Shown here in pieces: positions 1 to 64,000 of a stretch of 64,000 nucleotides of DNA. How positions within the stretch are numbered: the first letter of the stretch is position 1; the number at the start of each line of letters is the position of its first letter. Below the pieces are notes generated by a model. It saw only the letters and a list, made by a program, of their open reading frames with translations, was not told the origin of the DNA and did not search any database. The DNA is from Psococerastis gibbosa (Eukaryota; Arthropoda; Insecta; Psocodea; Psocidae): NCBI GenBank assembly GCA_963971405.1, contig OZ020490.1, forward strand, positions 33,319,464-33,383,463. Reading direction: 5' to 3'. A program made the translations under genes and the position numbers.

Positions 1-324
1 ACCGAAAAAATCAGCTTAGCCATTGTAAGATATTGCCAGTGTAATAGTCATAGCTTTTCGCGGGCTTTGTATACCAGTCATAATGTATGAGGTATGTTTT
101 GTTGTGACGAATAATTTTAAAAATTATGCTAAAATTTATCACAAAAGCACGAACTAAATCTCGATGCATGCACCTTAGTATTTTTCTTATGTAACGTATG
201 ACGTACACATGTAGGCTAATGCAGATTGCTGTGGATAGCATTTAAGTTTCTTGCTTGGGGGTAACAAATAAGGTTTGAGTCCTTTCTTCCGGGAAAATCT
301 ATGAACGTAAGAAAACTGATATCT

Positions 325-450
325 TCTTATTTAAATGCCTCTTCTAGCGAAGTTTGGCGATCATCATAGCAATTTGTATCTTGGAAGACTTGCTATCTTA
401 CTTTTAGCTATTATTAGCTTGGTATCGGACCACTGTTAGTGGTTAAGTTG
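325..450 (+). repeat. Repeat I, unoccupied copy
   Basis: An interspersed repeat starting near AAATGCCTCTTCTAGCGAAG and ending near the GGTATCGGACCACTGTTAG stretch. Related copies lie near 2220-2745 (interrupted by a MITE), 5170-5330, 26340-26430 and 28665-28835. A reversed fragment is near 47320-47400. Class unknown. Confidence 0.5.
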
Positions 451-529
451 GCCTATGTAATGTTGATGAATGAACATACCGGGTCAAAACCCACCTAAAA
501 GTTGAGAACAATTTCATTTTAGCAATAAT

Positions 530-1498
530 AGTTGAAAAATTTTCAATAACAAAATTTTTTTGTGATGTGGCGAGAGGAATCGCGTAATACGCGGATTTAC
601 GCCAATGAGTGATAACGCTATCGTAACTTGGGATAGGCGTACGGAAAATAGCTGCCGGCTACTCCTGGCAGAAAGCACTGTTCAAGATATTGCCTGAAAA
701 CATGAAAAAAACCAGAGAAATCGTAGCTAAACCTACGGAAGGAAGTATTCAGAGAGTGACGCAAGGGGAAGAAAGGGCCCTTGGACGAGTGGCCTGATGC
801 AATAGAACGGATACTGGTGATTCTATTAATCATAAATGGAACCAGCTCACTGGCAAAAAATACTGCAAAGATACTTGTCGCCAAACTTTGAAGAACATGG
901 GTTTCAATTTTACGCTGCTAAGAAGGAATCGGCACTGACTTTTCGTCAAATGAAAAGAAGACGAGCTTGTGGAAACCCATGTTCAAATCTCGATTTATCC
1001 GACCAGACAACCCTGCGCCAGTTATCTTCAGACCAAATTTTGAACTGATTTCCACAAGCGCGTCTTCTTTTCATTTGAAGCAAATTCAGTGCCTGTTTGT
1101 TCTTAGCTGCTTAAGATTGATACCCCATTTTCTTCAAAGTTTGGCGACAAGTATCTTTGCAGTATTTTTTACCAGTAAGCGGGCTCTATTTATGATTAAT
1201 AGAATCACTAGTATCCGTTCTATTGCATCAGGCCACTCGTTCAAGGGCCCTTTCTTCCCCTTTTTAATTGCGTCACTGTCTGAACTCTGAATACTTCCTT
1301 CCATAGGTACGATTTCTCTGGTTTTTTCGTGTTTTCAGGCAATATCTTGAACAGTGCTTTCTGCCAGGAGTAGCCGGCAGCTATTTTCCGTACGCCTATC
1401 CCAAGTTACGATAGCGTTATCACTCATTGGCGTAAATCCACGGATAACGCGATTCCTCTCGCCACATCACAAAAGAAATTTGTTATTGAAAATTTTGC
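530..1498. repeat. Near-perfect 970-bp palindrome (fold-back element)
   Basis: The left arm (about 530-978) is the reverse complement of the right arm (about 1050-1498) with scattered mismatches; the loop is only about 70 bp. Matching landmarks are TTGTGATGTGGCGAGAGG at the outer left with its complement at the outer right, AAGGGCCC on both arms, and AAATGAAAAGAAGACG near the loop. No coding potential beyond short chance ORFs. It resembles a fold-back transposon or a very long non-autonomous hairpin element. Confidence 0.85.
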
Positions 1499-1867
1499 TA
1501 CCTGATCGGCGATAGAGCTATTGCCTATGCCTCGTGTTTCCATCTGCTGAGGAGGACGGGGCAGTCCCGTTCCCCCTGTCTCCGATTTATCCTCATCCTG
1601 ATGCTCATGCGTATCCTCAATGAAAGGGGGGAATTTCCCCCACTTGTGACACTCATACCCCCCACTTATTGGGCACTAGGTACGTGAAAAGGCTGAAAAA
1701 TGCAAAAGAGCCAACCGCACAAACCCAATAAACACACCGCACACCGGTTTTCGCTTGCTCAACAAGCAATGGATTAAGTGTTATCGCTATAGCGCGTCCC
1801 GACACAAACTATAAAATAATTGTAATAATTAATTCAATTTAACGAAATTAAAGGATATATAAAAATT

Positions 1868-1939
1868 GGGCTTGGCGGGGCTCGAACCCACGATCTACGC
1901 CTAACTGGGGCGTCGTCTTAACCACTCAACCACAAGCCC
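1868..1939 (-). repeat. tRNA-like head of SINE family K
   Basis: On the minus strand 72 nt fold as a cloverleaf: a perfect 7-bp acceptor stem (GGGCTTG with CAAGCCC), an ACGCC/GGCGT anticodon stem, and a GTGGG/CCCGC T stem around TTCGAGC. Pol III A box (TGGTTGAGTGG) and B box (GGTTCGAGCC) are present. The anticodon loop lacks the universal U33, and related heads elsewhere (31138-31209, 37128-37208, 37424-37500, 38338-38395, 62030-62145) vary in that loop. The body continues to about 1750. Confidence 0.6.
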
Positions 1940-2292
1940 GCACAAGATCCAGTTGACACCTATAATATGCTCGTATTGACAAGATTCGTAATGTTAGACA
2001 GGTTAGTACAGCGACAATACTAACTGACCGAACAAGTCTGTGAGCTAACTTTTAAAGCCATAGGCCTACTAAAAGGCTATGCTTTTTAACAATTATATTG
2101 CAGTATTATATGGAGCATATATAATATAATGTAATAATAATAATATAATGAATTAAATTAAAAATTAAATTTACATTAAATTAAAAATTAAATTAATTAA
2201 TTAAAAAATTATTATACAACTAATATCTTATTTAAAGGCCTCTCCTATAGCGAAGATTGGCGATCATCCCAGCAATTTGGAACTTTGAAGGC

Positions 2293-2673
2293 TTAAAAAT
2301 GTACAGCCCGTAGGAAATGGGCAGCCCGAAATTTAATACTTTTTATTTTTTATTTAAATAACTAGGCATGTTATTAAAGATTGTAGAAGACTACTTCATG
2401 CATCATATTATAAGATATTTTTAATTTTAGAAATTGCAGTTTTTTCATAAACATGCAAATATTTTATAAACAATAACTTTTCATGTATTAGGTATAGATT
2501 TTATAAAGAAACTACAATTTCGAAAACTAAAAAAACCTTTTTATATTATGCATGAAGTTGTCTTCTACAACTTTGATGAGCCAAATCTTTAATAACATAC
2601 TTAGTTTATTAAATAAAAAATAAAAAGTATTAAATTTCGGGTAGCCACTTTCCTACGGGCTGTACACTCTTAA
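2293..2673. mobile_element. TTAA-flanked MITE, copy 1, nested in repeat I
   Basis: A 381-bp palindromic element with ends of the form ..TGTACAGCCCGTAGGAAA and complement, bounded on both sides by TTAA. It interrupts repeat I, whose uninterrupted relative is at 325-450. TTAA target duplication suggests piggyBac-type mobilisation. No transposase is encoded. Confidence 0.75.
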
Positions 2674-2983
2674 TTGTTAGCTTACTTTCCGCTATTATTA
2701 TTAGCTTGGTATTGGACCACTTTTAGCGGTTATGATGGCCTACTATATATTCGACTGTAGCTAACATCTATGGCAGAATTAGGTGAAATTGCTATTAATA
2801 AACATCGCTCAATCAATATGCTAGTACTACAACAGTAATAAAATAATTGACAGTCACCCTTTAGACGTACTGTATGGTGTCGGACACAACCGTAATACGA
2901 CAAATATACTGATGTGTTAATTAAATTATTAATTATTATTTTTTATTTATTTTTATTAATTATTACTAAGTGACTCCTGGTCA

Positions 2984-3030
2984 AGGGCGGATCCAGTGGA
3001 AAATTTAGGGGGGGGGGGGTCACAAGTTTA
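2984..3030. repeat. F-type G-tract element fragment
   Basis: GGGCGGATCCAGTGGAAAAT followed by a run of about 12 G and TCACAAG. The same start occurs at 52822 in a fuller copy. Only the left end is recognised here. Confidence 0.4.
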
Positions 3031-3226
3031 AAGGGTGAAATGCTCATCTACATTTTCATACATACTGTAGTATGTATGGTGGACTTTAACCCTTATATAA
3101 AATTACTCTAGGTCAGTAAAACACAACCTATGATGCTCCTGCAATTATGTGTCGACATTCTGCCTTCGTGCTCTTGTTTACAATATATGCATAATTTATT
3201 AATTATATAGCGGGACAAAGAATTGT

Positions 3227-3234
3227 TTATAAAG
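3227..3234 (+). promoter_or_regulatory. TATA-box-like site before the possible secreted-protein gene
   Basis: TTATAAAG is followed about 20-25 bp later by an ACAGTAG stretch that could act as an initiator. The spacing is right for an arthropod core promoter, but the downstream gene is itself uncertain. Confidence 0.25.
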
Positions 3235-3293
3235 ACAACTCAAAGGCGTACAGTAGAAGGTTCCAATTTAATTATTTCCACACAGTCCTCAAA

Positions 3294-4557
3294 ATGACCA
3301 AAATGGTGGTCACCCTCCTGTCGTTGTGCTTTGTGCAGGTAATTCTTTTGAAGCAATAGCGAACTTAACTTTTAACTTTATTTCCGTATTGGAAGGTTGA
3401 AGCCCCCCCCCCCCCGAAATATAAAAAATAAGAAAAAAAAGATTATTATTATAAATGACTTTAATTTGGGCTAACTCAATTTGGGGTTTTATTATCCAAA
3501 AACTACGAAATAACGGCTAAAAAATTATTTATCAAAAACGGCCCCAACGATTTCTTTTAAATTCACATATATTGTAGTTCTTATAATTTTTAACAAAATA
3601 CGGTGGGTCACGTGCCCCTTGATAGTTTGCCTCTGGGGGTAAAAAAATAAATAACTCAATTTTAATTAAAAATGACTAAAAAATAATGTTTCTGCGGAAC
3701 CTTTCTATCGATGATTTCTACCTTCAAGTATGTTTTAGGTGTTCAATAGAGTAATAACACCAAACCGGTTGCTTTCCCAAAAATGTATTTGGTTCTGTGC
3801 AACAAATTATTTTTTGTAGAAATTATGGAAAATTCAAGCTCAAATGGATTGCGTACCCTGCCATTGTTACTACTGTTACTATGTATTGGTCTGTGCGTTC
3901 CAGAATATGCAATTGAGTTTTACGGGGTTTTTAATATATTGGGGTGGATCCCCTCCCCCCCCCCCCCGCCCCGCCGGGTTCCAAAATTTAACCATAGGGA
4001 AATTATTTAATATGAAATTACACATTATGTCTATCTACTAATTTATAAAATTGGAAAGCATGTTCGAGTAAACTCGGACCGGTTCTTCGTATTGTCTCCG
4101 TATGAATTTTTGGCCATTGGCAAACTGATATACGTTCTCAATGTCAACCTACATCGGCTACAAGCGATAACGAACAGACTTTGAAAAGAAAGCTTACCAT
4201 TGGCGCAATGAAATAGGCGAAAGCATGGCTTAACCAAGTACAGATGCGACTCGTGTGCAGCCCCTTACATCTCGGCGTCATTGAAACAGGCCCAAAAATC
4301 TTACAGTCACTTCTGTATTTTTTCAGGTGGCTTTAGCGAACTTCTAGCCCATGAATCCTACTTGCGCATATGCATTGTATGATCCCGATGGGTTCAAAGA
4401 CTGGGAGAAGGCTGTTCAATCTACGACTGAAAAACCAGCCCTGTCGTACTACGACGCGTGGACGGCAGCTGCCAGGAATGCCCCGCCTCACAAAGCTGAC
4501 GAGCCTCTACTCGTCCAGCCCGTGCCTCAACAAACCACTGAAATTCCACTTGTTTAA
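3294..4557 (+). CDS. Possible small secreted-protein gene, two exons, with a problem stop codon
   Basis: Exon 1 (3294-3338) encodes MTKMVVTLLSLCFVQ, a signal-peptide-like start, and ends in CAG|gtaatt. The best acceptor (tttttcag, ending 4326) would continue VALANF and then meet TAG; VALA is a typical cleavage site. After that TAG the frame stays open to 4557 (PMNPTCAYALYDPDGF and on). Using the weaker acceptor cttctag (exon 2 at 4348) removes the stop and gives 84 residues, with a proline/glutamine-rich end. A TATAAAG lies about 60 bp before the ATG. The protein is not recognised and has no cysteine pattern or known domain I can name. It may be a real small secreted protein, a recent pseudogene, or chance. 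Confidence 0.35.
3460..4086 (+). mobile_element. A element (Helentron/DINE-1-like), truncated
   Basis: Contains the inner and 3' parts of family A: the GGCTAACTCAATTTGGGG block, GCCCCTTGATAGTTTGC, the C-tract, and the terminal CGAGTAAACTCG hairpin followed by GACCGGTTCTT. The 5' end and the microsatellite core are missing. It lies in the intron of the possible secreted-protein gene. Confidence 0.6.
4087..4260 (+). repeat. Repeat H, right part
   Basis: Matches the repeat seen in full at 19135-19350 and 39610-39830 from the TTTTTGGCCATTGGCAAACT stretch to the CAGATGCGACTCGTGTG end. The A element immediately to the left occupies the same place in H as in the 6655-7590 compound. Confidence 0.5.
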
Positions 4558-4694
4558 GCCCTTGGCTTAAGGTTTTTTCATTCTTCAATACACATAACTG
4601 ATCACTTATGCCGATTAAAAGTAATTAGGCTATAACTCTTTTACCAGCCATCAGTGGTTTCAAATAGGTTACTTCTCCAAGCTAGTTTCTATCT

Positions 4695-5150
4695 TACTTA
4701 CTTACTTACTTTAACCAACGCCCGAACGTGGTAGTTCAACCATACGTCGCCGAGCTTCCCAATAGCGGTTCACCAAGTCATCGTGCGGGTAGGTGAGAGC
4801 CGTGCAGTCCCTCAGGTGGTCTTCGTCCATTCTTCCACCGTGACATAGTGGACATGTGTCATCGGCGGCAAGGCCAATGCGGTGTAGGTGGGCCTGAAGG
4901 TAGTCATGGCCGGTATTGAGGCGGAATCTAGCAACAGCTTCAGCTCTCTCAAGGATCCTACAGATGGGTCCCACTGTAGCAAGATTCTCCCACTTTTTGC
5001 CAGTGCTTAGGGTCTTGAGGGTGTTCTTCGTGGCATTGCAGATTGCTGCATTTATTTGGCTCTTGGCTCGGTTCAGGGTTAGTGGCACGTTTGGTTGGTC
5101 CATTTCCGCTCCTTCCTTGGCTTTCGCTTTCGTTTCTATCTTTGAATAAA
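4695..5150 (-). mobile_element. LINE 3' fragment (C-terminus of ORF2)
   Basis: The minus-strand frame 5103-4711 encodes ATVGPICRILERAEAVARFR, then CPLCHGG and EDHLRDC. This cysteine/histidine pattern (C-x2-C..H-x4-C) is typical of the C-terminus of non-LTR retrotransposon polyproteins. It is 5' truncated near 5150 and ends in a (TAAG)n-type tail at 4695-4710. Confidence 0.65.
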
Positions 5151-5507
5151 TAAATTGTAGAAAGCTCCTTCTTCCTCTTCAAATGCCTCTTTTATTGAAG
5201 AATGGCGATCATCAAGGCAACAGTAGTCATGATGACTATTCTAGGGAATTGCAGTGGATTCCCGTTGCAGATTCTGCATCCTTACGCCGTTGACTCCTCA
5301 TCATTGAGTTCTTCCGCCTTCGGGGCCAGTTTCTCAAGAAAAGGAGTGCCTTGCAACTGCATTTTTCGCTTATCTTAGCTCAAACAAGGTCCCCTATCTG
5401 TTCAGTCGCCATTACGAGCTTCCATCTTCATCACGAGAAGTTACAGCTTAAGAATTTTACCTCCGGCACCATAAAATTACTAAGAAGCTAATCGACTTTG
5501 ATGTGAA

Positions 5508-5690
5508 TGCCTGGACATGTAGAGTAGTGGTACAGACTCCGACTTTCACCCGAAAGGTTGTTGGTTTGAGTCCCACACGCTACATTTTCTGGCCATACTT
5601 CGGAGGGCATGTAAAGCGGTCCCGGGCCTTCCTAGTTGAGTGTAAGACAGGACTTATAGGCTTAGTAATTGAACAAAAAGTCAATAGGCC
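5508..5690 (+). mobile_element. SINE B (tRNA-Glu-like head)
   Basis: The head ACATGTAGAGTAGTGG (A box) to GGTTTGAGTCCCACA (B box) encloses CTTTCACCCGAAAG, an anticodon arm like tRNA-Glu (UUC). The body has the CTGGCCAT..GGAGGGCATGTAAAG and GAGTGTAAGACAGG blocks shared by all B copies. Forms an inverted pair with 6300-6530. Confidence 0.65.
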
Positions 5691-5812
5691 TATTTATTTA
5701 TATAGAAGAAAATGACTCAAAAATTTAGTAAAGACGTGAAATTCTACTGAAATCTCGAAATTGGAAAGTTTTCCTTATACAATACAATCGCATGAATAAG
5801 GAAAGCACTAAG

Positions 5813-5837
5813 CAATTCTTTTTGAAAGTTCTAAATT
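5813..5837 (+). promoter_or_regulatory. Conserved upstream block of OR1
   Basis: A 25-bp stretch beginning CAATTCTTTTTGAAAG matches 55775-55799 upstream of OR4 at 23 of 25 positions. It lies 247 bp before the OR1 start codon. In OR4 it lies 460 bp before the start, or about 225 bp once an inserted SINE is subtracted. That makes a core promoter or olfactory-neuron enhancer site plausible; the factor is unknown. Confidence 0.45.
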
Positions 5838-6059
5838 GCATATGGTAGCAGCATCATGTTATTCTACTAGTACGTAAACAAGACTGTACTTAAGCCACAC
5901 ATTTCCTATAATTTATATTTTCTTTTCTGACTCACTGATAGGGGAAACTTTATGCCAGCTTATATATTATAGCCTATCTTTACAAAAAAAAACTGTACGG
6001 TACTTCTGTTCTATTATCCTAACTAGCTGGTTGACATTGTTTGAAATTTCTACGCTACG

Positions 6060-6830
6060 ATGAGTAACATTGGAAAGAAAAAAATTACGGTCAGTTGAGA
6101 TTTATAAATATAATAAACTGTTCGTAGCCTATATTTTGTTTAAATTTATAAATTTGTAAGTTATGTAAGTTATGTACACAAAACCTCAGTGGAATCACAC
6201 AACAAAATACACAATTTTGAGCGGAATATCAATAGGTATTTATAGTTCTAAAAAATTCAGGACTAAGTCTGATGATGGGAGTAGCACTACCCCCGACAAT
6301 CTCTAAATAAATAAAATAAAATAAATAAGGACCTTCTTTTATTCAATTAATAAGCCAACCTAGCGGAGTTAGGGCTATAAAGCCCTCTCTTAGACTCAAC
6401 TAGGAAGGCCTGGGATCGCCTGCTTTACATGCCCTCCAAAACATGGCCTGAAAATGTAGGAAGTCTAGGACTCGAACCAACAACCTTTCGAGGGAAAGTC
6501 AGAGTCCGTACCACTACTCTATATGTCTTGCCTCATTCGACTATTAACACAACGGGCAATTTATGTCCAACTAATCCTTTGTTAAATAGAGCTATACATA
6601 AATTGTTAGTCAGTTATTATTTTAAGTACTATTTATGGACATACTTATATAATGGCCATTAGGTTCCTTGTCAAATGCCAACGACCCCATGGATTTTGGA
6701 CATTATTCCTTTCCAATTTAAACGTAGTATAAGGAAAGCTTTGAGACGGTCGAAATTTTCGATTCCAAGATATCAACGGATTTACACGTTTTAAGGTCCC
6801 AGGAACCCAAAAAAAGTGGTTTTTACGAAA

Positions 6831-6873
<43 letters not shown>

Positions 6874-9800
6874 TCGTCGATTTCCGGGCAAACTACTCGG
6901 TCGATTTTGATGAACTTCGGCATGTAGGTTCACAAAAATCATACCTCGGGAACATTTTTTTTTTTTGGCTAACTCAATTTGGGGGGTTTCCCAAAAACGG
7001 CTCCAACAATTTCTTTGAAATTCACATATATTGTAGTTGTTGTTAATGTTTATAAAATGCGGGGGGTCCCTTGCCCCTTGATAGTTTGCTTCTGGGGGTA
7101 AAAAAAATAAAAATGACTAAATTTTAATGAAAAATGACTAAAAAATAATTTTTCTGCGATACCTTTCTATCGATGATTTCTACCTTCAAGTATGTTTTAG
7201 GTGTTAAATTGAGTAACGAAACCGGACAGGTTGCTTTCCCAAAAAAGTATTTGTTTTTGTACAAAAAAATGTTTTTTTGAAAAAATGATAGAAAATTCAA
7301 GCTCAAATGCATTGCGTGGCCTGCCAGTATTGCTGTGGGGTAATGTGTTGGTCTGACCTATCTAGAATTTACCTCACCACCAGTGACGAGTGACGTCAGG
7401 TGGACAACCCCCCCCCCCCCTCCCCGAGATATCGGAAATTTAACCATAGGAAAATTATTTACCATGAAATTACTCATTTTCTCTATCTACTAATTTTGAT
7501 AAATTGGAAAGCATGTTCGAGAAAACTCGGACCGGTTCTTTGTATTGTTTTCATATGAACTTTTGGCCATAGTACAATGTTTTAGTTTTTTAGGGTTAAC
7601 ATGAAAACAAGACTTCATGGTCTTAATGTTCGGCTTTTGTTTATTTGCAATAAAGTCATTTTTCATTTCATTAATTTCATTACTCATTTCCATTTTTAGA
7701 AAACATTTCAAGAACAGTATAAAAAAACGTATCTGACTTTCATAGTATTGAACGCCTATATACCATGTTTGGACCTTTTCATGTCGAAATTCGCCAAGAA
7801 AGTCTTGTTCGTCACTGCAGCAATGCCAGTGATTTTCATTTCATTCAGTATTTTGCATACTTTCTACTACTTGATCTTTCTAAGAGATGAGAACTTGCCT
7901 CTAGGAAGTTTATTCTACGTCATATTACGTCAAATTGTAACTATGTATACAACTTCAAAATATTTGTTGACCACGTTTCGAACTAAAAGATACGAAAAAT
8001 TATTTCGCACCTGGAATGATGTTTTTCATTTTGATGAAGACGCCGAGAGAAAGCAGGTTCGTATGGGATTTAATGTTCATTTAATAATATAATTGATACA
8101 ATTTGTCAATACAAAATAGAACACAGTAAGAGCAGGTACGTATGAACCCGCGCACAAGTCTCCCTTTTGAATCAATTAATTCGTTAAACTGAGTAACGAC
8201 ACGTCTAAGATCGCAGGACGTGTAGGGACTCACATTAATACAAGCATGCTACCTCCTCGCCATCGAAGCCGATAATCTTCATCCAATGATAGGTTAAGTC
8301 TAGTTCATGGCTAATATTTATGCTTTCCTACAAGGCCGTATCCAGGTTTTTATTTCGGGAGGGGGGGGGGTGTCAAATTTTTTTAAACATAATTTATTAA
8401 TGAATGCATTTTTCAAACGATACAGGTTTACACAAAAAAAAATATTTTTGGGGGGGGGGTCCGGATCCCTTGGACCCCTCCCCCCTGGGCACGGCCATGC
8501 TTTCACACCTGAATCTTATTAGTTATAATTGTAAGTAACCACGCAAATCGCAATAAAAAAAATTTTGTTGTTGTGTAAAATAAATGATAGCGTTACTATG
8601 CATCTCATTCCATAAGTTAAATATTGGAGCCATTTTGATGATGCGCAACACCAATCAAAGTGAGTTTTCCTGTAAGAAAGTTGTTCACTGTTTAAAATTT
8701 CTTAAAAAACAGACCATAACAATTCGGATAAGTCTACTATTTGGTGTAAGTTTCCCGAAATAATTTTGAATGCAGGCTTTTTATATTAAGTTCGTTTGTT
8801 AATGTTATAAGACCAAGACTAACTTATTTGATCTACCATGCGTAATATTTTTAAAGTAGACATTGTCAGTAGGCTACAACCCATGGTATTAGTAACACAA
8901 TTAAAAATGTTTCAGGAGATTATCGAAATTAGAATGAAGAAATCATACAATTACATTATTTACTACTTCATGATGTCTGGAGTTGTACTACAGGCGTTTA
9001 TAATTCGATTCTTTTTACAACTCAACGATCCTTGGACAGAATTAAATTGGATTCCCCATAAGCTCGACGATCCAAATCATTTTTTGTACGGAATGCTTCA
9101 TAATGTGATTTATTTATTGTGCACTTTTGGGTGAGTATCATAAGCTTACAGCCGGAATGTTATATTCTTGAGGCAGATGCGACGGCAGCGGGTCTGTAGC
9201 AGATTTTCTGCGGCAAGGGGACACACCTAGCTAAAATCTTCCGCAGATGAATCTGCCTTTGTGGCATGTGTACCAAACCATTTGCCTCAATTAATCTCGA
9301 CAGATCTGCTGCGTATATGTTGCTGTAGAATCTGCTATTGTTCACCGGACCTTAGGCAAACGCCTAATTGCGGCGTTAACGCCATCTGGTGCTGCGTTTG
9401 CCAATAGAGCTCTAAGGCCCGCTACACACGGACGATTTTGCCTGCCGCGATTTGCCGACGTTCTTTTCATTGTACTTATAATAAATAAATGAATAAATAA
9501 ATATACATTTGAAATATGTATTTATTTATTTAACAGAAATATATCTGTTAAATTATGCAATACAAGTAATCAACAAGTAATTGACAAGAAAGTATAAAGT
9601 AAAATCGACAAAATATCGTCAAAATCAGTTAGTTCTGTCATTGTTAATGTCCTAGTGCCGCAGTGACAGTGTAGAAAGATTTCTCCAAGAGATGGTTTCT
9701 ATGCAATTTAGAGAAGTTAGTAGCATTTCTCGCCACTCTCAGTTCAATCGGGAGTTATCAAAGGTAGGCGAAGTCTTGCAGTATAAGATCCAGTCGCTCA

Positions 9801-12800
9801 CACTTGGCTGTGCGTGGTGCTGGCCTTACAAGGTCTCCCCATTGCCTCGTGTTGTAGGTGTGGGTGTCCCCGTTTTGTTTAAATGTCCTCCACACCTCAG
9901 GTTTTAAGATATGTAAGATGCATCTAAATATGTACAGACTGTCATGATTCTTAATGATTTGAAGTGAGAGCGACAATTACTGTCAGGAGGTCCCAGTTTT
10001 AGCATGTAGCGGACTCCCCTCTTTTGGAGCCTGAGTACAGGGTCCATGTTCCTACGGAGGTCCCTCCCCTGGCCAATATGCCTGGCTATCTAGGGCTAGC
10101 AGATCATTTCTGGTCACTTCCGAAAGTTTTGTGAAGTTGACGCGTGTCTAGGGCGAAAACCGGGCAGTTTTGTGCGGTCGGCTGCAGTTGGCGAAATCGT
10201 CGAGAAAACGACAAGGAATATTCTGGTGGCCCTAAGGCTACAATAGAAATAACGCCGTTAAATCGCAACAGCAAAGTCGTTCATATGTCCCTGGCCATAA
10301 TGTCCTTTATTTATTGTGTTCGTTTGGGTGAGTAGTCCAAGCCTACAGAGTGTAATAAACGTATATTTTACTTACCAAGGCCCGCACAAGAAGAAAACAG
10401 ATAGACAGCAAGCTGACGGTAAGTGGACGGTGGTGCACAGCTATAGCTAAAAGAGTTTTTGCTTTCCAATTTATACGTAGTATAAGGAAAGCTTTGTGAT
10501 GGTCGAAATTTTCGATTCCGAGATTTCAACGGATTCACACGTTTTGAGGTCCCAGGAATCCAAAAAAGTGTTTTTTACGAAATGTCTGCCTGTCGCTCTG
10601 TCTGTCTGTATGTCTGTATGTCTGTTCTTCAGTTTCCGGGTAAACTCCTCGGTTGATTTTAATGAAATTTGGCATGTAGATTCACAAAAATCATACCTCG
10701 GGACTATTTTTTTTCATTTTGGGCTTACTCAATTTTTGGGGGTTTTATTATCAAAAAAACTCCAAAAAAAACGTCTAAAAAACGGCTCCATCGATTTCTT
10801 TTAAATTCATATACATTAATGTTGACAAAATGCGTGGGGTCGCTTGCCCTTTGATAGTTTGCTTCTGGGGGTGAAAAAATTTTTAATGAAAAATGACTAA
10901 AAAATAATTTTTCTGCGAAACCTTTCAATCGATGATTTCTACCTTCAGGCATGTTTTAGGTGTTAAATTGAGTAACGAAACCGGACAGGTTGCGTTCCCA
11001 AGCAATTATTTGTTTTTGTGCAAATATTTTTATTTTTTTTTGAAAAAATCAAGCTCAAATGCATTGCGTGCCCTGCCATTATTGCTGTGTGGTAATGTGT
11101 TGGTCTGACCTATCTAGAATTTATCTCACCTCCAGTGACGTAAAGTGGACATTTTCTCATTTTTCTAATTTTGATAAAGTGGAAAGCATGTTCGAGTAAA
11201 CTCGGACCGGTTCTTTTAATTAGGTCTGTGTAGTCATCAGCCAATCAATGTTCCAGTCCTGGATCCACAATGAGCCGACCAAGTATCAGATAGATCGGCA
11301 TAGAGGCGTTCGCAGAAGACCTCAAGAAAGATATGAGATGCGGAACCTACTTGGAGCTCAAGAGAACGGCCCAAGACAGGGAGGAGTGGAGAAGGAGGTG
11401 GAAAGATTTGCTGCAAACCAATCGCTAGATTGCAATTACAGAAGAGACATTTGGGCCCGAGTTCCACTTTGTCTTGTTTTTTCTCAACTCCCTTTCCGGA
11501 ATAAGAGTTAGAAAGTTAGCAAATAATAGTAGGTTTAGTTAGTAATAGGCCTATAAAGAATAGCAGTTAGTGTTGCCTGAACGCAATTACTCGTACTATG
11601 AAATTTTCCTTTGAAACAAGTGGTAAAAAATATTTTATTTTATTTCAGTCATCTTTCATACCAAGCTGTGCAAATTCATGGCCTAGTATTACTGGCATCT
11701 CAGTTGGATATTTTGAAAGAAAATTTAGTAAAACTATTGCAAACAGTGGAAGTAGACGAAGATGGAATGTCAGTTGATAAATCTAAAGTTGGTAAGTTTT
11801 GGCCGATTTTTCGATTTAACCGATCCAGCGGTGATGCTTCCTGGATTAATCCGACAAATAGGTATATTTTATATTTATACAGTGTTAGTCTTATTTATTG
11901 GGCTCCGTTCAAAACAGTAAAGGGAAAATGGGTAAATAGGCTACTCTTCAAAATGAAATGAAATGATACGAAATTATATTAGGGCATTTTAACCACATAC
12001 ATGTAATGTAATATTACAACAGACCCTTTAATGACTTCGGTGGCACGGTGGTAGCGTGTTTGTACTTGTGCGAGTCTCAACATACCTAGTGATCGAAGAC
12101 GTGTCGTAACTAGACACAAGTACCCATTGCGTTACTTAATTAGGCTAATGAAGAGGTAAATCCCATACATTTTTCAAATTTAATATAGAAATAAAAGAAA
12201 TATTGACATTTTTTGTTTTATTCTTAAGCCAACCTAGTTGGGGCTATAAAGCTCTCTCTTTCACTCAACTAGGAAAGCCAGGGGTCGCCTGCTTTACATG
12301 AAGCATGCTGGCCAGAAAATGTAGTAAGCTTAGGACTCAAACCAACAACCTATCGGGTGAAAGTTGGAGATCGTACCACTACTCTACATGTCCTCTCTAA
12401 ATTGTTTGTGACCCGCCATTGGCGTTTTAACCTATGATGCCAGGGGAAAATATGTATCCACAGTAAAAAAAAAAAAAAAAAAAAACAAGGGAACAACGGA
12501 ATGTATAAAAACTTTTTTCTTTACTCTAAGTTCACAAAAACTTATTAATAATCGGTCTTTTTCAGCTTTAGCATTGGCCCATAGGAAGCTTAATGACTGG
12601 ATCAAATGTCATCAGAGAACATTAACGTAACTATGCTATTATACAATACCATAAATATTATTATTATTAATCAACCAAATTATTTTGTGGGTTCAGGGGT
12701 TGCCAATGCCATTTGCCAACTTCCTCTTAAAATAATACAAAAGTAAATTATATAATAGTGCTTGAAATTCTTCTATTGAACTACTAGTCTATTTAAACTT

Positions 12801-15731
12801 ATTTAAAATTTATATTTAAAAACAGATATGATAAACAGACACATATACAGTATATATGCATTACAACTTAGGTATATTATAACTAGGTACCTATATTTGG
12901 TAGTCTATTACAAAGGACTAAAAAAAAAATTGGTTGTCTGCCAATTCGGTTTACTGACGATAGTTAAACGTGACAACGTCATAGCAAAGCATTGATGCAT
13001 GACTGCATACTCTTATGAATAATTAAATTGAATCATTTTTATTGAATTAAAAACTGAGCTTGGGCTGCCCCCTTGCTTGATCACCACATATATAGCATGT
13101 CCTGAAAGAGGAGGAATTGACATAGACATGGGTATAATTTAAATTGAGATAAGCCTTCTACATCTGCCCCAAAAATTGCTTTAAACCCGCTCATGCACTT
13201 CAAATGGGATTGCAGGAAATGAATTTCTTCGCGTCATTTTTTACAAATTTTGTGTTCCGCTCGTTTTTAAGGGGCGAAGGGGTAATTTTGAAACTATGTA
13301 TTTATACTTGTTTGAAACCTTAATTCATACTGCTTCTAATGAGATATTAACAACTCATGTCGGTTAAATTTTGCAGGCTGAGAATTTTTTTAAGTCTATG
13401 CATGTAATGGTAGTAGTACCCTTTCAACCTGTTTTCCGCCAAAATACGGATTGCTTACCAACTCACCTGAGCCCGAACGAAGAGATCGACAGTAAAACTC
13501 AATATATGTCGGGAAAGAGTACGAAAGTTGGAAAAGAACTGAAGTAGTTAGAAGTTTTCAAAATGATATTACGACCTTCAGAAACGCGGCCGAAAAAGGC
13601 GAATTTGGGCGCACCTTCTCACAATCCCCCAAGTCGAACCCCTTGCTCTATGACATCACATACAGCATGGCCTGAAAGAGGAAGAATGGGCAAAGACACT
13701 GATATAATTTAAATTGTGGTAGGCCCAATGGTCTGCCTTGATAGTCTGCGTTGAACCCGGCGTAGCGGAAAAATGGGCCAATGAGCATGGGACAATGAGT
13801 GTAACACTTTTTCGTGCATGCACCCAGTGTTCCAGCCAGCGCTCATTGATTTATATTAATATCGGAATATCCTCATTCCTCCCCCCTATTTATTAGACGT
13901 TTTCACGTGAAAACTGTACTCTAGTAGTGTGGAGACTATGAAACCAATGCTGTGGTGTCACATTTATAGGTGGGCAAAGGAAATGAGCGATCTCTACTCA
14001 TTGGAAATTACAAGTAAATATTACTTGGTGGGTGTCTTCACGGCTCTATTGGCGTTTTATTGTATACTGGTATGTTTTTTTTCAGCAATGAATGAATCAT
14101 TAAATGAATGAAGTGTTTACAATTTGTATACAAAACAATATGGGTCAAACCCACGAGAAGGGCACTTTTAGTGTCCGGGTGACTATTTTTGCCAAAAAGC
14201 TGTTTTCCGTGTTTTTTACTATTGTAATGCGAGGATAAGCATTTAACGATCTGCGTTGGCTAAAATCATGAAGAAGAAATAATTTTAAGCAAAGTTGTGT
14301 ATTATTAAACGGTCAAAATGAAACGTCTATCCCGTGTCCGCTCTCCATCTGAGAAATGTTTCGTCTCAATATTTTCTAAACTACCATAACGGTATTCATG
14401 CATCTAATTTATTGTTCTCATAGAAACATTTGTCCCGTGAAACGACGGTCCCTTTCTATACGGAATTTTGCATGTATTTCTAAAAACTTTGCACATTTTG
14501 GAGAAAAGCTCAAAGACAGACTGCACGCCCATAATTGAAGTGTGTTGAAGGAGAAAAAACATAATTTTTTGTATATGTAAACTTTTAATTTGAAGATAAA
14601 AAAAAGTTGAAAAGTGCCCGACTCGTGGGTTTGACCCATATATAAAGAAAAATAAATAATGAAAAGAACAGTTTTACTGTTTAAGCAGTTATTTTCAATT
14701 GGAGCAATGTGTCTGTCACAGGGCATTGCAATGTCTTATATTTTCTGTTCTTAGGGAGTTGGAACTTTGTCGGAAGTAATGACACTAGTTTTATTTACAA
14801 GTGGATTTCTAGTCATTTTATTTCATACAACAAGACTAGTGGAGGACATTTCTTATAAGGTAAGTACTTAGGCCTATCAGCAGGCGGTTATAATACCGGT
14901 ATTTATTTATTCCCCTGGTATTAAAAATGTAAACAAGATAATTTTGTAATGGAAAGTGCTATTCAAAATTTGTTTGTTTACAGTTATAATCCTAGGGTAT
15001 GTATTTAACGCCGGTATTATAATCGCCTCGATCAGGCTGCAGGTTTGACCACGATGTCAAAAGAGTTAGGGAGACCTGCCATGTTGTAAAAGGCATTTTT
15101 TTTAATTCTGTAGATGATTAAGTATTGTATTGTAGGATTATTGTGCCTACTGCTTTACTTTTTCTCAATTATTTCGGTACGACTAATCAGCAAGCTTTGG
15201 CCTCAACACTTGCAGGCATCAATTATAATATTGCCTTGCTCAAGTGTCAAGTGCTGATGATTTGAAGATTTTTTTTTTCAGTTTGACGCAAGACTTAAAA
15301 ATGACACCCCCATCTGAACAAGGCTAGACCTGTTTAGTGTTATTACAATATTGTAAGTCTCCAACCAGCCTAACAACAAGAGTAGTCTATACTTACAACA
15401 GAATTAATATCGTGTGTGTATAATTTGCAGAGTGAAAGATTGTTTGAAGAATCCAGCGATGCTCAGTGGTACGCCCTGGACAAAAGGTCAAGAGACAATT
15501 TACGAATTGTCATTCGTCACTGCAAGAACCGGCCAATCAAATTTCGAGCTTTAGGGCTACTATCAGACGACTCGGAATGTTTTTCAGCGGTAGGTATATT
15601 AGAATAACTAGCCTAATTAGGGAAAGATTTGGCATCCAAATGAGGTAATAAAATTGTGTTATTTATCATTTCAGGCATTGAAAGCTGCCTACCAGTTTGT
15701 TATGTTCCTACTACAAGCTCAACAGAAATAA
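6060..15731 (+). CDS. Odorant receptor 1 of the array (insect OR, 7tm_6), nine exons, 408 aa
   Basis: Ligand-binding subunit of an insect odour-gated cation channel; family members sit in the dendritic membrane of olfactory neurons with the co-receptor Orco. Exons: 6060-6089, 7700-8056, 8916-9130, 11649-11791, 12566-12626, 13970-14069, 14755-14859, 15431-15589, 15675-15731. Every intron is GT-AG, with phases 0,0,2,1,2,0,0,0. Membrane segments lie near residues 44-70, 79-100, 140-163, 183-221, 282-303, 308-326 and 385-406. OR hallmarks: the NWIPH loop after TM3, the KCHQRTL-to-WAKEMSDLYS block before TM5, the RPIKFRALG block, and the C-terminal AYQFVMFLL, in place of the usual SYSFFTLL-type ending. 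The start exon encodes only ten residues (MSNIGKKKIT). It was chosen because OR4 has the same context. Introns 1-5 are filled with transposons. Donors gttcgt (exon 2) and gtaact (exon 5) are weak. Length fits the ~400 aa family norm. Ligand unknown. Confidence 0.9.
6300..6530 (-). mobile_element. SINE B, reverse copy
   Basis: On the minus strand it reads head, body (CTAACTCCGCTAGGTTGGCT) and an A/T-rich (TTTA)-type tail at 6300-6330. It lies in OR1 intron 1. Confidence 0.65.
6707..7540 (+). mobile_element. A element (Helentron/DINE-1-like), nearly complete, inserted in repeat H
   Basis: Starts with CTTTCCAATTTAAACG and a hairpin closing on GGAAAGC, has a (TCTG)n microsatellite core at about 6838-6873, and ends with an inverted ATAAATTGGAAAGC, a CGAGaaaACTCG-type hairpin and GGACCGGTTCTT. 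Repeat H is split by it between CATTATT and TGTATT, with no target duplication. These traits fit Helentron-associated non-autonomous elements. Confidence 0.65.
8100..8270 (-). mobile_element. SINE G, reverse copy
   Basis: Related to 59290-59475: read on the minus strand, GGCTTCGATGGCGAGGAGGT.. followed by a short gap, GAGTCCCTACACGTCC and GACGTGTCGTTACTC. Diverged. Lies in OR1 intron 2. Confidence 0.4.
8328..8500. mobile_element. E-type palindromic element with G/C-tract ends
   Basis: Left end CAAGGCCGTATCCAGG then a G run; right end a C run then CTGGGCACGGCCATGC. Internal AACATAATTTATTAATGAAT. Relatives at 28843-29021 and 39985-40161. Non-coding, probably a MITE. Confidence 0.55.
9478..10060 (-). 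mobile_element. LINE J, C-terminal fragment and 3' UTR
   Basis: The minus strand encodes MDPVLRLQKRGVRYMLKLG and, in a shifted frame after a lesion, FKQNGDTHTYNTRQWGDLVR. This is the region after the reverse transcriptase thumb of Jockey/CR1-like LINEs. The 3' UTR ends in TTATTTATTTATT. Related copies at 24605-24950 and 33290-34025. Confidence 0.65.
10270..10327 (+). pseudogene. Relic duplicate of the 3' end of OR1 exon 3
   Basis: About 35 bases ending at 10327, plus about 20 bases past the donor, match the end of OR1 exon 3 (9099-9130 and on into the intron). Shared features are the CATAATGT start, the TTTATTTATTGTG core, the TTTGG|GTGAGTA junction and an AAGC.TACAG stretch just inside the intron. 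Read in the same frame it gives MSFIYCVRLG where the true exon gives HNVIYLLCTFG. The upstream part of the exon is not recognisable. It sits in intron 3 of OR1, so it looks like a decayed tandem exon duplication or gene-conversion scar. Confidence 0.55.
10461..11215 (+). mobile_element. A element with internal deletion
   Basis: GCTTTCCAATTTATACG start, microsatellite at 10585-10625, and CGAGTAAACTCGGACCGG end. The C-tract and the CATAGGAAAATTATTTACC part are deleted near 11150. Confidence 0.6.
11300..11430 (+). mobile_element. LINE C-terminal remnant
   Basis: A short open frame FAEDLKKDMRCGTYLELKRT continues into AQDREEWRRRWKDLLQTNR and a stop. A related end (ERIKRKAQDRESWR) lies at 52612-52690. 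The AQDR-x-WR ending is typical of RTE-like LINE polyproteins. Confidence 0.45.
12035..12180 (+). mobile_element. SINE G, forward copy
   Basis: ACTTCGGTGGCACGGTGGTAG head, TTTGTACTTGTGCGAGTCTC, and CGTGTCGTAACTAGACACAA; ends in TTTTCAAATTT. Same family as 46085-46295 and 59290-59475. Confidence 0.5.
12215..12400 (-). mobile_element. SINE B, reverse copy
   Basis: Minus strand: tRNA-Glu-like head at 12400-12335, body, and CCAACTAGGTTGGCTTAAGA near the tail. Lies in OR1 intron 4. Confidence 0.6.
14139..14640. mobile_element. MITE with 31-bp terminal repeats and TA target (mariner-like)
   Basis: The first 19 bases TATGGGTCAAACCCACGAG are repeated exactly in inverse at the right end. Similarity continues through GGGCACTTTT. 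If TA is the target duplication, the element proper is 14141-14638. Lies in OR1 between exons 13970-14069 and 14755-14859. Confidence 0.7.
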
Positions 15732-15844
15732 CAAGTGAATTATTCGAATTCTGAGCACACCTATTACAAAAAAATGCGGGGTGGGACAAATTTGGCATTG
15801 TATTGCCATATTATATAACCACTGTCAGTGATATAAACATTTAA

Positions 15845-15850
15845 ATTAAA
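15845..15850 (+). terminator. Candidate polyadenylation signal of OR1
   Basis: An ATTAAA hexamer lies about 115 bp after the OR1 stop codon in an AT-rich 3' region. This is the common variant of AATAAA. No closer canonical signal is seen. Confidence 0.4.
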
Positions 15851-16837
15851 GAATTAATATAACTTTAATTGCACTTTCTTATCTGTCTGTTTCATACAGA
15901 TTTTGCTTAGGCCGGTATTCCACTATATAATTTTTTCAAAAATCTGATCAAATTTTTGAGTTCTACTTTATGACATTATGGGGACTACGTGGTCCCACAT
16001 ATATAATAACCAGTCTGCTTCCAGCTTCACCTTTTTCCCGGTAGATGGCGCTGTTCACACGTTCACAATTCAATATTCCTAAATATTTTTACATATTTAT
16101 TTCCTTTATTCAATAATATCTTTTAGCTGCCCTCGGTGTCTCAGCAGCTCCTTTAGCTGGGGACACAGAGTTGGTTTGTCAACATGGAAGCAGGCTGGGT
16201 CAAATCCATTATCAATTGTAAGCATGTATCGTTCTTTTCACACACCTGATGTTGTAATCATTGTTTCTTAACTCACTCTTAACTTACTCAAGTGGAATCG
16301 CAAATGCGTCAATAAATTCATTTTTATTACCAGCATTCAACCGTCCATTCAATTTCATCGTCCAGCATCTCATTACAACATCTTACTATTTAATGGCTGG
16401 CCACTAAAAGTGAATATTTATCATAGAGTAAAAACTTTACGCCCATGCGTCTTTGTGGTCAAAAAATAGGTTATGACTTATGACAAGAGTAGCAAATAAA
16501 ACTAATATGGCGCCATCTTAAAGAAAGTCTGCTACAATCGCTTAATTTCTCTAATAGGGGGGTTTTGCAACTCAATAACTTGCATGCTTTAGTTGTTTTA
16601 GAATTTAGAATATTTAGTGGAGTGCAATTAGACAAAAACCTCGGAATCCAGGGACAGTCCATGAATATTTATAAACATTTGGAAAATGTGTTATTAGTAG
16701 TATCTTTTAGTTGACATTTAAAGAATATTTTCATAAATACAAGTTGCAATTACGACATAATTGTTATGTTGCAACAAAGACAAATAATTTTGAATTTGGC
16801 GCGGACCGCTAATTCGCTAATTTTAACTAGTTATAAT
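15851..16837. other. Intergenic DNA without identified features
   Basis: Between the OR1 3' end and an A element. AT-rich and unannotated. The only hint is GGCCGGTATTCCACT at 15911, which resembles the ends of the palindromic elements at 21591 and 61749. No gene seen. Confidence 0.5.
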
Positions 16838-17498
16838 TTTCCTATAGTTAAATTTCGGACATCTCCGGGGGGGGGGGGGTCATCCCCCTGACGTCACTAG
16901 AGGTGACGTAAATTTTAGATAGGTTAGACCAACACATTACCACACAGCAATAATGGCAGGGCACGCAATGCATTTGAGCGTGAATTTTCATTTTTTCAAA
17001 AACATTTTTTTTGCACAAACCAAATAGTTTTTTGGGAAAGCAACCTCTCCGGTTTCATTACTCAATGTAACACCTAAAACATGCCTGAAGGTAAAAATCA
17101 TCGATAGAAAGGTTTCGCAGAAAAATTATTTTTTAGCCATTTTTCATTAAAATTGAGTTATTTTTATTTTTTACCCCCAGAAGAAAACTATCAAGGGGCA
17201 TGCGACAACCCGCATTTTGTTAACATTGGTAACGACTACAATCTATGTGAATTTAAACGAAATCAATGGAGCCGTTTTTGAGAAATAATTTTTTTAGACG
17301 TTTTTTTGGAGTTTTGGAGAACAGACAGACAGACAGACATACATACATACATACAGACATACAGACAGACAGAGTGACAGACAGACATTTCGTAAAAACC
17401 ACTTTTTTGGGTTCCTGGGACCTCAAAACGAAATCTCGGAATCGGAAATTTCGACCATGACAAAGCTTTCCTTATACTACGTATAAATTGGAAAGCAA
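16838..17498 (-). mobile_element. A element, 3' truncated
   Basis: Minus strand: starts TTGCTTTCCAATTTATACG at 17498, has a degenerate (TCTG/TATG)n core at 17319-17390, and reaches the C-tract near 16868, but lacks the terminal hairpin. Confidence 0.6.
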
Positions 17499-18360
17499 TT
17501 AAACATTGGCGGCGTCGGGAGATGATAAATGGGCCCAATAGTAATTAATTTCATGAGAAGGAACGAATTATTTCATAATTTTAATCATAGAACTTCTTGT
17601 AGATTTAAAATTAAAAGAAAGACGGGGGCAAACGTACAAAATTGGAAAAAATTGTAAACAAAAACCGTCAATTTATTGAAGACAAGTGGAATGTGGTGTA
17701 AAAATATAAATGCATCATTGATGATATTTCCTTCAATGACATTATAAATATTGAAGAAAAACCGACTAAGTAAATGTTCATAGTCGTCATTGTGGTTCGA
17801 AATTTAAAACACCGGAGTACTGGTTGTTGATGTATCGGCCGGGAAAAGAATGAAGTAGGCCCTAGATAGAGAGCGTAATTTTGGAAGTAATTTTTATGTT
17901 TAATTACACACATAGAGTAGCATAGCGTAAAAGCGGGCGCTAGTGGGAAATGTGTTCTGCAATATAATATAATTTACCTGTACAATGTAAGACGAACCGT
18001 GAAATCATAGAATCTCCTGATCGGTCAGAGCTGAAAGGGATTTTTTAAGAAGAAATCCATTGCAAAAATAAAAATAAAATATTGTTTGGAGCTCTATTAG
18101 TTCATTTTTTATTACACTTTCGTGACAGTTTGCTCCATACACTTTTTTCTTACACTCTACAATGAGTTCTAATGTTTTTATCTAAACCTTTAGCATTAGT
18201 TATCGTGTGTCTTTTGGTTCATAAGCTGCTGTGTACTGTTATATTGGAGTTATAATCTGTTTATTTTATTTTCATCGGATATTTTTTAATTTTTTTAAAT
18301 AAGATTAACTTCCGTTATACACTGTTCGTTATAAGCTGCCTACTGTAAATTCTAATTTCT
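17499..18360. other. Intergenic DNA without identified features
   Basis: AT-rich; no exon, element end or RNA gene recognised on either strand. Confidence 0.5.
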
Positions 18361-18369
18361 AAAAAATGT

Positions 18370-18440
18370 ACAAAGTGTGGAACTCGAACCAACTACCTTT
18401 CGGGTGAAAGTCGGAGTATAAGCCACTAGACTATACATAC
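18370..18440 (-). mobile_element. SINE B head fragment
   Basis: Minus strand carries the A and B boxes and the CTTTCACCCGAAAG arm only. Confidence 0.5.
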
Positions 18441-18748
18441 CCTGAAAAACATGCGTGTTAGCCTCGAAAATAAGGAAAGACCATCGAGTTTTTGGAATGT
18501 AAATATGTGATTAACTTTCAAAGAGAAAGGGAGCTAAAAACTAATATTACAGTACACCATTGACTAAACAAATAGTGCTGCAAAATTGAAATATTGTTGG
18601 ACCCTTAATTGAAGAGAAGGCGAACACTTTCATTATACCAAAACTTGCGTAAACATTTATGCAATCGATGTAACTAGCTGTGTAAGGCCCATTACACACG
18701 GACGTTTCTTGCAGTTGCGATTCGCCGACATCTTTTCTAGTGTTGGGA

Positions 18749-19092
18749 TTAAGAGCGTACTTCCCGTAGGAAATTGGCAGTCCGAAATGTATTACTTTTT
18801 ATTTTTTATTTGATTAACTCAGCAAGTTATTGAAGATTTGGCTCATTTAAGTTGTAGAAGACTACTTCGTGCATCATATAATAAGGTATTTTTAATTTTC
18901 GAAATTGTAGTTTTTTCATAAACACGCTAACAATTTATAAACAATAAAAATACCTTATTATATGATGCATGAAGTAGTCATCTACAACTTAAATGAGCCA
19001 AATCTTTAATAAATTGCTTAGAATTAATGAAATAAACAATAAAAAGTAATAAATTTCGGGCTCCCAATTTCCTACGGGCTGTACACCCTTAA
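18749..19092. mobile_element. TTAA-flanked MITE, copy 2
   Basis: A 344-bp relative of the 2293-2673 element. TTAA at both edges, terminal CCCGTAGGAAATTGG and its complement, and the same internal TTTATTTTTTATTT and ATGCATGAAGTAGTC stretches. Confidence 0.75.
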
Positions 19093-19134
19093 CTAATTCA
19101 TTTTGAAGGATTTTTATGGACCCTACTTATAGTG

Positions 19135-19350
19135 GTCCATAGGTTCCTTGTCCGATGCCAACGACCCCATGGATTTTGGGCAATATTTGTAATGTTTCCA
19201 TACTAATTTTTGGCCATTGGCAAACTGGTATACGTTCTTGATCTCAACTTACACCGGCTGAAAGCGATAATGGACAAGCTGAGACAATTAGCATTGACGC
19301 AATGAAACAGGCGATAGCATGACTTAACAAAGCACAGATACGAGTCCTGT
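19135..19350 (+). repeat. Repeat H, full copy
   Basis: GGTTCCTTGTCCGATGCCAA start, GGCCATTGGCAAACTGGTAT middle, and ACGAGTCCTGTGTAG end. Parallel copies at 39610-39830 (+), 40330-40480 (-) and, split by A elements, near 4087 and 6655. No coding potential recognised. Confidence 0.55.
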
Positions 19351-20085
19351 GTAGGGATAGGACTTGGTGAATATTCTTCTTCTTCTGCCTCTACAGCCCG
19401 TGATGAGCTTTGGCAGTCATCTCGGTTTTGTATAACGCTCCACCATCGAAGGACTCCCAAGTCGAGAAGATCAGTTTCCGGCTCATCTTTCCTGGAACTT
19501 GGAGAAAGGTGGGTGTAAACCCATAGGGTCTACTTCAGAAGATTTCTGATGATCGCTTCCTGGTGAAAATCGTGCACTTTCATGCTGTCGGCCAACTCGA
19601 AAGCGAAATCGACAAGAAATTTTCTGTTAGCTCTACGACTACAATTGAAGAGATGTCGCAAAATCGCGACTGTGGGGATCGCCAGTGTGTATCGGGCCCT
19701 TTTTTCCAATTCCTGTTTGAACCGAATCTACAATCACTGTCTCGTACAAATTTCATTAATTATTCACTGTTACTTTTATTGGCACAAGGACAACTATATG
19801 TATTTTAGACTGTATCAATATCGTCAACTACTATGGCCATTGGCAGCACCCCCAAGTTTCGACAAAAAAGCAACCCCTAAATAATTAATTAAATAATTTC
19901 CTGTGTTGTGCGCGTCTCTTTGCATACCGTGTACGGCACCCTTTTCGCTATTGTGTTTTTGGAAGTTCGTGATTACGACAGCTAGTAGTAAAAGTTAATA
20001 GTAATACGTTTTATAGTGTAGATCAGCGAGTCTAATAGGCCTATTCTTGTTATTTCTCTTTATTAGAATGAGGAACAAAAGGAAC

Positions 20086-20154
20086 TAACCTAACCTAACC
20101 TAACCTAACCTAACCTAACCTAACCTAACCTAACCTAACCTAACTCGTATCATT
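20086..20154. repeat. Interstitial telomeric repeat, (TTAGG)n on the minus strand
   Basis: Thirteen exact TAACC units plus TAAC, with no variants. TTAGG is the ancestral insect telomere motif. It lies 255 bp before the OR2 start codon, far from any visible chromosome end. Confidence 0.9.
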
Positions 20155-20408
20155 TATCAAAATGTTAAGAAAAATTTCTTCTGATTGCCCTGATATTTTA
20201 GCTAACTCTAGCCTATACAATTGCTGATAGCTCGTGAGATATTTGATTTTACACTTACGACAAATTTATTCCCCCTCTAACTGTCTCAAGACTACGAGAC
20301 GATACACACATACAAGTAAACATAAGTGAAATTTATTTCAGCTTTCAAAATTTTCAGAGACGTTGCAAGTCTGTTGAAATTATAATTGCGTTTCTAGGCT
20401 ACATCAAA

Positions 20409-23400
20409 ATGATTATCTTACGAAGGAGCAAAATTTTCGTAAGGGTGTATTAATTATATGACATCTAATTTAATTTTACATATTATATTTAAAGATTAAT
20501 TGCATGCAAATGAATAATACATCCAAATCTCTAGGGATTAGAGCAACTCCCACGGCTTGACAAAGGGTTAATTGAAATTACATTGCCGGTTGTGTTAATA
20601 TACTATAGTTATTGCAGGCATGGACCTCATTGTCATCGACCAATTAGGGTGGAGCCTATTGTCAGGGGAATGTAGCAAACATCTTGAAAAAATGTAACTC
20701 ATCACCAATTCACCCATCAGATCAATGCCCCAATCGTGTCCAACCAATCAAAATATTGACATTTGACGACATTACTCTATGGATTCTTACAAGAAAGAGG
20801 TTCATTGAAGCTTTACTGATTTGTTTACCATCGCGTTTGTGATGAACGATCTGACAACTCGTTGCAGTGATTTATAACCGAATATTAAAAATATCTATTT
20901 TATTTTCAAAATTCAAGAATACAAAATCAAAACCCATTGTTCCTGCCTAAATGGTGAAATTCCCTAAAAAAATCATTTTTGTTTTCAGAACACATTTCAA
21001 GAACAGTTCAAAGCAACTTATATTACATTTTCATTATTAAACTCATATGTACCATGCATAGACATTTTAATGCCCAAATTCATATGCAAATTATTATTTA
21101 TAACTGCTTTAATACCAGTGATATATGGCGCCGTTTATGTATCACATGTGTTTTATTTCATAATGTTTAAAAGTCAAAATCTGTCAAAATCTCTTTATTT
21201 GTTCATTCTGCGTCGTCAAGTTATAATTCTCTATTGTTTGTTTAAACATGCGTTGAATATGTTCCGAACAAAGCGTTATGATAAGTTGTTTCGTGTTTGG
21301 AATGAAAATTTTCATTCTGATGGTGATGCAAAAGGAAAACAGGTAGGTCTTAGTTGTGTTAATTACAAGGCGAATTCATTCGGAGGTGACCAGGACTCGA
21401 CACTCACGTAAACTGACTGGTATAGTCTCAACGCGTTATCATGCCCCCCCCCCTCATGTTTTCCTGCCAACGTTGTGTACACTACCAAGTTTGCTGCTGT
21501 TTTGAACACATTCCTTTTCCAAAATAGGTGCTTATCAGTGTTCAACATAATCTTTGAAGTTTACATTATATATTTTACACATATTGATTAGGCGGGTATT
21601 CCACATACGTACATCGTCAATGAAAATTATGAAATTGAAGAACATTACAATTTTACAGATCATTGATCATAGAGTAAAATCACAAACAAACAAACTAAAA
21701 TTAAAAAATGGCGTCATGGGATATGTCAAGTACAATTATTTTAATTGATATTTTTTAAAAAACAGTTTTCATCCATTAAACAGATCGGTGAAGGCCGATC
21801 TTACTTCGGATCTCCTACTTTTATTAGGTTTTATCAAAAATAATAGGTGTACGAAGAAAACAAATACAAACAAAATTTCAAAAAACAAATGCAAACAAAT
21901 TTCAAAAATTTGGCGCATACGTTTCAATAGAAAATTGTCAATTTTTGAAAAACATGTGGAATGGGCGCCATCAATGAAAAATTGAAATGTCCTTCAATTT
22001 CATAATTTTCATTGACGATGTACGTATGTGGAATACCCGCCTTTCGAAAGGATGCATAGGTGCCCAATCTTCATAAAAAAAAAGTCCTGTTTATGTTCAT
22101 ATGATTGCAAAGGCTTCCACGTCTGGAGTTACGTGATTGGTGATGGTTGTTTCAGAGGTTATTTAACATAGTTTTTTTAACTCTTCAGGAGATAATTGAA
22201 TGTAAAATGAAGAAATCTTACAAATACTTATGTTATTACTATGTGGTTTGTGGAATTTGGCCACACTCATTCGCTATAAGGTTTATTCTGGACCCTCAAG
22301 CAAGTTGGACCTTTGTGAATTGGGTACCACATAGTGCAGATGATCCGAACCATATACTGTATGGAACACTTCACAATGTTCTTTACCTACTGGTAGCTAC
22401 TTTTGGGTATGTATCATCATTGAATTCTTAATACCAAACACGTGTCCAAGGGGGGGGGGCACAGGGGACATGCCCCCCCTCCCCCAATTGTCAGATTCAC
22501 TGTTCTCCAAGTCCTGACGCCGTGCTGAATATAGTTTTGTAAATGGTATGATCACCCATTTATTTATAGTCATTGATGGTGATTTTTTTACATCTTTTAT
22601 GCACGGCAAAAAAGGCGTTTAAAAGAACCGGTCCGAGTTTACTCGAACATGCTTTCCAATTTATCAAAATTAGTAGATGGACAAAATGAGTAATTTCATG
22701 GTAAATAATAATTTTCCAATGTTTAAATTTCCGATATCTCGGGGGGGGGGGGGGGGGGGGTGTCCACCTGACGTCACTGGAGGTGAGGCAAATTCTAGAT
22801 AGGTCAGACCAACACATTAACACACAGCAATACTGGCCGGGCACGCAATGCATTTCAGCGTGAATTTTCTATCATTTTTTTTTACAAAACCAAATACTTT
22901 TCTGGGAAAGCAACCTGTCCGGTTTCGTTACTCAATTTAACACCTAAAACATGCCTGAAGGTATAAATAATCGATAGAAAGGTTTCGCAGACAAAATATT
23001 TTTTAGTCATTTTTCATTAAAATTTAGTTATTTTTATTTTTTTACCCCCAGAAGAACCTATCAAGGGGCCAGCGATCCCCCGCATTTCGTTAACATTAAT
23101 AACGACTACAATATATGTGAATTTAAAAGAAATCGTTAAAGCCGTTTTTGAGATATAATGTTTTTAGACGTTTTCTTGGAGTTTTTTGGGAATAAAACCC
23201 CCCAAATTGAGTTAGCCCCAAATAAAAAAAAAACTGTTCCGAGGTATGATTTTTGTGAACTTACATGCCGAATTTCATCAAAATCGACCGAGTAGTGTGC
23301 CCGGAAATCGACGCACAGACAGACAGACAGACATTTTGTAAAAACCACTTTTTTGGGTTCCTGGGACCTTAAAACGTGTAAATCCGTTGATATCTCGGAA

Positions 23401-26400
23401 TCGAAAATTTCGACCGTCACAAAGCTTTCCTTATACTACGTATAAATTGGAAAGCAAAAAGAATTGATTTTTCTGTCTCCCCCCCCCCCCCCACCAAACA
23501 AAATGCTGGATACGTGTTTGTATAACACTAGTGTTATTTATTCAATGGTACCATGTAGGGCTGCTTCTGGTAAACAACTTGACGAAATGGTAACAATAAA
23601 ATAATGCAAGATAAGGCAGGTCATGCTAACAATCATACAATACATACATGTTTTTATGCATACATTTTTATTTTATTTTTTATTGATCCAGAATATTCTA
23701 AATTTCCTATTTCCGGATGTACTAGCTTTATAGTTTACCGTACCATACCATACTCATTAAATTTTTTAATTGTAATATTATGCAAGTATATTAGGAAATT
23801 AAATGATATGTTATATTATATTTTATAGAAACGTTTCGTATCACGCTGTAAATATTCACGGATTAATATTATTATCAACGCAGTTTCAAATCTTGAAAGA
23901 AAATCTTAAAAAAGCTATGCAAGCCGTTCATGCCGACAAAAATGGGATGAGGGTTGGACATGAAAATGGTAAGTTTTATATTTATGGCCTATCTGTTAAC
24001 AAGGCCGTAGCCAGAGGGGGGGGGTTCATGGGGCTTCAACCCCCCGAAATGAAATGGCTTGACACTAGATAGAATCGGATTTTGAGAGGAAAAATAATAA
24101 CAACTATGTAATATCCAATGAAATTTCTGAACCCCCCCCCCCCCAAAAAAAAAATCCTGGCTACGGCCTTTTCTGTAAATATTGTAGATGCATTAAAGTA
24201 GTGCATATTTAACAGGAGCTATTTATTCAAAGAATAAAAGTTTGCTATTTAATTTACCGTAAATTATGCCCAAAGTGTCTTCAGGTATTACGCTGCTGCC
24301 TAAGTACTTTAATTGTTTCATACTGCTGACGGCTACTACAAAATGTGCTGCCATAGCTTAGCTAACGAATAATAATTAAAAATATAAAATAAAATAAATA
24401 AAATTGAACATAGAACTAATTCATCCAGCTTTTCACAGGCAGTGTCAATAAAGAGCTGATAAACTGGATAAAGTGTCATCAGAGAACATTAAGGTAAATG
24501 CTGTATTTTTTAAATATTTCTATCTAATTTAGACACCATGGACGGATACAGGGGGGAGGGTGGGGGGGTCGCTGCCCCCAAAAATTTATAACACTCTAAT
24601 TTAATCGATACTATATAAATAAATAAATATATGCATATATTTCTGTTAAATTACACAATACAAGTAATCAACAAGTAATTGACAAGAAATTATAAATCGT
24701 CAAAATATCGTCAAAATCAGGTAGTTCTGTCATTGTCATTGTGCTAGTGCCTCAGTGACAGTGTAGACAGCTTTCGCTAGGAGATGGTTTCTAAGCAATT
24801 TAGGGAAGTTGGAAGCATTTCTCTCCACTCTCAGTTCAATCTGGAGTTTTCTAAGGTAGGCGAAACCTTGTAGTATAGGATCCAGTCGCTCAGACTTGGC
24901 TGTGCGTGGCGCTGTCCTTACAAGGTCTCCCCGTTGCCTCTTGAACATATGTTTGTTCTATTTTGACCCACAAACCCCCCCCCCCCACCCCACCCCAAAT
25001 GGGCTGGATCCGTCTCTGGCCGACACCTACCATTGAATGAGTAGGCTATATCCACGCTAACGGTGCTCACCATTTTTCCTCATTTGTTTATGTATTCATA
25101 TTGGACGTGGAATTTATCATGGTTCTTACAATTCATTATTTACATGAACAAATGGAGCACTTGTTAATTAATTAAACCACTGGACTATGAAACGGAAGAT
25201 CGAGGCTCGAGACAGGGAATTAAGGAAGAGATGTTTTTTTCAATGATCTATCCAACCCTGATGAACCTTGCATTGATATGGGCCGTGGTCGTGTGGTCAG
25301 ACAGCTGGCATACCAATCGGGAGAACAGTAGCCCTCTAAACACTTGACCGGGATCGGATTTACTTAATAATTCAGAGTAGGCTATAATGCAAGAGAAATG
25401 AGTCAATCGTTAAAAACCATCAGTTCTTATTAGTACTAAGCCTGATGTTGCAAGTAGCACCCACCCCCGAAACGTCACCCCATCCCCTGACAATGGGCTA
25501 ATTGTTCGATGACTGTGTGGTGCCACTAATGCCTATTAACACAGCAGAAATTGTAAGTCAAACTAACCCTTTGTAAAATACAGTAAAGAACTTTCATCAT
25601 TTCTAACAAAATGAATTTTCTTGTAGGTGGGCAAAGGATATGGTAGATCTATACTCATTGGAAATAGCAAATAAATATTTTTTAATTGGGGCATACACCG
25701 CTCTAGCTGTCTTTTACTGCTTGTTGGTAAGTAAAAGTAAGTAAAAATGTATTCCTCCAAAACATTACAGAATATGGTAGTGTGCACAGCGTTGGCAGGG
25801 GAACATGATGGGACATGATAACGCGCTGAGACTATACCAGTCAGCCTAAGTGCGCGTCGAGTCCTGGTCACCTCCGATTTAATCGTGTGACTCTACCCTG
25901 TTCCCCAAGTGGTTCGGAATCCACTATAATCAGGAGGTCCACCCTGTCAGTCAATTCCCCTTCCCCCGAGGGGAAAGAGTCTGCCCTTAGCGTGCCTGAA
26001 GTTAACAAACAGACTCACTCCCCCCGCCAGGCTGATAAAAAAAGCAGAAATGCTGGATGCGGGCGTTGGAAAGAAACAAACAAAAACTTACGAATTATTA
26101 ATTTTCGTTGGAGCAAGGCCTGCTGGATATACAGTACAATCTAATATTAATTAAAACCCCCTTATTTCTAGGGAACGGGACCATTTCAAGAGGTTGTCAT
26201 GATTTTTTTAATATTCAGTGGTTACGTAACTATTCTTTTTTACTCCACTACAATTATGGAGGACATCTTCTCACAGGTAGGTACTCTATACCTAGTTTAA
26301 TGTATGAGGTAGATAAGCCTGTGAACAATACCTTTTAGAACTTTCTTCTCCTTTTTCTTCAAATGCCTCTTCTATCGATGAGAGGCGATCAACATGGCAA

Positions 26401-29400
26401 CAATAGTCATCATGACTATTTGAATCGATTTGAGCCTAAAGCTGAAGGGAGCATACAAAATCTCCCCGCCTGCGGGCTTGCTATGGCGATTATTGCTTTG
26501 CAATTTATACGTAGTATAAGGAAAGCTTTGTGATGGTCGACATTTTCGATTCCGAGATTTCAACCGATTTACACGTTTTGAGGTCCCAGGAACCCAAAAA
26601 AGTGGTTTCTATGAAATGTCTCTCTGTCGCTTTGTCTGTCTGTCTGTCTGTCTGTCTGTGCGTCGATTTCCGGGCAAACTACTAGGTCGATTTTGATGAA
26701 ATTTTGCATGTAGGTTTACAAAAATCATACCTCGGAACGATGTTTTTTATTGGGGCTAACTCAATTTGGGGCGTTTCATTCTCAAAAAACTCCAAAAAAA
26801 CGTCTAAAAAATTATTTCTCAAAAACGGCTCCAACGATTTCTTTTCAATTCACATATATTGTAGTCGTTATTAATGTTAACGAAATACGGGGGATCGCTG
26901 GCCCCTTGATAGATTGCTTCTGGGGGTAAAAAATAAAAATAACTAAATTTTGATGAAAAATGAAAAAAACATTATTTTTCTGCGAAGCCTTTCTAACGAT
27001 GATTTATACCTTCAGGCGTGTTTTAGGTGTTAAATTGAGTAACGAAACCGGACAGGTTGCTTTCCCAGAAAAGCAATTGATTTTGTAAAAAAAAAGTTTT
27101 TTTTGAAAAAATGATAGAAAATTCACGCTCGCTCAAATGCATTGCGTGCCCTGCCAGTATTGCTGTGTGGTAATGTGTTGGTCTGACCTATCTAGAATTT
27201 ACCTCACCTCCAGTGACGTCAGGTGGACAACCCCCCCCCCCCCCCCCGAGATATCGGAAATTTAGCCATAGGAAAATTATTTACCATGAAATTACCCATT
27301 TTCTCTATCTACTAATTTTGATAAATTGGAGAGCATGTTCGAGTAAACTCGGACCGGTTCTTTTAATTATAAACTGGGATTGAAAATGTTAACAATATAA
27401 TTTTACAATGTGTGACGCTCTTATGCGCAACTTGGTAGTTTTCCTCCTTCATTTGGTCATAGCATGATCCAAATATGTTAAAACAAAGTTAAGTAACGAC
27501 TTTCCGAGTATAGCTGGGATCAGCGGGTGTGAGATCGATCTACAGCCAAGCTAAGCATAGGGAAGCAAATACAACTTAGTTTCTTATCGGTTTCCCTGCT
27601 GAAAGCTGTAGACTGGTCTCGCAATGAGGTTCTGTAGGGACAGTTTTGGTCACTAGGTTCGCTAACGACAAACCGATATCCATATTATTCAAAATGGCCG
27701 CCGTTTGCATACGAAAACTAAGCTCTTAGCATCTAATTAATTCTTTTAATATTTTTTATAATATTTTTACTATGCCTGGACCTTATTTCGCTGCATATAA
27801 TTTAATATATATATATTCTCCATGAGTTATAGCAAAATATCACTCTAAAATAATACGTAATTAAAAATCATTTTAAAATAGTATTGAGGCTTATGGAAAA
27901 ATCAACGCTTTGATATCATTGCAACTGGTGCTGCCATCTACAAAATGACGCCACAAATGAACCCCATTGGCTGATCGCCATCACTTGAAGAACAGCCAGC
28001 ACGGAGAAAGGTTTTGTTGAAGTCTATACTGGGTGATAACCAAATCATAGTGTGTGAGAAAAGTGGATGTACAGTAAGGTAATTGATATTATGTGTACGG
28101 ATCCAGCCGAATGTGAGTATGAACATAAACGGCTGTGGGGATGGGAATGCCCCCCCCCCTCCTTTATTTAACAACCCTTTGAGTTTTTCCTACATTTTAA
28201 TCATATATTGCAACTGCGGCCTGCGGCGAGTCGCCACGTCGCGGCTCGACTCCCACGGCAACGCCGACTTATCCCTACTTTAGCAGCAAGTTTTCGTCAG
28301 TGTGTAATTCCAAGAATCGTAGTGAACTTCAAAGACATTATAATAGGAGAATGTGAAAATGTAATAATAATAACCGAATAATAAATGAGTTTTTGTGAAA
28401 ATGTAATAATAATAAATGAGTTTTTCCTTAGCAGTAAGTCCTGAATCCACTGAAACTGTTGAAGCAGATCAGCTGATAGTGCGGGCTAGTCGGAAGAGTG
28501 TTAGGTCGGGAAATCTTGGCAAAGGTGAGTCGAGCGAAGATGCTGGCCTCACAAATTTACAAGTTTACATTTTTAACTGCAGGGATAAGTTTATATAAAA
28601 CATTCGTGTAAAAAACGGCATAATACGCCCTGAGACCGCAGACCACCCAACGGCCATTTCTTCTTCCTCTTCTTCTAATGCTTCTTCTATCGCAGATTAG
28701 CGATCAACATGACAATGTAGTCCTTATAACTATACTAGGGAATTGCAATGCAGTGGTTTCCCGTTGCTTTCTACATCCTTATGCCGTTGACTCATCATTG
28801 CGTTCCTCCATCCTGGGGATCAGTTTCCCAACCCTAGGATCAAGGCCGTGCTCAGGTTTTGATGTCGGGGGGGGGGGGGGGGTCCAATTTTTTTTTAACG
28901 TAATTTATTAATGAATTAATGGATAAATTCGTCAAATCATACAGGTTTACATAAAAAAAATTATTTACGGGGGGGGGGGGGTACGGACCCCATGGACCAC
29001 TCCCCTGGACACGGCCATGCCTAGGATAAAAAAGTTGCTTCTCACCACGAGGAGGTACAGATTTTATGGATTATCGCGTCTTCGCCTCTGAGATCATAAG
29101 GCATTACTCAGAAGCAGGCGCGGATCTAGAATGGGACCAAGGAGGGGGCTAAGATTAAATACGAATATTTTTTGAAAAATAAGCCTGAAATATTGAGGTT
29201 TTTACGCATTTTCAGAGCAATAAGGGTTCTATATTATAGGTTATTAATACAATCGACGACAAGGCGGGTCCGGGGGTCTCCCCTGGGAGGAAATTTGTAA
29301 AAAAAATAGGACAGAAATAGTGGGGTTTTACGCATTTTGAGAAACCTAATGGGGGGGGGGATTATGGCCCCATAGCGTGTTCTTCACACTTTCTTATTTC

Positions 29401-30770
29401 ATACTATGATGTTTCCTTCTTGCATACATATTGAAAATAAAGGAGAAAAAAAACTATTTTATTATGCTTCATGAAATAGAGTAGAAGATCCGCCATGAAC
29501 CTAAAGTGCCCAAATATACCCATCTTTAAAGATAAATTGAGAAAGGCCGTACTTGTACTCCTCCAATTGCGGTGATGGGAAATAGCGAGAAATTATGTGT
29601 TTTGGCAACTTTTGTTTTACCATTATAAGAAGACCTAATTTCCAACTGGACTAACGTTTATGAGTGAAAGTTTATCCGTTTGATGACGTCCAATTTATTT
29701 TACAGAGTGAACAATTATTTGGCGAAATCTATGAGAAACCGTGGTACGCTTGCAATAAAAGGATGAAAAATAACCTGTACATCATTTCAATGTATTGCAA
29801 TGCAAGGCCTGTAACCTTTCGAGCATTTGGCGTTCTTGACGACGACTCAAAATGCTTTTCTTCGGTAAGTTTGATATAAGATAGTACACAGTACATTTTA
29901 TTTCAGCAATATTTGTAGGTACAAATCACTACAGTGAACGTACTGCTTTTTTTAATTCTTTTAAATTGGTGATCATCATGGCAATTTCGACATTGGAGAC
30001 TGCTGCTTTGAAAAGGGAAGTAGCTAGTGCATTTGCCGAACCACTGTCTCGCAGCTTTATGTCCTTCAATCTTCCTTTGGATTATTAGTGCTGAAGGCGA
30101 TGCTATTCGTTTCTCATGACATGGCCGAAGTATGTTAGTTTCCGTTTCTTAACCGTCAGCAACAACGCGGCATCTGTACCCATTCGCATCAGGACCTCAG
30201 TAACTCACCTCAGAACTTTTCAGGATACTATTGCTGCACTGTTCAATGCGACGATACTGGTTTTCCACATATGAATGAAAGTCATGAAAAGTAACGGCTT
30301 TTTGATTATTTCTGATTTTTTGGATTTATCTCCCACACCAGTAAACTACAATAATACCATAATACAATATACTTACTTAATTAATACAATACTCTGACTG
30401 TCCGTTTTGCTATGAGCACGACGGGTTCATTAGCAGGTTGCCATGTTTTTTTTTAATGTTCTTAAATGCCTATTATTCAGTAGGGCTACTCAAGTTGGAG
30501 GCCGCGGGGAATGCCGACTGGGGAAGAATTAAAGAGGAGAACAGTGGGGAATTATTATTTAAAACTCAATGAAAAATGAAAAATGTAGTGGCGGCAACGT
30601 GGGGTGAGAAAAATCTACTTTTAATGATAAATACAATACAAAACAAACGCGCGTTCCCTCGCACGGATTATTAATTTTTCTATTCATTGATAATTTTAAC
30701 ATTTTAATTTCAGGCGATACAAGTTGCTTACCAGTTCCTAACCTTCTTATTAAACGCCCAGAGTATTTAA
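20409..30770 (+). CDS. Odorant receptor 2 of the array (insect OR, 7tm_6), nine exons, 405 aa
   Basis: Second complete receptor of the tandem array, same presumed role as OR1. Exons: 20409-20438, 20989-21342, 22189-22406, 23829-23968, 24439-24493, 25627-25726, 26172-26276, 29706-29864, 30714-30770. Phases are identical to OR1 and donors are mostly strong (gtaggt, gtatgt, gtaagt). The initiator exon gives MIILRRSKIF and is followed by gtaagg; its length (30 nt) and phase match OR1 and OR4. Family marks: NTFQEQFK at the second exon, RVWNENFH, NWVPHSADDPNH, WIKCHQRTL, WAKDMVDLYSLEIANKY, PWYACNKRMKNNL, TFRAFG and the C-terminal AYQFLTFLL. Exon 5 (55 nt) is the shortest of the variable linker exons in the array. 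Introns carry an A element, SINE C copies, a LINE J copy and G-tract palindromes. No frame lesion is seen. Confidence 0.9.
21363..21500 (-). mobile_element. SINE C fragment, reverse
   Basis: Minus strand carries AACTTGGTAGTGTACACAAC, a G-tract, and GTGAGTGTCGAGTCCTGGTC, as in 33503-33867. Lies just after OR2 exon 20989-21342. Confidence 0.5.
21591..22041. mobile_element. MITE with perfect 50-bp terminal inverted repeats
   Basis: Left arm 21591-21640 starts GGCGGGTATTCCACATACG; right arm 21992-22041 is its exact reverse complement over 50 bases. The ATTCCAC motif at the end is shared with the palindromes at 36262, 41787, 61749 and 62950. Lies in OR2. Confidence 0.8.
22623..23455 (-). mobile_element. 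A element, nearly complete, reverse
   Basis: Minus strand from TTGCTTTCCAATTTATACG (23455) through a short (TCTG) core (23320-23335) and a C-tract, to the CGAGTAAACTCGGACCGG end (22625). Lies in OR2 between exons 22189-22406 and 23829-23968. Confidence 0.65.
24000..24172. mobile_element. D-type palindromic element with G/C-tract ends
   Basis: AAGGCCGTAGCCAG then a G run at the left; a C run then CTGGCTACGGCCTT at the right. Internal CGAAATGAAATGGCTTGACA. Copies at 45391-45561 and 49338-49528; diverged relative at 40974-41408. Lies immediately after the OR2 donor at 23969. Confidence 0.6.
24537..25025. mobile_element. F-type G/C-tract element interrupted by LINE J
   Basis: Left end GACGGATACAGGGGGGAGG, right end ATGGGCTGGATCCGTCTC. 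The copy at 35572-35735 has the same ends but no insert. The difference is the LINE J fragment at 24605-24950. Confidence 0.6.
24605..24950 (-). mobile_element. LINE J 3' fragment
   Basis: Minus strand frame RGDLVRTAPRTAKSERLDPI continues through LQGFAYLRKLQIELR to a stop near 24736. The 3' UTR ends in an A/T-rich tail. 5' truncated. Confidence 0.65.
25743..26065 (+). mobile_element. SINE C copy
   Basis: Contains ATGGTAGTGTGCACAGCGTT, the B-box-like GTGGTTCGGAATCCACT and CAGGAGGTCCACCCTGTCAG, and ends in a CAAACAAAA tail. Starts about 15 bp after the OR2 donor at 25727. Confidence 0.55.
26494..27362 (+). mobile_element. A element, nearly complete
   Basis: From TTGCTTTGCAATTTATACG through (TCTG)n at 26634-26658, the C-tract at 27230-27247, and the terminal hairpin with GGACCGGTTCTT. 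Confidence 0.65.
27363..28660. other. OR2 intron stretch without identified features
   Basis: Only a C-tract near 28150 and short simple repeats; no exon, domain or element end recognised. Confidence 0.45.
28843..29021. mobile_element. E-type palindromic element with G/C-tract ends
   Basis: CAAGGCCGTGCTCAGGTTTT then a long G run; right end CCCCTGGACACGGCCATGC. Same interior as 39985-40161. Confidence 0.6.
29865..30713. other. Last intron of OR2
   Basis: A repeat I-like stretch near 29950-30060 (GGTGATCATCATGGCAATTT). Otherwise nothing identified. Confidence 0.45.
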
Positions 30771-31137
30771 TTTTGTATTAATTACGGTCACGGGTGCAAA
30801 ACCAATTAACTACAAATCTACAAAACTTCTCAATATAACGTTTGTATGTAAATATTGTACAATAGCTCTATGGAGCCAGGTATTGCACTTATATAATTAT
30901 AATTATAACTTTTACACTGTTTGTTATGCTTTTTTTAAATCACGCCATAGCATTAGTCTTCCACCGTTACCTTTCTTGGCTTTCTTGCAGGCCAATACAA
31001 CTCATAATCTGGTGAAACTCCGCTATTGAAAACAAAATGGTGAAAACGAAATGTTCGGTGAGATAATAGTGTCGCTGTTCTAACCTGTCTAACATTACGA
31101 ATCTTCTCAATATATGTACATTAACCGGTTCTTCTGC

Positions 31138-31209
31138 GGGCTAGTGGTCGTGCGGTTAAGACGACGCCCCGGTTAGGCGTTGATCATGGGTTCGAGTCTC
31201 ACCAAGCCA
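31138..31209 (+). repeat. tRNA-like head of SINE K
   Basis: CGGGCTAGTGGTCGTGCGGT start, ACGCC/GGCGT anticodon stem, GGTTCGAGTC B box, and CCAAGCC end. Loop CCGGTTA lacks U33, so it is not a functional tRNA. Confidence 0.55.
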
Positions 31210-31309
31210 AGAAATTATACATGGGATTAAAATCGACCATAGTGGATTTTTAGTAGGTGAATTCAATGATGGTAAGTCAAATGAAAGAATGTAAGATTTC
31301 TTGTTAGTC

Positions 31310-31600
31310 AACAGAGCCTGTTCCAAACTGCAGCAGTTCTAGTGTGTTCAGTGTTGGCAGAGGAACACGCTGGGACATGATATCACGTTGAGACTATATG
31401 TCACTGTGACTTTACTATGTTCCTCGATCAATGGCTCGGAATCCACTATAATGAGGAGGTTCCCCTTGTCAGTCAACTCCCCTTCTTCTTGAGGTGAAGA
31501 AGTCTACTCCTAGGGTGCCACAAGTTAAGAAACGGACTCCCAACAGGCTGGGAAGGTTGCTTATAAAGAAGAAATGCTTAACGTCGGTGTTGGAAAACAA
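31310..31600 (+). mobile_element. SINE C copy, diverged
   Basis: GTGTTGGCAGAGGAACACG, the B-box-like ATGGCTCGGAATCCACTATA, GAGGTTCCCCTTGTCAGTCA and an AAAACAAAAACAAAC tail. Confidence 0.5.
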
Positions 31601-32046
31601 AAACAAACACTATGTATCTGCTGCCGTTTCTGAACTACAGCGCCAAATGCGCTTATTCTGAGTTTTTTCTAATATGGCATTCGCTGGACCTAGAAATCTG
31701 AAATTTCGCCTGTAGGTAGGTAATAATCTAAAACTAACAGCAAAGTTGTAAAATCCAAAATATTCGCTGTCGTACCTGAACAACAGCGGAGAAATATAAA
31801 ACTAATGCGGCTTGTAGTTCTTAGATGCATGTTGCATTGTAATGTGTGCTTTCTTGCCTTATTAGTTACCTAAAACGCAGCCATATATTCTGAAAAATCC
31901 TGTGACTTATGAACTTAGCCCTCATCCCTATCTCATAACTTTAAAGAACTTGGCCAAATTTAAGATCTCATTACTTTGAATGGCTAAACTTTTTGCAAGA
32001 TCAGTGTTACTGGTGTTAGGTTTTTACACGAAGTGTTTTTATTGGA

Positions 32047-32156
32047 ATACGTAGTATAAGGAAAGCTTTGTGATGGTCGAAATTTTCGATTCCGATATTT
32101 CAACGGATTTACACGTTTTGAGGTCCCAGGAACCCAAAAAAGTGGTTTTTACGAAA

Positions 32157-32192
<36 letters not shown>

Positions 32193-32904
32193 GCTCTGTC
32201 TGTTCATTGATTTCCAGGCAAACTACTCGATTGATTTTGAAGCAATTTTTCATGTAGGTTCACAAAAAAACTATACCTCGAGACCATTAGACCATTTATT
32301 TTTATTTTGGTCTAACTCAATTTTGGGGGGTTTTATTCTCAAAAAACTCCAAAAAGACGTCTAAAAAATTATTTCTCAAAAACGGCTCAACGATTTCTTT
32401 TGAATTCACATATATTGTAGTCGTTATTAATGTTAACATAATGCGGTGAGTCGCTTGCCCCTTGCTAGTATGCTTCTGGGGGTAAAAAAACAAAAAAACA
32501 TCAATTTTAATGAAAAATGACCAAAAAATAATTCGTCTGTGGAACCTTTCTGTCGATGATTTCTACCTTCAGGTATTTTTTAGGTGTTAAATTGACTCAA
32601 GAAACTGGACAGGTCGCTTTCGAAAAAACAACTATTTGGTTTTGTGCAAAAAATTAAAGAAATTCACGCTCAAATGCATTGCGTGCCCTGCCATTATTAT
32701 TGTGTGGTAACGTGTTGGTCTGACCTATCTAGAATTATTTACCTCACCTCCAGTGACGTCATATGGACACAGCACCCCCCCCCCCCTCCCGTAGATATCC
32801 GAATGTTAACCATAGGAAAGTTATTTACCATGAAATTACTCATTTTCTCTCTCTACTAATTGATAAATTGGAAGGCATGTTCGAGTAAACTCGGACCGGT
32901 TCTT
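32047..32904 (+). mobile_element. A element, nearly complete
   Basis: TACGTAGTATAAGGAAAGC start, (TCTG)n at 32160-32191, a C-tract near 32776, and a hairpin with GGACCGGTTCTT. A reversed A fragment (ATTTCGTAAG to GCTTTCC) follows at about 32920-33030. Confidence 0.65.
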
Positions 32905-33289
32905 ATTATTGGTATTAGCAGACATTTCGTAAGTTCAGTTCTTAAAAAGCGTAAATCCGTTGAAATATCGAAATTGAAAATTATGACCTTCACAAAGCTT
33001 TCCCTACACTAAGGTATATAAATAGGAAAACAAAAATGGGGTGTGTGTCGTAAAGAAACACAATAGAAGTCAAAGATTGTATGGCCGGGAAACACTTCAA
33101 TTATTCACTTTTGAAAACGAGAAAGTTATAATGCGAGAAGAGCATATATGCCTTTTTCTTCTCCGATACCTGAAGGGATACCTAGTGATACCTAGTGGAC
33201 AATTGCAACACTAAGTTGCCACCCGACAAACTATAGTGGCGCTACTTTTCATCAAACAAAAAGGTAGCGGAAAAGATCTTAAAAGAGGA

Positions 33290-34025
33290 GCGGGAGAAAT
33301 TTAAACAAAATGGTGACACCCTCACCTACAATACGAGGCAAAGGGAAGACCTTGTAAGGCCAACACCACACTTAGCCAAGTGTGAGCGACTGGATCCTAT
33401 GCTACAAGGATTCACCTACCTTAGAAAACTCTCGATTGAACTGAGAGCGGCGAGAAATGCTTCTAACATCCCTAAATTGCTCAGAGACCATCTCTTAGAG
33501 AAGCCAACGGCCTTACCATGTTGAGTCCATTAGAGCAAAGTATGTTTCAAACTGCGGCAAACTTGGTAGTGTGCATAGCGTTGGCAGGGGGACATGATGG
33601 GACATGATATCGCGCCTAGGCAGTCTACGTGCGTGTCGAGTCCTGGTCACCTCCGATTTAATCGTGTGCCATGTTCCCCAAGTGGTTCGGAATCTACTAT
33701 CATCAGGAGGTCCACCCTGTCAGTCAACTCCCCGTTCCCCGAGTAGGAAGAGTCTGCCCTTAGAGTGCCTCAAGTTAACAAACAGACTCACTCCCCCCGC
33801 CAGGCTGACAGGGTTGCTTAAAGCAAAAATGCTGAAAGCAGATGTTAGAAACAACAACAACAACAACATCTCTTAGAGAAACTGTCACACACTGTCACTG
33901 AGGCACCAGCACAATGAAAAGACAGAATTGCCTGATTTTGACGATTTTACTTTCTTGTCGATTACTTGTCTTGTTGATTACTTGATTGTATAATTAAACA
34001 GAAATATATATTTATTTATTTATTA
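33290..34025 (+). mobile_element. LINE J 3' fragment, forward, interrupted by SINE C
   Basis: Reads CERLDPMLQGFTYLRKLSIE up to 33502, then resumes at 33881 after the SINE with the 3' UTR (TTGATTACTTGATTGTATAA) and a TTTATTTATTTATT tail. Confidence 0.65.
33503..33867 (+). mobile_element. SINE C, complete insertion with 13-bp target duplication
   Basis: The 13-mer ATCTCTTAGAGAA occurs at 33490-33502 and again at 33868-33880, exactly flanking a 365-bp unit that ends in (AAC)n. It interrupts LINE J, so it is younger than that copy. It contains the B-box-like GTGGTTCGGAATCTACT. Confidence 0.8.
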
Positions 34026-34790
34026 AGCTCTCACATAAGATGTTTTACTTCAAAAAAACACAATGGGTCAGCTTCAAACATGCATTCAACAATTCAATGT
34101 CTCACTGTCGCTTCCATTAAATCAATCTGTGTGGAGGCTTTTAGATTTAGAAAGCTGATTAGTGGTCTATACTTCTGTACAGAATAGTTGAAATACTCGC
34201 TCCCGCCATTTTTTTAATTCTACTTCAAGTTTTTAAAGTCTACTTCAACCGATCAGCGCCTTAGGTACTTCCAAACAATAACAAACTTTCATAGGTGAAA
34301 GTTGCCAAGTTCTCCATATGAATGAAACACCCAAAATTCTGCTTACTTGAATACAAATCATCAATTGACGTCATTTTGAATTAAATATAAATTACAGCAT
34401 GCCATGGTTTCTAAATAGTTCGGTAAGATATGTACCTTCAACTTTCTAAAGCTCAAAGCCATGCCTAGCTAAGACTTAATGATTTCAAAACAGGTCAATA
34501 GCATTTACTTTGGAATAATGTATACAACTCTAACAACAGATCAGCCTTTGTATTAGCACGCATACAGTAGGTAGTATGTTACCTATATTATTATAATAAT
34601 TTGTTGATTTTCGGCTGTCTATTGACTAAATGAATGAGTTACTTAAGTTGGTAGAGTTACTTTGAAAACAAACAACCTTTTTACATTAAAGTTATTGACT
34701 TCGTGACAAGTTATTCGTGACAGTATGCTGTCATTAGTATAAAAGGTATGGTACCCCAAATCCTAACAGAACAAGCAATAATAATAATAA
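34026..34790. other. Intergenic DNA without identified features
   Basis: AT-rich, no gene or element end recognised. A SINE B fragment (CTAGCGGAGTTAGGGCC) follows at about 34795-34870. Confidence 0.45.
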
Positions 34791-35036
34791 TAGTTACTTT
34801 ATTGTACTGGTCTCCCCTAGCGGAGTTAGGGCCTTCGAGCCCTTTCTTTCACTCAACTAGCGGGCTAGCTAAATAGGATGAATAGCCTAGGCTATGAGTA
34901 TCATGTAAGTTAGGTCAATAAAATAAAATAACTTTGTGACGCATGACTAAAAAATATAAAATGCATTTAATATAATAGCTTTTTTATTTTTTAGTAGGCC
35001 TAATGTATTGTAATACTTGACAAATTTATTTTATTG

Positions 35037-35345
35037 CTTTCCTAGAAAGCTTTGTGATGGTTGAAATTTTTTTCCGGGATTTCAGTGGATTTACACGTTT
35101 TGAGGTCGCAGGAACCCAAAAAAATTATTTTTACTGCCTATCTGTCTGTCTGTCGGTATGTCGGTCTACTTGTTTGTTTATCGATTTTTAGGCAAGCTAC
35201 ACAATGAATTTCCAGGAAATTTTGCATGTGAGTTTTGAAAAGTCGTACCTTAAAAATATTCTTTTTTATTTTAAGCTAACTCAATTATTTTGGGGGGTTT
35301 TACATTCCAAAAACCTTTACGAAACTGCTATAAGAATTATTTTCC
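35037..35345 (+). mobile_element. A element, 5' part, diverged
   Basis: GAAAGCTTTGTGATGGTTGA, a (TCTG)n core at 35138-35152, and the GCTAACTCAATTATTTTGGGG block; the 3' half is missing. Confidence 0.5.
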
Positions 35346-35508
35346 GTTCTTAACGAATCCTAACGTATGTTTTATATCTGTCTTTCAGAATCACACAGTG
35401 CTCTAGTACACAAATTAAACTGGTTATTCCGTTTGTAAATTGGGCTGCTACAACCATGTCAATCCACTATTACTTTTAATTAACCTACAGAAAGTTGTTT
35501 ATTGCGAT

Positions 35509-35526
35509 ATGACGGCTCCCATTCAA
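35509..35526 (+). CDS. Possible initiator exon of OR3
   Basis: An ATG at 35509 opens six codons (MTAPIQ) followed by gtacgt, phase 0, 369 bp before the first large exon of OR3. It is shorter than the 30-nt initiators of OR1, OR2 and OR4, and the flanking sequence does not match theirs. A stronger gtaagt donor four bases downstream would be out of phase. It is the best candidate I can see, but it is not secure. Confidence 0.25.
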
Positions 35527-35571
35527 GTACGTAAGTTGTTCCGGCAGATATATAAATAACTGAACCATAGG

Positions 35572-35735
35572 CGGATACAAGGAGGGCAGAGGGGTAGCTC
35601 CCCCCCCCCAAATTTAGAAAATATGTATTGTAAGTTATTTATAGTTCTTATTTAATCGATAATATATATATGTTTTTTCTATGTTGACCCCCAACTTAAC
35701 GCCCCCCCCCATGGGCTGAATCCGCCCCTGAACTG
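35572..35735. mobile_element. F-type G/C-tract element, uninterrupted
   Basis: GGCGGATACAAGGAGGGCAG at the left and ATGGGCTGAATCCGCCCCT at the right. Interior TTTAATCGATAATATATATA corresponds to the insertion site occupied by LINE J at 24605. Confidence 0.6.
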
Positions 35736-36261
35736 AACAGTCATTAATTCAATCGAGCGGTCAAGGCCGTAGCCAGAGGGGGGGGGGGCTGTGAAATGTC
35801 TGTTAAAACTTATTGGGTTAGCCCGATTCAATCCTAACAAGTCTGCATAATCTGGGCAAGTTTTATATCATTAAAACGCTTTTTTACATTTACAGACAAC
35901 ATTCCAAGAGCAATTTAAGAAGACGTACATTGCATTTGCATTTTCAAACGGTTATGTACCCTGCCTAGATATTTTGATTTCCAAATCAAAACTAAGGGTG
36001 TTGCACTTCACAGCTTCACTAGCACTACTGATATCTACAACGTACGTCTTACATGTTTTTTACTTTTTACTCTTTAAAAGTTGGAGTCTAAAAAGAACCC
36101 TCTTCTTGTTCATTTTGAGACGGCAAGTGGTGTTGTTGTATATTACTTTGAGGATTGCCTTTAGCATGTTGCGGTTTAAGCAGTTTCAAACTCTGTTCAG
36201 AATTTGGAATGTAATAGTTTTCATGTTGACGAGGATGCGAGAAGAAAACAGGTAAGTACCT

Positions 36262-36651
36262 AAGGCGCCCATTCCACAGACCGGCTAGGGCTATTTACAA
36301 AAACGCTGACGTGGTAGCAGACATTCAAGACTTAGGTGGCGTTTCCACCGACCTCGCATTGCAGAATGCAAATGACATTGACGGAAATTAGAATTTTTCT
36401 TTTTATAGAAATCTATTAAAATGTTTGTACTTAACATATCCCATGACGCCATTTTTTTATTTTAGTTTGTTTGTTTGTGATTTTACTGTATGATCATTGA
36501 TCAATTTTAACTATGGCATAGAGGAAAATAAACATTTCCGTCAATTCTGCAATGCGTGGTCGGTGGAAACCCCTCCTAAGTCTTGAATGTCTGCTACCAC
36601 GTCACCGTTTTTGTAAATAGCCCTAGCCGGTCGGTGGAATGGGCGCCTAAC
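36262..36651. mobile_element. Nested palindromic MITEs after OR3 first large exon
   Basis: Outer arms start GGCGCCCATTCCAC and run to ATTCAAGACTTA. Inner arms start GGTGGCGTTTCCACCGACC and end GGTCGGTGGAAACCCCTCC. The inner element sits at the exact dyad of the outer, at a TTA/TAA junction. Starts about 10 bp after the OR3 donor. Confidence 0.7.
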
Positions 36652-37127
36652 CTAATTTTTCCTTCCGCAACATCTCAGTTGAAATTGAATAAACAATTTA
36701 ATAAATTAAAATTACGGCCTGGATCTCTGACCACAAATAAAGTTTCAAAATTTATTCGGGAATGGCTGATTGGACGGGAAGAGGTGGAATCTTTGTTTCA
36801 AATTATGGATTAAAAAGAATTTTTTCTGTGGACCTGTTATTAGCACGTAAGTAAATGTTAGTCGTTTTTTTCAAGGGTTTAAAATTTTGTTGTTAATTTA
36901 TTTATTTATTTATTTATTTTTTAGTCTGTTATGGGCCTTCTGACCCTACAGTATTATGTATTTGTGTTTTTCTAATACACCTTTTGATTGATTGAATTAA
37001 TTAATCTGCATCCGTAGCACGAATGGAAAAGAATAAGTTATCCGAGAATGAGTGCTAATTTTCCAAATTGAAACCCAACTAATTTAAATGCACATAGGCT
37101 ACTTACTCAGAATTAAAATACGGTAAA

Positions 37128-37208
37128 TATTGTTTGTGAGCGAAGACTTGGCGGGATTCGAACCCACGATTTATGCCCATCATAAGCCACTGAACCGCAA
37201 GCCTGACT
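37128..37208 (-). repeat. tRNA-like head of SINE K, diverged
   Basis: CTTGGCGGGATTCGAACCCA on the plus strand (B box reversed) to CACTGAACCGCAAGCC (A box reversed). Confidence 0.5.
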
Positions 37209-37254
37209 AGTACAGTGTCTGCAAAATTCTCTATGACAAGATTCGTATAAACCG

Positions 37255-37520
37255 AAATTAGAGGATACGGAAAAACTGGGCTTGGTGGGATTCGAACCCA
37301 CGATCTATGCCAACCCGGATCCCGACAAGAAAAATTTATATAATATCTTCTACTTATATGCTCTTAGTGACATGAATCGCATGAGCATATAGGTAGAGAA
37401 TATAATTATAAACTCTTCTTGTCGGGACTTGTGGTTCAGTGGATAAGACGACGCCCGGGTTAGGCGTAGATCGTGGGTTCGAATCCCGCCAAAGCCAGTT
37501 TTTCTATATCCTCTAATTAC
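37255..37520. repeat. Inverted pair of SINE K units forming a hairpin
   Basis: The right unit (37417-37520, +) is full length, with A and B boxes. The left unit (37255-37345, -) is the same sequence with the A-box half deleted. Between them lies a perfect short hairpin, CTACTTATATGCTC and its complement. Both arms end in CCTCTAATT. Confidence 0.65.
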
Positions 37521-38330
37521 AACGAGGAGGTTGCCTTTTCAACAAAAGTTAATTTAATGGCAGTGTTATATATCGATACCTTACTCGGCAAAGGTCCTAA
37601 ATCCAAAAATTGCGAAATTGAGTTATCATTATCGTTGGATGCAGAAAAAAATATTCCTTCCAGTGGCAATGCACTCAAATCCTGAATAAAATCGTATGAA
37701 GAGCTAAAGTGGATGTAGAAAACCACATAAATCCTCCTTACCAATCCAAACTCTGTGTGAAAAGGTCTTAAGTCCAAAACTTAATATTTCTATCCTTTTT
37801 TAGGGTGCCAAATTGTTATACTTAATACATATTCTGATAAAAACGAGAAAATTACTAAAAAAAATCCCAAAAGTCGAGGATTTTTTTAAACAGTTTTTTA
37901 TCTCTCCTGAAAAATGGCGATTTTGGATTTATGACCATTGACGAGTAAGGTATCGATTTCTTATAATACTACAATATATGATTCGTACTCCTAGACAGGT
38001 TAGCACAGCTACACAATTGTCTAGCCGAACAGGTCTGTGAGCTGACTTAATTGCTTTAAGGCAGTGCTTTTGTGGTGTGGTAGCAGAAGAGCGGGCTTCT
38101 GGTACCACGTCTCTGTTGACACTTAGTTCGTTTTGATTCATATTCCTGTGCATTGGTCAATGTGTCTCGTCTAATTCTTTAATAAACTAATTAATAACTA
38201 TAACAACGTTTACTCCATACAAGGTAGTAAATTACCCCACAATATATTGCAGCATTAAGTGGTATATAACACTGACATTAAATTAACCAGTGTTGAAGAA
38301 GCAATCACATCGCTATTAGCGAAATGTGAG
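37521..38330. other. OR3 intron stretch without identified genes
   Basis: Appears to be SINE K body-like DNA (TGGTATATAACACTGACATT near 38260) and AT-rich sequence. A K head fragment is at 38338-38395 (-) and a (GAAA)n run at 38400-38421. Confidence 0.4.
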
Positions 38331-39609
38331 GATTTCGAAAAACCCGGACTTGGCGGGATTCGAACCCACCATCTATGTCTGTCCTGGGCATCTTACCTCC
38401 AAGAAAGAAAGAAAGAAAGAAAATTGTCTTTATTTTCTATGTGTGCGAATTTTGGGCCTTTCGGCCCACTCTTACAATTAACCCACAATATTTTTACAGA
38501 AATATTACAATACTATTATAAAATTAAATAAATAAATACATAACGGTAAAATAATGAAGTATATACGGACGCAACATTCACTCAACATTTTCTCCTCATT
38601 CATACCGTATACTGATTTTTTATAAATTCTTCAGTTTTGGTTATAATGAGGAGGTTGACTCTTCAACATAAGATAATTTACTGTCAGCATTATATATATT
38701 TTAGAACTCCAACATACCATCAGAATTTTCACCTAATCTTTTTATGGCCTCATAATCCATTGGTAAATGTTATATTGGCAATATTTTAATATTATTTTAC
38801 TAAGGCTTAGTTGGACTTTCATTGCCTATTGTATTAATAGTTCCGGGTGAGCCCTAAAAATTGTTCGATGACTGTGAGGCCCTTGCCTCCAATGACTATT
38901 AACACAGGAGGCAATGTAAGTTCAACTAACCCTTTCTTAAAAAATTCACAGACCTATCGGCAGACCGCATTTATGTCAACTTCTCTTACTTTTCAGGAAA
39001 TAATTGAACATGAAATGAAGAAGTCGTATGCTTACATTTATTATTACATAGTCGTTTGCGGAATCGTCCCGCAGTTGTTCGCCATTCGGTTTTTTCTCAA
39101 TCCGTACGCATTTTGGGCATTGCTTAACTGGGTGCCGCATAGTGCTGACGATCCAATGCATTTTATATTTGGTACTCTTCACTGCTTACTTTATTTACTT
39201 ATTGCGTTTGGGTGAGAGGATTCATCTTTATTTTTATTATAGCAGTAATAATGTAATAATGAGGATTTTTTATGGACCAGGGGTTCCCAAACTTTACAAC
39301 CGGTGGTCCACAGGCCGAACTAAGAAATAAGAAAATAAAACAGCTGAGTTATTGGAAATTTAAGATAAAATACACAAAGTCTTGGCACTAAACTACAAAA
39401 TCTGCCTGATACCAGTTCTAAACATTTAATCAAATATTAGCACGTAGTTACTTAATCTTCGTCATAGAATTTAACGATTTTCCTATCACAGCCATGGTGG
39501 CCCACGGAAAATCATAAATCCGCTAGGTTGGCTTAGTAATAAAAAGTCCTTATTTATTTATTTATTTATAAGTGGTCCAAGGACAAAAAGTTTGGGAACC
39601 CCTGTTATA

Positions 39610-39830
39610 GACCTAAGCCCATTTTATAGGTCCCTTGCCCAATGCCAACCCATGGATTTCGGACATTATTTGTATTTTTTCAGTGTAAATTTTTGGCCAT
39701 TGGCAAACTAGTATACTATGTCTACCTACACCGGCTACAAGCGATAACAGACAAGCTGCGACAAGCTTACCTTTGACGCAAAGAAACGGGCGAAAGCATG
39801 ACTTAACTAAGTGCAGATACTAGTCTTTAT
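39610..39830 (+). repeat. Repeat H, full copy
   Basis: GGTCCCTTGCCCAATGCCAA start to GTGCAGATACTAGTC end. It shares the GACATTATTTGTATTTTTTC site that is split by an A element at 6707. Confidence 0.55.
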
Positions 39831-39834
39831 TTTA

Positions 39835-39970
39835 TTATAAATAAATAAATAAATAAATAAAGACTTTTGTTTTATTCCTAAGCCAACCTAGTGGAGTGGG
39901 CTAATATGCCCTCTCAAACACTCAACTAGGACCGTCGCCCTCCAAAGCATGGCCAGAAAATGTAGCTTGT
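39835..39970 (-). mobile_element. SINE B, reverse, truncated
   Basis: (AAAT)n tail then AAGCCAACCTAGTGGAGTGG and CTCTCAAACACTCAACTAGG. The head is largely missing. Confidence 0.5.
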
Positions 39971-39984
39971 ATATTCTACTACCC

Positions 39985-40161
39985 AAGGCCGTGCCCAGGT
40001 TTTGATTTCGGGGGGGGGGGGGGACCAACAATTTTTTTAACGTAATTTATTAATGCATTAATGGATTAATTCTTCAAACCATGCATGTTTACATAGAAAC
40101 ATTTATATCGGGGGAGGGGGGTCCGGACCCCATTGACCACCCCCCTGGACACGGCCATGCT
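39985..40161. mobile_element. E-type palindromic element with G/C-tract ends
   Basis: AAGGCCGTGCCCAGG then a G run; right end CCCCTGGACACGGCCATGC. Confidence 0.6.
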
Positions 40162-40329
40162 ACTACCATTCGTCCGGTATGCTTCGGCTGTAGGGGCAAC
40201 CCCAACAGGATATTTCATATCATGAACAAGGGAATCAGGAAAAAAAATTGTATAGGCCTAAGGAATTACATGAGTCATACCCAATGATGTCAATTGTGAT
40301 GTTTAAACCTGCTACATTGTGTTAATGGT

Positions 40330-40480
40330 GAGATTGTCCACCACACATTGTAGCCGGTGTAGGTTGACATTGAGGACGTGTATACCTGTCTGCCAATGAA
40401 TGAAACAATATCGACGTTCAAATGTGTCCAAAAATCCATGGGGTCGTTGGCATTCGGCAAGGAACAATATATATGCGACA
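40330..40480 (-). repeat. Repeat H fragment, reverse
   Basis: TGTAGCCGGTGTAGGTTGAC through AAATCCATGGGGTCGTTGGC, the reverse of the H consensus. Confidence 0.5.
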
Positions 40481-40973
40481 CTAAAAGTAGATTAAGTGGA
40501 TTAATAGCCCACGAGGACATTGTTTTATTATTAGGAAAATAATTGCGCCAACTAAGCACATGATGGGCCCAACCTCACTCAATCAACCCAAAAAGGAAAA
40601 TTTTGGATAGCTCTATTTTCGTGTTTTACAACTGTAAGACTTTTCCGTTTAAAAATTGTTTCGTAATAACACAAACTGCGCCAAACTAATAAAAACTCGA
40701 ACTAAAAGATAAACTAATGTTTGTTTAAGGACTGTTTCATACGATGTCGTTCGCTTACATGGATTAATCATGTTATCAGCGCAGTTTCAAATTTTGCAGG
40801 AAAATCTCTTAAAAATTATACAAACTGTAGTGATTGATAAAAATGGGATGCAAATCGGTGGAATTGGTAAGCTGTGGGAAAAAAATCAGTTTTGTTAGGC
40901 TTTTTAGCAGACTGCTTTTATAGCAGACTGCGTAAATCAATGTAAGATGGTAGCATAAAATAGTTCTTTAGTA

Positions 40974-41408
40974 CCAAGGTCGTAGCCCAAAATCAAAAAT
41001 GTTTGTCGGAGGGGGGTCCATCTGGAGTGACCGGAGGTATGGTGACCACAAAATGTTTTTTAAGACTGACTCCATTATATGAGGAGTCTTTTTACAAACA
41101 TGGCCAACTCCAAAATGTGGAATTTTTCAGGAGAGCGGATTTTCTGTTGAAAATTGCATTAAGTTTATAGCTAACCCTAGACTTCTCAGCGCTTCTGTGC
41201 GCAATCTGGCTGCTTTTGTCACTTTATTTTACAACGGGCAGGTGGACATTACAATTTTCTGCAAGGTCCGATCAAAACCCCATTTTGTGAAAAAATGGAG
41301 TTGGCCACGTTTGTAACCAAGCTCCTCATATGTAGTGTACGCTGAAAATATTTCGGGGGGGGGGGGGGGTCCAGACCCCCTGAACCCTCAGCCTGGTTAC
41401 GGGCTTGT
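40974..41408. mobile_element. D-like element, long form
   Basis: ACCAAGGTCGTAGCCC at the left and CCTGGTTACGGGCTTG at the right, with a G-tract near 41355. The interior is longer than in other D copies. Lies just after OR3 exon 40730-40866. Confidence 0.5.
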
Positions 41409-41786
41409 TTAGTTCCAAAAGGACACAATGGCAAATTCGCGCCTTTTTATAATTTTTTGTTATTAATTTTCAATTTGAAAGTTTGAAAGTTCCATATTGG
41501 AGACCCCTCTTTTCCTCAATGGGGGGGGGGGGGGCTTTTTGGGGAGGCTCTTTATCGGCTTTATCTTAGTACTAGTTTGCAATTTTAATGTAAAAAAATA
41601 TTGAGCTTGTAAATTATATTATGTAAATAGTTAATTAATTAAATAAATTGAACATTTTTCAGATGCAAATATTGCCGCTGGTAAACAAATGAAAAAATGG
41701 ATTAAATGTCACCAAAGAACAATAAAGTATGTACTCATAGAAATAAAGCACAATTTTCTATTTACATTTTAAAGTTTTTCTTTTCT

Positions 41787-42245
41787 AAGGCTATTATTCC
41801 ACTTGTCAGTTTTTCTCCAATTTTGATAATGCCAATTATGCCATTGACGGAAATATCATCAATATTGCATTTATATTTTTACACCTCATTCTAATTCTCA
41901 TCAATAATTGACCATTTTCGTTTTCAATTTTTTCCAATTCTGTAAATTTATCCGCCGCCTTTCTTTTAATTTTATAATCAACAAGTAATTTTGTAAAAAA
42001 AAAATCATGATTTAAATTATGAAATAATACGTTCACTCTCAAGAAATTAATTTAAATTATTTATTTTATTTTATTGACGCCATTGTTTAATTTTAGTTTG
42101 TTATTGTTTACAAATCGTGATTTTACTCTATGATCATTGATCAATAATTTTAACATGCGGAAGTTAAAATTAACAATGACATAGAGTAAAACAAAAATTA
42201 TTGATGCACAAATGACGGAATATTGACAAGTGGAATAGCCGGCTT
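41787..42245. mobile_element. Palindromic MITE in OR3 intron
   Basis: Left AAGGCTATTATTCCACTTGT, right TGACAAGTGGAATAGCCGGC. Inner arms also pair (AATGCC..GACGGAAATA against complement). Same ATTCCAC signature as 21591-22041. Confidence 0.6.
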
Positions 42246-42334
42246 ACGCCTGCTTTCAACATTAAATTTCTACTCTAAGTAACCCTGTCAACCTGGAGAG
42301 GTTTGTGAGTCCATATTTTATTAACTTGAGACAT

Positions 42335-42545
42335 CCTAAGAGTAGACTCCTTCACCTCGGAGAGAAGGGGAGTTGACTGACATGGTGAACTTCCTGATTA
42401 TAGTGGATTCCGAACCAATAGGGGAACATGGTAAAGTCACACGATTAATACGGAGGTGATCAAGACTCGACACGCAAGTAGACTGACTGGTAGTCCCAGC
42501 GCGTTATAATATCCCACCATGTTCCCCTGCCAACATTGCAGTAAA
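42335..42545 (-). mobile_element. SINE C fragment, reverse
   Basis: Minus strand contains GGAACATGGTGGGATATTAT, GTGTCGAGTCTTGATCACC, GGTTCGGAATCCACTATAAT and GTCAGTCAACTCCCC. Confidence 0.5.
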
Positions 42546-42600
42546 TGCATTTTCTAAAGCTCCCAGTTTACCGGGAATCATTAGAATATAGTTGAACCCT

Positions 42601-42989
42601 TTAAGAGTGTACAGCCCGTAGGAAATTGGCAACCCGAAATTTATTCCTTTTTATTTTTTATTTAATTAACTAAGCATGTTATTAAAGATTTGGCTCATCA
42701 AATTTCACTACTTCATGCATCATATAATAAGGTATTTTTAGTTTTCGAAATTTTAGTTTTTTTATAAAATCGCTTTTACGTGAAAAGTTATTGTATATAA
42801 AAATATATCTGCATGTTTATGAAAAAACTACAATTTCGAAAATTAAAAATATCTTATAATATGATGCATGAAGTAGTCTTCTACAACTTTGATGAGCCAA
42901 ATCTTTAATAACATGCTTAGTTAATTAAATAAAAAATAAAAAGGAATAAATTTCGGGTTGCCAATTTCCTACGGGCCGTACACTCTTAA
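42601..42989. mobile_element. TTAA-flanked MITE, copy 3, in OR3 intron
   Basis: A 389-bp copy, with TTAAGAGTGTACAGCCCG at the left edge and its near complement ending CTCTTAA at the right. It lies between OR3 exons 41663-41726 and 43145-43244. Confidence 0.75.
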
Positions 42990-43944
42990 GCAATTTTATT
43001 ATATTATATTATATATAATTATTATATTACGAAATATATAGATTAAAACACACAAAGAGTGCCGTAAGGGGCAAGGACCAATGAAAGGTATGATGAGGTA
43101 TATGAAAGCATCATAAAACTAATAGTTGTAAAATTTATTTTTAGATGGGCAAAGCGGATGGTGAATTTGTATTCAGTCGAAATTGGTAATAAATATTTTT
43201 TAGTTGGGGCCTACACTGCTCTTGTAGTGTTTGGTTGCATACTGGTAAGCACATTTTTTTTTTCTGTTGTCAATAGTCATTGGCGTAATTAGGGGGGTGG
43301 GGACCTAAGGGGAGGGGGGGGGGGCTTAGCCACTCCAGATACTTGTCAAGTCCCCCCTCCCCCAAGGATTTTCGATTAAATAAAATAAATTAATGGAAAA
43401 AACTTAATTTAAATAAACTAATAATTCTATTTCACCGTTCCACTTTTTGTTTTCAGCTGGACGGGCCGTGGTCGAATATGTACATAATCATTTTCATTGC
43501 TAGTGGATACATAACTATTCTATTTTATTCCACACGAGTTATGGAGGATATTTACACGCAGGTGAGGCTTATAAATTCCTCCCAAGACCTTGAAGCTAAA
43601 GGCGTTACCAGACAGGGCGGCAGTTTCTAGGTTACTGAGATTTGGGCCCACCAACCGTTTCAATAAGAAAATATTTTTATTATTATTTATTTTATTAACA
43701 CAGTGGCTGGGTGGTTAAAGGGCTCGCTTTGTATATTTTCTGTTACCCTGCATTCTTACAACGTGTCCCAGCCATCTTAGACGATTTTACGTACTGTGTC
43801 TTCTCCATTGAGTATTGCGTGTTTTTCCCGATTGTTTCTTATGCTGGATCTAGGGTAAGGCACGCGCAAGCGGTCTGAAGGGCGCCAAAATGACCAGAAG
43901 GAAAATTTAGACAATCTAATATTAATTTAAATTTATGTGTTATT

Positions 43945-44165
43945 AGACGGTGGTAGCCTCTGCCACTTCGGCACTAAGTTTCAAACAGATTTATGGAAGA
44001 CCCGGTGGTGAAAATGGCCGTGTGGTCTAGGCTGACACTTTTGGGCAGTAGACCACGCGGCCACTAAACGGCCATTCAGCAACTCGCCACCGGGTCTTCC
44101 ATAAATCTGTTCGAAACTTAGTAGGCCTACCGAAGGGGCAGGGGCTACAAGCGTCTGAAACGTGT
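43945..44165. repeat. Palindromic repeat, copy 1
   Basis: GATTTATGGAAGACCCGGTG and, 90 bp later, its complement CACCGGGTCTTCCATAAATC, with the outer parts also complementary. A second copy is at 44995-45210; the two flank OR3 exon 44391-44549. Confidence 0.6.
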
Positions 44166-44994
44166 GCACCTTGAAACGTTAGCCTGATAAAAAAGGAGGC
44201 ATAAAATCGTAAGAACAGAAAATCACGATATTTGAACATTGGCGGCTCCCTAAAAAACTATATAAAGGGGGGGGGCATTTTCAAACTTTGCCTCGCCTAA
44301 AATACAGCCTAGATCCATAGATTATGCGCCACTCTCTGTTTTCGCACATGGGTCCATAGATTCTCCTAATTCCTTCCTATATGTTTACAGAGCCAGCAAT
44401 TGTTTGCGGAGTCATATGATAAGCAATGGTATTCCTATAACAAAAGAATGAAAGCTAATTTTTGCATTATTTCACACTACTGCGGCAATAGACCAATCAG
44501 ATTCCGAGCATTTGGTATATATGAAGACAACACAAGATACTTCTCTTCGGTAATTTTTCTGAAATTTGTGTGACCTTAAGGCAGTTTTCATCACAGCTAG
44601 AAAAACCTCGGTTAGGAATACTGCACGGTACCGGAATGCATTGGTAGAGGTTGGTGCCGTCCAATATTTCTTACAGTCGATGTCATGAAGCAGTAGAATC
44701 TGGGATGATAGACGGGGGTCGTTCTAAATGAGTACTTCCAAACGTTTCGTCAATATCTGCGGTCAACATCTTCAGTGGAACTGCTTCTAGACTCTATGAT
44801 TGTATCTCAGAGGAGAGTGGAAGTTCTAGTAGTGTCGATGATACCAACCCCGGACGTCAAGTACGAATGTGGTTGGACCCAAGACGACAATCATTTGCTT
44901 CAATGCACCCTCTGCCCCACTACCTGCACTTTAGACGATCTTTGGGAGTTCGAATCGTGTCAATGTGGCAAAACACTGAGCCCAAAAGCTTTTG

Positions 44995-45210
44995 TCAGAC
45001 GCTGGTAGCCTCTGGCCCTTAGGCAGCAAGTTTTAGAAATATTTATAGAAGACCCGGTGGCGAGTTGCAGGTCTACTGCCCAAAAGTGCTGAAACATTAC
45101 TCGAATTGGCCAATGGCAGGGACCAGACGGCCATTCAGCAACTCGCCACCGGGTCTTCCATAAATATGTCTAAGACTTAGCGACGATGGAGCAGAGCGCC
45201 TGACACTTTA
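44995..45210. repeat. Palindromic repeat, copy 2
   Basis: CAGACGCTGGTAGCCTCTGG start and GCAGAGCGCCTGACA end, with ATAGAAGACCCGGTGGCGAG and its complement inside. Confidence 0.6.
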
Positions 45211-45390
45211 ATGAGCCTCAACCCCGGACACCAAAAAACTAAAGTAAAGTTGGTACTTCAGTTCATATTTAAATACAACATGGACGAATTCAGCAATGTC
45301 GGTCAGCAATGTCCCTCTTGGCCTGCAGAGCCCTACTAAATCCGGTCTCGAAAGTAGGGAGAGAAGGATAAAAATGGCATTTCCACACAC

Positions 45391-45561
45391 AAGGCCGTAG
45401 TCAGGATTTTTTTCGGGGGGGGGGGGGGTTAGAAATTTCATTGGGTATTACATAGTAGTTTTTATTTTTCCTCCCAAAATCCGATTCTATCTAGTATCAA
45501 GCCATTTCATTTCGGGGGGGTTCGAACCCCTATGAACCTCCCCTTGGCTACGGCCTTGTCC
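45391..45561. mobile_element. D-type palindromic element with G/C-tract ends
   Basis: CAAGGCCGTAGTCAGG left, TTGGCTACGGCCTTG right; interior in the opposite orientation to 24000-24172. Confidence 0.6.
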
Positions 45562-45912
45562 ACACATCCCGATAAACTGTCAAAGCCATCAGTATAAGGC
45601 CCTCTATCAGCACAGTATAAGCCCTCTATTTTGCCGAACAGAAACAGATCAGCTCGTATATAATATTTAAAAAAGTGGCAAAAATTACGTCAACGTATAA
45701 AAAGAAGAAGTGAAAAATTCTTCCTAGAGGTAATTTTAAATTAAATTTGTTTATTTTAGGTCCTACAACTCGCCTACCAGTTTCTGACATTCTTACTGCG
45801 AGCACAGAACCTCTGAAAATTCACAAATGAAGGAACCATGTGCTACGGTCTATCCTACCGTTGCCACCTGATGTTACGGTGTGTAGAAGGTTGAACCAAT
45901 TAAATGAACTTA

Positions 45913-45918
45913 ATTAAA
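45913..45918 (+). terminator. Candidate polyadenylation signal of OR3
   Basis: ATTAAA lies about 97 bp past the OR3 stop codon, in a similar position to the ATTAAA after OR1. Confidence 0.35.
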
Positions 45919-46084
45919 ATATGTATAATATAATATACTGTAATGCACCTGCTATAATTTCATCGCTGCTCCTTTTCTCACCTCAACGGTCATTGCGGTC
46001 ACAGCATTGCTTGAGATTGTCCTCAAAGTCGCCGCTATAAAAGTATTTTATCTCTTCAGAGAACGCGCAGAATATGTCAAAATT

Positions 46085-46092
46085 AGGCCCTG

Positions 46093-46126
<34 letters not shown>

Positions 46127-46295
46127 TTATTCACACACAAACAATTCAAGGAATGTATCAGAAAAACCTCTTCAGTCGCCTCTGTAGGAAATACCTGTGT
46201 TGAGACACGACAGGTCACCGATTGCATGATGTGTAGAGACTCGTCGCACAAGTACGAACAAGCTACCACTATGCCATCGAAGTTAGGGCTCTCTT
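46085..46295 (-). mobile_element. SINE G with poly(A) tail, reverse
   Basis: A T run of over 30 bases at 46089 is the poly(A) tail. Then minus-strand body (GGCGACTGAAGAGGTTTTTC), CGTACTTGTGCGACGAGTCT and head CTTCGATGGCATAGTGGTAG. Confidence 0.6.
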
Positions 46296-46302
46296 AGTTC
46301 TA

Positions 46303-46460
46303 ACAAGGACAGATTTTAGGTTTGGGGGGGGGGTCAGAGGGTCCGGACCACCCCCCCCCCAAATAAATTAAATTACACTAGATAACAATGGGTTTACAGT
46401 GGGAATTAAAAATAATCACTCAACCTGCCCACAGACCCCCCCCCCTAAATTGGAGGCCCT
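46303..46460. mobile_element. F-like G/C-tract element
   Basis: ACAGATTTTAGGTTTGGGGG, a C-tract at 46350, and a second C-tract at 46435 before TAAATTGGAGG. Ends not defined. Confidence 0.35.
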
Positions 46461-46694
46461 TGAGTTCTAGTAACCCCCAGGGCATGTGGAATGGCTGCGA
46501 CGGCTTTGCACTCAAGTGTATATGAAGTCTCAATGTGGATGATCATCAAGCATCTTCTCCTTGCCCCTTGATAGTATGCATCTGGGCCTTCCTAGTTGAG
46601 AGTAAGAGAGGGCTTTATAGCCCTAACTCCGCTAGGTTGTGCTTAATAATAGAATAAAAAGTCATTATTATCTCATTATTAAAGAAATAAAAGC

Positions 46695-46900
46695 AGGGAA
46701 CTCAGTTGGCTGGGTCATGTCGAAAGAATGGATGGAACACAGTGCCTAGAAGGCGCTGAACAATGATCCAGGAGGCAGAACATTCATTGAAAAACCGACG
46801 AAGAGGTTATTGGGGACGACCTCCGGAAGCTGAACGTCCGCAACTGGAGAAGACGGCGTCAAAGACGAGTGATGGAATGACGTGATAGCAGCGGCCGATG
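46695..46900 (+). mobile_element. RTE-like LINE C-terminal remnant
   Basis: Broken frames give WLGHVERMDGTQCL and later DDLRKLNVRNWRRR, the standard GHVERM and WR endings of RTE-like LINE polyproteins. Stops and frameshifts throughout. Confidence 0.55.
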
Positions 46901-46944
46901 TGCTTAAAGTTAGAACTGACAGTTATGAAATGGAAGCGAAATAA

Positions 46945-47160
46945 ATAAATAAGGACTTGTTGTTGTTTCTATTACTAAGCCAACCTAGCGGAGTTACGGC
47001 TATAAAGCCCTCTCTTACACTATACTAGGAAGGCCCGGGACCGCCTGCTTTACAAGTCCTCCAAAGCATGGCCAGAAAATACAGCTAGTGTGGTACTCGA
47101 ACCAACAACCTTTCGGGTGAAAGTCAGAGTCCGTACCACTACGCTACATGTCTTGACTTA
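46945..47160 (-). mobile_element. SINE B, reverse, full length
   Basis: (AAAT)n tail at 46945, AAGCCAACCTAGCGGAGTTA, GGCCCGGGACCGCCTGCTTT, then the tRNA-Glu-like head ending at CTACATGTC. A forward B fragment lies at 46580-46680. Confidence 0.65.
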
Positions 47161-47405
47161 CATACTTGTGATGATGTGATCCATGTGATGAGGAGCGAAA
47201 AGTATTGCCTTCTGCATGTATCATTGCAAGGGATGACAGAAAGACAGGCAGAAGAAGAGCATCCTGGTTGGAAACCTGAGGCAGTGGTTTGACAAGAGCA
47301 TGAATTCCTATTTCAGCAGTCTCCAAGGTCCAAATTGCCATGATGATCGCCAATCTTCGACAGATGAGGCATTTAAAGAAGAAGCAGGTTCTTAACGGAC
47401 TATAT

Positions 47406-48616
47406 ATAATAATAATAATAATAATAATATGTGTATTGAAAACAATTTTACATTTACACTGATCAGCAGTAGCCACAACAGCTACATAGCTGAAAGAGAA
47501 TCAACGTACATTTATCACTCAAAATTAAAAATTAAAAAATAGAAATAAATAAAATAAAATACAGCATCACATGATAAATTTGTAGAATTTCATATTTTTC
47601 ATTTAAATAAAATAAATAAATAAGGGGTTTATGAGGACAGGAGGAACTCCACGTTTTCTACTGCACACAGCCAGACTCTAACTTGACTGGCGAAAGTTCT
47701 GGGCTTCATGTCAGGGTCAAAAAAGAAGGGCAGAGCGTTTAGCAACCTCGGAACCAAATAGTTCGGAGATTTCCGAAAGTTTTCCACCGCAGGAAAAGGC
47801 ACCAGAAAACGCTCTGCTCTTCTTAGAGAATGTGCTATAGGGATACGGATAGGGAGATTTTCACATGATTTAAAATATAATTTAAGCAAATTGTAGATGT
47901 ACAAGTGGCGAAGAGGAAGTAATTCGAATTCGGAGAATAAGAGCCATGAAGAGAAGAACCTGGGTTTTTTGGCTATGGTACGCAAAATGTACTTTTGAGT
48001 CACAAAAAGAGGCTGTAGGTGTGTGAGATAGGTCCCTCCCCATACCGAGATCCCATAAGCCACCCTTGATTCAAATAAGGAGCGGTAGAGGAGAAGCAGG
48101 GTTTCCTGAGGACAAACATTTCTGAGGAAAAATAATTGACGAAGAAAAAGACGACCGGATTTGTTAAGCTCTTTTAAATGAGTGTGCCATTTGACATTTG
48201 AGTCGTGCCAAACACCAAGGTATTTGGCAAATTCAAGTTTACTTATTTCTGGGCAACCACCCACGCAATTTGGTAGCATACAGTCTGGAGTATGGCAACA
48301 AATTTTTAGACTCTTTACTTGTTCATCTCGGGTCAGATGAAACGGCAGAAAGCCAGTTTTTGAGATATTTATCGATAACCCATGAAATTGGAACCACGCA
48401 TAAAGTTTTTGTAGGTCCTCAGTTGCCTGCCCCTCCACCTCCGCCCAAGAGTCCCCTGAGTACAGTAGAACCGTGTCATCCGCAAAGGCAACGACTCTAC
48501 CTCCAAATTTGTGATCGCAGAGCTCATTCAAATAAATTATAAAAAGAATTGGACCTAAAATTGAGCCCTGAGGGACAGAGCAAGCAATGGGCAGCCTATC
48601 GCCATCAAAAGTAAAG
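47406..48616 (-). mobile_element. LINE with reverse transcriptase, 5' truncated
   Basis: Minus-strand frame from about 48616 to 47629. SVPQGSILGPILF (RT block 4), VVAFADDTVLLY (catalytic FADD, block 5), FAKYLGV (block 7), then YGISVWGGTYLTHLQPL (thumb region) and a stop. An uninterrupted frame of over 300 codons means a fairly young copy of a Jockey/CR1-type non-LTR retrotransposon. The 5' part (endonuclease and first RT blocks) is missing; a SINE G fragment abuts at 48617. The 3' UTR ends in (ATT)n at 47406-47430. Confidence 0.8.
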
Positions 48617-48649
48617 CGACTTCGGTGGCAAGGTGGTAGCGGGCATTAT

Positions 48650-48730
48650 GATCAGAAAATGTAGTAAGTGCGGGTCTCGAACCAGCATCCTTTCGGGTGC
48701 AAGTTGGAGTCTGTAACACTACTCTACATT
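48650..48730 (-). mobile_element. SINE B head fragment
   Basis: Minus strand TGTAGAGTAGTG.. to the CCCGAAAGGATGCTGGTTCG B-box region. Confidence 0.5.
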
Positions 48731-49034
48731 ACATCCTATTGAAGACGCTTAATGCGCTACTTTGCAACTTTGTAGACTATATGAATATTGTCAAGTTTGG
48801 AAACAAATTACACAAGTTCAAGTCACGCACTTATATCGGTTATATTTTTGACAGCCTGCAGGGACTTTTGGAGCAAACAATCATGTATTATTTATTACGC
48901 CCTATTTGCTTATAGGCACTTTTGGCAGGTGTATTGACACAGCAAGTGAAACAGACAGTTGACAACGGTTCAGACGTCACACGAGACAAGTCTATATATC
49001 TACGTCTATAATATATATGTATATATATATTATA

Positions 49035-49260
49035 TAGACATGTAGCGTAGTGGTGCGGACTCTGACTTTCACCCGAAAGGTTGTTGGTTCGAGTCCCACA
49101 CTAGCTGCATTTTCTGGCCATGCTTCGGAGGGCATGTAGGCAAGCAGGCGGTCCCGGGCCTTCCCAGTTGAGTGTAAGAGAGGGCTTTATAGCCCTAACT
49201 CCGCTAGGTTGGCTTAGTAATAGAAACAACAAAAAGTCCTTATTTATTTATTATATATAT
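49035..49260 (+). mobile_element. SINE B, full length, best copy
   Basis: ACATGTAGCGTAGTGG (A box), ACTTTCACCCGAAAGG (Glu-type anticodon arm), GGTTCGAGTCCCACA (B box), body, CCGCTAGGTTGGCTTAGTAA, and a TTATTTATTTATT tail. Confidence 0.7.
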
Positions 49261-49337
49261 TAGAAGTAGGAAAAAATTACATTGCATGTAATTTTGCTGT
49301 ATTAATACGAAGCTGGCTGCTGACATTGGATACCACC

Positions 49338-49528
49338 AAGGCCGTAGCCAGGGGGGGGGGGTGCATGGGAGTTCAAACCCCCCCCCCCCCCCCCCCCCCC
49401 CCCGAAATGAAATGGCTTGACACTAGACAGAATCGGATTTTGAGAGGAAATATAGAAACTACTATGTAATATCCAATGAAATTTCTGAACCCCCCCCCCC
49501 CCTGAAAAAAATCCTGGCTATGACCTTG
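49338..49528. mobile_element. D-type palindromic element with G/C-tract ends
   Basis: CAAGGCCGTAGCCAGG left, CTGGCTATGACCTTG right; C runs of 20 or more bases. Confidence 0.6.
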
Positions 49529-50026
49529 GATACCACTGAATCAGTCCGGTTGGTTCATATATTTTATTTTGCTTAGTATTAGTAAGGCATACTTAACACG
49601 ACACAATATGATACAATGCAATGAAATACATAGCCCTCAGATTCCGCAGCATCGATCTTTGGTGTTTAGAATTTATTTATTTATTTCTTTTAGGTGCAAT
49701 CAAAATTTTTTGGGTTGGTACTGGATCGTATTTGTAAGAAACCTGAAACCGCTCTAGCACATCAATGTCCAGAGACAGCAAAGTTTCGGACGTTGTCAAA
49801 TTTTTTCGAAATGTCTCGCTGAGGTTCACTAAATAATTGAGCATTGTTTACTAGTTTGTATACTTTGGCTGTTGTACTAGTAAGAAAGTTTCTCAAGTGT
49901 CAGATGGTAACCCAGCAAATCAGTGAGAATGTGGTAAACAGAATACATAAGGCATTAAGATAGGAAACGTATGAAGAATTGGATGGGAACTGAATTTGTG
50001 CCCGAGTCTCCATTTTTCAATCTCCA

Positions 50027-50857
50027 AATAATAAACAAGGGGCAATACGCGACCCCCCGCATTTTGTCAACATTAATGACGACTACAATATATGTGAATT
50101 TAAGAGAAATCGTTGGAGCCGTTTTTGAGAAATCTCGGGGGGGGGGGGGGTTGTCCACCTGACGTCACTGGAGGTGAGGTAAATTCTAGATAGGTTAGAC
50201 CAACACATTACCACACAGCAATACTGGCAGGGCACGCAGTGCATTTGAGAGTGAATTTTCTATAATTTTTTCAAAAAAACATTTTTTTTTACAAAACCAA
50301 ATAGTTTTTTAGGAAAGCAACCTGTCTGGTTTCATTACTCAATTTAACACCCAAAACATGCCTGAAGGTAGAAATCATAGATAGATAGATAGAAAGGTTT
50401 CGCAAAAACATTATTTTTTTGTCATTTTTCATTAAAATTTAGTTATTTTTATTTTTTTACCCCCAGAAGCAACCTATCAAGGGGCAAGCGACCCCACGCA
50501 TTTCGTTAACATTAATAACGACTACAATATATGTGAATTTAAGAGAAATCGTTGGAGCCGTTTTTGAGAAATAATTTTTTTAGACATTTTTTTTTAGTTT
50601 TTTGAAAATAAAACCCCCCGAAATTGAGTTAGCCCAAAATAAAAAAATGGACCCGAGGTATGATTTTTGTGAATCTAGGCCTACATACCGAATTTTATCA
50701 TAATCGACCCGGAAATTGATGAACAGACAGACAGACACAGACATTTCGTAAAAACCTGGGTTCCTGGGACCTCAAAACGTGTTCCGTTGAAATCTCGGAA
50801 TCGAAAATTTGGACTGTCACTAAGCATTCCTTATACTACGTATAAATTGGAAAGCAA
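50027..50857 (-). mobile_element. A element, rearranged, reverse
   Basis: An internal fragment (50035-50135) is fused to a copy running from the C-tract (50137) to the GGAAAGC terminal hairpin (50857). The region GACTACAATATATGTGAATT occurs twice. Confidence 0.6.
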
Positions 50858-50862
50858 TAAAA

Positions 50863-51706
50863 AGAACCGGTCTGAGTTTACTCGAACATGCGTTCCAATT
50901 TATCAAGTAGTAGCTAGAGAAAATGAGTAATTTCAATATAATTTTCCTATAGTTAAATTTCGGGCATTCTGGGGGGGGGGGGGGTTATCCACCTGACGTC
51001 ACTGAAGGTGAGGTAAATTCTAGATAGGTCAGACCAACAAATTACCACACAGCAATAATGGCAGGGCACGCAATGCATTTGACCGTGAATTTTCTATCAT
51101 TCATTCAAAAACATTTTTTTTGCACAAAACCAAATAGTTTTTTAGGAAAGCAACCTGTCTGGTCTCATTACTCAATTTAACACCTAAAACATGCCTGAAG
51201 GTAGAAATCATCGATGGAAAGGTTTCAGAGAAAAATTATTTTTTAGTCATTTTTCATTAAAATTGAGTTATTTTTATTTTTTACCCCCAGAAGCAAACTA
51301 TCAAGGGGCCAGCGACCCCCCCCCACATTTTGTCAACCTTAATAACGACTACAATATATGTGAATTCAAAAGAAATCGTTGGAGCCGTTTGGGATAAATG
51401 ATTTTTTTAGACGTTTTTTATGAGTTTTTTTTTAAATAAAAGTTGAGTTAGCCCAAAATAAATAAAAAATTTCCGAGGTATGATTTTTGTCAATCTACAT
51501 GCCAAATTTCATCAAAATCGACCGACGAGTAGTTTGCCCGGAAATCGACGCACAGACAGACAGACAGAGAGACAGACAGACAGACATTTCGTAAAAACCA
51601 CTTTTTTGGGTTCCTGGGACCTCAAAACGTGTAAATCCGTTGAAATCTCGGAATCGAAAATTTCGACCATCACAAAGCTTTCCTTATACTACGTATAAAT
51701 TGGAAA
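50863..51706 (-). mobile_element. A element, nearly complete, directly abutting the previous one
   Basis: Begins AAAGAACCGGTCTGAGTTTA and ends ACGTATAAATTGGAAAGCAA. The (GACA)n core is at 51553-51590. Confidence 0.65.
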
Positions 51707-52611
51707 GCAAAAACTGGGTGCTCTCCGGGAGTGCTGGCAGAAGTGAAAACATGAACAATGTCAATTTTTTAATATTTTGGAATGGTTATGAATTAATTCG
51801 CTCGAATTGCTTTATTTATCAGTATAGAAGTATTATCATTTATGTGGTGAAATACAATAAACGGCACTACGCGCCAGACAACAGGTATACTTATATGTAC
51901 TCTACATCCTATTTTTCTCAAAAAACGGCTAAAATGAGCATTCAAAAAAATATCATTGATTCTTCAAATAGTTACTTATTATATATATTATATAAACATT
52001 ATTAAACAATATATCTCAGATAACGCTTGAGACTCTCTCCGGTCTTATAATGGTGACGACAATGGATCCCCCCACCCCGTTCATATTTTTACCTTCTTTT
52101 TTCCTCTCTTCTTCTCTTGTTTCTTCTATGTTTAATTTTAAGCATCTATCTATAATTAATACAATATTTTTGTTTTTATGGTTAGCATGAAAAAAAGACT
52201 ATATAGCCTAGTCTTATTGTTCGCCATTTGTTTTTTTGTTTTTTTTCTCAATAAAGTCGTTTTCAATTCAATTCAATCATGTGCGGGCCGGCTTTGCTCC
52301 GTTTTAAATTGGAGTGCGTATTTTGGGTATAGTCAAAGTATAGTCAAAACCGGTCTTTTTACGTTACTCATTTTGTTCTACATCCAAATAGATGCGTAGT
52401 CTTCTTACATTGCAAAAGGTTTCATCAGGCGGTTTCTCATTTATCATTTAACACACCCTAGATGCGTAGTCTTCTTACATTGCAATTAGTTTCATCAGGC
52501 GGCTTTGAATTCTCCTTTTTATCCCTCCTCTAAAGTGCTAATCGCCGCTAAAAAAGTTTTCACTTCAAAAAATATTAACATATATACTGAAAGAGGACAC
52601 AGGATCTTGAA

Positions 52612-52690
52612 CGTATCAAGAGAAAGGCGCAAGACCGAGAGAGCTGGAGGATGATATGCAAGGAGTTGCTGCCAACCAATCGCTGAGATT
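52612..52690 (+). mobile_element. LINE C-terminal remnant
   Basis: ERIKRKAQDRESWRMICKEL then LPTNR and stop, matching the end of the 11300-11430 remnant. Confidence 0.4.
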
Positions 52691-52821
52691 CTGACTTCAC
52701 CCTTAGTTTGGGGTGATTCAACTGGGTGGCCAATGCTGACATCCTGCTTCTTCTTAATAATTACTACTACACACTCGGCTTTTTCTGTAAAATCCAAACT
52801 TTACTGCTACTGAAATCAAGA

Positions 52822-53010
52822 GCGGGCGGATCCAGGGAAAAATTTAGGGGGGGGGGGTCACAAGTTGTACGTAAGTTTAAAAGGTAATTTTTTCTATTGA
52901 AAATTTGAGTTTTATTCAAAAAATAATAATTTTTTTTTACTATTATAGGAATTTACTCATTTAGGGAGGGGGTCGTGACCCCCCGGACCCTCACCCACCC
53001 CCGTGGATCT
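52822..53010. mobile_element. F-type G/C-tract element
   Basis: GGGCGGATCCAGGGAAAAAT plus a G run at the left; CCCACCCCCGTGGATCTTCC at the right. It lies just upstream of the orphan OR exon. Confidence 0.5.
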
Positions 53011-53246
53011 TCCGTTGATTGAAATGAGACAGAGCCTACTACTTCGGACCTATTCTTCCAAAAAATGTCACCTATGAGACCCCCGCATATCAGGTGTAAG
53101 CCTTTCCGACTAACGAAAAGTGGCGCTGTTAGTCGGGCGACCAATTACTATTGTAGACTACATTACCACATTCACTACCTACTTTGTTTGTTTTCTTATT
53201 TATTTATTTGTTTGTTTGGTTGTTTAGGTTTCTTTGTTTATTCCAG

Positions 53247-53303
53247 GGTCTTCAAGTCGCATACCAGTTCTTAACATTCCTATTACAAGTCCAAAGCAAA
53301 TGA
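53247..53303 (+). pseudogene. Orphan terminal exon of a lost odorant receptor
   Basis: After a ttccag acceptor there are 57 nt (GLQVAYQFLTFLLQVQSK then TGA), exactly the length and phase of the last exon of OR1, OR2 and OR3. It is closest to the OR2 and OR3 terminal exons. No other OR exon is recognisable between the end of OR3 (45816) and OR4, so the rest of this gene appears deleted or overwritten by LINE and SINE insertions. A poly(T) run (the tail of a minus-strand LINE) begins about 25 bp downstream. Confidence 0.75.
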
Positions 53304-53325
53304 TCAAGACCATCAGGGCTGACCT

Positions 53326-53640
53326 TTTTTTTTTTTTTTTTTTTTTAAATTAATTAAGCCTATTGGGCCTATTGTGCCCCCTACAACAAAGTATCTACAT
53401 CACTTCCTCGAGGCCTATTTCCCTCAGGAGAGCTTTTACATGTAATTGCAAGTTTCCCAAGCATGCTGCTCTTCTACGTGCGATTGCATCGCATTGAAGG
53501 AGGATATGCTCGGGGTCCTCCGCTCCTTCGTTACAGAATCTGCATGCTCTAGACTTTCTGACACCTATGTTGGTCAGATGACCATTCAAGTTGCAATGCC
53601 CAGAGAGAAATCCTGTGATCTGTGACCGTACTTACCTGGA
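53326..53640 (-). mobile_element. LINE 3' fragment with poly(A)
   Basis: Minus strand LNGHLTNIGVRKSRACRFCN then EDPEHILLQCDAIARRR, the CxxC..H-x4-C terminal motif of RNase H-bearing LINEs, a stop at 53395, and a poly(A) tail (T run at 53326-53346). Confidence 0.65.
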
Positions 53641-54290
53641 TAGTAGTAGTAGTAGATTTTTTGGCAGAGTCCCAGGCCAAGGTGAGGGCCCATAGGACAC
53701 ACGCCCCATCTTGCTCACTCGTACAACCCGATTGCGGTCGCGAAGCGCGCCGCCTCCTTTGGGCGAAGCTGTTTCCCTGCCTGTAGTCCTCCCAAAGCAA
53801 AACCGACCGAGGAAAGACGTTTTCGCCAGACAGCCGGGCAGTCCATCAGCACGTGCCACCCGGTCTCAGCGCCAATCTCGCAGAAGCGGCAATCCTGCGT
53901 GGGAACCTGTACACCCAAGCGAGCAAGGTGAACCCGGAAGGGGCCGTGTCCCGTCAGCATAGCAGCAGCAGCGCGTACTGCTCGTCGACTGCTGGAGATG
54001 ACATCTCGTTTTAGCCGCTCATCCGGTCCGAGCAAACATGCCTTGGAGTGATGCATTCCGCTTGCACTGGACCACACCGAGCTCCACTTGTCCCTCATGA
54101 CGCAGTTCCCCTGGTTAAGGATAACCCTCCATGGGACCGGGAGAATAGGCTCCGGACCAACTGGAAAAACTGCTGATCCTGCACGAGCTAGTTCGTCCGC
54201 TTTTTCATTGCCAAGCACTCCACTGTGACCGGGAACCCACACCAGCGTTACGGAATTATGGTGTCTCAATGGATATATTGATTGTAATTG
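53640..54290 (-). mobile_element. LINE 3' fragment with RNase H domain
   Basis: Minus-strand frame 54269-53715: VTLVWVPGHSGVLGNEKADE (the last RNase H motif, with the conserved His and Asp), then CRFCEIGAETGWHVLMDCPA. 5' truncated near 54290. The 3' UTR ends in a (TAC)n tail at 53641-53655. The last ~60 bases of the UTR resemble the end of SINE C. Confidence 0.75.
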
Positions 54291-54944
54291 TCAGTTCGTA
54301 GTCAGACACGCAGTCTACAACTGGAAAAAAAAATAGGGTTTTAGTTTAGCCAACTGTTGAGTTTAACTCGAAAAAGGTCAATAAATATTACATTTCAGTG
54401 TAGAAAATGTTACACATTGGGATTTGTGCTCCTTTTGCATTTGGTATGTCAGTTATAAGGTGTCCTTCGCAGCATATTTGTTCCAATATTTTTGATTTTA
54501 ATTTCTCAATCTCACGAAATCCAAGATTGGCTTGCTTCGCCACCGCAGCACAACACCTTCGATATGCATATAATATCGCAATGAATATGAGTTTTTATCT
54601 CTGACGCATAGAAAAAATTAGGTTACTCGTGACTTAGTGGTATTTCAAATTAATGAACAAATAAAATTGGTGTTTAAATAAAACTTGTTATAATAACTAG
54701 AACTAGTAAAACCCAAATTATTATTAAGAAACTAGCTCTGTAAAAAAACACTATATTGTTAGTACAAACCCCTGAGCGCTTTCGACAGGAACTAACATCA
54801 AAAAAAGGGAACTGGCAGAGTTACACTTTATCACTAATTTGAAACTTGCTCGACCCGAAGAAAAAATGAGAATGTGACAGGTGACAAGGGTGAGAAAACC
54901 TCAGTTTAAAAAGGACTGCAAGCTGCTAATCCATCTACAAAATA

Positions 54945-55045
54945 GTAGGTTTTTTTTTTTTTTTTTTTTTTAAAGATTAATCGCATACAAACAATTTAAT
55001 GAATGTATCCGATTGACCTCTTCAGTCGCCTCTGTAGGTTAGCTT
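54945..55045 (-). mobile_element. SINE G 3' part with poly(A), reverse
   Basis: A T run of about 22, then TAAAGATTAATCGCATACAA and ACCTCTTCAGTCGCCTCTGT as in 46085-46295. Confidence 0.5.
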
Positions 55046-55770
55046 GCCCATAAATAAATAAATAAATAAATAAATTGACGATCTGTAGTATAGACCCTAT
55101 ACTTGTCTTCTACTACTACTACTACCCTTATGACGATTATTATTTTTCTTAACCTTTTGGCCGATTATGCCGATTGGTCTTACTCCCGGGGTTCAAACTG
55201 TAAACAAACAAATTTTGAATAACACTTTCCATTGTAAAATTATCTTGTTTACATTTTTCAATGAAAGTGCAATTCAAAATTGTTAAATTGTTTTGTTTAC
55301 ATTTTTAACCCCAGGAATCATCCCGTGGCATCCCGTGGCTGGAGAACGTTATCAATATGGCTGCTAGTGTAGTCTGCCCAAGATAAGTACGCAATTTGGT
55401 GGGGAAAATAGCCTGCATAAGCTGAGTACAGAGTTTGTGACCGGGTCCAGGTATCCGTTCCGCTATGCTGCAATTTGTAAGACTTCGATATTTTTTGCGT
55501 TGGTACTTATCTCTGACAGTTGGCTTATAGTTAACGGGAAAACGGGAGCCTCGTAAGGCATATTATGGCTCCCACCACTCCAGTTAATCTATTTCTATGC
55601 CAGGAATAGGTTAATACTAAACGGCAAACAGATCGACAGGCAAATATTTTGTAAAAACCATATTTGTACCTTGGGACTTCAAATCCACCGAAATCTATGA
55701 ATAATCAACCATAACAAACCTCTCCTAATATCAATACATCGAAAAGAAAGAGAAATATGCAAAAGTGCAA
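55046..55770. other. Spacer upstream of OR4 without identified features
   Basis: (AAAT)n and (TAC)n runs near 55050-55120. Otherwise no gene or element end recognised. Confidence 0.4.
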
Positions 55771-55774
55771 TAAA

Positions 55775-55799
55775 CAATTCTTTATGAAAGTTCAAAATT
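55775..55799 (+). promoter_or_regulatory. Conserved upstream block of OR4
   Basis: Partner of the OR1 block at 5813-5837 (23 of 25 bases identical). The sequence on its left and right is also loosely alignable to the OR1 upstream region. A SINE C copy (about 55972-56205) now separates it from the OR4 start codon. Confidence 0.45.
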
Positions 55800-55971
55800 C
55801 TGTAGAATCATTCTGTTATATTTATAGTACAGAAGACTAGTCCTATAATTATAATGATTCTTATAATTTATTTGGTTTTGTCGTCGGCATCACAAATTGG
55901 AAATATACACCTGTTTATAGTAGGCCTATTTACAGAAGTCAATGTTACTTTTGTTATATTAACTTATCCAG

Positions 55972-56205
55972 CTGAACCGGCCACCATATCAGGTTGAATC
56001 CAGCGGACCAGAGCAGGTTCAAAGCTGCAGATAACTTGGTAGTGTGCACAGTGCCGGTAGGGAAACATGGTAGGACTTGTCCAGGTCTCCTCGGAATTAA
56101 TCGTATGACTTCACTGTGTTTCCCAAGTGGTTCGGAATCCACTATAATCAGGACGTCCACACCGTGGCCTAAGACTGTGTCCAACCATACTACTACTATC
56201 CAACT
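55972..56205 (+). mobile_element. SINE C inserted between OR4 promoter block and start codon
   Basis: CCGGCCACCATATCAGGTTG start, GGTAGTGTGCACAGTGCC, GTGGTTCGGAATCCACT, CACCGTGGCCTAAGACTGTG, and a (TAC)n-like tail (CATACTACTACTATCC). Confidence 0.65.
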
Positions 56206-56234
56206 GAAATAAAAAGAAAATTTCTAGTTATACG

Positions 56235-59200
56235 ATGAATTACATTGGAAGGCACAAAATTTCGGTAAGTTGAGAAGTATCTTACATAAATAAATAAATA
56301 ATGACTTTGTTTTTAGCTGAGACCACCCCAGCGAAGTTCGACCATCGGGCCATTAGGTGTCTTCTTCCGGCTGTAGGTCACATCCTTTAATTGGCGATGG
56401 CCTACTCGATACTCGGTATCATAAATCAAAATCTATATTTCGCGGTTTGTTCTCAGAAGTTTCTGGTTCAACGTCCATAAGTTTTCTAACGAGACAGACT
56501 ACCCCATGTTTCTGATTAATTAATTACCGGTGGACTATCAGACATGACGTTCAGATTTTCGAGTTGCTTGCTGAATAAATAACGACTTATTCAGATTTGT
56601 TTGGCATAATTGTATTCTACAGTCAGCAGTCTTAGTGGTTCCTTATTTACGGGTTGAATGTAAACCAATTTGGTTGTTCAGATTAATATGGCGAAATTTC
56701 ATGGTCAAGGAATGAAGGTGTACAAATTTATTCAAATTTGATTCGGGAGTAACAACTCCGTAAGCCGGCCGCCATACTAAGTTGAATCCAGCGGACCAGA
56801 GCAGGTTCAAAGATGCAGATAACTTGGTCGTGTGCACAGTGCCGGTAGGGAAACATGGTAGGACTTGTCCTGGTCACCTCCGAACTAATCGTGTGACTTC
56901 ACTGCGTTTCCCAAGTGGTTCGAATCCACTATAATCAGGAGTTCCACTGTCCTATGGGCCCACACCGTGGCCTGGGACTGTGTCCAACCATTCTACTACT
57001 TCTAACAACTCCGTAAGCTATGATGAAGCAGTAGACCCCGGGAGCTCGGTTGCTGCTGAGCCTCTGAGATACAATCTTAGAAGTCTACGCAGTTCCACTG
57101 AAGATTTCGATCGCAGATGTTGACGAAACGTTTGGAAGTACGCTTTCAGAACGACCACAGACTATCATCCCGGATTCTACTGCTTCGTTATGTAACTCCG
57201 GCCGTGAAAGTCTTTGTAATTATGTAACTCCGTAAGTTGGATAGCGGTACTATACTCTATTTTATCGCTCGTAGCCGCGGTGTAGTTTGACATAATTTTA
57301 TGTTTCAGAAAACATTTCAGGAGCAATTTCAAAAGACATACATCACGTTTATATTGATGGGCACCTACGTACCCTGTTTAGACATATTTATACCAAAAAA
57401 TTACATTCGCAACGTCTTGTACGTTGCCTCAAACGTTGCCTGGATTATTTTATTGGTCCAAGTCCCACACGTTTTTTATTATTTAATTTTTAAAAGCAGT
57501 CACTTACCGCAAGCAGTGTTCTTATATCTTTGGAGGAGGCAGATTCTAGTGACATATCTGACAATTAAACATGCTTTGACGTTCTTACGCCTCAAAAAAT
57601 ATGACGATTTGTTCAAAGATTGGAATAAACATTTTCAATGCGATGAAGATGCAAAAAGAAAGCAGGTGAATATACTATAGAGTCCATTTATACAAAATGA
57701 TTTTTCGGCGACAGAATCACATGGAAAGTAAACAGGTGAAGTTACTTAGAGTCCATTTATACAAAATGATTTTTCGAGCGACAGAATCACAAGTAAAGTA
57801 AACAGGTTAAGTTACTTAGAGTCCATTTTTACAAAATGATTTTTCGAGCGACAGAATCACAAGACAGAATGACAAAGTAAAGTAAGCAGGTAAAGTTACT
57901 TTGAGTCCATTTATACGAAGTGATTTTCGAAGCAACAGAATCGCAAGTAAAGTAAACAGGTAAAGTTACTTAGAGCCCATTTATACAAAATGATTTTTCG
58001 AGCAACAGAATCACAAGTAAAGTTATTTAGAGGCCATTTATACAAAGTGATTTTTCGAGCGACAGAATCACAAGACAGAATCACAAGTAAAGTTATTTAG
58101 AGTCCATTTATACAAAGTGATTTTTCGAGCGACAGAATCACAAGACAGAATCACAAGTAATGTAAACTGGTAAAGTTACTTAGAGTCCATTTACACGAAG
58201 TGATTTTTCGAGCAACAGAATCACAAGTAAAGTAAACATGTTAAGTTACTTGGAGTCCATTTATACAAAATGATTTTTCAAGTGACAGAATCACACGTGA
58301 TGTAAATAGGGAAAGTTACTTAGAGCCCATTTATACAAAATGATTTTTCGAGTGACAGAATCACAAGTAATGTTATTTAGAGTCCATTTATACAAAGTGA
58401 TTTTTCGAGCGACAGAATCACAAGTAATGTAAACAGGTAAAGTTACTTAGAGCTCATTTATACAAAATGATTTTTCGAGCGACAGAATCACAAGTGAAGT
58501 AAAGTAAACTGGTTAAGTTACTTAGAGTCCATTGATACAAAATGATTTTTCGAGCGACAGAATCACAAGTAAAGTTATTTAGAGTCCATTTATACAAAAT
58601 GATTTTTTGAGCGACAGAATTACAAGACAGAATCACAAGTAATGTAAACAGGTAAAGTTACTTAGAACCCATTTATACAAAATGATTTTTTGAGCGACAG
58701 AATCACAAGTAAAGTTATTTAGAGTCCATTTATACAAAATGATTTTTTGAGCGACAGAATTACAAGACAGAATCACAAGTAATGTAAACAGGTAAAGTTA
58801 CTTAGAACCCATTTATACAAAATGATTTTTTGAGCGACAGAATCACAAGTAAAGTTATTTAGAGTCCATTTATACAAAATGATTTTTTGAGCGACAGAAT
58901 TACAAGACAGAATCACAAGTAATGTAAACAGGTAAAGTTACTTAGAACCCATTTATACAAAATGATTTTTTGAGCGACAGAATCACAAGTAAAGTTATTT
59001 AGAGTCCATTTATACAAGGTGATTTTTCGAGCGCCAGAATCACAGGATAATCTTGCTATTTGTTTGGTACTTTCCTATTTATGCGTTCGTATAAGAAAGG
59101 TTGATGTATCACATTATATAACTGAAATTAGAGGATATGGATAAAACTGGACTTTGGCCCCACAATCTACGCCTTTCCTTTAATTTCGGTTATAACGTGG

Positions 59201-62200
59201 AGATCATCTCTTCAATCACAGTTAATGTCATTGCTATATATACAATATTATACTACAATGTAATGCATCACATCATCATCATCATATAGTTACGGCCTTT
59301 TATGGCATAATGGTAGCTTGTTCGTACTTGTGCGAGTTTCTACACATCATGCGATCGGTGACCTGTCGTAACTCAACAAAGGTATATCCTACAGAGGCGA
59401 CTGAAGAGGTTATTCGGATACGTTCATTAAATTGTGTGTAGGTATGCGAATAGTCTTTTTCAAAAAAATTAATAAATCAAAATCAATCACTGATCACCGT
59501 TATTTTCTCTGTTTATTTTCGAGATTTCAGCGGATGTAGGTGTTTTGAGATCCCAGGAAATTTTATTCAGTCTGCTCGTCGTTGGTCTTTCTGTTCACAA
59601 ATGACGGATTTTGAAATGTAATTTATAATAATTCATTGACAAAGTAATGCAGGTTATACAAAGAAAAAGAAGTGTAAACATTATATTATATTATATTTTA
59701 TTAATTGCATTCGCAGTTTCATTCAATACATATTATACATATTGCAGGAGATAATTGAGCAGAAAATGAAGAAATCCTATAAATACATAGTCTACTTCTA
59801 CATAGTTTGCGCTGTGTTGACCCAAACGTATGGCATCCGCTTTATTCTCGACCCATATTCATTCTTGGCCCTTTTAAATTGGGTGCCTCACAGTGTCGAA
59901 GACGCCAATCATTTCTTATATGGTATTCTTCAAGGTGTAATTTATTTATACTGTTTTGCGTAAGTAACTCTTCGTAACATCATATACAGGGGAATACGAT
60001 ATGCGATATCACACTAATTCAAAGCCACATTACCGATGGGATTGAGCTCTGGGGCAATTCTAGTGCTGGCAACCTGCTCAGAATTTTTAAACTCCAAAAA
60101 AGAGCTATTAGGTATATTGTGGGAATCAATCAAAGAAAGAGTTGTAGACAGCACTTCATTGACCTGAGCATACTAACGGTACCTAGCCTGTATATTTTGC
60201 ACGTGGCTGTGTATATTCACAAAAATTTAAGCAGTTTCCAGCGGGTAGAACATGTCCACAATCATGGAACGAGGTCAAGGTCAAACTTGGTTGCCATGCA
60301 ACACAAAACCCGGTGGTACGAATGTAAGCCGTCTTTTATCGGTGTGCGCATATATAACAAAATGCCCAATTTAATAAAGACAGCCAAGAACTTGGCAGAG
60401 TTCAGAAGGAGTTTGAAGTGTTACCTTATTCAAAGGACATTGTACAACATTCAAGAGTTTTTTGAATAGGGAAGCACTTTGAACTTTTCTTTGGATTCTG
60501 TTAAGTTCTTGACTGCATTGTACAATTTAACATTTATTATTTACGCTATTGTATTGAAAATCGGTGCAATATAGACTTTCTATTCTATTCTATTCTATTA
60601 TATTCTATACAGGACAAAATGATAGATGTTTGAGCACCCCCAAATTTTGTTTCCAATCGTAAATTGTATTTTCTGTTATAGAGAGTGTTCGTACAGCACT
60701 GCACACCTCCATGCACTGATCATGCTATCAGCACAGTTACAAGTCTTACAGGAAAATCTTGAAAAAATTATAAAGACTGTAGATATTGATCAAAATGGAT
60801 TTGCCATTAATGATTGTAAAGATGGTAAGTTTCCAATACCGTACGCTTATTATGTAATCCCCCATGGCCATACCGTGTCATGGCATTGTTATTGTTTACA
60901 ATACCAATTTGTGTAGTAGACTATTACTCTTACATTAATTGTCTGCCCATTGTAGAGTACCTATGGAGTTGTCCCAAGAATCATTCCCGTGCTTTAGGAC
61001 AGGAAAAACCTATTTTAAAACCGATATTTAACCACGGAAAAATTATTTACCTTGTATCTATCTAATCTGTGTATCTAATTAATTTGCTGTTGATATAAAA
61101 TATAATAATAATAATAATAATTTTCAGTACTAAACTAATTGATAAATGGGCAAGCACTCGTACCGGTTCTTTACATATATTACAAAACAATACAATATAT
61201 ATTTCCGTTAAATTATACAATACAAGTAAAGTATAAAAGAAAACTGTCATTTAATATGTTTCCATTTTGCAGCTTCGAATATTGCTCATAAAAGGCTCAA
61301 AAATTGGATTAAGTGTCATCAAAAAACATTAAGGTACCACCTGACTCACTGTATATACTGTATATGCTCTATAGGTAGATATTCACAGGATATCCTATTG
61401 TGTACAAGGAGTTAAAAATGAAAAAAATTATGTTGCCATTATCCGCCAGAACAGAGCCTATTAGAAACTGTAACGCGCTGAGACTATACCAGTCAGTCTA
61501 CGTGCGTGTTGAGTCCTGGTCACCTCCGAATTAATCGTGTGAGGTGTGACTATATAATATGTTCTTCGAGTGGTCCGGAATCCACAATAATCAGGAGGTC
61601 CACCCTGTCAGTCAACTCCTCTTCGCCCCGAGGAGAAGGAGTCTGCCCTTAGGGTGCCTCAAATTAATAAATAGACTCACTCCCCCCGGCAGGCTGACAG
61701 TTTTGCTTATAGTAGCAAGAAATGGCTTGAAGCCATCGGCAGCAGTACTTAGGCGGGGTTTCCACATACGTCAATCGTCAATGAGAAATATGGTTTTGAC
61801 GTGGTAGCAGAATTTTTAGTATGTCTTTAATGTCTACTAAACCTTCAATTTCACATGTCTCATTGACGGTTGACGTATGTGGAGACTCCGCCTAAGGAAA
61901 AACTAAATTATACTAACTTGCAGTATTAACCTATATTAACCACAGTCATTGATACCATCAGATACAGTAGAAATAAGAAGCACAACGTATACATTGCTCA
62001 ATCATCGAAATTAGCGGATTTAGAAAAAACTGGACTTGGCGGGGTACGGACCCACGATTGTCGCCTAGTCAGGGTGTCGTACAGCGGTTAAGACGACGCC
62101 TCGGGTAGACGTAGATTGTGGGTTCGAATCCCGCAGAGTTCAGTTTCCTAAATCCTCTAATTTTGTTTAAATAACGAGGAATTTACCTCTTCAACCTAAG

Positions 62201-63312
62201 TTAAGCTAGTTTAATACCAATAATATACTGTATATGGTACCATATAACGTCATAATACTACAATATATTGAATTTATTGCTCAACATTTCCAATTAAGTT
62301 TCCAAAAGCTATAGCCTACTGATTGTTATAGGTGGGCAAAAGAAATGGTTGATTTGTACTCACTGGAAATTGCAAATAAATATTACCTTGTAGGAGCATA
62401 CACCGCTCTTGTAGTCTATACCTGCGTATCGGTAAGTTTTCTCCATTTATATTTTTAACTTCAAAAAGAAATTTAGTGTATTTTCTGCTTCTGTTTAAAG
62501 AGTATGATTAAAGGGTGTTTTCAAAGCTATTATGTACCTAACTAAAAATTCAAATAGGGATTAACGCTTTTAACTTTTTCTTTAAAACTAACTTTAACTC
62601 AAACATTAACTCCTCATTGGAACCCCCCATTTGTAAGCAACATAAAGACTTAATCCACAGTTGTTGTAGCAATCAGCAAGACTTCATGTACATGTATGCA
62701 GGCTATGTTTTACAAGTTATATATAGTGAACGAAGTAAAAAAAATACTAAACGAGCAGAAGAATATTATACAAGAGAGTATGAAGTTAATATTTGTTAAT
62801 ATCCACCACTTGGCTACCATAAGTAAATTACGTTTCACGCGTCCAAACACGACGCTATCCTAAACTAAGTTACGAGTTAAATCACCGTTCTTTACTCAAG
62901 TCTGCCTTTATTCAAGATATCTTGTCCAACTGTAAAAAATATATTCATCGCTATTCCAGCACCGACGTCGTTTTTCCTTGTGCATGTGCATGACGTGTTA
63001 GCAGACATCATTAATAAGTCTCTACCATATTATAATTTAGTTTATAATAGATAAGTTAAGTATCTACATTATAGTCTCCTTAAAATATGGCAGAGACTTA
63101 TTAATGATGTCTGCTACCACGTCATGCCCATGCACAATGAAAAACGACGTCGGTGGAATAGCCGCCTTATAGGTATGTTTACGTTTTGACGTTGTTTAAA
63201 TTTTTAGCGCACTGGAACATTGACCGATTTATTTACAATATTTCTCATAGCCAGTGGATATGGAGCTATTTTTTTTTATGCGACAAAAATTATGGAGGAC
63301 ATTCACGAGCGG
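56235..63312 (+). CDS. Odorant receptor 4 of the array (insect OR, 7tm_6), first seven of nine exons
   Basis: Exons seen: 56235-56264 (MNYIGRHKIS, then gtaagt), 57309-57665, 59748-59959, 60682-60824, 61273-61333, 62332-62431, 63208-63312. They code for 336 residues in one continuous frame, with the phases of OR1. The last two exons (the PWY/RA-G block and the AYQF terminus) must lie past 64000, because the last visible exon ends with a good gtacgt donor. Family marks: KTFQEQFQKTY, DWNKHFQCDEDAKRKQ, NWVPHSVEDANH, WIKCHQKTLR and WAKEMVDLYSLEIANKY. Intron 2 opens directly into a 1.4-kb minisatellite. Intron 3 holds a LINE fragment, and the partial intron 7 holds a 5'-truncated LINE. Apart from being cut by the window end, it looks functional. 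Confidence 0.88.
56764..57005 (+). mobile_element. SINE C in OR4 intron 1
   Basis: CCGGCCGCCATACTAAGTTG start, a consensus B box GGTTCGAATCC at about 56918-56930, and tail CCGTGGCCTGGGACTGTGTC then TTCTACTACTTC. Confidence 0.7.
57666..59045 (+). repeat. 1.4-kb minisatellite with a ~70-bp unit, adjoining OR4 exon 57309-57665
   Basis: About 20 units of the type AGTCCATTTATACAAAATGA, TTTTTCGAGCGACAGAATCA, CAAGTAAAGTAAACAGGTAA, AGTTACTTAG; some units are shortened. The first unit overlaps the exon boundary: the exon end AAAGCAG|GTGAATA aligns to AAACAG|GTGAAGT of the next unit. From 58569 to 58988 the array switches to three near-identical 140-bp double units. Confidence 0.9.
59290..59475 (+). 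mobile_element. SINE G, forward
   Basis: TTTTATGGCATAATGGTAGC head, TTGTTCGTACTTGTGCGAGT, GTGACCTGTCGTAACTCAAC, and ACAGAGGCGACTGAAGAGGT; short A-rich tail. Confidence 0.6.
59991..60605 (+). mobile_element. LINE 3' fragment with (TTCTA)n tail
   Basis: Open from about 59993 to 60469: LIQSHITDGIELWG (post-RT thumb), RIFKLQKRAIRYIVG, HNHGTRSRSNL and NKMPNLIK, typical of Jockey/CR1-type LINE C-termini. It ends in a (TTCTA)n tail and is flanked by TATACAGG on both sides (59983-59990 and 60606-60613), a likely target duplication. In OR4 intron 3. Confidence 0.75.
61445..61720 (+). mobile_element. SINE C, diverged
   Basis: AACGCGCTGAGACTATACCA, GTGTTGAGTCCTGGTCACC, GTGGTCCGGAATCCACAATA and GGAGGTCCACCCTGTCAGTC. 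Confidence 0.5.
61749..61896. mobile_element. Short palindromic MITE
   Basis: TTAGGCGGGGTTTCCACATA left and TATGTGGAGACTCCGCCTAA right, 148 bp in all. Internal TTGACGTGGTAGCAGAATTT resembles the arm of 36262-36651. Confidence 0.65.
62030..62160. repeat. Head-to-head inverted SINE K heads
   Basis: A truncated minus-strand head (GGACTTGGCGGGGTACGGAC, 62033-62080) joined directly to a plus-strand head (AGCGGTTAAGACGACGCC to GGTTCGAATCCCGCAG, 62083-62145). Confidence 0.6.
62950..63170. mobile_element. Palindromic MITE just upstream of an OR4 exon
   Basis: Left GCTATTCCAGCACCGACGTC, right GACGTCGGTGGAATAGCCGC. Arms of about 80 bp pair through ATTAATAAGTCTCTACCAT. Ends 37 bp before exon 63208-63312. 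Confidence 0.7.
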
Positions 63313-63434
63313 GTACGTTCTTATACCCATAATATTTTAACTTTTGTGCTGCCCTCGCACGCCGCTGGCATGAGGGGGCACTTGAACTGTATTTGTATTG
63401 GGTTAAAAATTGTTTTTTAAGAAAAATACACGGT

Positions 63435-63710
63435 GGAACACATTTTATGGGACTGCCCACGCATGGCTCTAGCCGCGAGGAATAGACTCACAGTTGCCAT
63501 TCGTCAAGGTTTGGGGTACTCGGTCATGGAAGTAAGAGACATTATGGCGATGGCTCTTGAATTAGGGGTATCATCGGTCCTGCAATGCCTGACAAGGGAG
63601 TTGGACGATGTAGTCACGATTTAGGAGTAACTAAGTTTGTGCTGTACCTCAGCCTGATATTGGCTTAGCCAAGTGGCCGTAATAAAAAATAAATAAATAA
63701 AAATAAAAAT
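63435..63710 (+). mobile_element. 5'-truncated LINE with 13-bp target duplication
   Basis: EHILWDCPRMALAARNRLTV to DDVVTI and stop (63622), a short 3' UTR and an (AAATA)n tail. AAAAATACACGGT occurs at 63422-63434 and 63711-63723 on either side. The element lies in the OR4 intron after exon 63208-63312. Confidence 0.8.
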
Positions 63711-63759
63711 AAAAATACACGGTTATTTATTTATTATTCATTATTTTACTTTTAATCAG

Positions 63760-63850
63760 TGGCGGCGCTACAGGGGTGCCCGGGGGCCTGCCCCCCCCCC
63801 CCCCCGAAAGTTTCTCCGGCTCCCCTGGGGCTCCCCACTTTTGAGATATT
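63760..63850. repeat. G/C-tract repeat fragment
   Basis: AGTGGCGGCGCTACAGGGGT, a C run, then GAAAGTTTCTCCGGC. It resembles the start of another G/C-tract element. The rest to 64000 shows nothing recognised. Confidence 0.35.
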
Positions 63851-64000
63851 TCATATTGTAGAATTTTTGTAATTAAAAAACGTCAGTATTAAAACTGGCA
63901 GCAAGTTACATGCTTTCATTATACCTGCTCCCAATTAAAAATGTTTGGTCTTTTAATTGCCCCCTTTGAAAAAAAAAAAAAAAACATTTAGGCGTAGTAG

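What the first reader, a model, noticed from the sequence alone, without database searches (positions are those of the whole stretch)
57650..59045. A minisatellite that seems to have grown out of an exon's own 5' splice site
Unit 1 of the array aligns across the end of OR4 exon 57309-57665. The AAGCAG|GTGAAT donor is echoed in later units as AAACAG|GTAAAG (for example near 57888, 57958, 58434, 58650, 58790 and 58930), which is close to the consensus 5' splice site. Each unit also carries a T-rich stretch before GACAG that looks like a 3' splice site. A true donor followed by a dozen decoys could shift splice choice, create micro-exons, or slow splicing of this receptor.
Basis: partly seen in the sequence, partly recalled or inferred. 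Interest (0 to 1): 0.75.

Follow-up and report, generated by a model that had tools for sequence, protein, structure and literature searches.

The report
Transposon-seeded repeat copying a splice site
In what looks like an insect odorant-receptor gene, the end of a small transposon sits beside a splice site, and the two together have been copied head to tail into about twenty units, leaving a row of look-alike splice sites whose effect on the gene is untested.

Summary
A tandem array (57655-59065) starts 11 nt inside the OR4 exon and repeats its 5' splice site. The ~70-nt unit is a chimera: about 22 nt are exon end plus intron start (AAAGAAAGCAG|GTGAATATACT), about 48 nt are the left terminal inverted repeat of a dispersed MITE-like element (44 scored matches, a lower bound). 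The last unit runs about 20 nt further into the element. So an element most likely landed about 12 nt after the donor, and splice site plus element end were amplified together. Of 16 homologous exon matches, 12 splice at exactly the same place; only a related pair has any boundary copy, so the exon part is ancestral. Of 19 later junction slots, 12 keep the junction (11 GT, 8 CAG|GT); 7 lost it by a 13-bp deletion. A 140-bp double unit repeats exactly about 3.3 times, so that part is young and probably variable. Seven decoys score slightly below the true donor, but reading past that donor meets a stop after four codons. Such arrays are known from amphioxus as "mirages", reportedly without disturbing splicing. 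A second, independent array lies at the homologous boundary of another receptor exon. An effect on splicing is untested.

The parts
57309..57665 (+). OR4 exon (119 codons, ends ...DEDAKRKQ, phase 0)
   Evidence: Open frame. 17 homologous matches in the genome including itself. Joined OR4 exon pieces hit Pfam 7tm_6 at E 3e-4, 20.4 bits, under the curated cut-off of 25.8.
57655..57677 (+). Founding splice junction: 11 nt of exon plus the first ~12 nt of intron, the source of the non-transposon part of the unit
   Evidence: 18 of 22 identical to the first downstream junction copy; next-best match in window 1-57000 is the OR3 donor
57666..57671 (+). True 5' splice site GTGAAT
   Evidence: Same position as the donor in 12 of 16 homologous matches; highest PWM score of 127 GTs in the intron
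57678..57680 (+). In-frame TAG met by any transcript that reads past the true donor (V N I L stop)
   Evidence: Sequence, frame
57655..59065 (+). Whole chimeric array: 20 transposon-end copies and 13 junction copies including the original
57678..57719 (+). First copy of the element's left terminal inverted repeat; the other 19 units start at 57749, 57819, 57903, 57973, 58030, 58100, 58183, 58253, 58323, 58380, 58450, 58525, 58582, 58665, 58722, 58805, 58862, 58945, 59002
   Evidence: nhmmer with a profile of 31 aligned rows (30 distinct dispersed copies) finds all 20, E 1.4e-4 or better (for the duplicate row); unit starts
57736..58937 (+). Decoy donors: GT at 57736, 57806, 57890, 57960, 58170, 58240, 58437, 58512, 58652, 58792, 58932 (the slot at 58310 has GG)
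57715..57735 (+). Only potential micro-exon that is both a multiple of 3 and open (NHMESKQ); 1 of 31 acceptor-donor pairs of 9-90 nt
58552..59017 (+). Exact higher-order repeat, period 140 bp (83-nt unit plus 57-nt unit), about 3.3 copies with no difference
59045..59065 (+). Last unit continuing into the element's interior (GATAATCTTGCTATTTGTTT); no right end recognised between here and the next exon
59748..59959 (+). Next OR4 exon (EIIEQKMKKS...); acceptor ...ATATTGCAG|GAG

Best explanation
The array is a 'mirage'-type minisatellite with a transposon as seed. A short inverted-repeat DNA element inserted, judged by comparison with its other copies, about 12 nt downstream of the OR4 5' splice site. 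A tandem duplication, perhaps helped by A-rich microhomology, then joined a point about 48 nt inside the element to a point 11 nt inside the exon. This made a ~70-nt unit of exon end, donor and element end. Slippage or unequal exchange expanded it. Some units lost the donor by a 13-bp deletion between GTAAAGT repeats, others gained a 13-bp duplication, and a 140-bp double unit was amplified recently. The first donor probably remains the one used, so the array is most likely near-neutral intronic sequence with occasional mis-splicing. Shown: chimeric composition, the ancestral exon part, the dispersed element, unit structure, exact recent repeats. Inferred: order of events, microhomology, normal splicing, length polymorphism.
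For: Array starts in the exon. Left part equals the exon end; 12 of 16 homologous matches splice at exactly that place, and of the 15 of them tested only the related pair L052/L054 has a copy straddling the donor. Right part equals the element's left end in all 20 units. Related dispersed copies lie on 8 contigs (44 matches, a lower bound; sequences), 4 of them nearly end to end. The element-exon junction was found only here within the limits of the patterns used. Exact 140-bp repeats. True donor is the best-scoring GT in the intron. Amphioxus mirages reported to splice normally (PMC3087553 section 16; PMC3902484 passage).
Against: No target-site duplication could be shown, and only a truncated left end of the element remains. 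The true donor is only 0.8 bits above the common decoy, has practically the same U1 pairing energy and, like the decoys, lacks G at +5, so exclusive use of the first donor is not guaranteed. Human boundary repeats are reported to generate alternative splicing through novel introns (PMC2812944, passages). Odorant-receptor identity is weak by Pfam: 20.4 bits under a cut-off of 25.8, and none of the 6 matches of a genome search with 7tm_6 lies in this window. No RNA data.
Confidence: 0.82

Rival explanations
1. Decoy-donor model: the repeated donors compete with the true one, shifting splice choice or making micro-exons, and so lower or tune OR4 output, with array length as the dial.
For: Six decoys are CAG|GTAAAG (4.01 bits) and one CAG|GTGAAG (3.51), against 4.78 for the true donor; U1 duplex energy is -8.3 to -8.4 against -8.4 to -8.6 kcal/mol. 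OR4's donor is weaker than those of OR2 and OR3, though stronger than OR1's by the matrix. One micro-exon (57715-57735) would be in frame. Boundary repeats in human duplicated genes can change splicing (PMC2812944, passages).
Against: Acceptor-like sites are poor. 30 of 31 micro-exon pairs shift the frame or carry a stop. Every downstream donor includes the TAG at 57678. Amphioxus mirages are reported not to disturb splicing (PMC3087553, PMC3902484).
Confidence: 0.12
2. The minisatellite is purely transposon-derived and its AAAGTAAACAG|GTAAAG part resembles the exon end by chance.
For: Short A-rich sequence; GGTGAAGT also occurs in the element's interior (8-nt match). One dispersed copy (L005) has a loosely similar flank.
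Against: Unit 1 contains the actual exon end in register. Score 24 against at most 16 for the element, and 0 of 56,971 window positions as high; the only next-best cluster is the paralogous OR3 donor. Pattern hits elsewhere are at control level with no element recognised beside them.
Confidence: 0.03
3. Selection removes decoys: the donor core decays faster than the rest of the unit because decoys harm splicing.
For: In 10 non-redundant units that keep the junction, 9 of 90 donor-core positions differ from the array consensus against 19 of 450 in the element part (Fisher p 0.035). Seven of 19 slots lost the donor by deletion.
Against: The full junction gives 15 of 220 against 19 of 450 (p 0.19). 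Units are not independent, several changes are shared, the 9-mer was chosen afterwards, and gaps in the element part were left out.
Confidence: 0.07
4. The copy number is an assembly artefact.
For: Exact 140-bp copies are the kind of tract that assemblers mis-count; no reads were available.
Against: Units 1-13 differ from one another by substitutions and indels, which an assembly echo would not explain.
Confidence: 0.04

Closest known systems
'Mirage' minisatellites of amphioxus (Adh3, globins BflGb6 and BflGb9, troponin C; similar repeats in PGBD5)
   Same: Tandem repeats that span an exon-intron boundary and repeat the splice site; units of 10-160 bp; homogenisation inside the cluster (PMC3087553 section 16, PMC3902484 passage)
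   Different: Here in what looks like an insect odorant receptor, and most of the unit is a transposon end, which gives a concrete seed; the globin paper calls the generating mechanism unclear
Minisatellites and satellites born from MITE or foldback terminal inverted repeats (Xstir of Xenopus, Tetris TIR-220 of Drosophila virilis)
   Same: Repeat unit taken from a terminal inverted repeat (table in PMC9659126, passages seen)
   Different: The unit here also holds coding exon sequence and a splice donor; the junction was found at this locus only
Internal tandem repeats at exon-intron boundaries of human segmental-duplication genes
   Same: Minisatellite units at boundaries of recently duplicated paralogues (PMC2812944, passages seen)
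   Different: Those have transcript evidence for altered splicing and novel introns; none was available here
Intron gain by tandem duplication (AGGT model of Rogers) and Introners
   Same: Tandem AGGT copies supply AG and GT; a mobile element is near a splice site (PMC4974935 passages; PMC9860276 search listing only)
   Different: No new intron is shown; the array lies inside an old intron, and the element did not bring the donor

Membership tests
Mirage-type boundary minisatellite | Tandem unit spans a genuine exon-intron boundary | tested here: met
Mirage-type boundary minisatellite | Copies carry splice signals | tested here: met
   11 of 12 retained junctions have GT, 8 of 12 have CAG|GT
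Mirage-type boundary minisatellite | Length instability between haplotypes | not testable with these tools
   One assembly; exact 140-bp repeats are suggestive only
Mirage-type boundary minisatellite | Normal mRNA splicing despite the copies | not testable with these tools
   No transcript data
Array derived from a MITE terminal inverted repeat | Unit homologous to the end of a short dispersed inverted-repeat element | tested here: met
   ends of my working consensus match in reverse complement, 56 of the first 60 nt (right end of that consensus read by eye)
Array derived from a MITE terminal inverted repeat | Target-site duplication of defined length | tested here: inconclusive
   4 near end-to-end copies show no clear duplication; superfamily not assigned
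Insect odorant receptor (7tm_6) | Pfam PF02949 match | tested here: inconclusive
   Joined OR4 exon pieces E 3e-4, 20.4 bits, below the 25.8 cut-off; none of four single exons matches 7tm_6; a genome search with 7tm_6 gives 6 matches, none in this window
Introner or newly gained intron | Intron position absent from paralogues | tested here: not met
   12 of 16 homologous matches have the donor at exactly the same position

The most novel reading that the evidence does not exclude
Transposon insertion beside a 5' splice site is a general way to start boundary minisatellites. In this insect's odorant-receptor family the same exon boundary is a hot spot where such arrays arise repeatedly and vary in length, giving receptor genes a fast-changing row of decoy donors that tunes splicing efficiency between individuals.
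Probability: 0.1. Interest if true: 0.8.

Novelty: new variant of a known kind. Interest (0 to 1): 0.5.

Why it matters
Boundary minisatellites have been reported in amphioxus, with the generating mechanism described as unclear (PMC3087553). This locus preserves the parts needed to read one origin: the ancestral exon end in paralogues, near-complete copies of the mobile element elsewhere, the junction between the two, and both decayed and freshly amplified units. It also offers a natural test of how a splicing machine picks one donor among eight near-equal ones.

Tried and rejected
Chance resemblance of the junction: rejected. A pre-formed array inserted from elsewhere: the patterns for the exon-element junction and for the donor-less unit junction found no other such locus (7 hits, all in this array, 0 control). 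L005 looked like an element preceded by AAAGTAAGCTTGCTGAAGT. I read that as part of another element fragment, since it resembles the element's own AAGATAAGCTTGCTG, and did not count it as an exon-like flank; this was judged by eye. Target-site duplication and superfamily: no clear answer. Right end of the element downstream of the array: not recognised. A faster decay of donors: only a post-hoc hint. Species: not identified. A wider survey of receptor genes found 6 7tm_6 matches, none in this window, but the loci could not be cut out, so no other gene family or further receptor was examined for boundary arrays. Donor PWM frequencies and the U1 sequence were recalled from memory (human-like), not taken from a call.

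A fault found on re-reading: loci L045 and L047 are matches on the minus strand, and read them on the wrong strand. One search repeated the donor location and the straddling test on the right strand: both splice at the same place and have no boundary copy, so the counts 3 of 16 and 0 of 16 stand. One search also showed that rows L022 and L026 of the 31-row element alignment are one element.

Full report
What was checked. The window lies at G000:C15:33319464-33383463 of an unnamed 409-Mb genome. Tandem Repeats Finder places the array from 57655, with overlapping rows of period 57, 70, 84, 140 and others.

Unit anatomy. Cutting at the recurring GAGTCCATTTATAC gives 20 units. The full unit is about 70 nt. 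Nineteen junction slots follow the true donor. Twelve keep the exon-derived junction. In 7 it is missing through a 13-nt deletion whose ends, read from the sequence, are GTAAAGT direct repeats. Some units carry a 13-nt duplication of GACAGAATCACAA. Near the 3' end a 140-nt double unit is repeated without a single difference from 58552 to 59017, so that part expanded recently.

The exon part is ancestral. A protein search with the OR4 exon found 17 matches in the genome including itself, four of them in this window. Of the 16 others, 12 have the donor at exactly the homologous position (10; L045 and L047). Three more have it within a few nucleotides: OR3 (L042), where the exon end is reached through a change of frame, L051, and L054, which has a 1-nt deletion. 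One, L055, is a fragment with stops and was not located. OR1, OR2 and the C2 paralogue end AAAGCAG, AAAACAG and AAAGCAG; OR3 has AAAACAG|GTAAGT. Beyond the donor the paralogues' introns show no copy of the unit, and the element profile finds nothing in L040-L055. A blind scan of window 1-57000 with the unit's junction finds nothing as good as the OR4 exon end (0 of 56,971 positions); the next-best score falls in one cluster only, the OR3 donor.

The rest is a transposon end. Besides itself the array region matched 22 places: one is the paralogous exon end on C2, the others lie in the unit. The six of these compared in detail share a longer sequence that continues past the unit (L003-L008). A search with one copy gave 44 matches on 8 contigs, a lower bound because 40 of 113 candidates were scored. 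Aligning 31 rows (30 distinct elements) gave a profile that finds all 20 units of the array, from profile position 2-4 to 46-51, with E-values of 1.4e-4 or better; the last unit runs to position 69. Weaker minus-strand hits in the array (E 0.0026 and above) are expected of an inverted-repeat element. The element's two ends are inverted repeats of each other: 56 of the first 60 nt of my working consensus match its other end (that end was read by eye), and 4 copies are nearly complete at about 200-230 nt. That is the layout of a miniature inverted-repeat element. No target-site duplication was clear, so I do not name a superfamily.

Uniqueness of the joint. The 22-nt junction pattern with up to 3 mismatches gives 24 hits genome-wide, 12 in this array and 12 elsewhere, against 13 for the reversed pattern. 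None of the 12 elsewhere has an element match within the ~280 nt checked. The donor-less joint occurs 7 times, all in this array, with no control hits.

Splicing. By a recalled human-like matrix the true donor (4.78 bits) is the best of 127 GTs in the intron. Second is AAG|GTGATT at 59019 (4.39), in the element part of the last unit. Six CAG|GTAAAG copies score 4.01 and the first copy 3.51. U1 pairing of these copies is practically that of the true donor, and none of them, nor the true donor, has G at +5. Against 15 paralogue donors the OR4 donor is average: the median is 4.79, and 5 of 15 score below 4.01 (13, 2). The frame argues against profitable use of decoys. GTG AAT ATA CTA TAG closes the frame four codons past the true donor. 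Of 31 acceptor-decoy pairs of 9-90 nt, 4 are open and only one (57715-57735, NHMESKQ) is also a multiple of three. The 19 acceptor-like sites have at most half pyrimidines.

A second array. A test of 16 exon ends (OR4 and 15 homologues) found copies straddling the donor in 3: OR4, and the related pair L054 and L052 on contig C14. The acceptor side of the same 16 exons gave 0 of 16 (L045 and L047 corrected). Of 10 other junctions in the window one, the OR1 second exon, has a single copy 1.2 kb away. In L054 a 164-172-nt unit of exon end, donor AGG|GTAAGT and intron start is present about 6 times; about 140 nt of it is exon-derived. L052 holds one degenerate copy (73% over 172 nt), so that duplication probably predates their split. 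L054's first, genuine exon copy differs from the later copies and from L052 by a 1-nt deletion, so the gene may be broken. Boundary arrays thus arose at least twice at this exon end, once with a transposon seed and once without a recognised one. Sixteen exon ends are too few to call it a hot spot, and no other gene family was examined.

Identity of the gene. OR4 as an odorant receptor rests on a weak Pfam match of joined exon pieces and on its paralogues; single exons do not match 7tm_6, and the genome search with 7tm_6 found 6 places, none in this window.

Comparison with print. Amphioxus 'mirages' have the same layout; their authors report that the data suggest normal splicing, describe length instability, and call the origin unclear (PMC3087553, section 16 read; PMC3902484, one passage). 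Human boundary repeats in duplicated genes are reported to generate alternative splicing (PMC2812944, passages), which speaks against assuming neutrality. Tandem-duplication intron gain is in PMC4974935 (passages). Repeat families from MITE ends are tabulated in PMC9659126, and minisatellite birth between short flanking repeats is summarised in PMC6947457 (passages). A C. elegans study links an intronic minisatellite to multiple alternative splicing (PMC4039745, abstract and outline). My searches listed no paper on a boundary minisatellite seeded by a transposon or in an insect receptor gene. I judged this from the listed titles and abstract starts only, and the library lacks most subscription journals.

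Verdict. The array is real and chimeric, and part of it is recent. It is best read as a transposon-seeded variant of a known kind of boundary minisatellite. Its effect on OR4 is open; my expectation is little effect.

Noticed in passing
L054 1739-2785 (G000:C14, about 28762200-28763246): Second boundary array in a related receptor exon: 164-172-nt unit with about 140 nt derived from the exon, donor AGG|GTAAGT and intron start, about 6 copies; the first exon copy has a 1-nt deletion relative to the later ones.
   Followed up: partly
L052, intron just after the exon end (G000:C14, about 28772149-28772316): One degenerate copy (73%, 172 nt) of the exon end plus donor; shared ancestry with the L054 array is likely.
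   Followed up: partly
window 35899-36251: The OR3 exon matches its relatives in one frame to 36210 and in another frame from 36219 to 36251, so OR3 may carry a frameshift.
   Followed up: no
window 10296-10348: 53-nt copy (81%) of the end of the OR1 second exon with its GTGAGTA donor, about 1.2 kb downstream; possibly a decayed duplicated exon.
   Followed up: no
window 20085-20144: (CTAAC)12, that is TTAGG, the common insect telomere repeat (recalled), away from a contig end.
   Followed up: no
window 6831-6873, 10583-10625, 17321-17387, 26617-26659, 32157-32203, 51552-51586: Repeated (TGTC)n / (ACAG)n tracts; (GTCY)n tracts carried by MITEs are described for moths and butterflies (PMC9659126 passage), so these may be mobile too.
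   Followed up: no
window 47629-48645 and 53715-54290, - strand: Long open frames that look like reverse transcriptase and RNase H pieces of non-LTR retrotransposons (motifs recalled, not searched).
   Followed up: no
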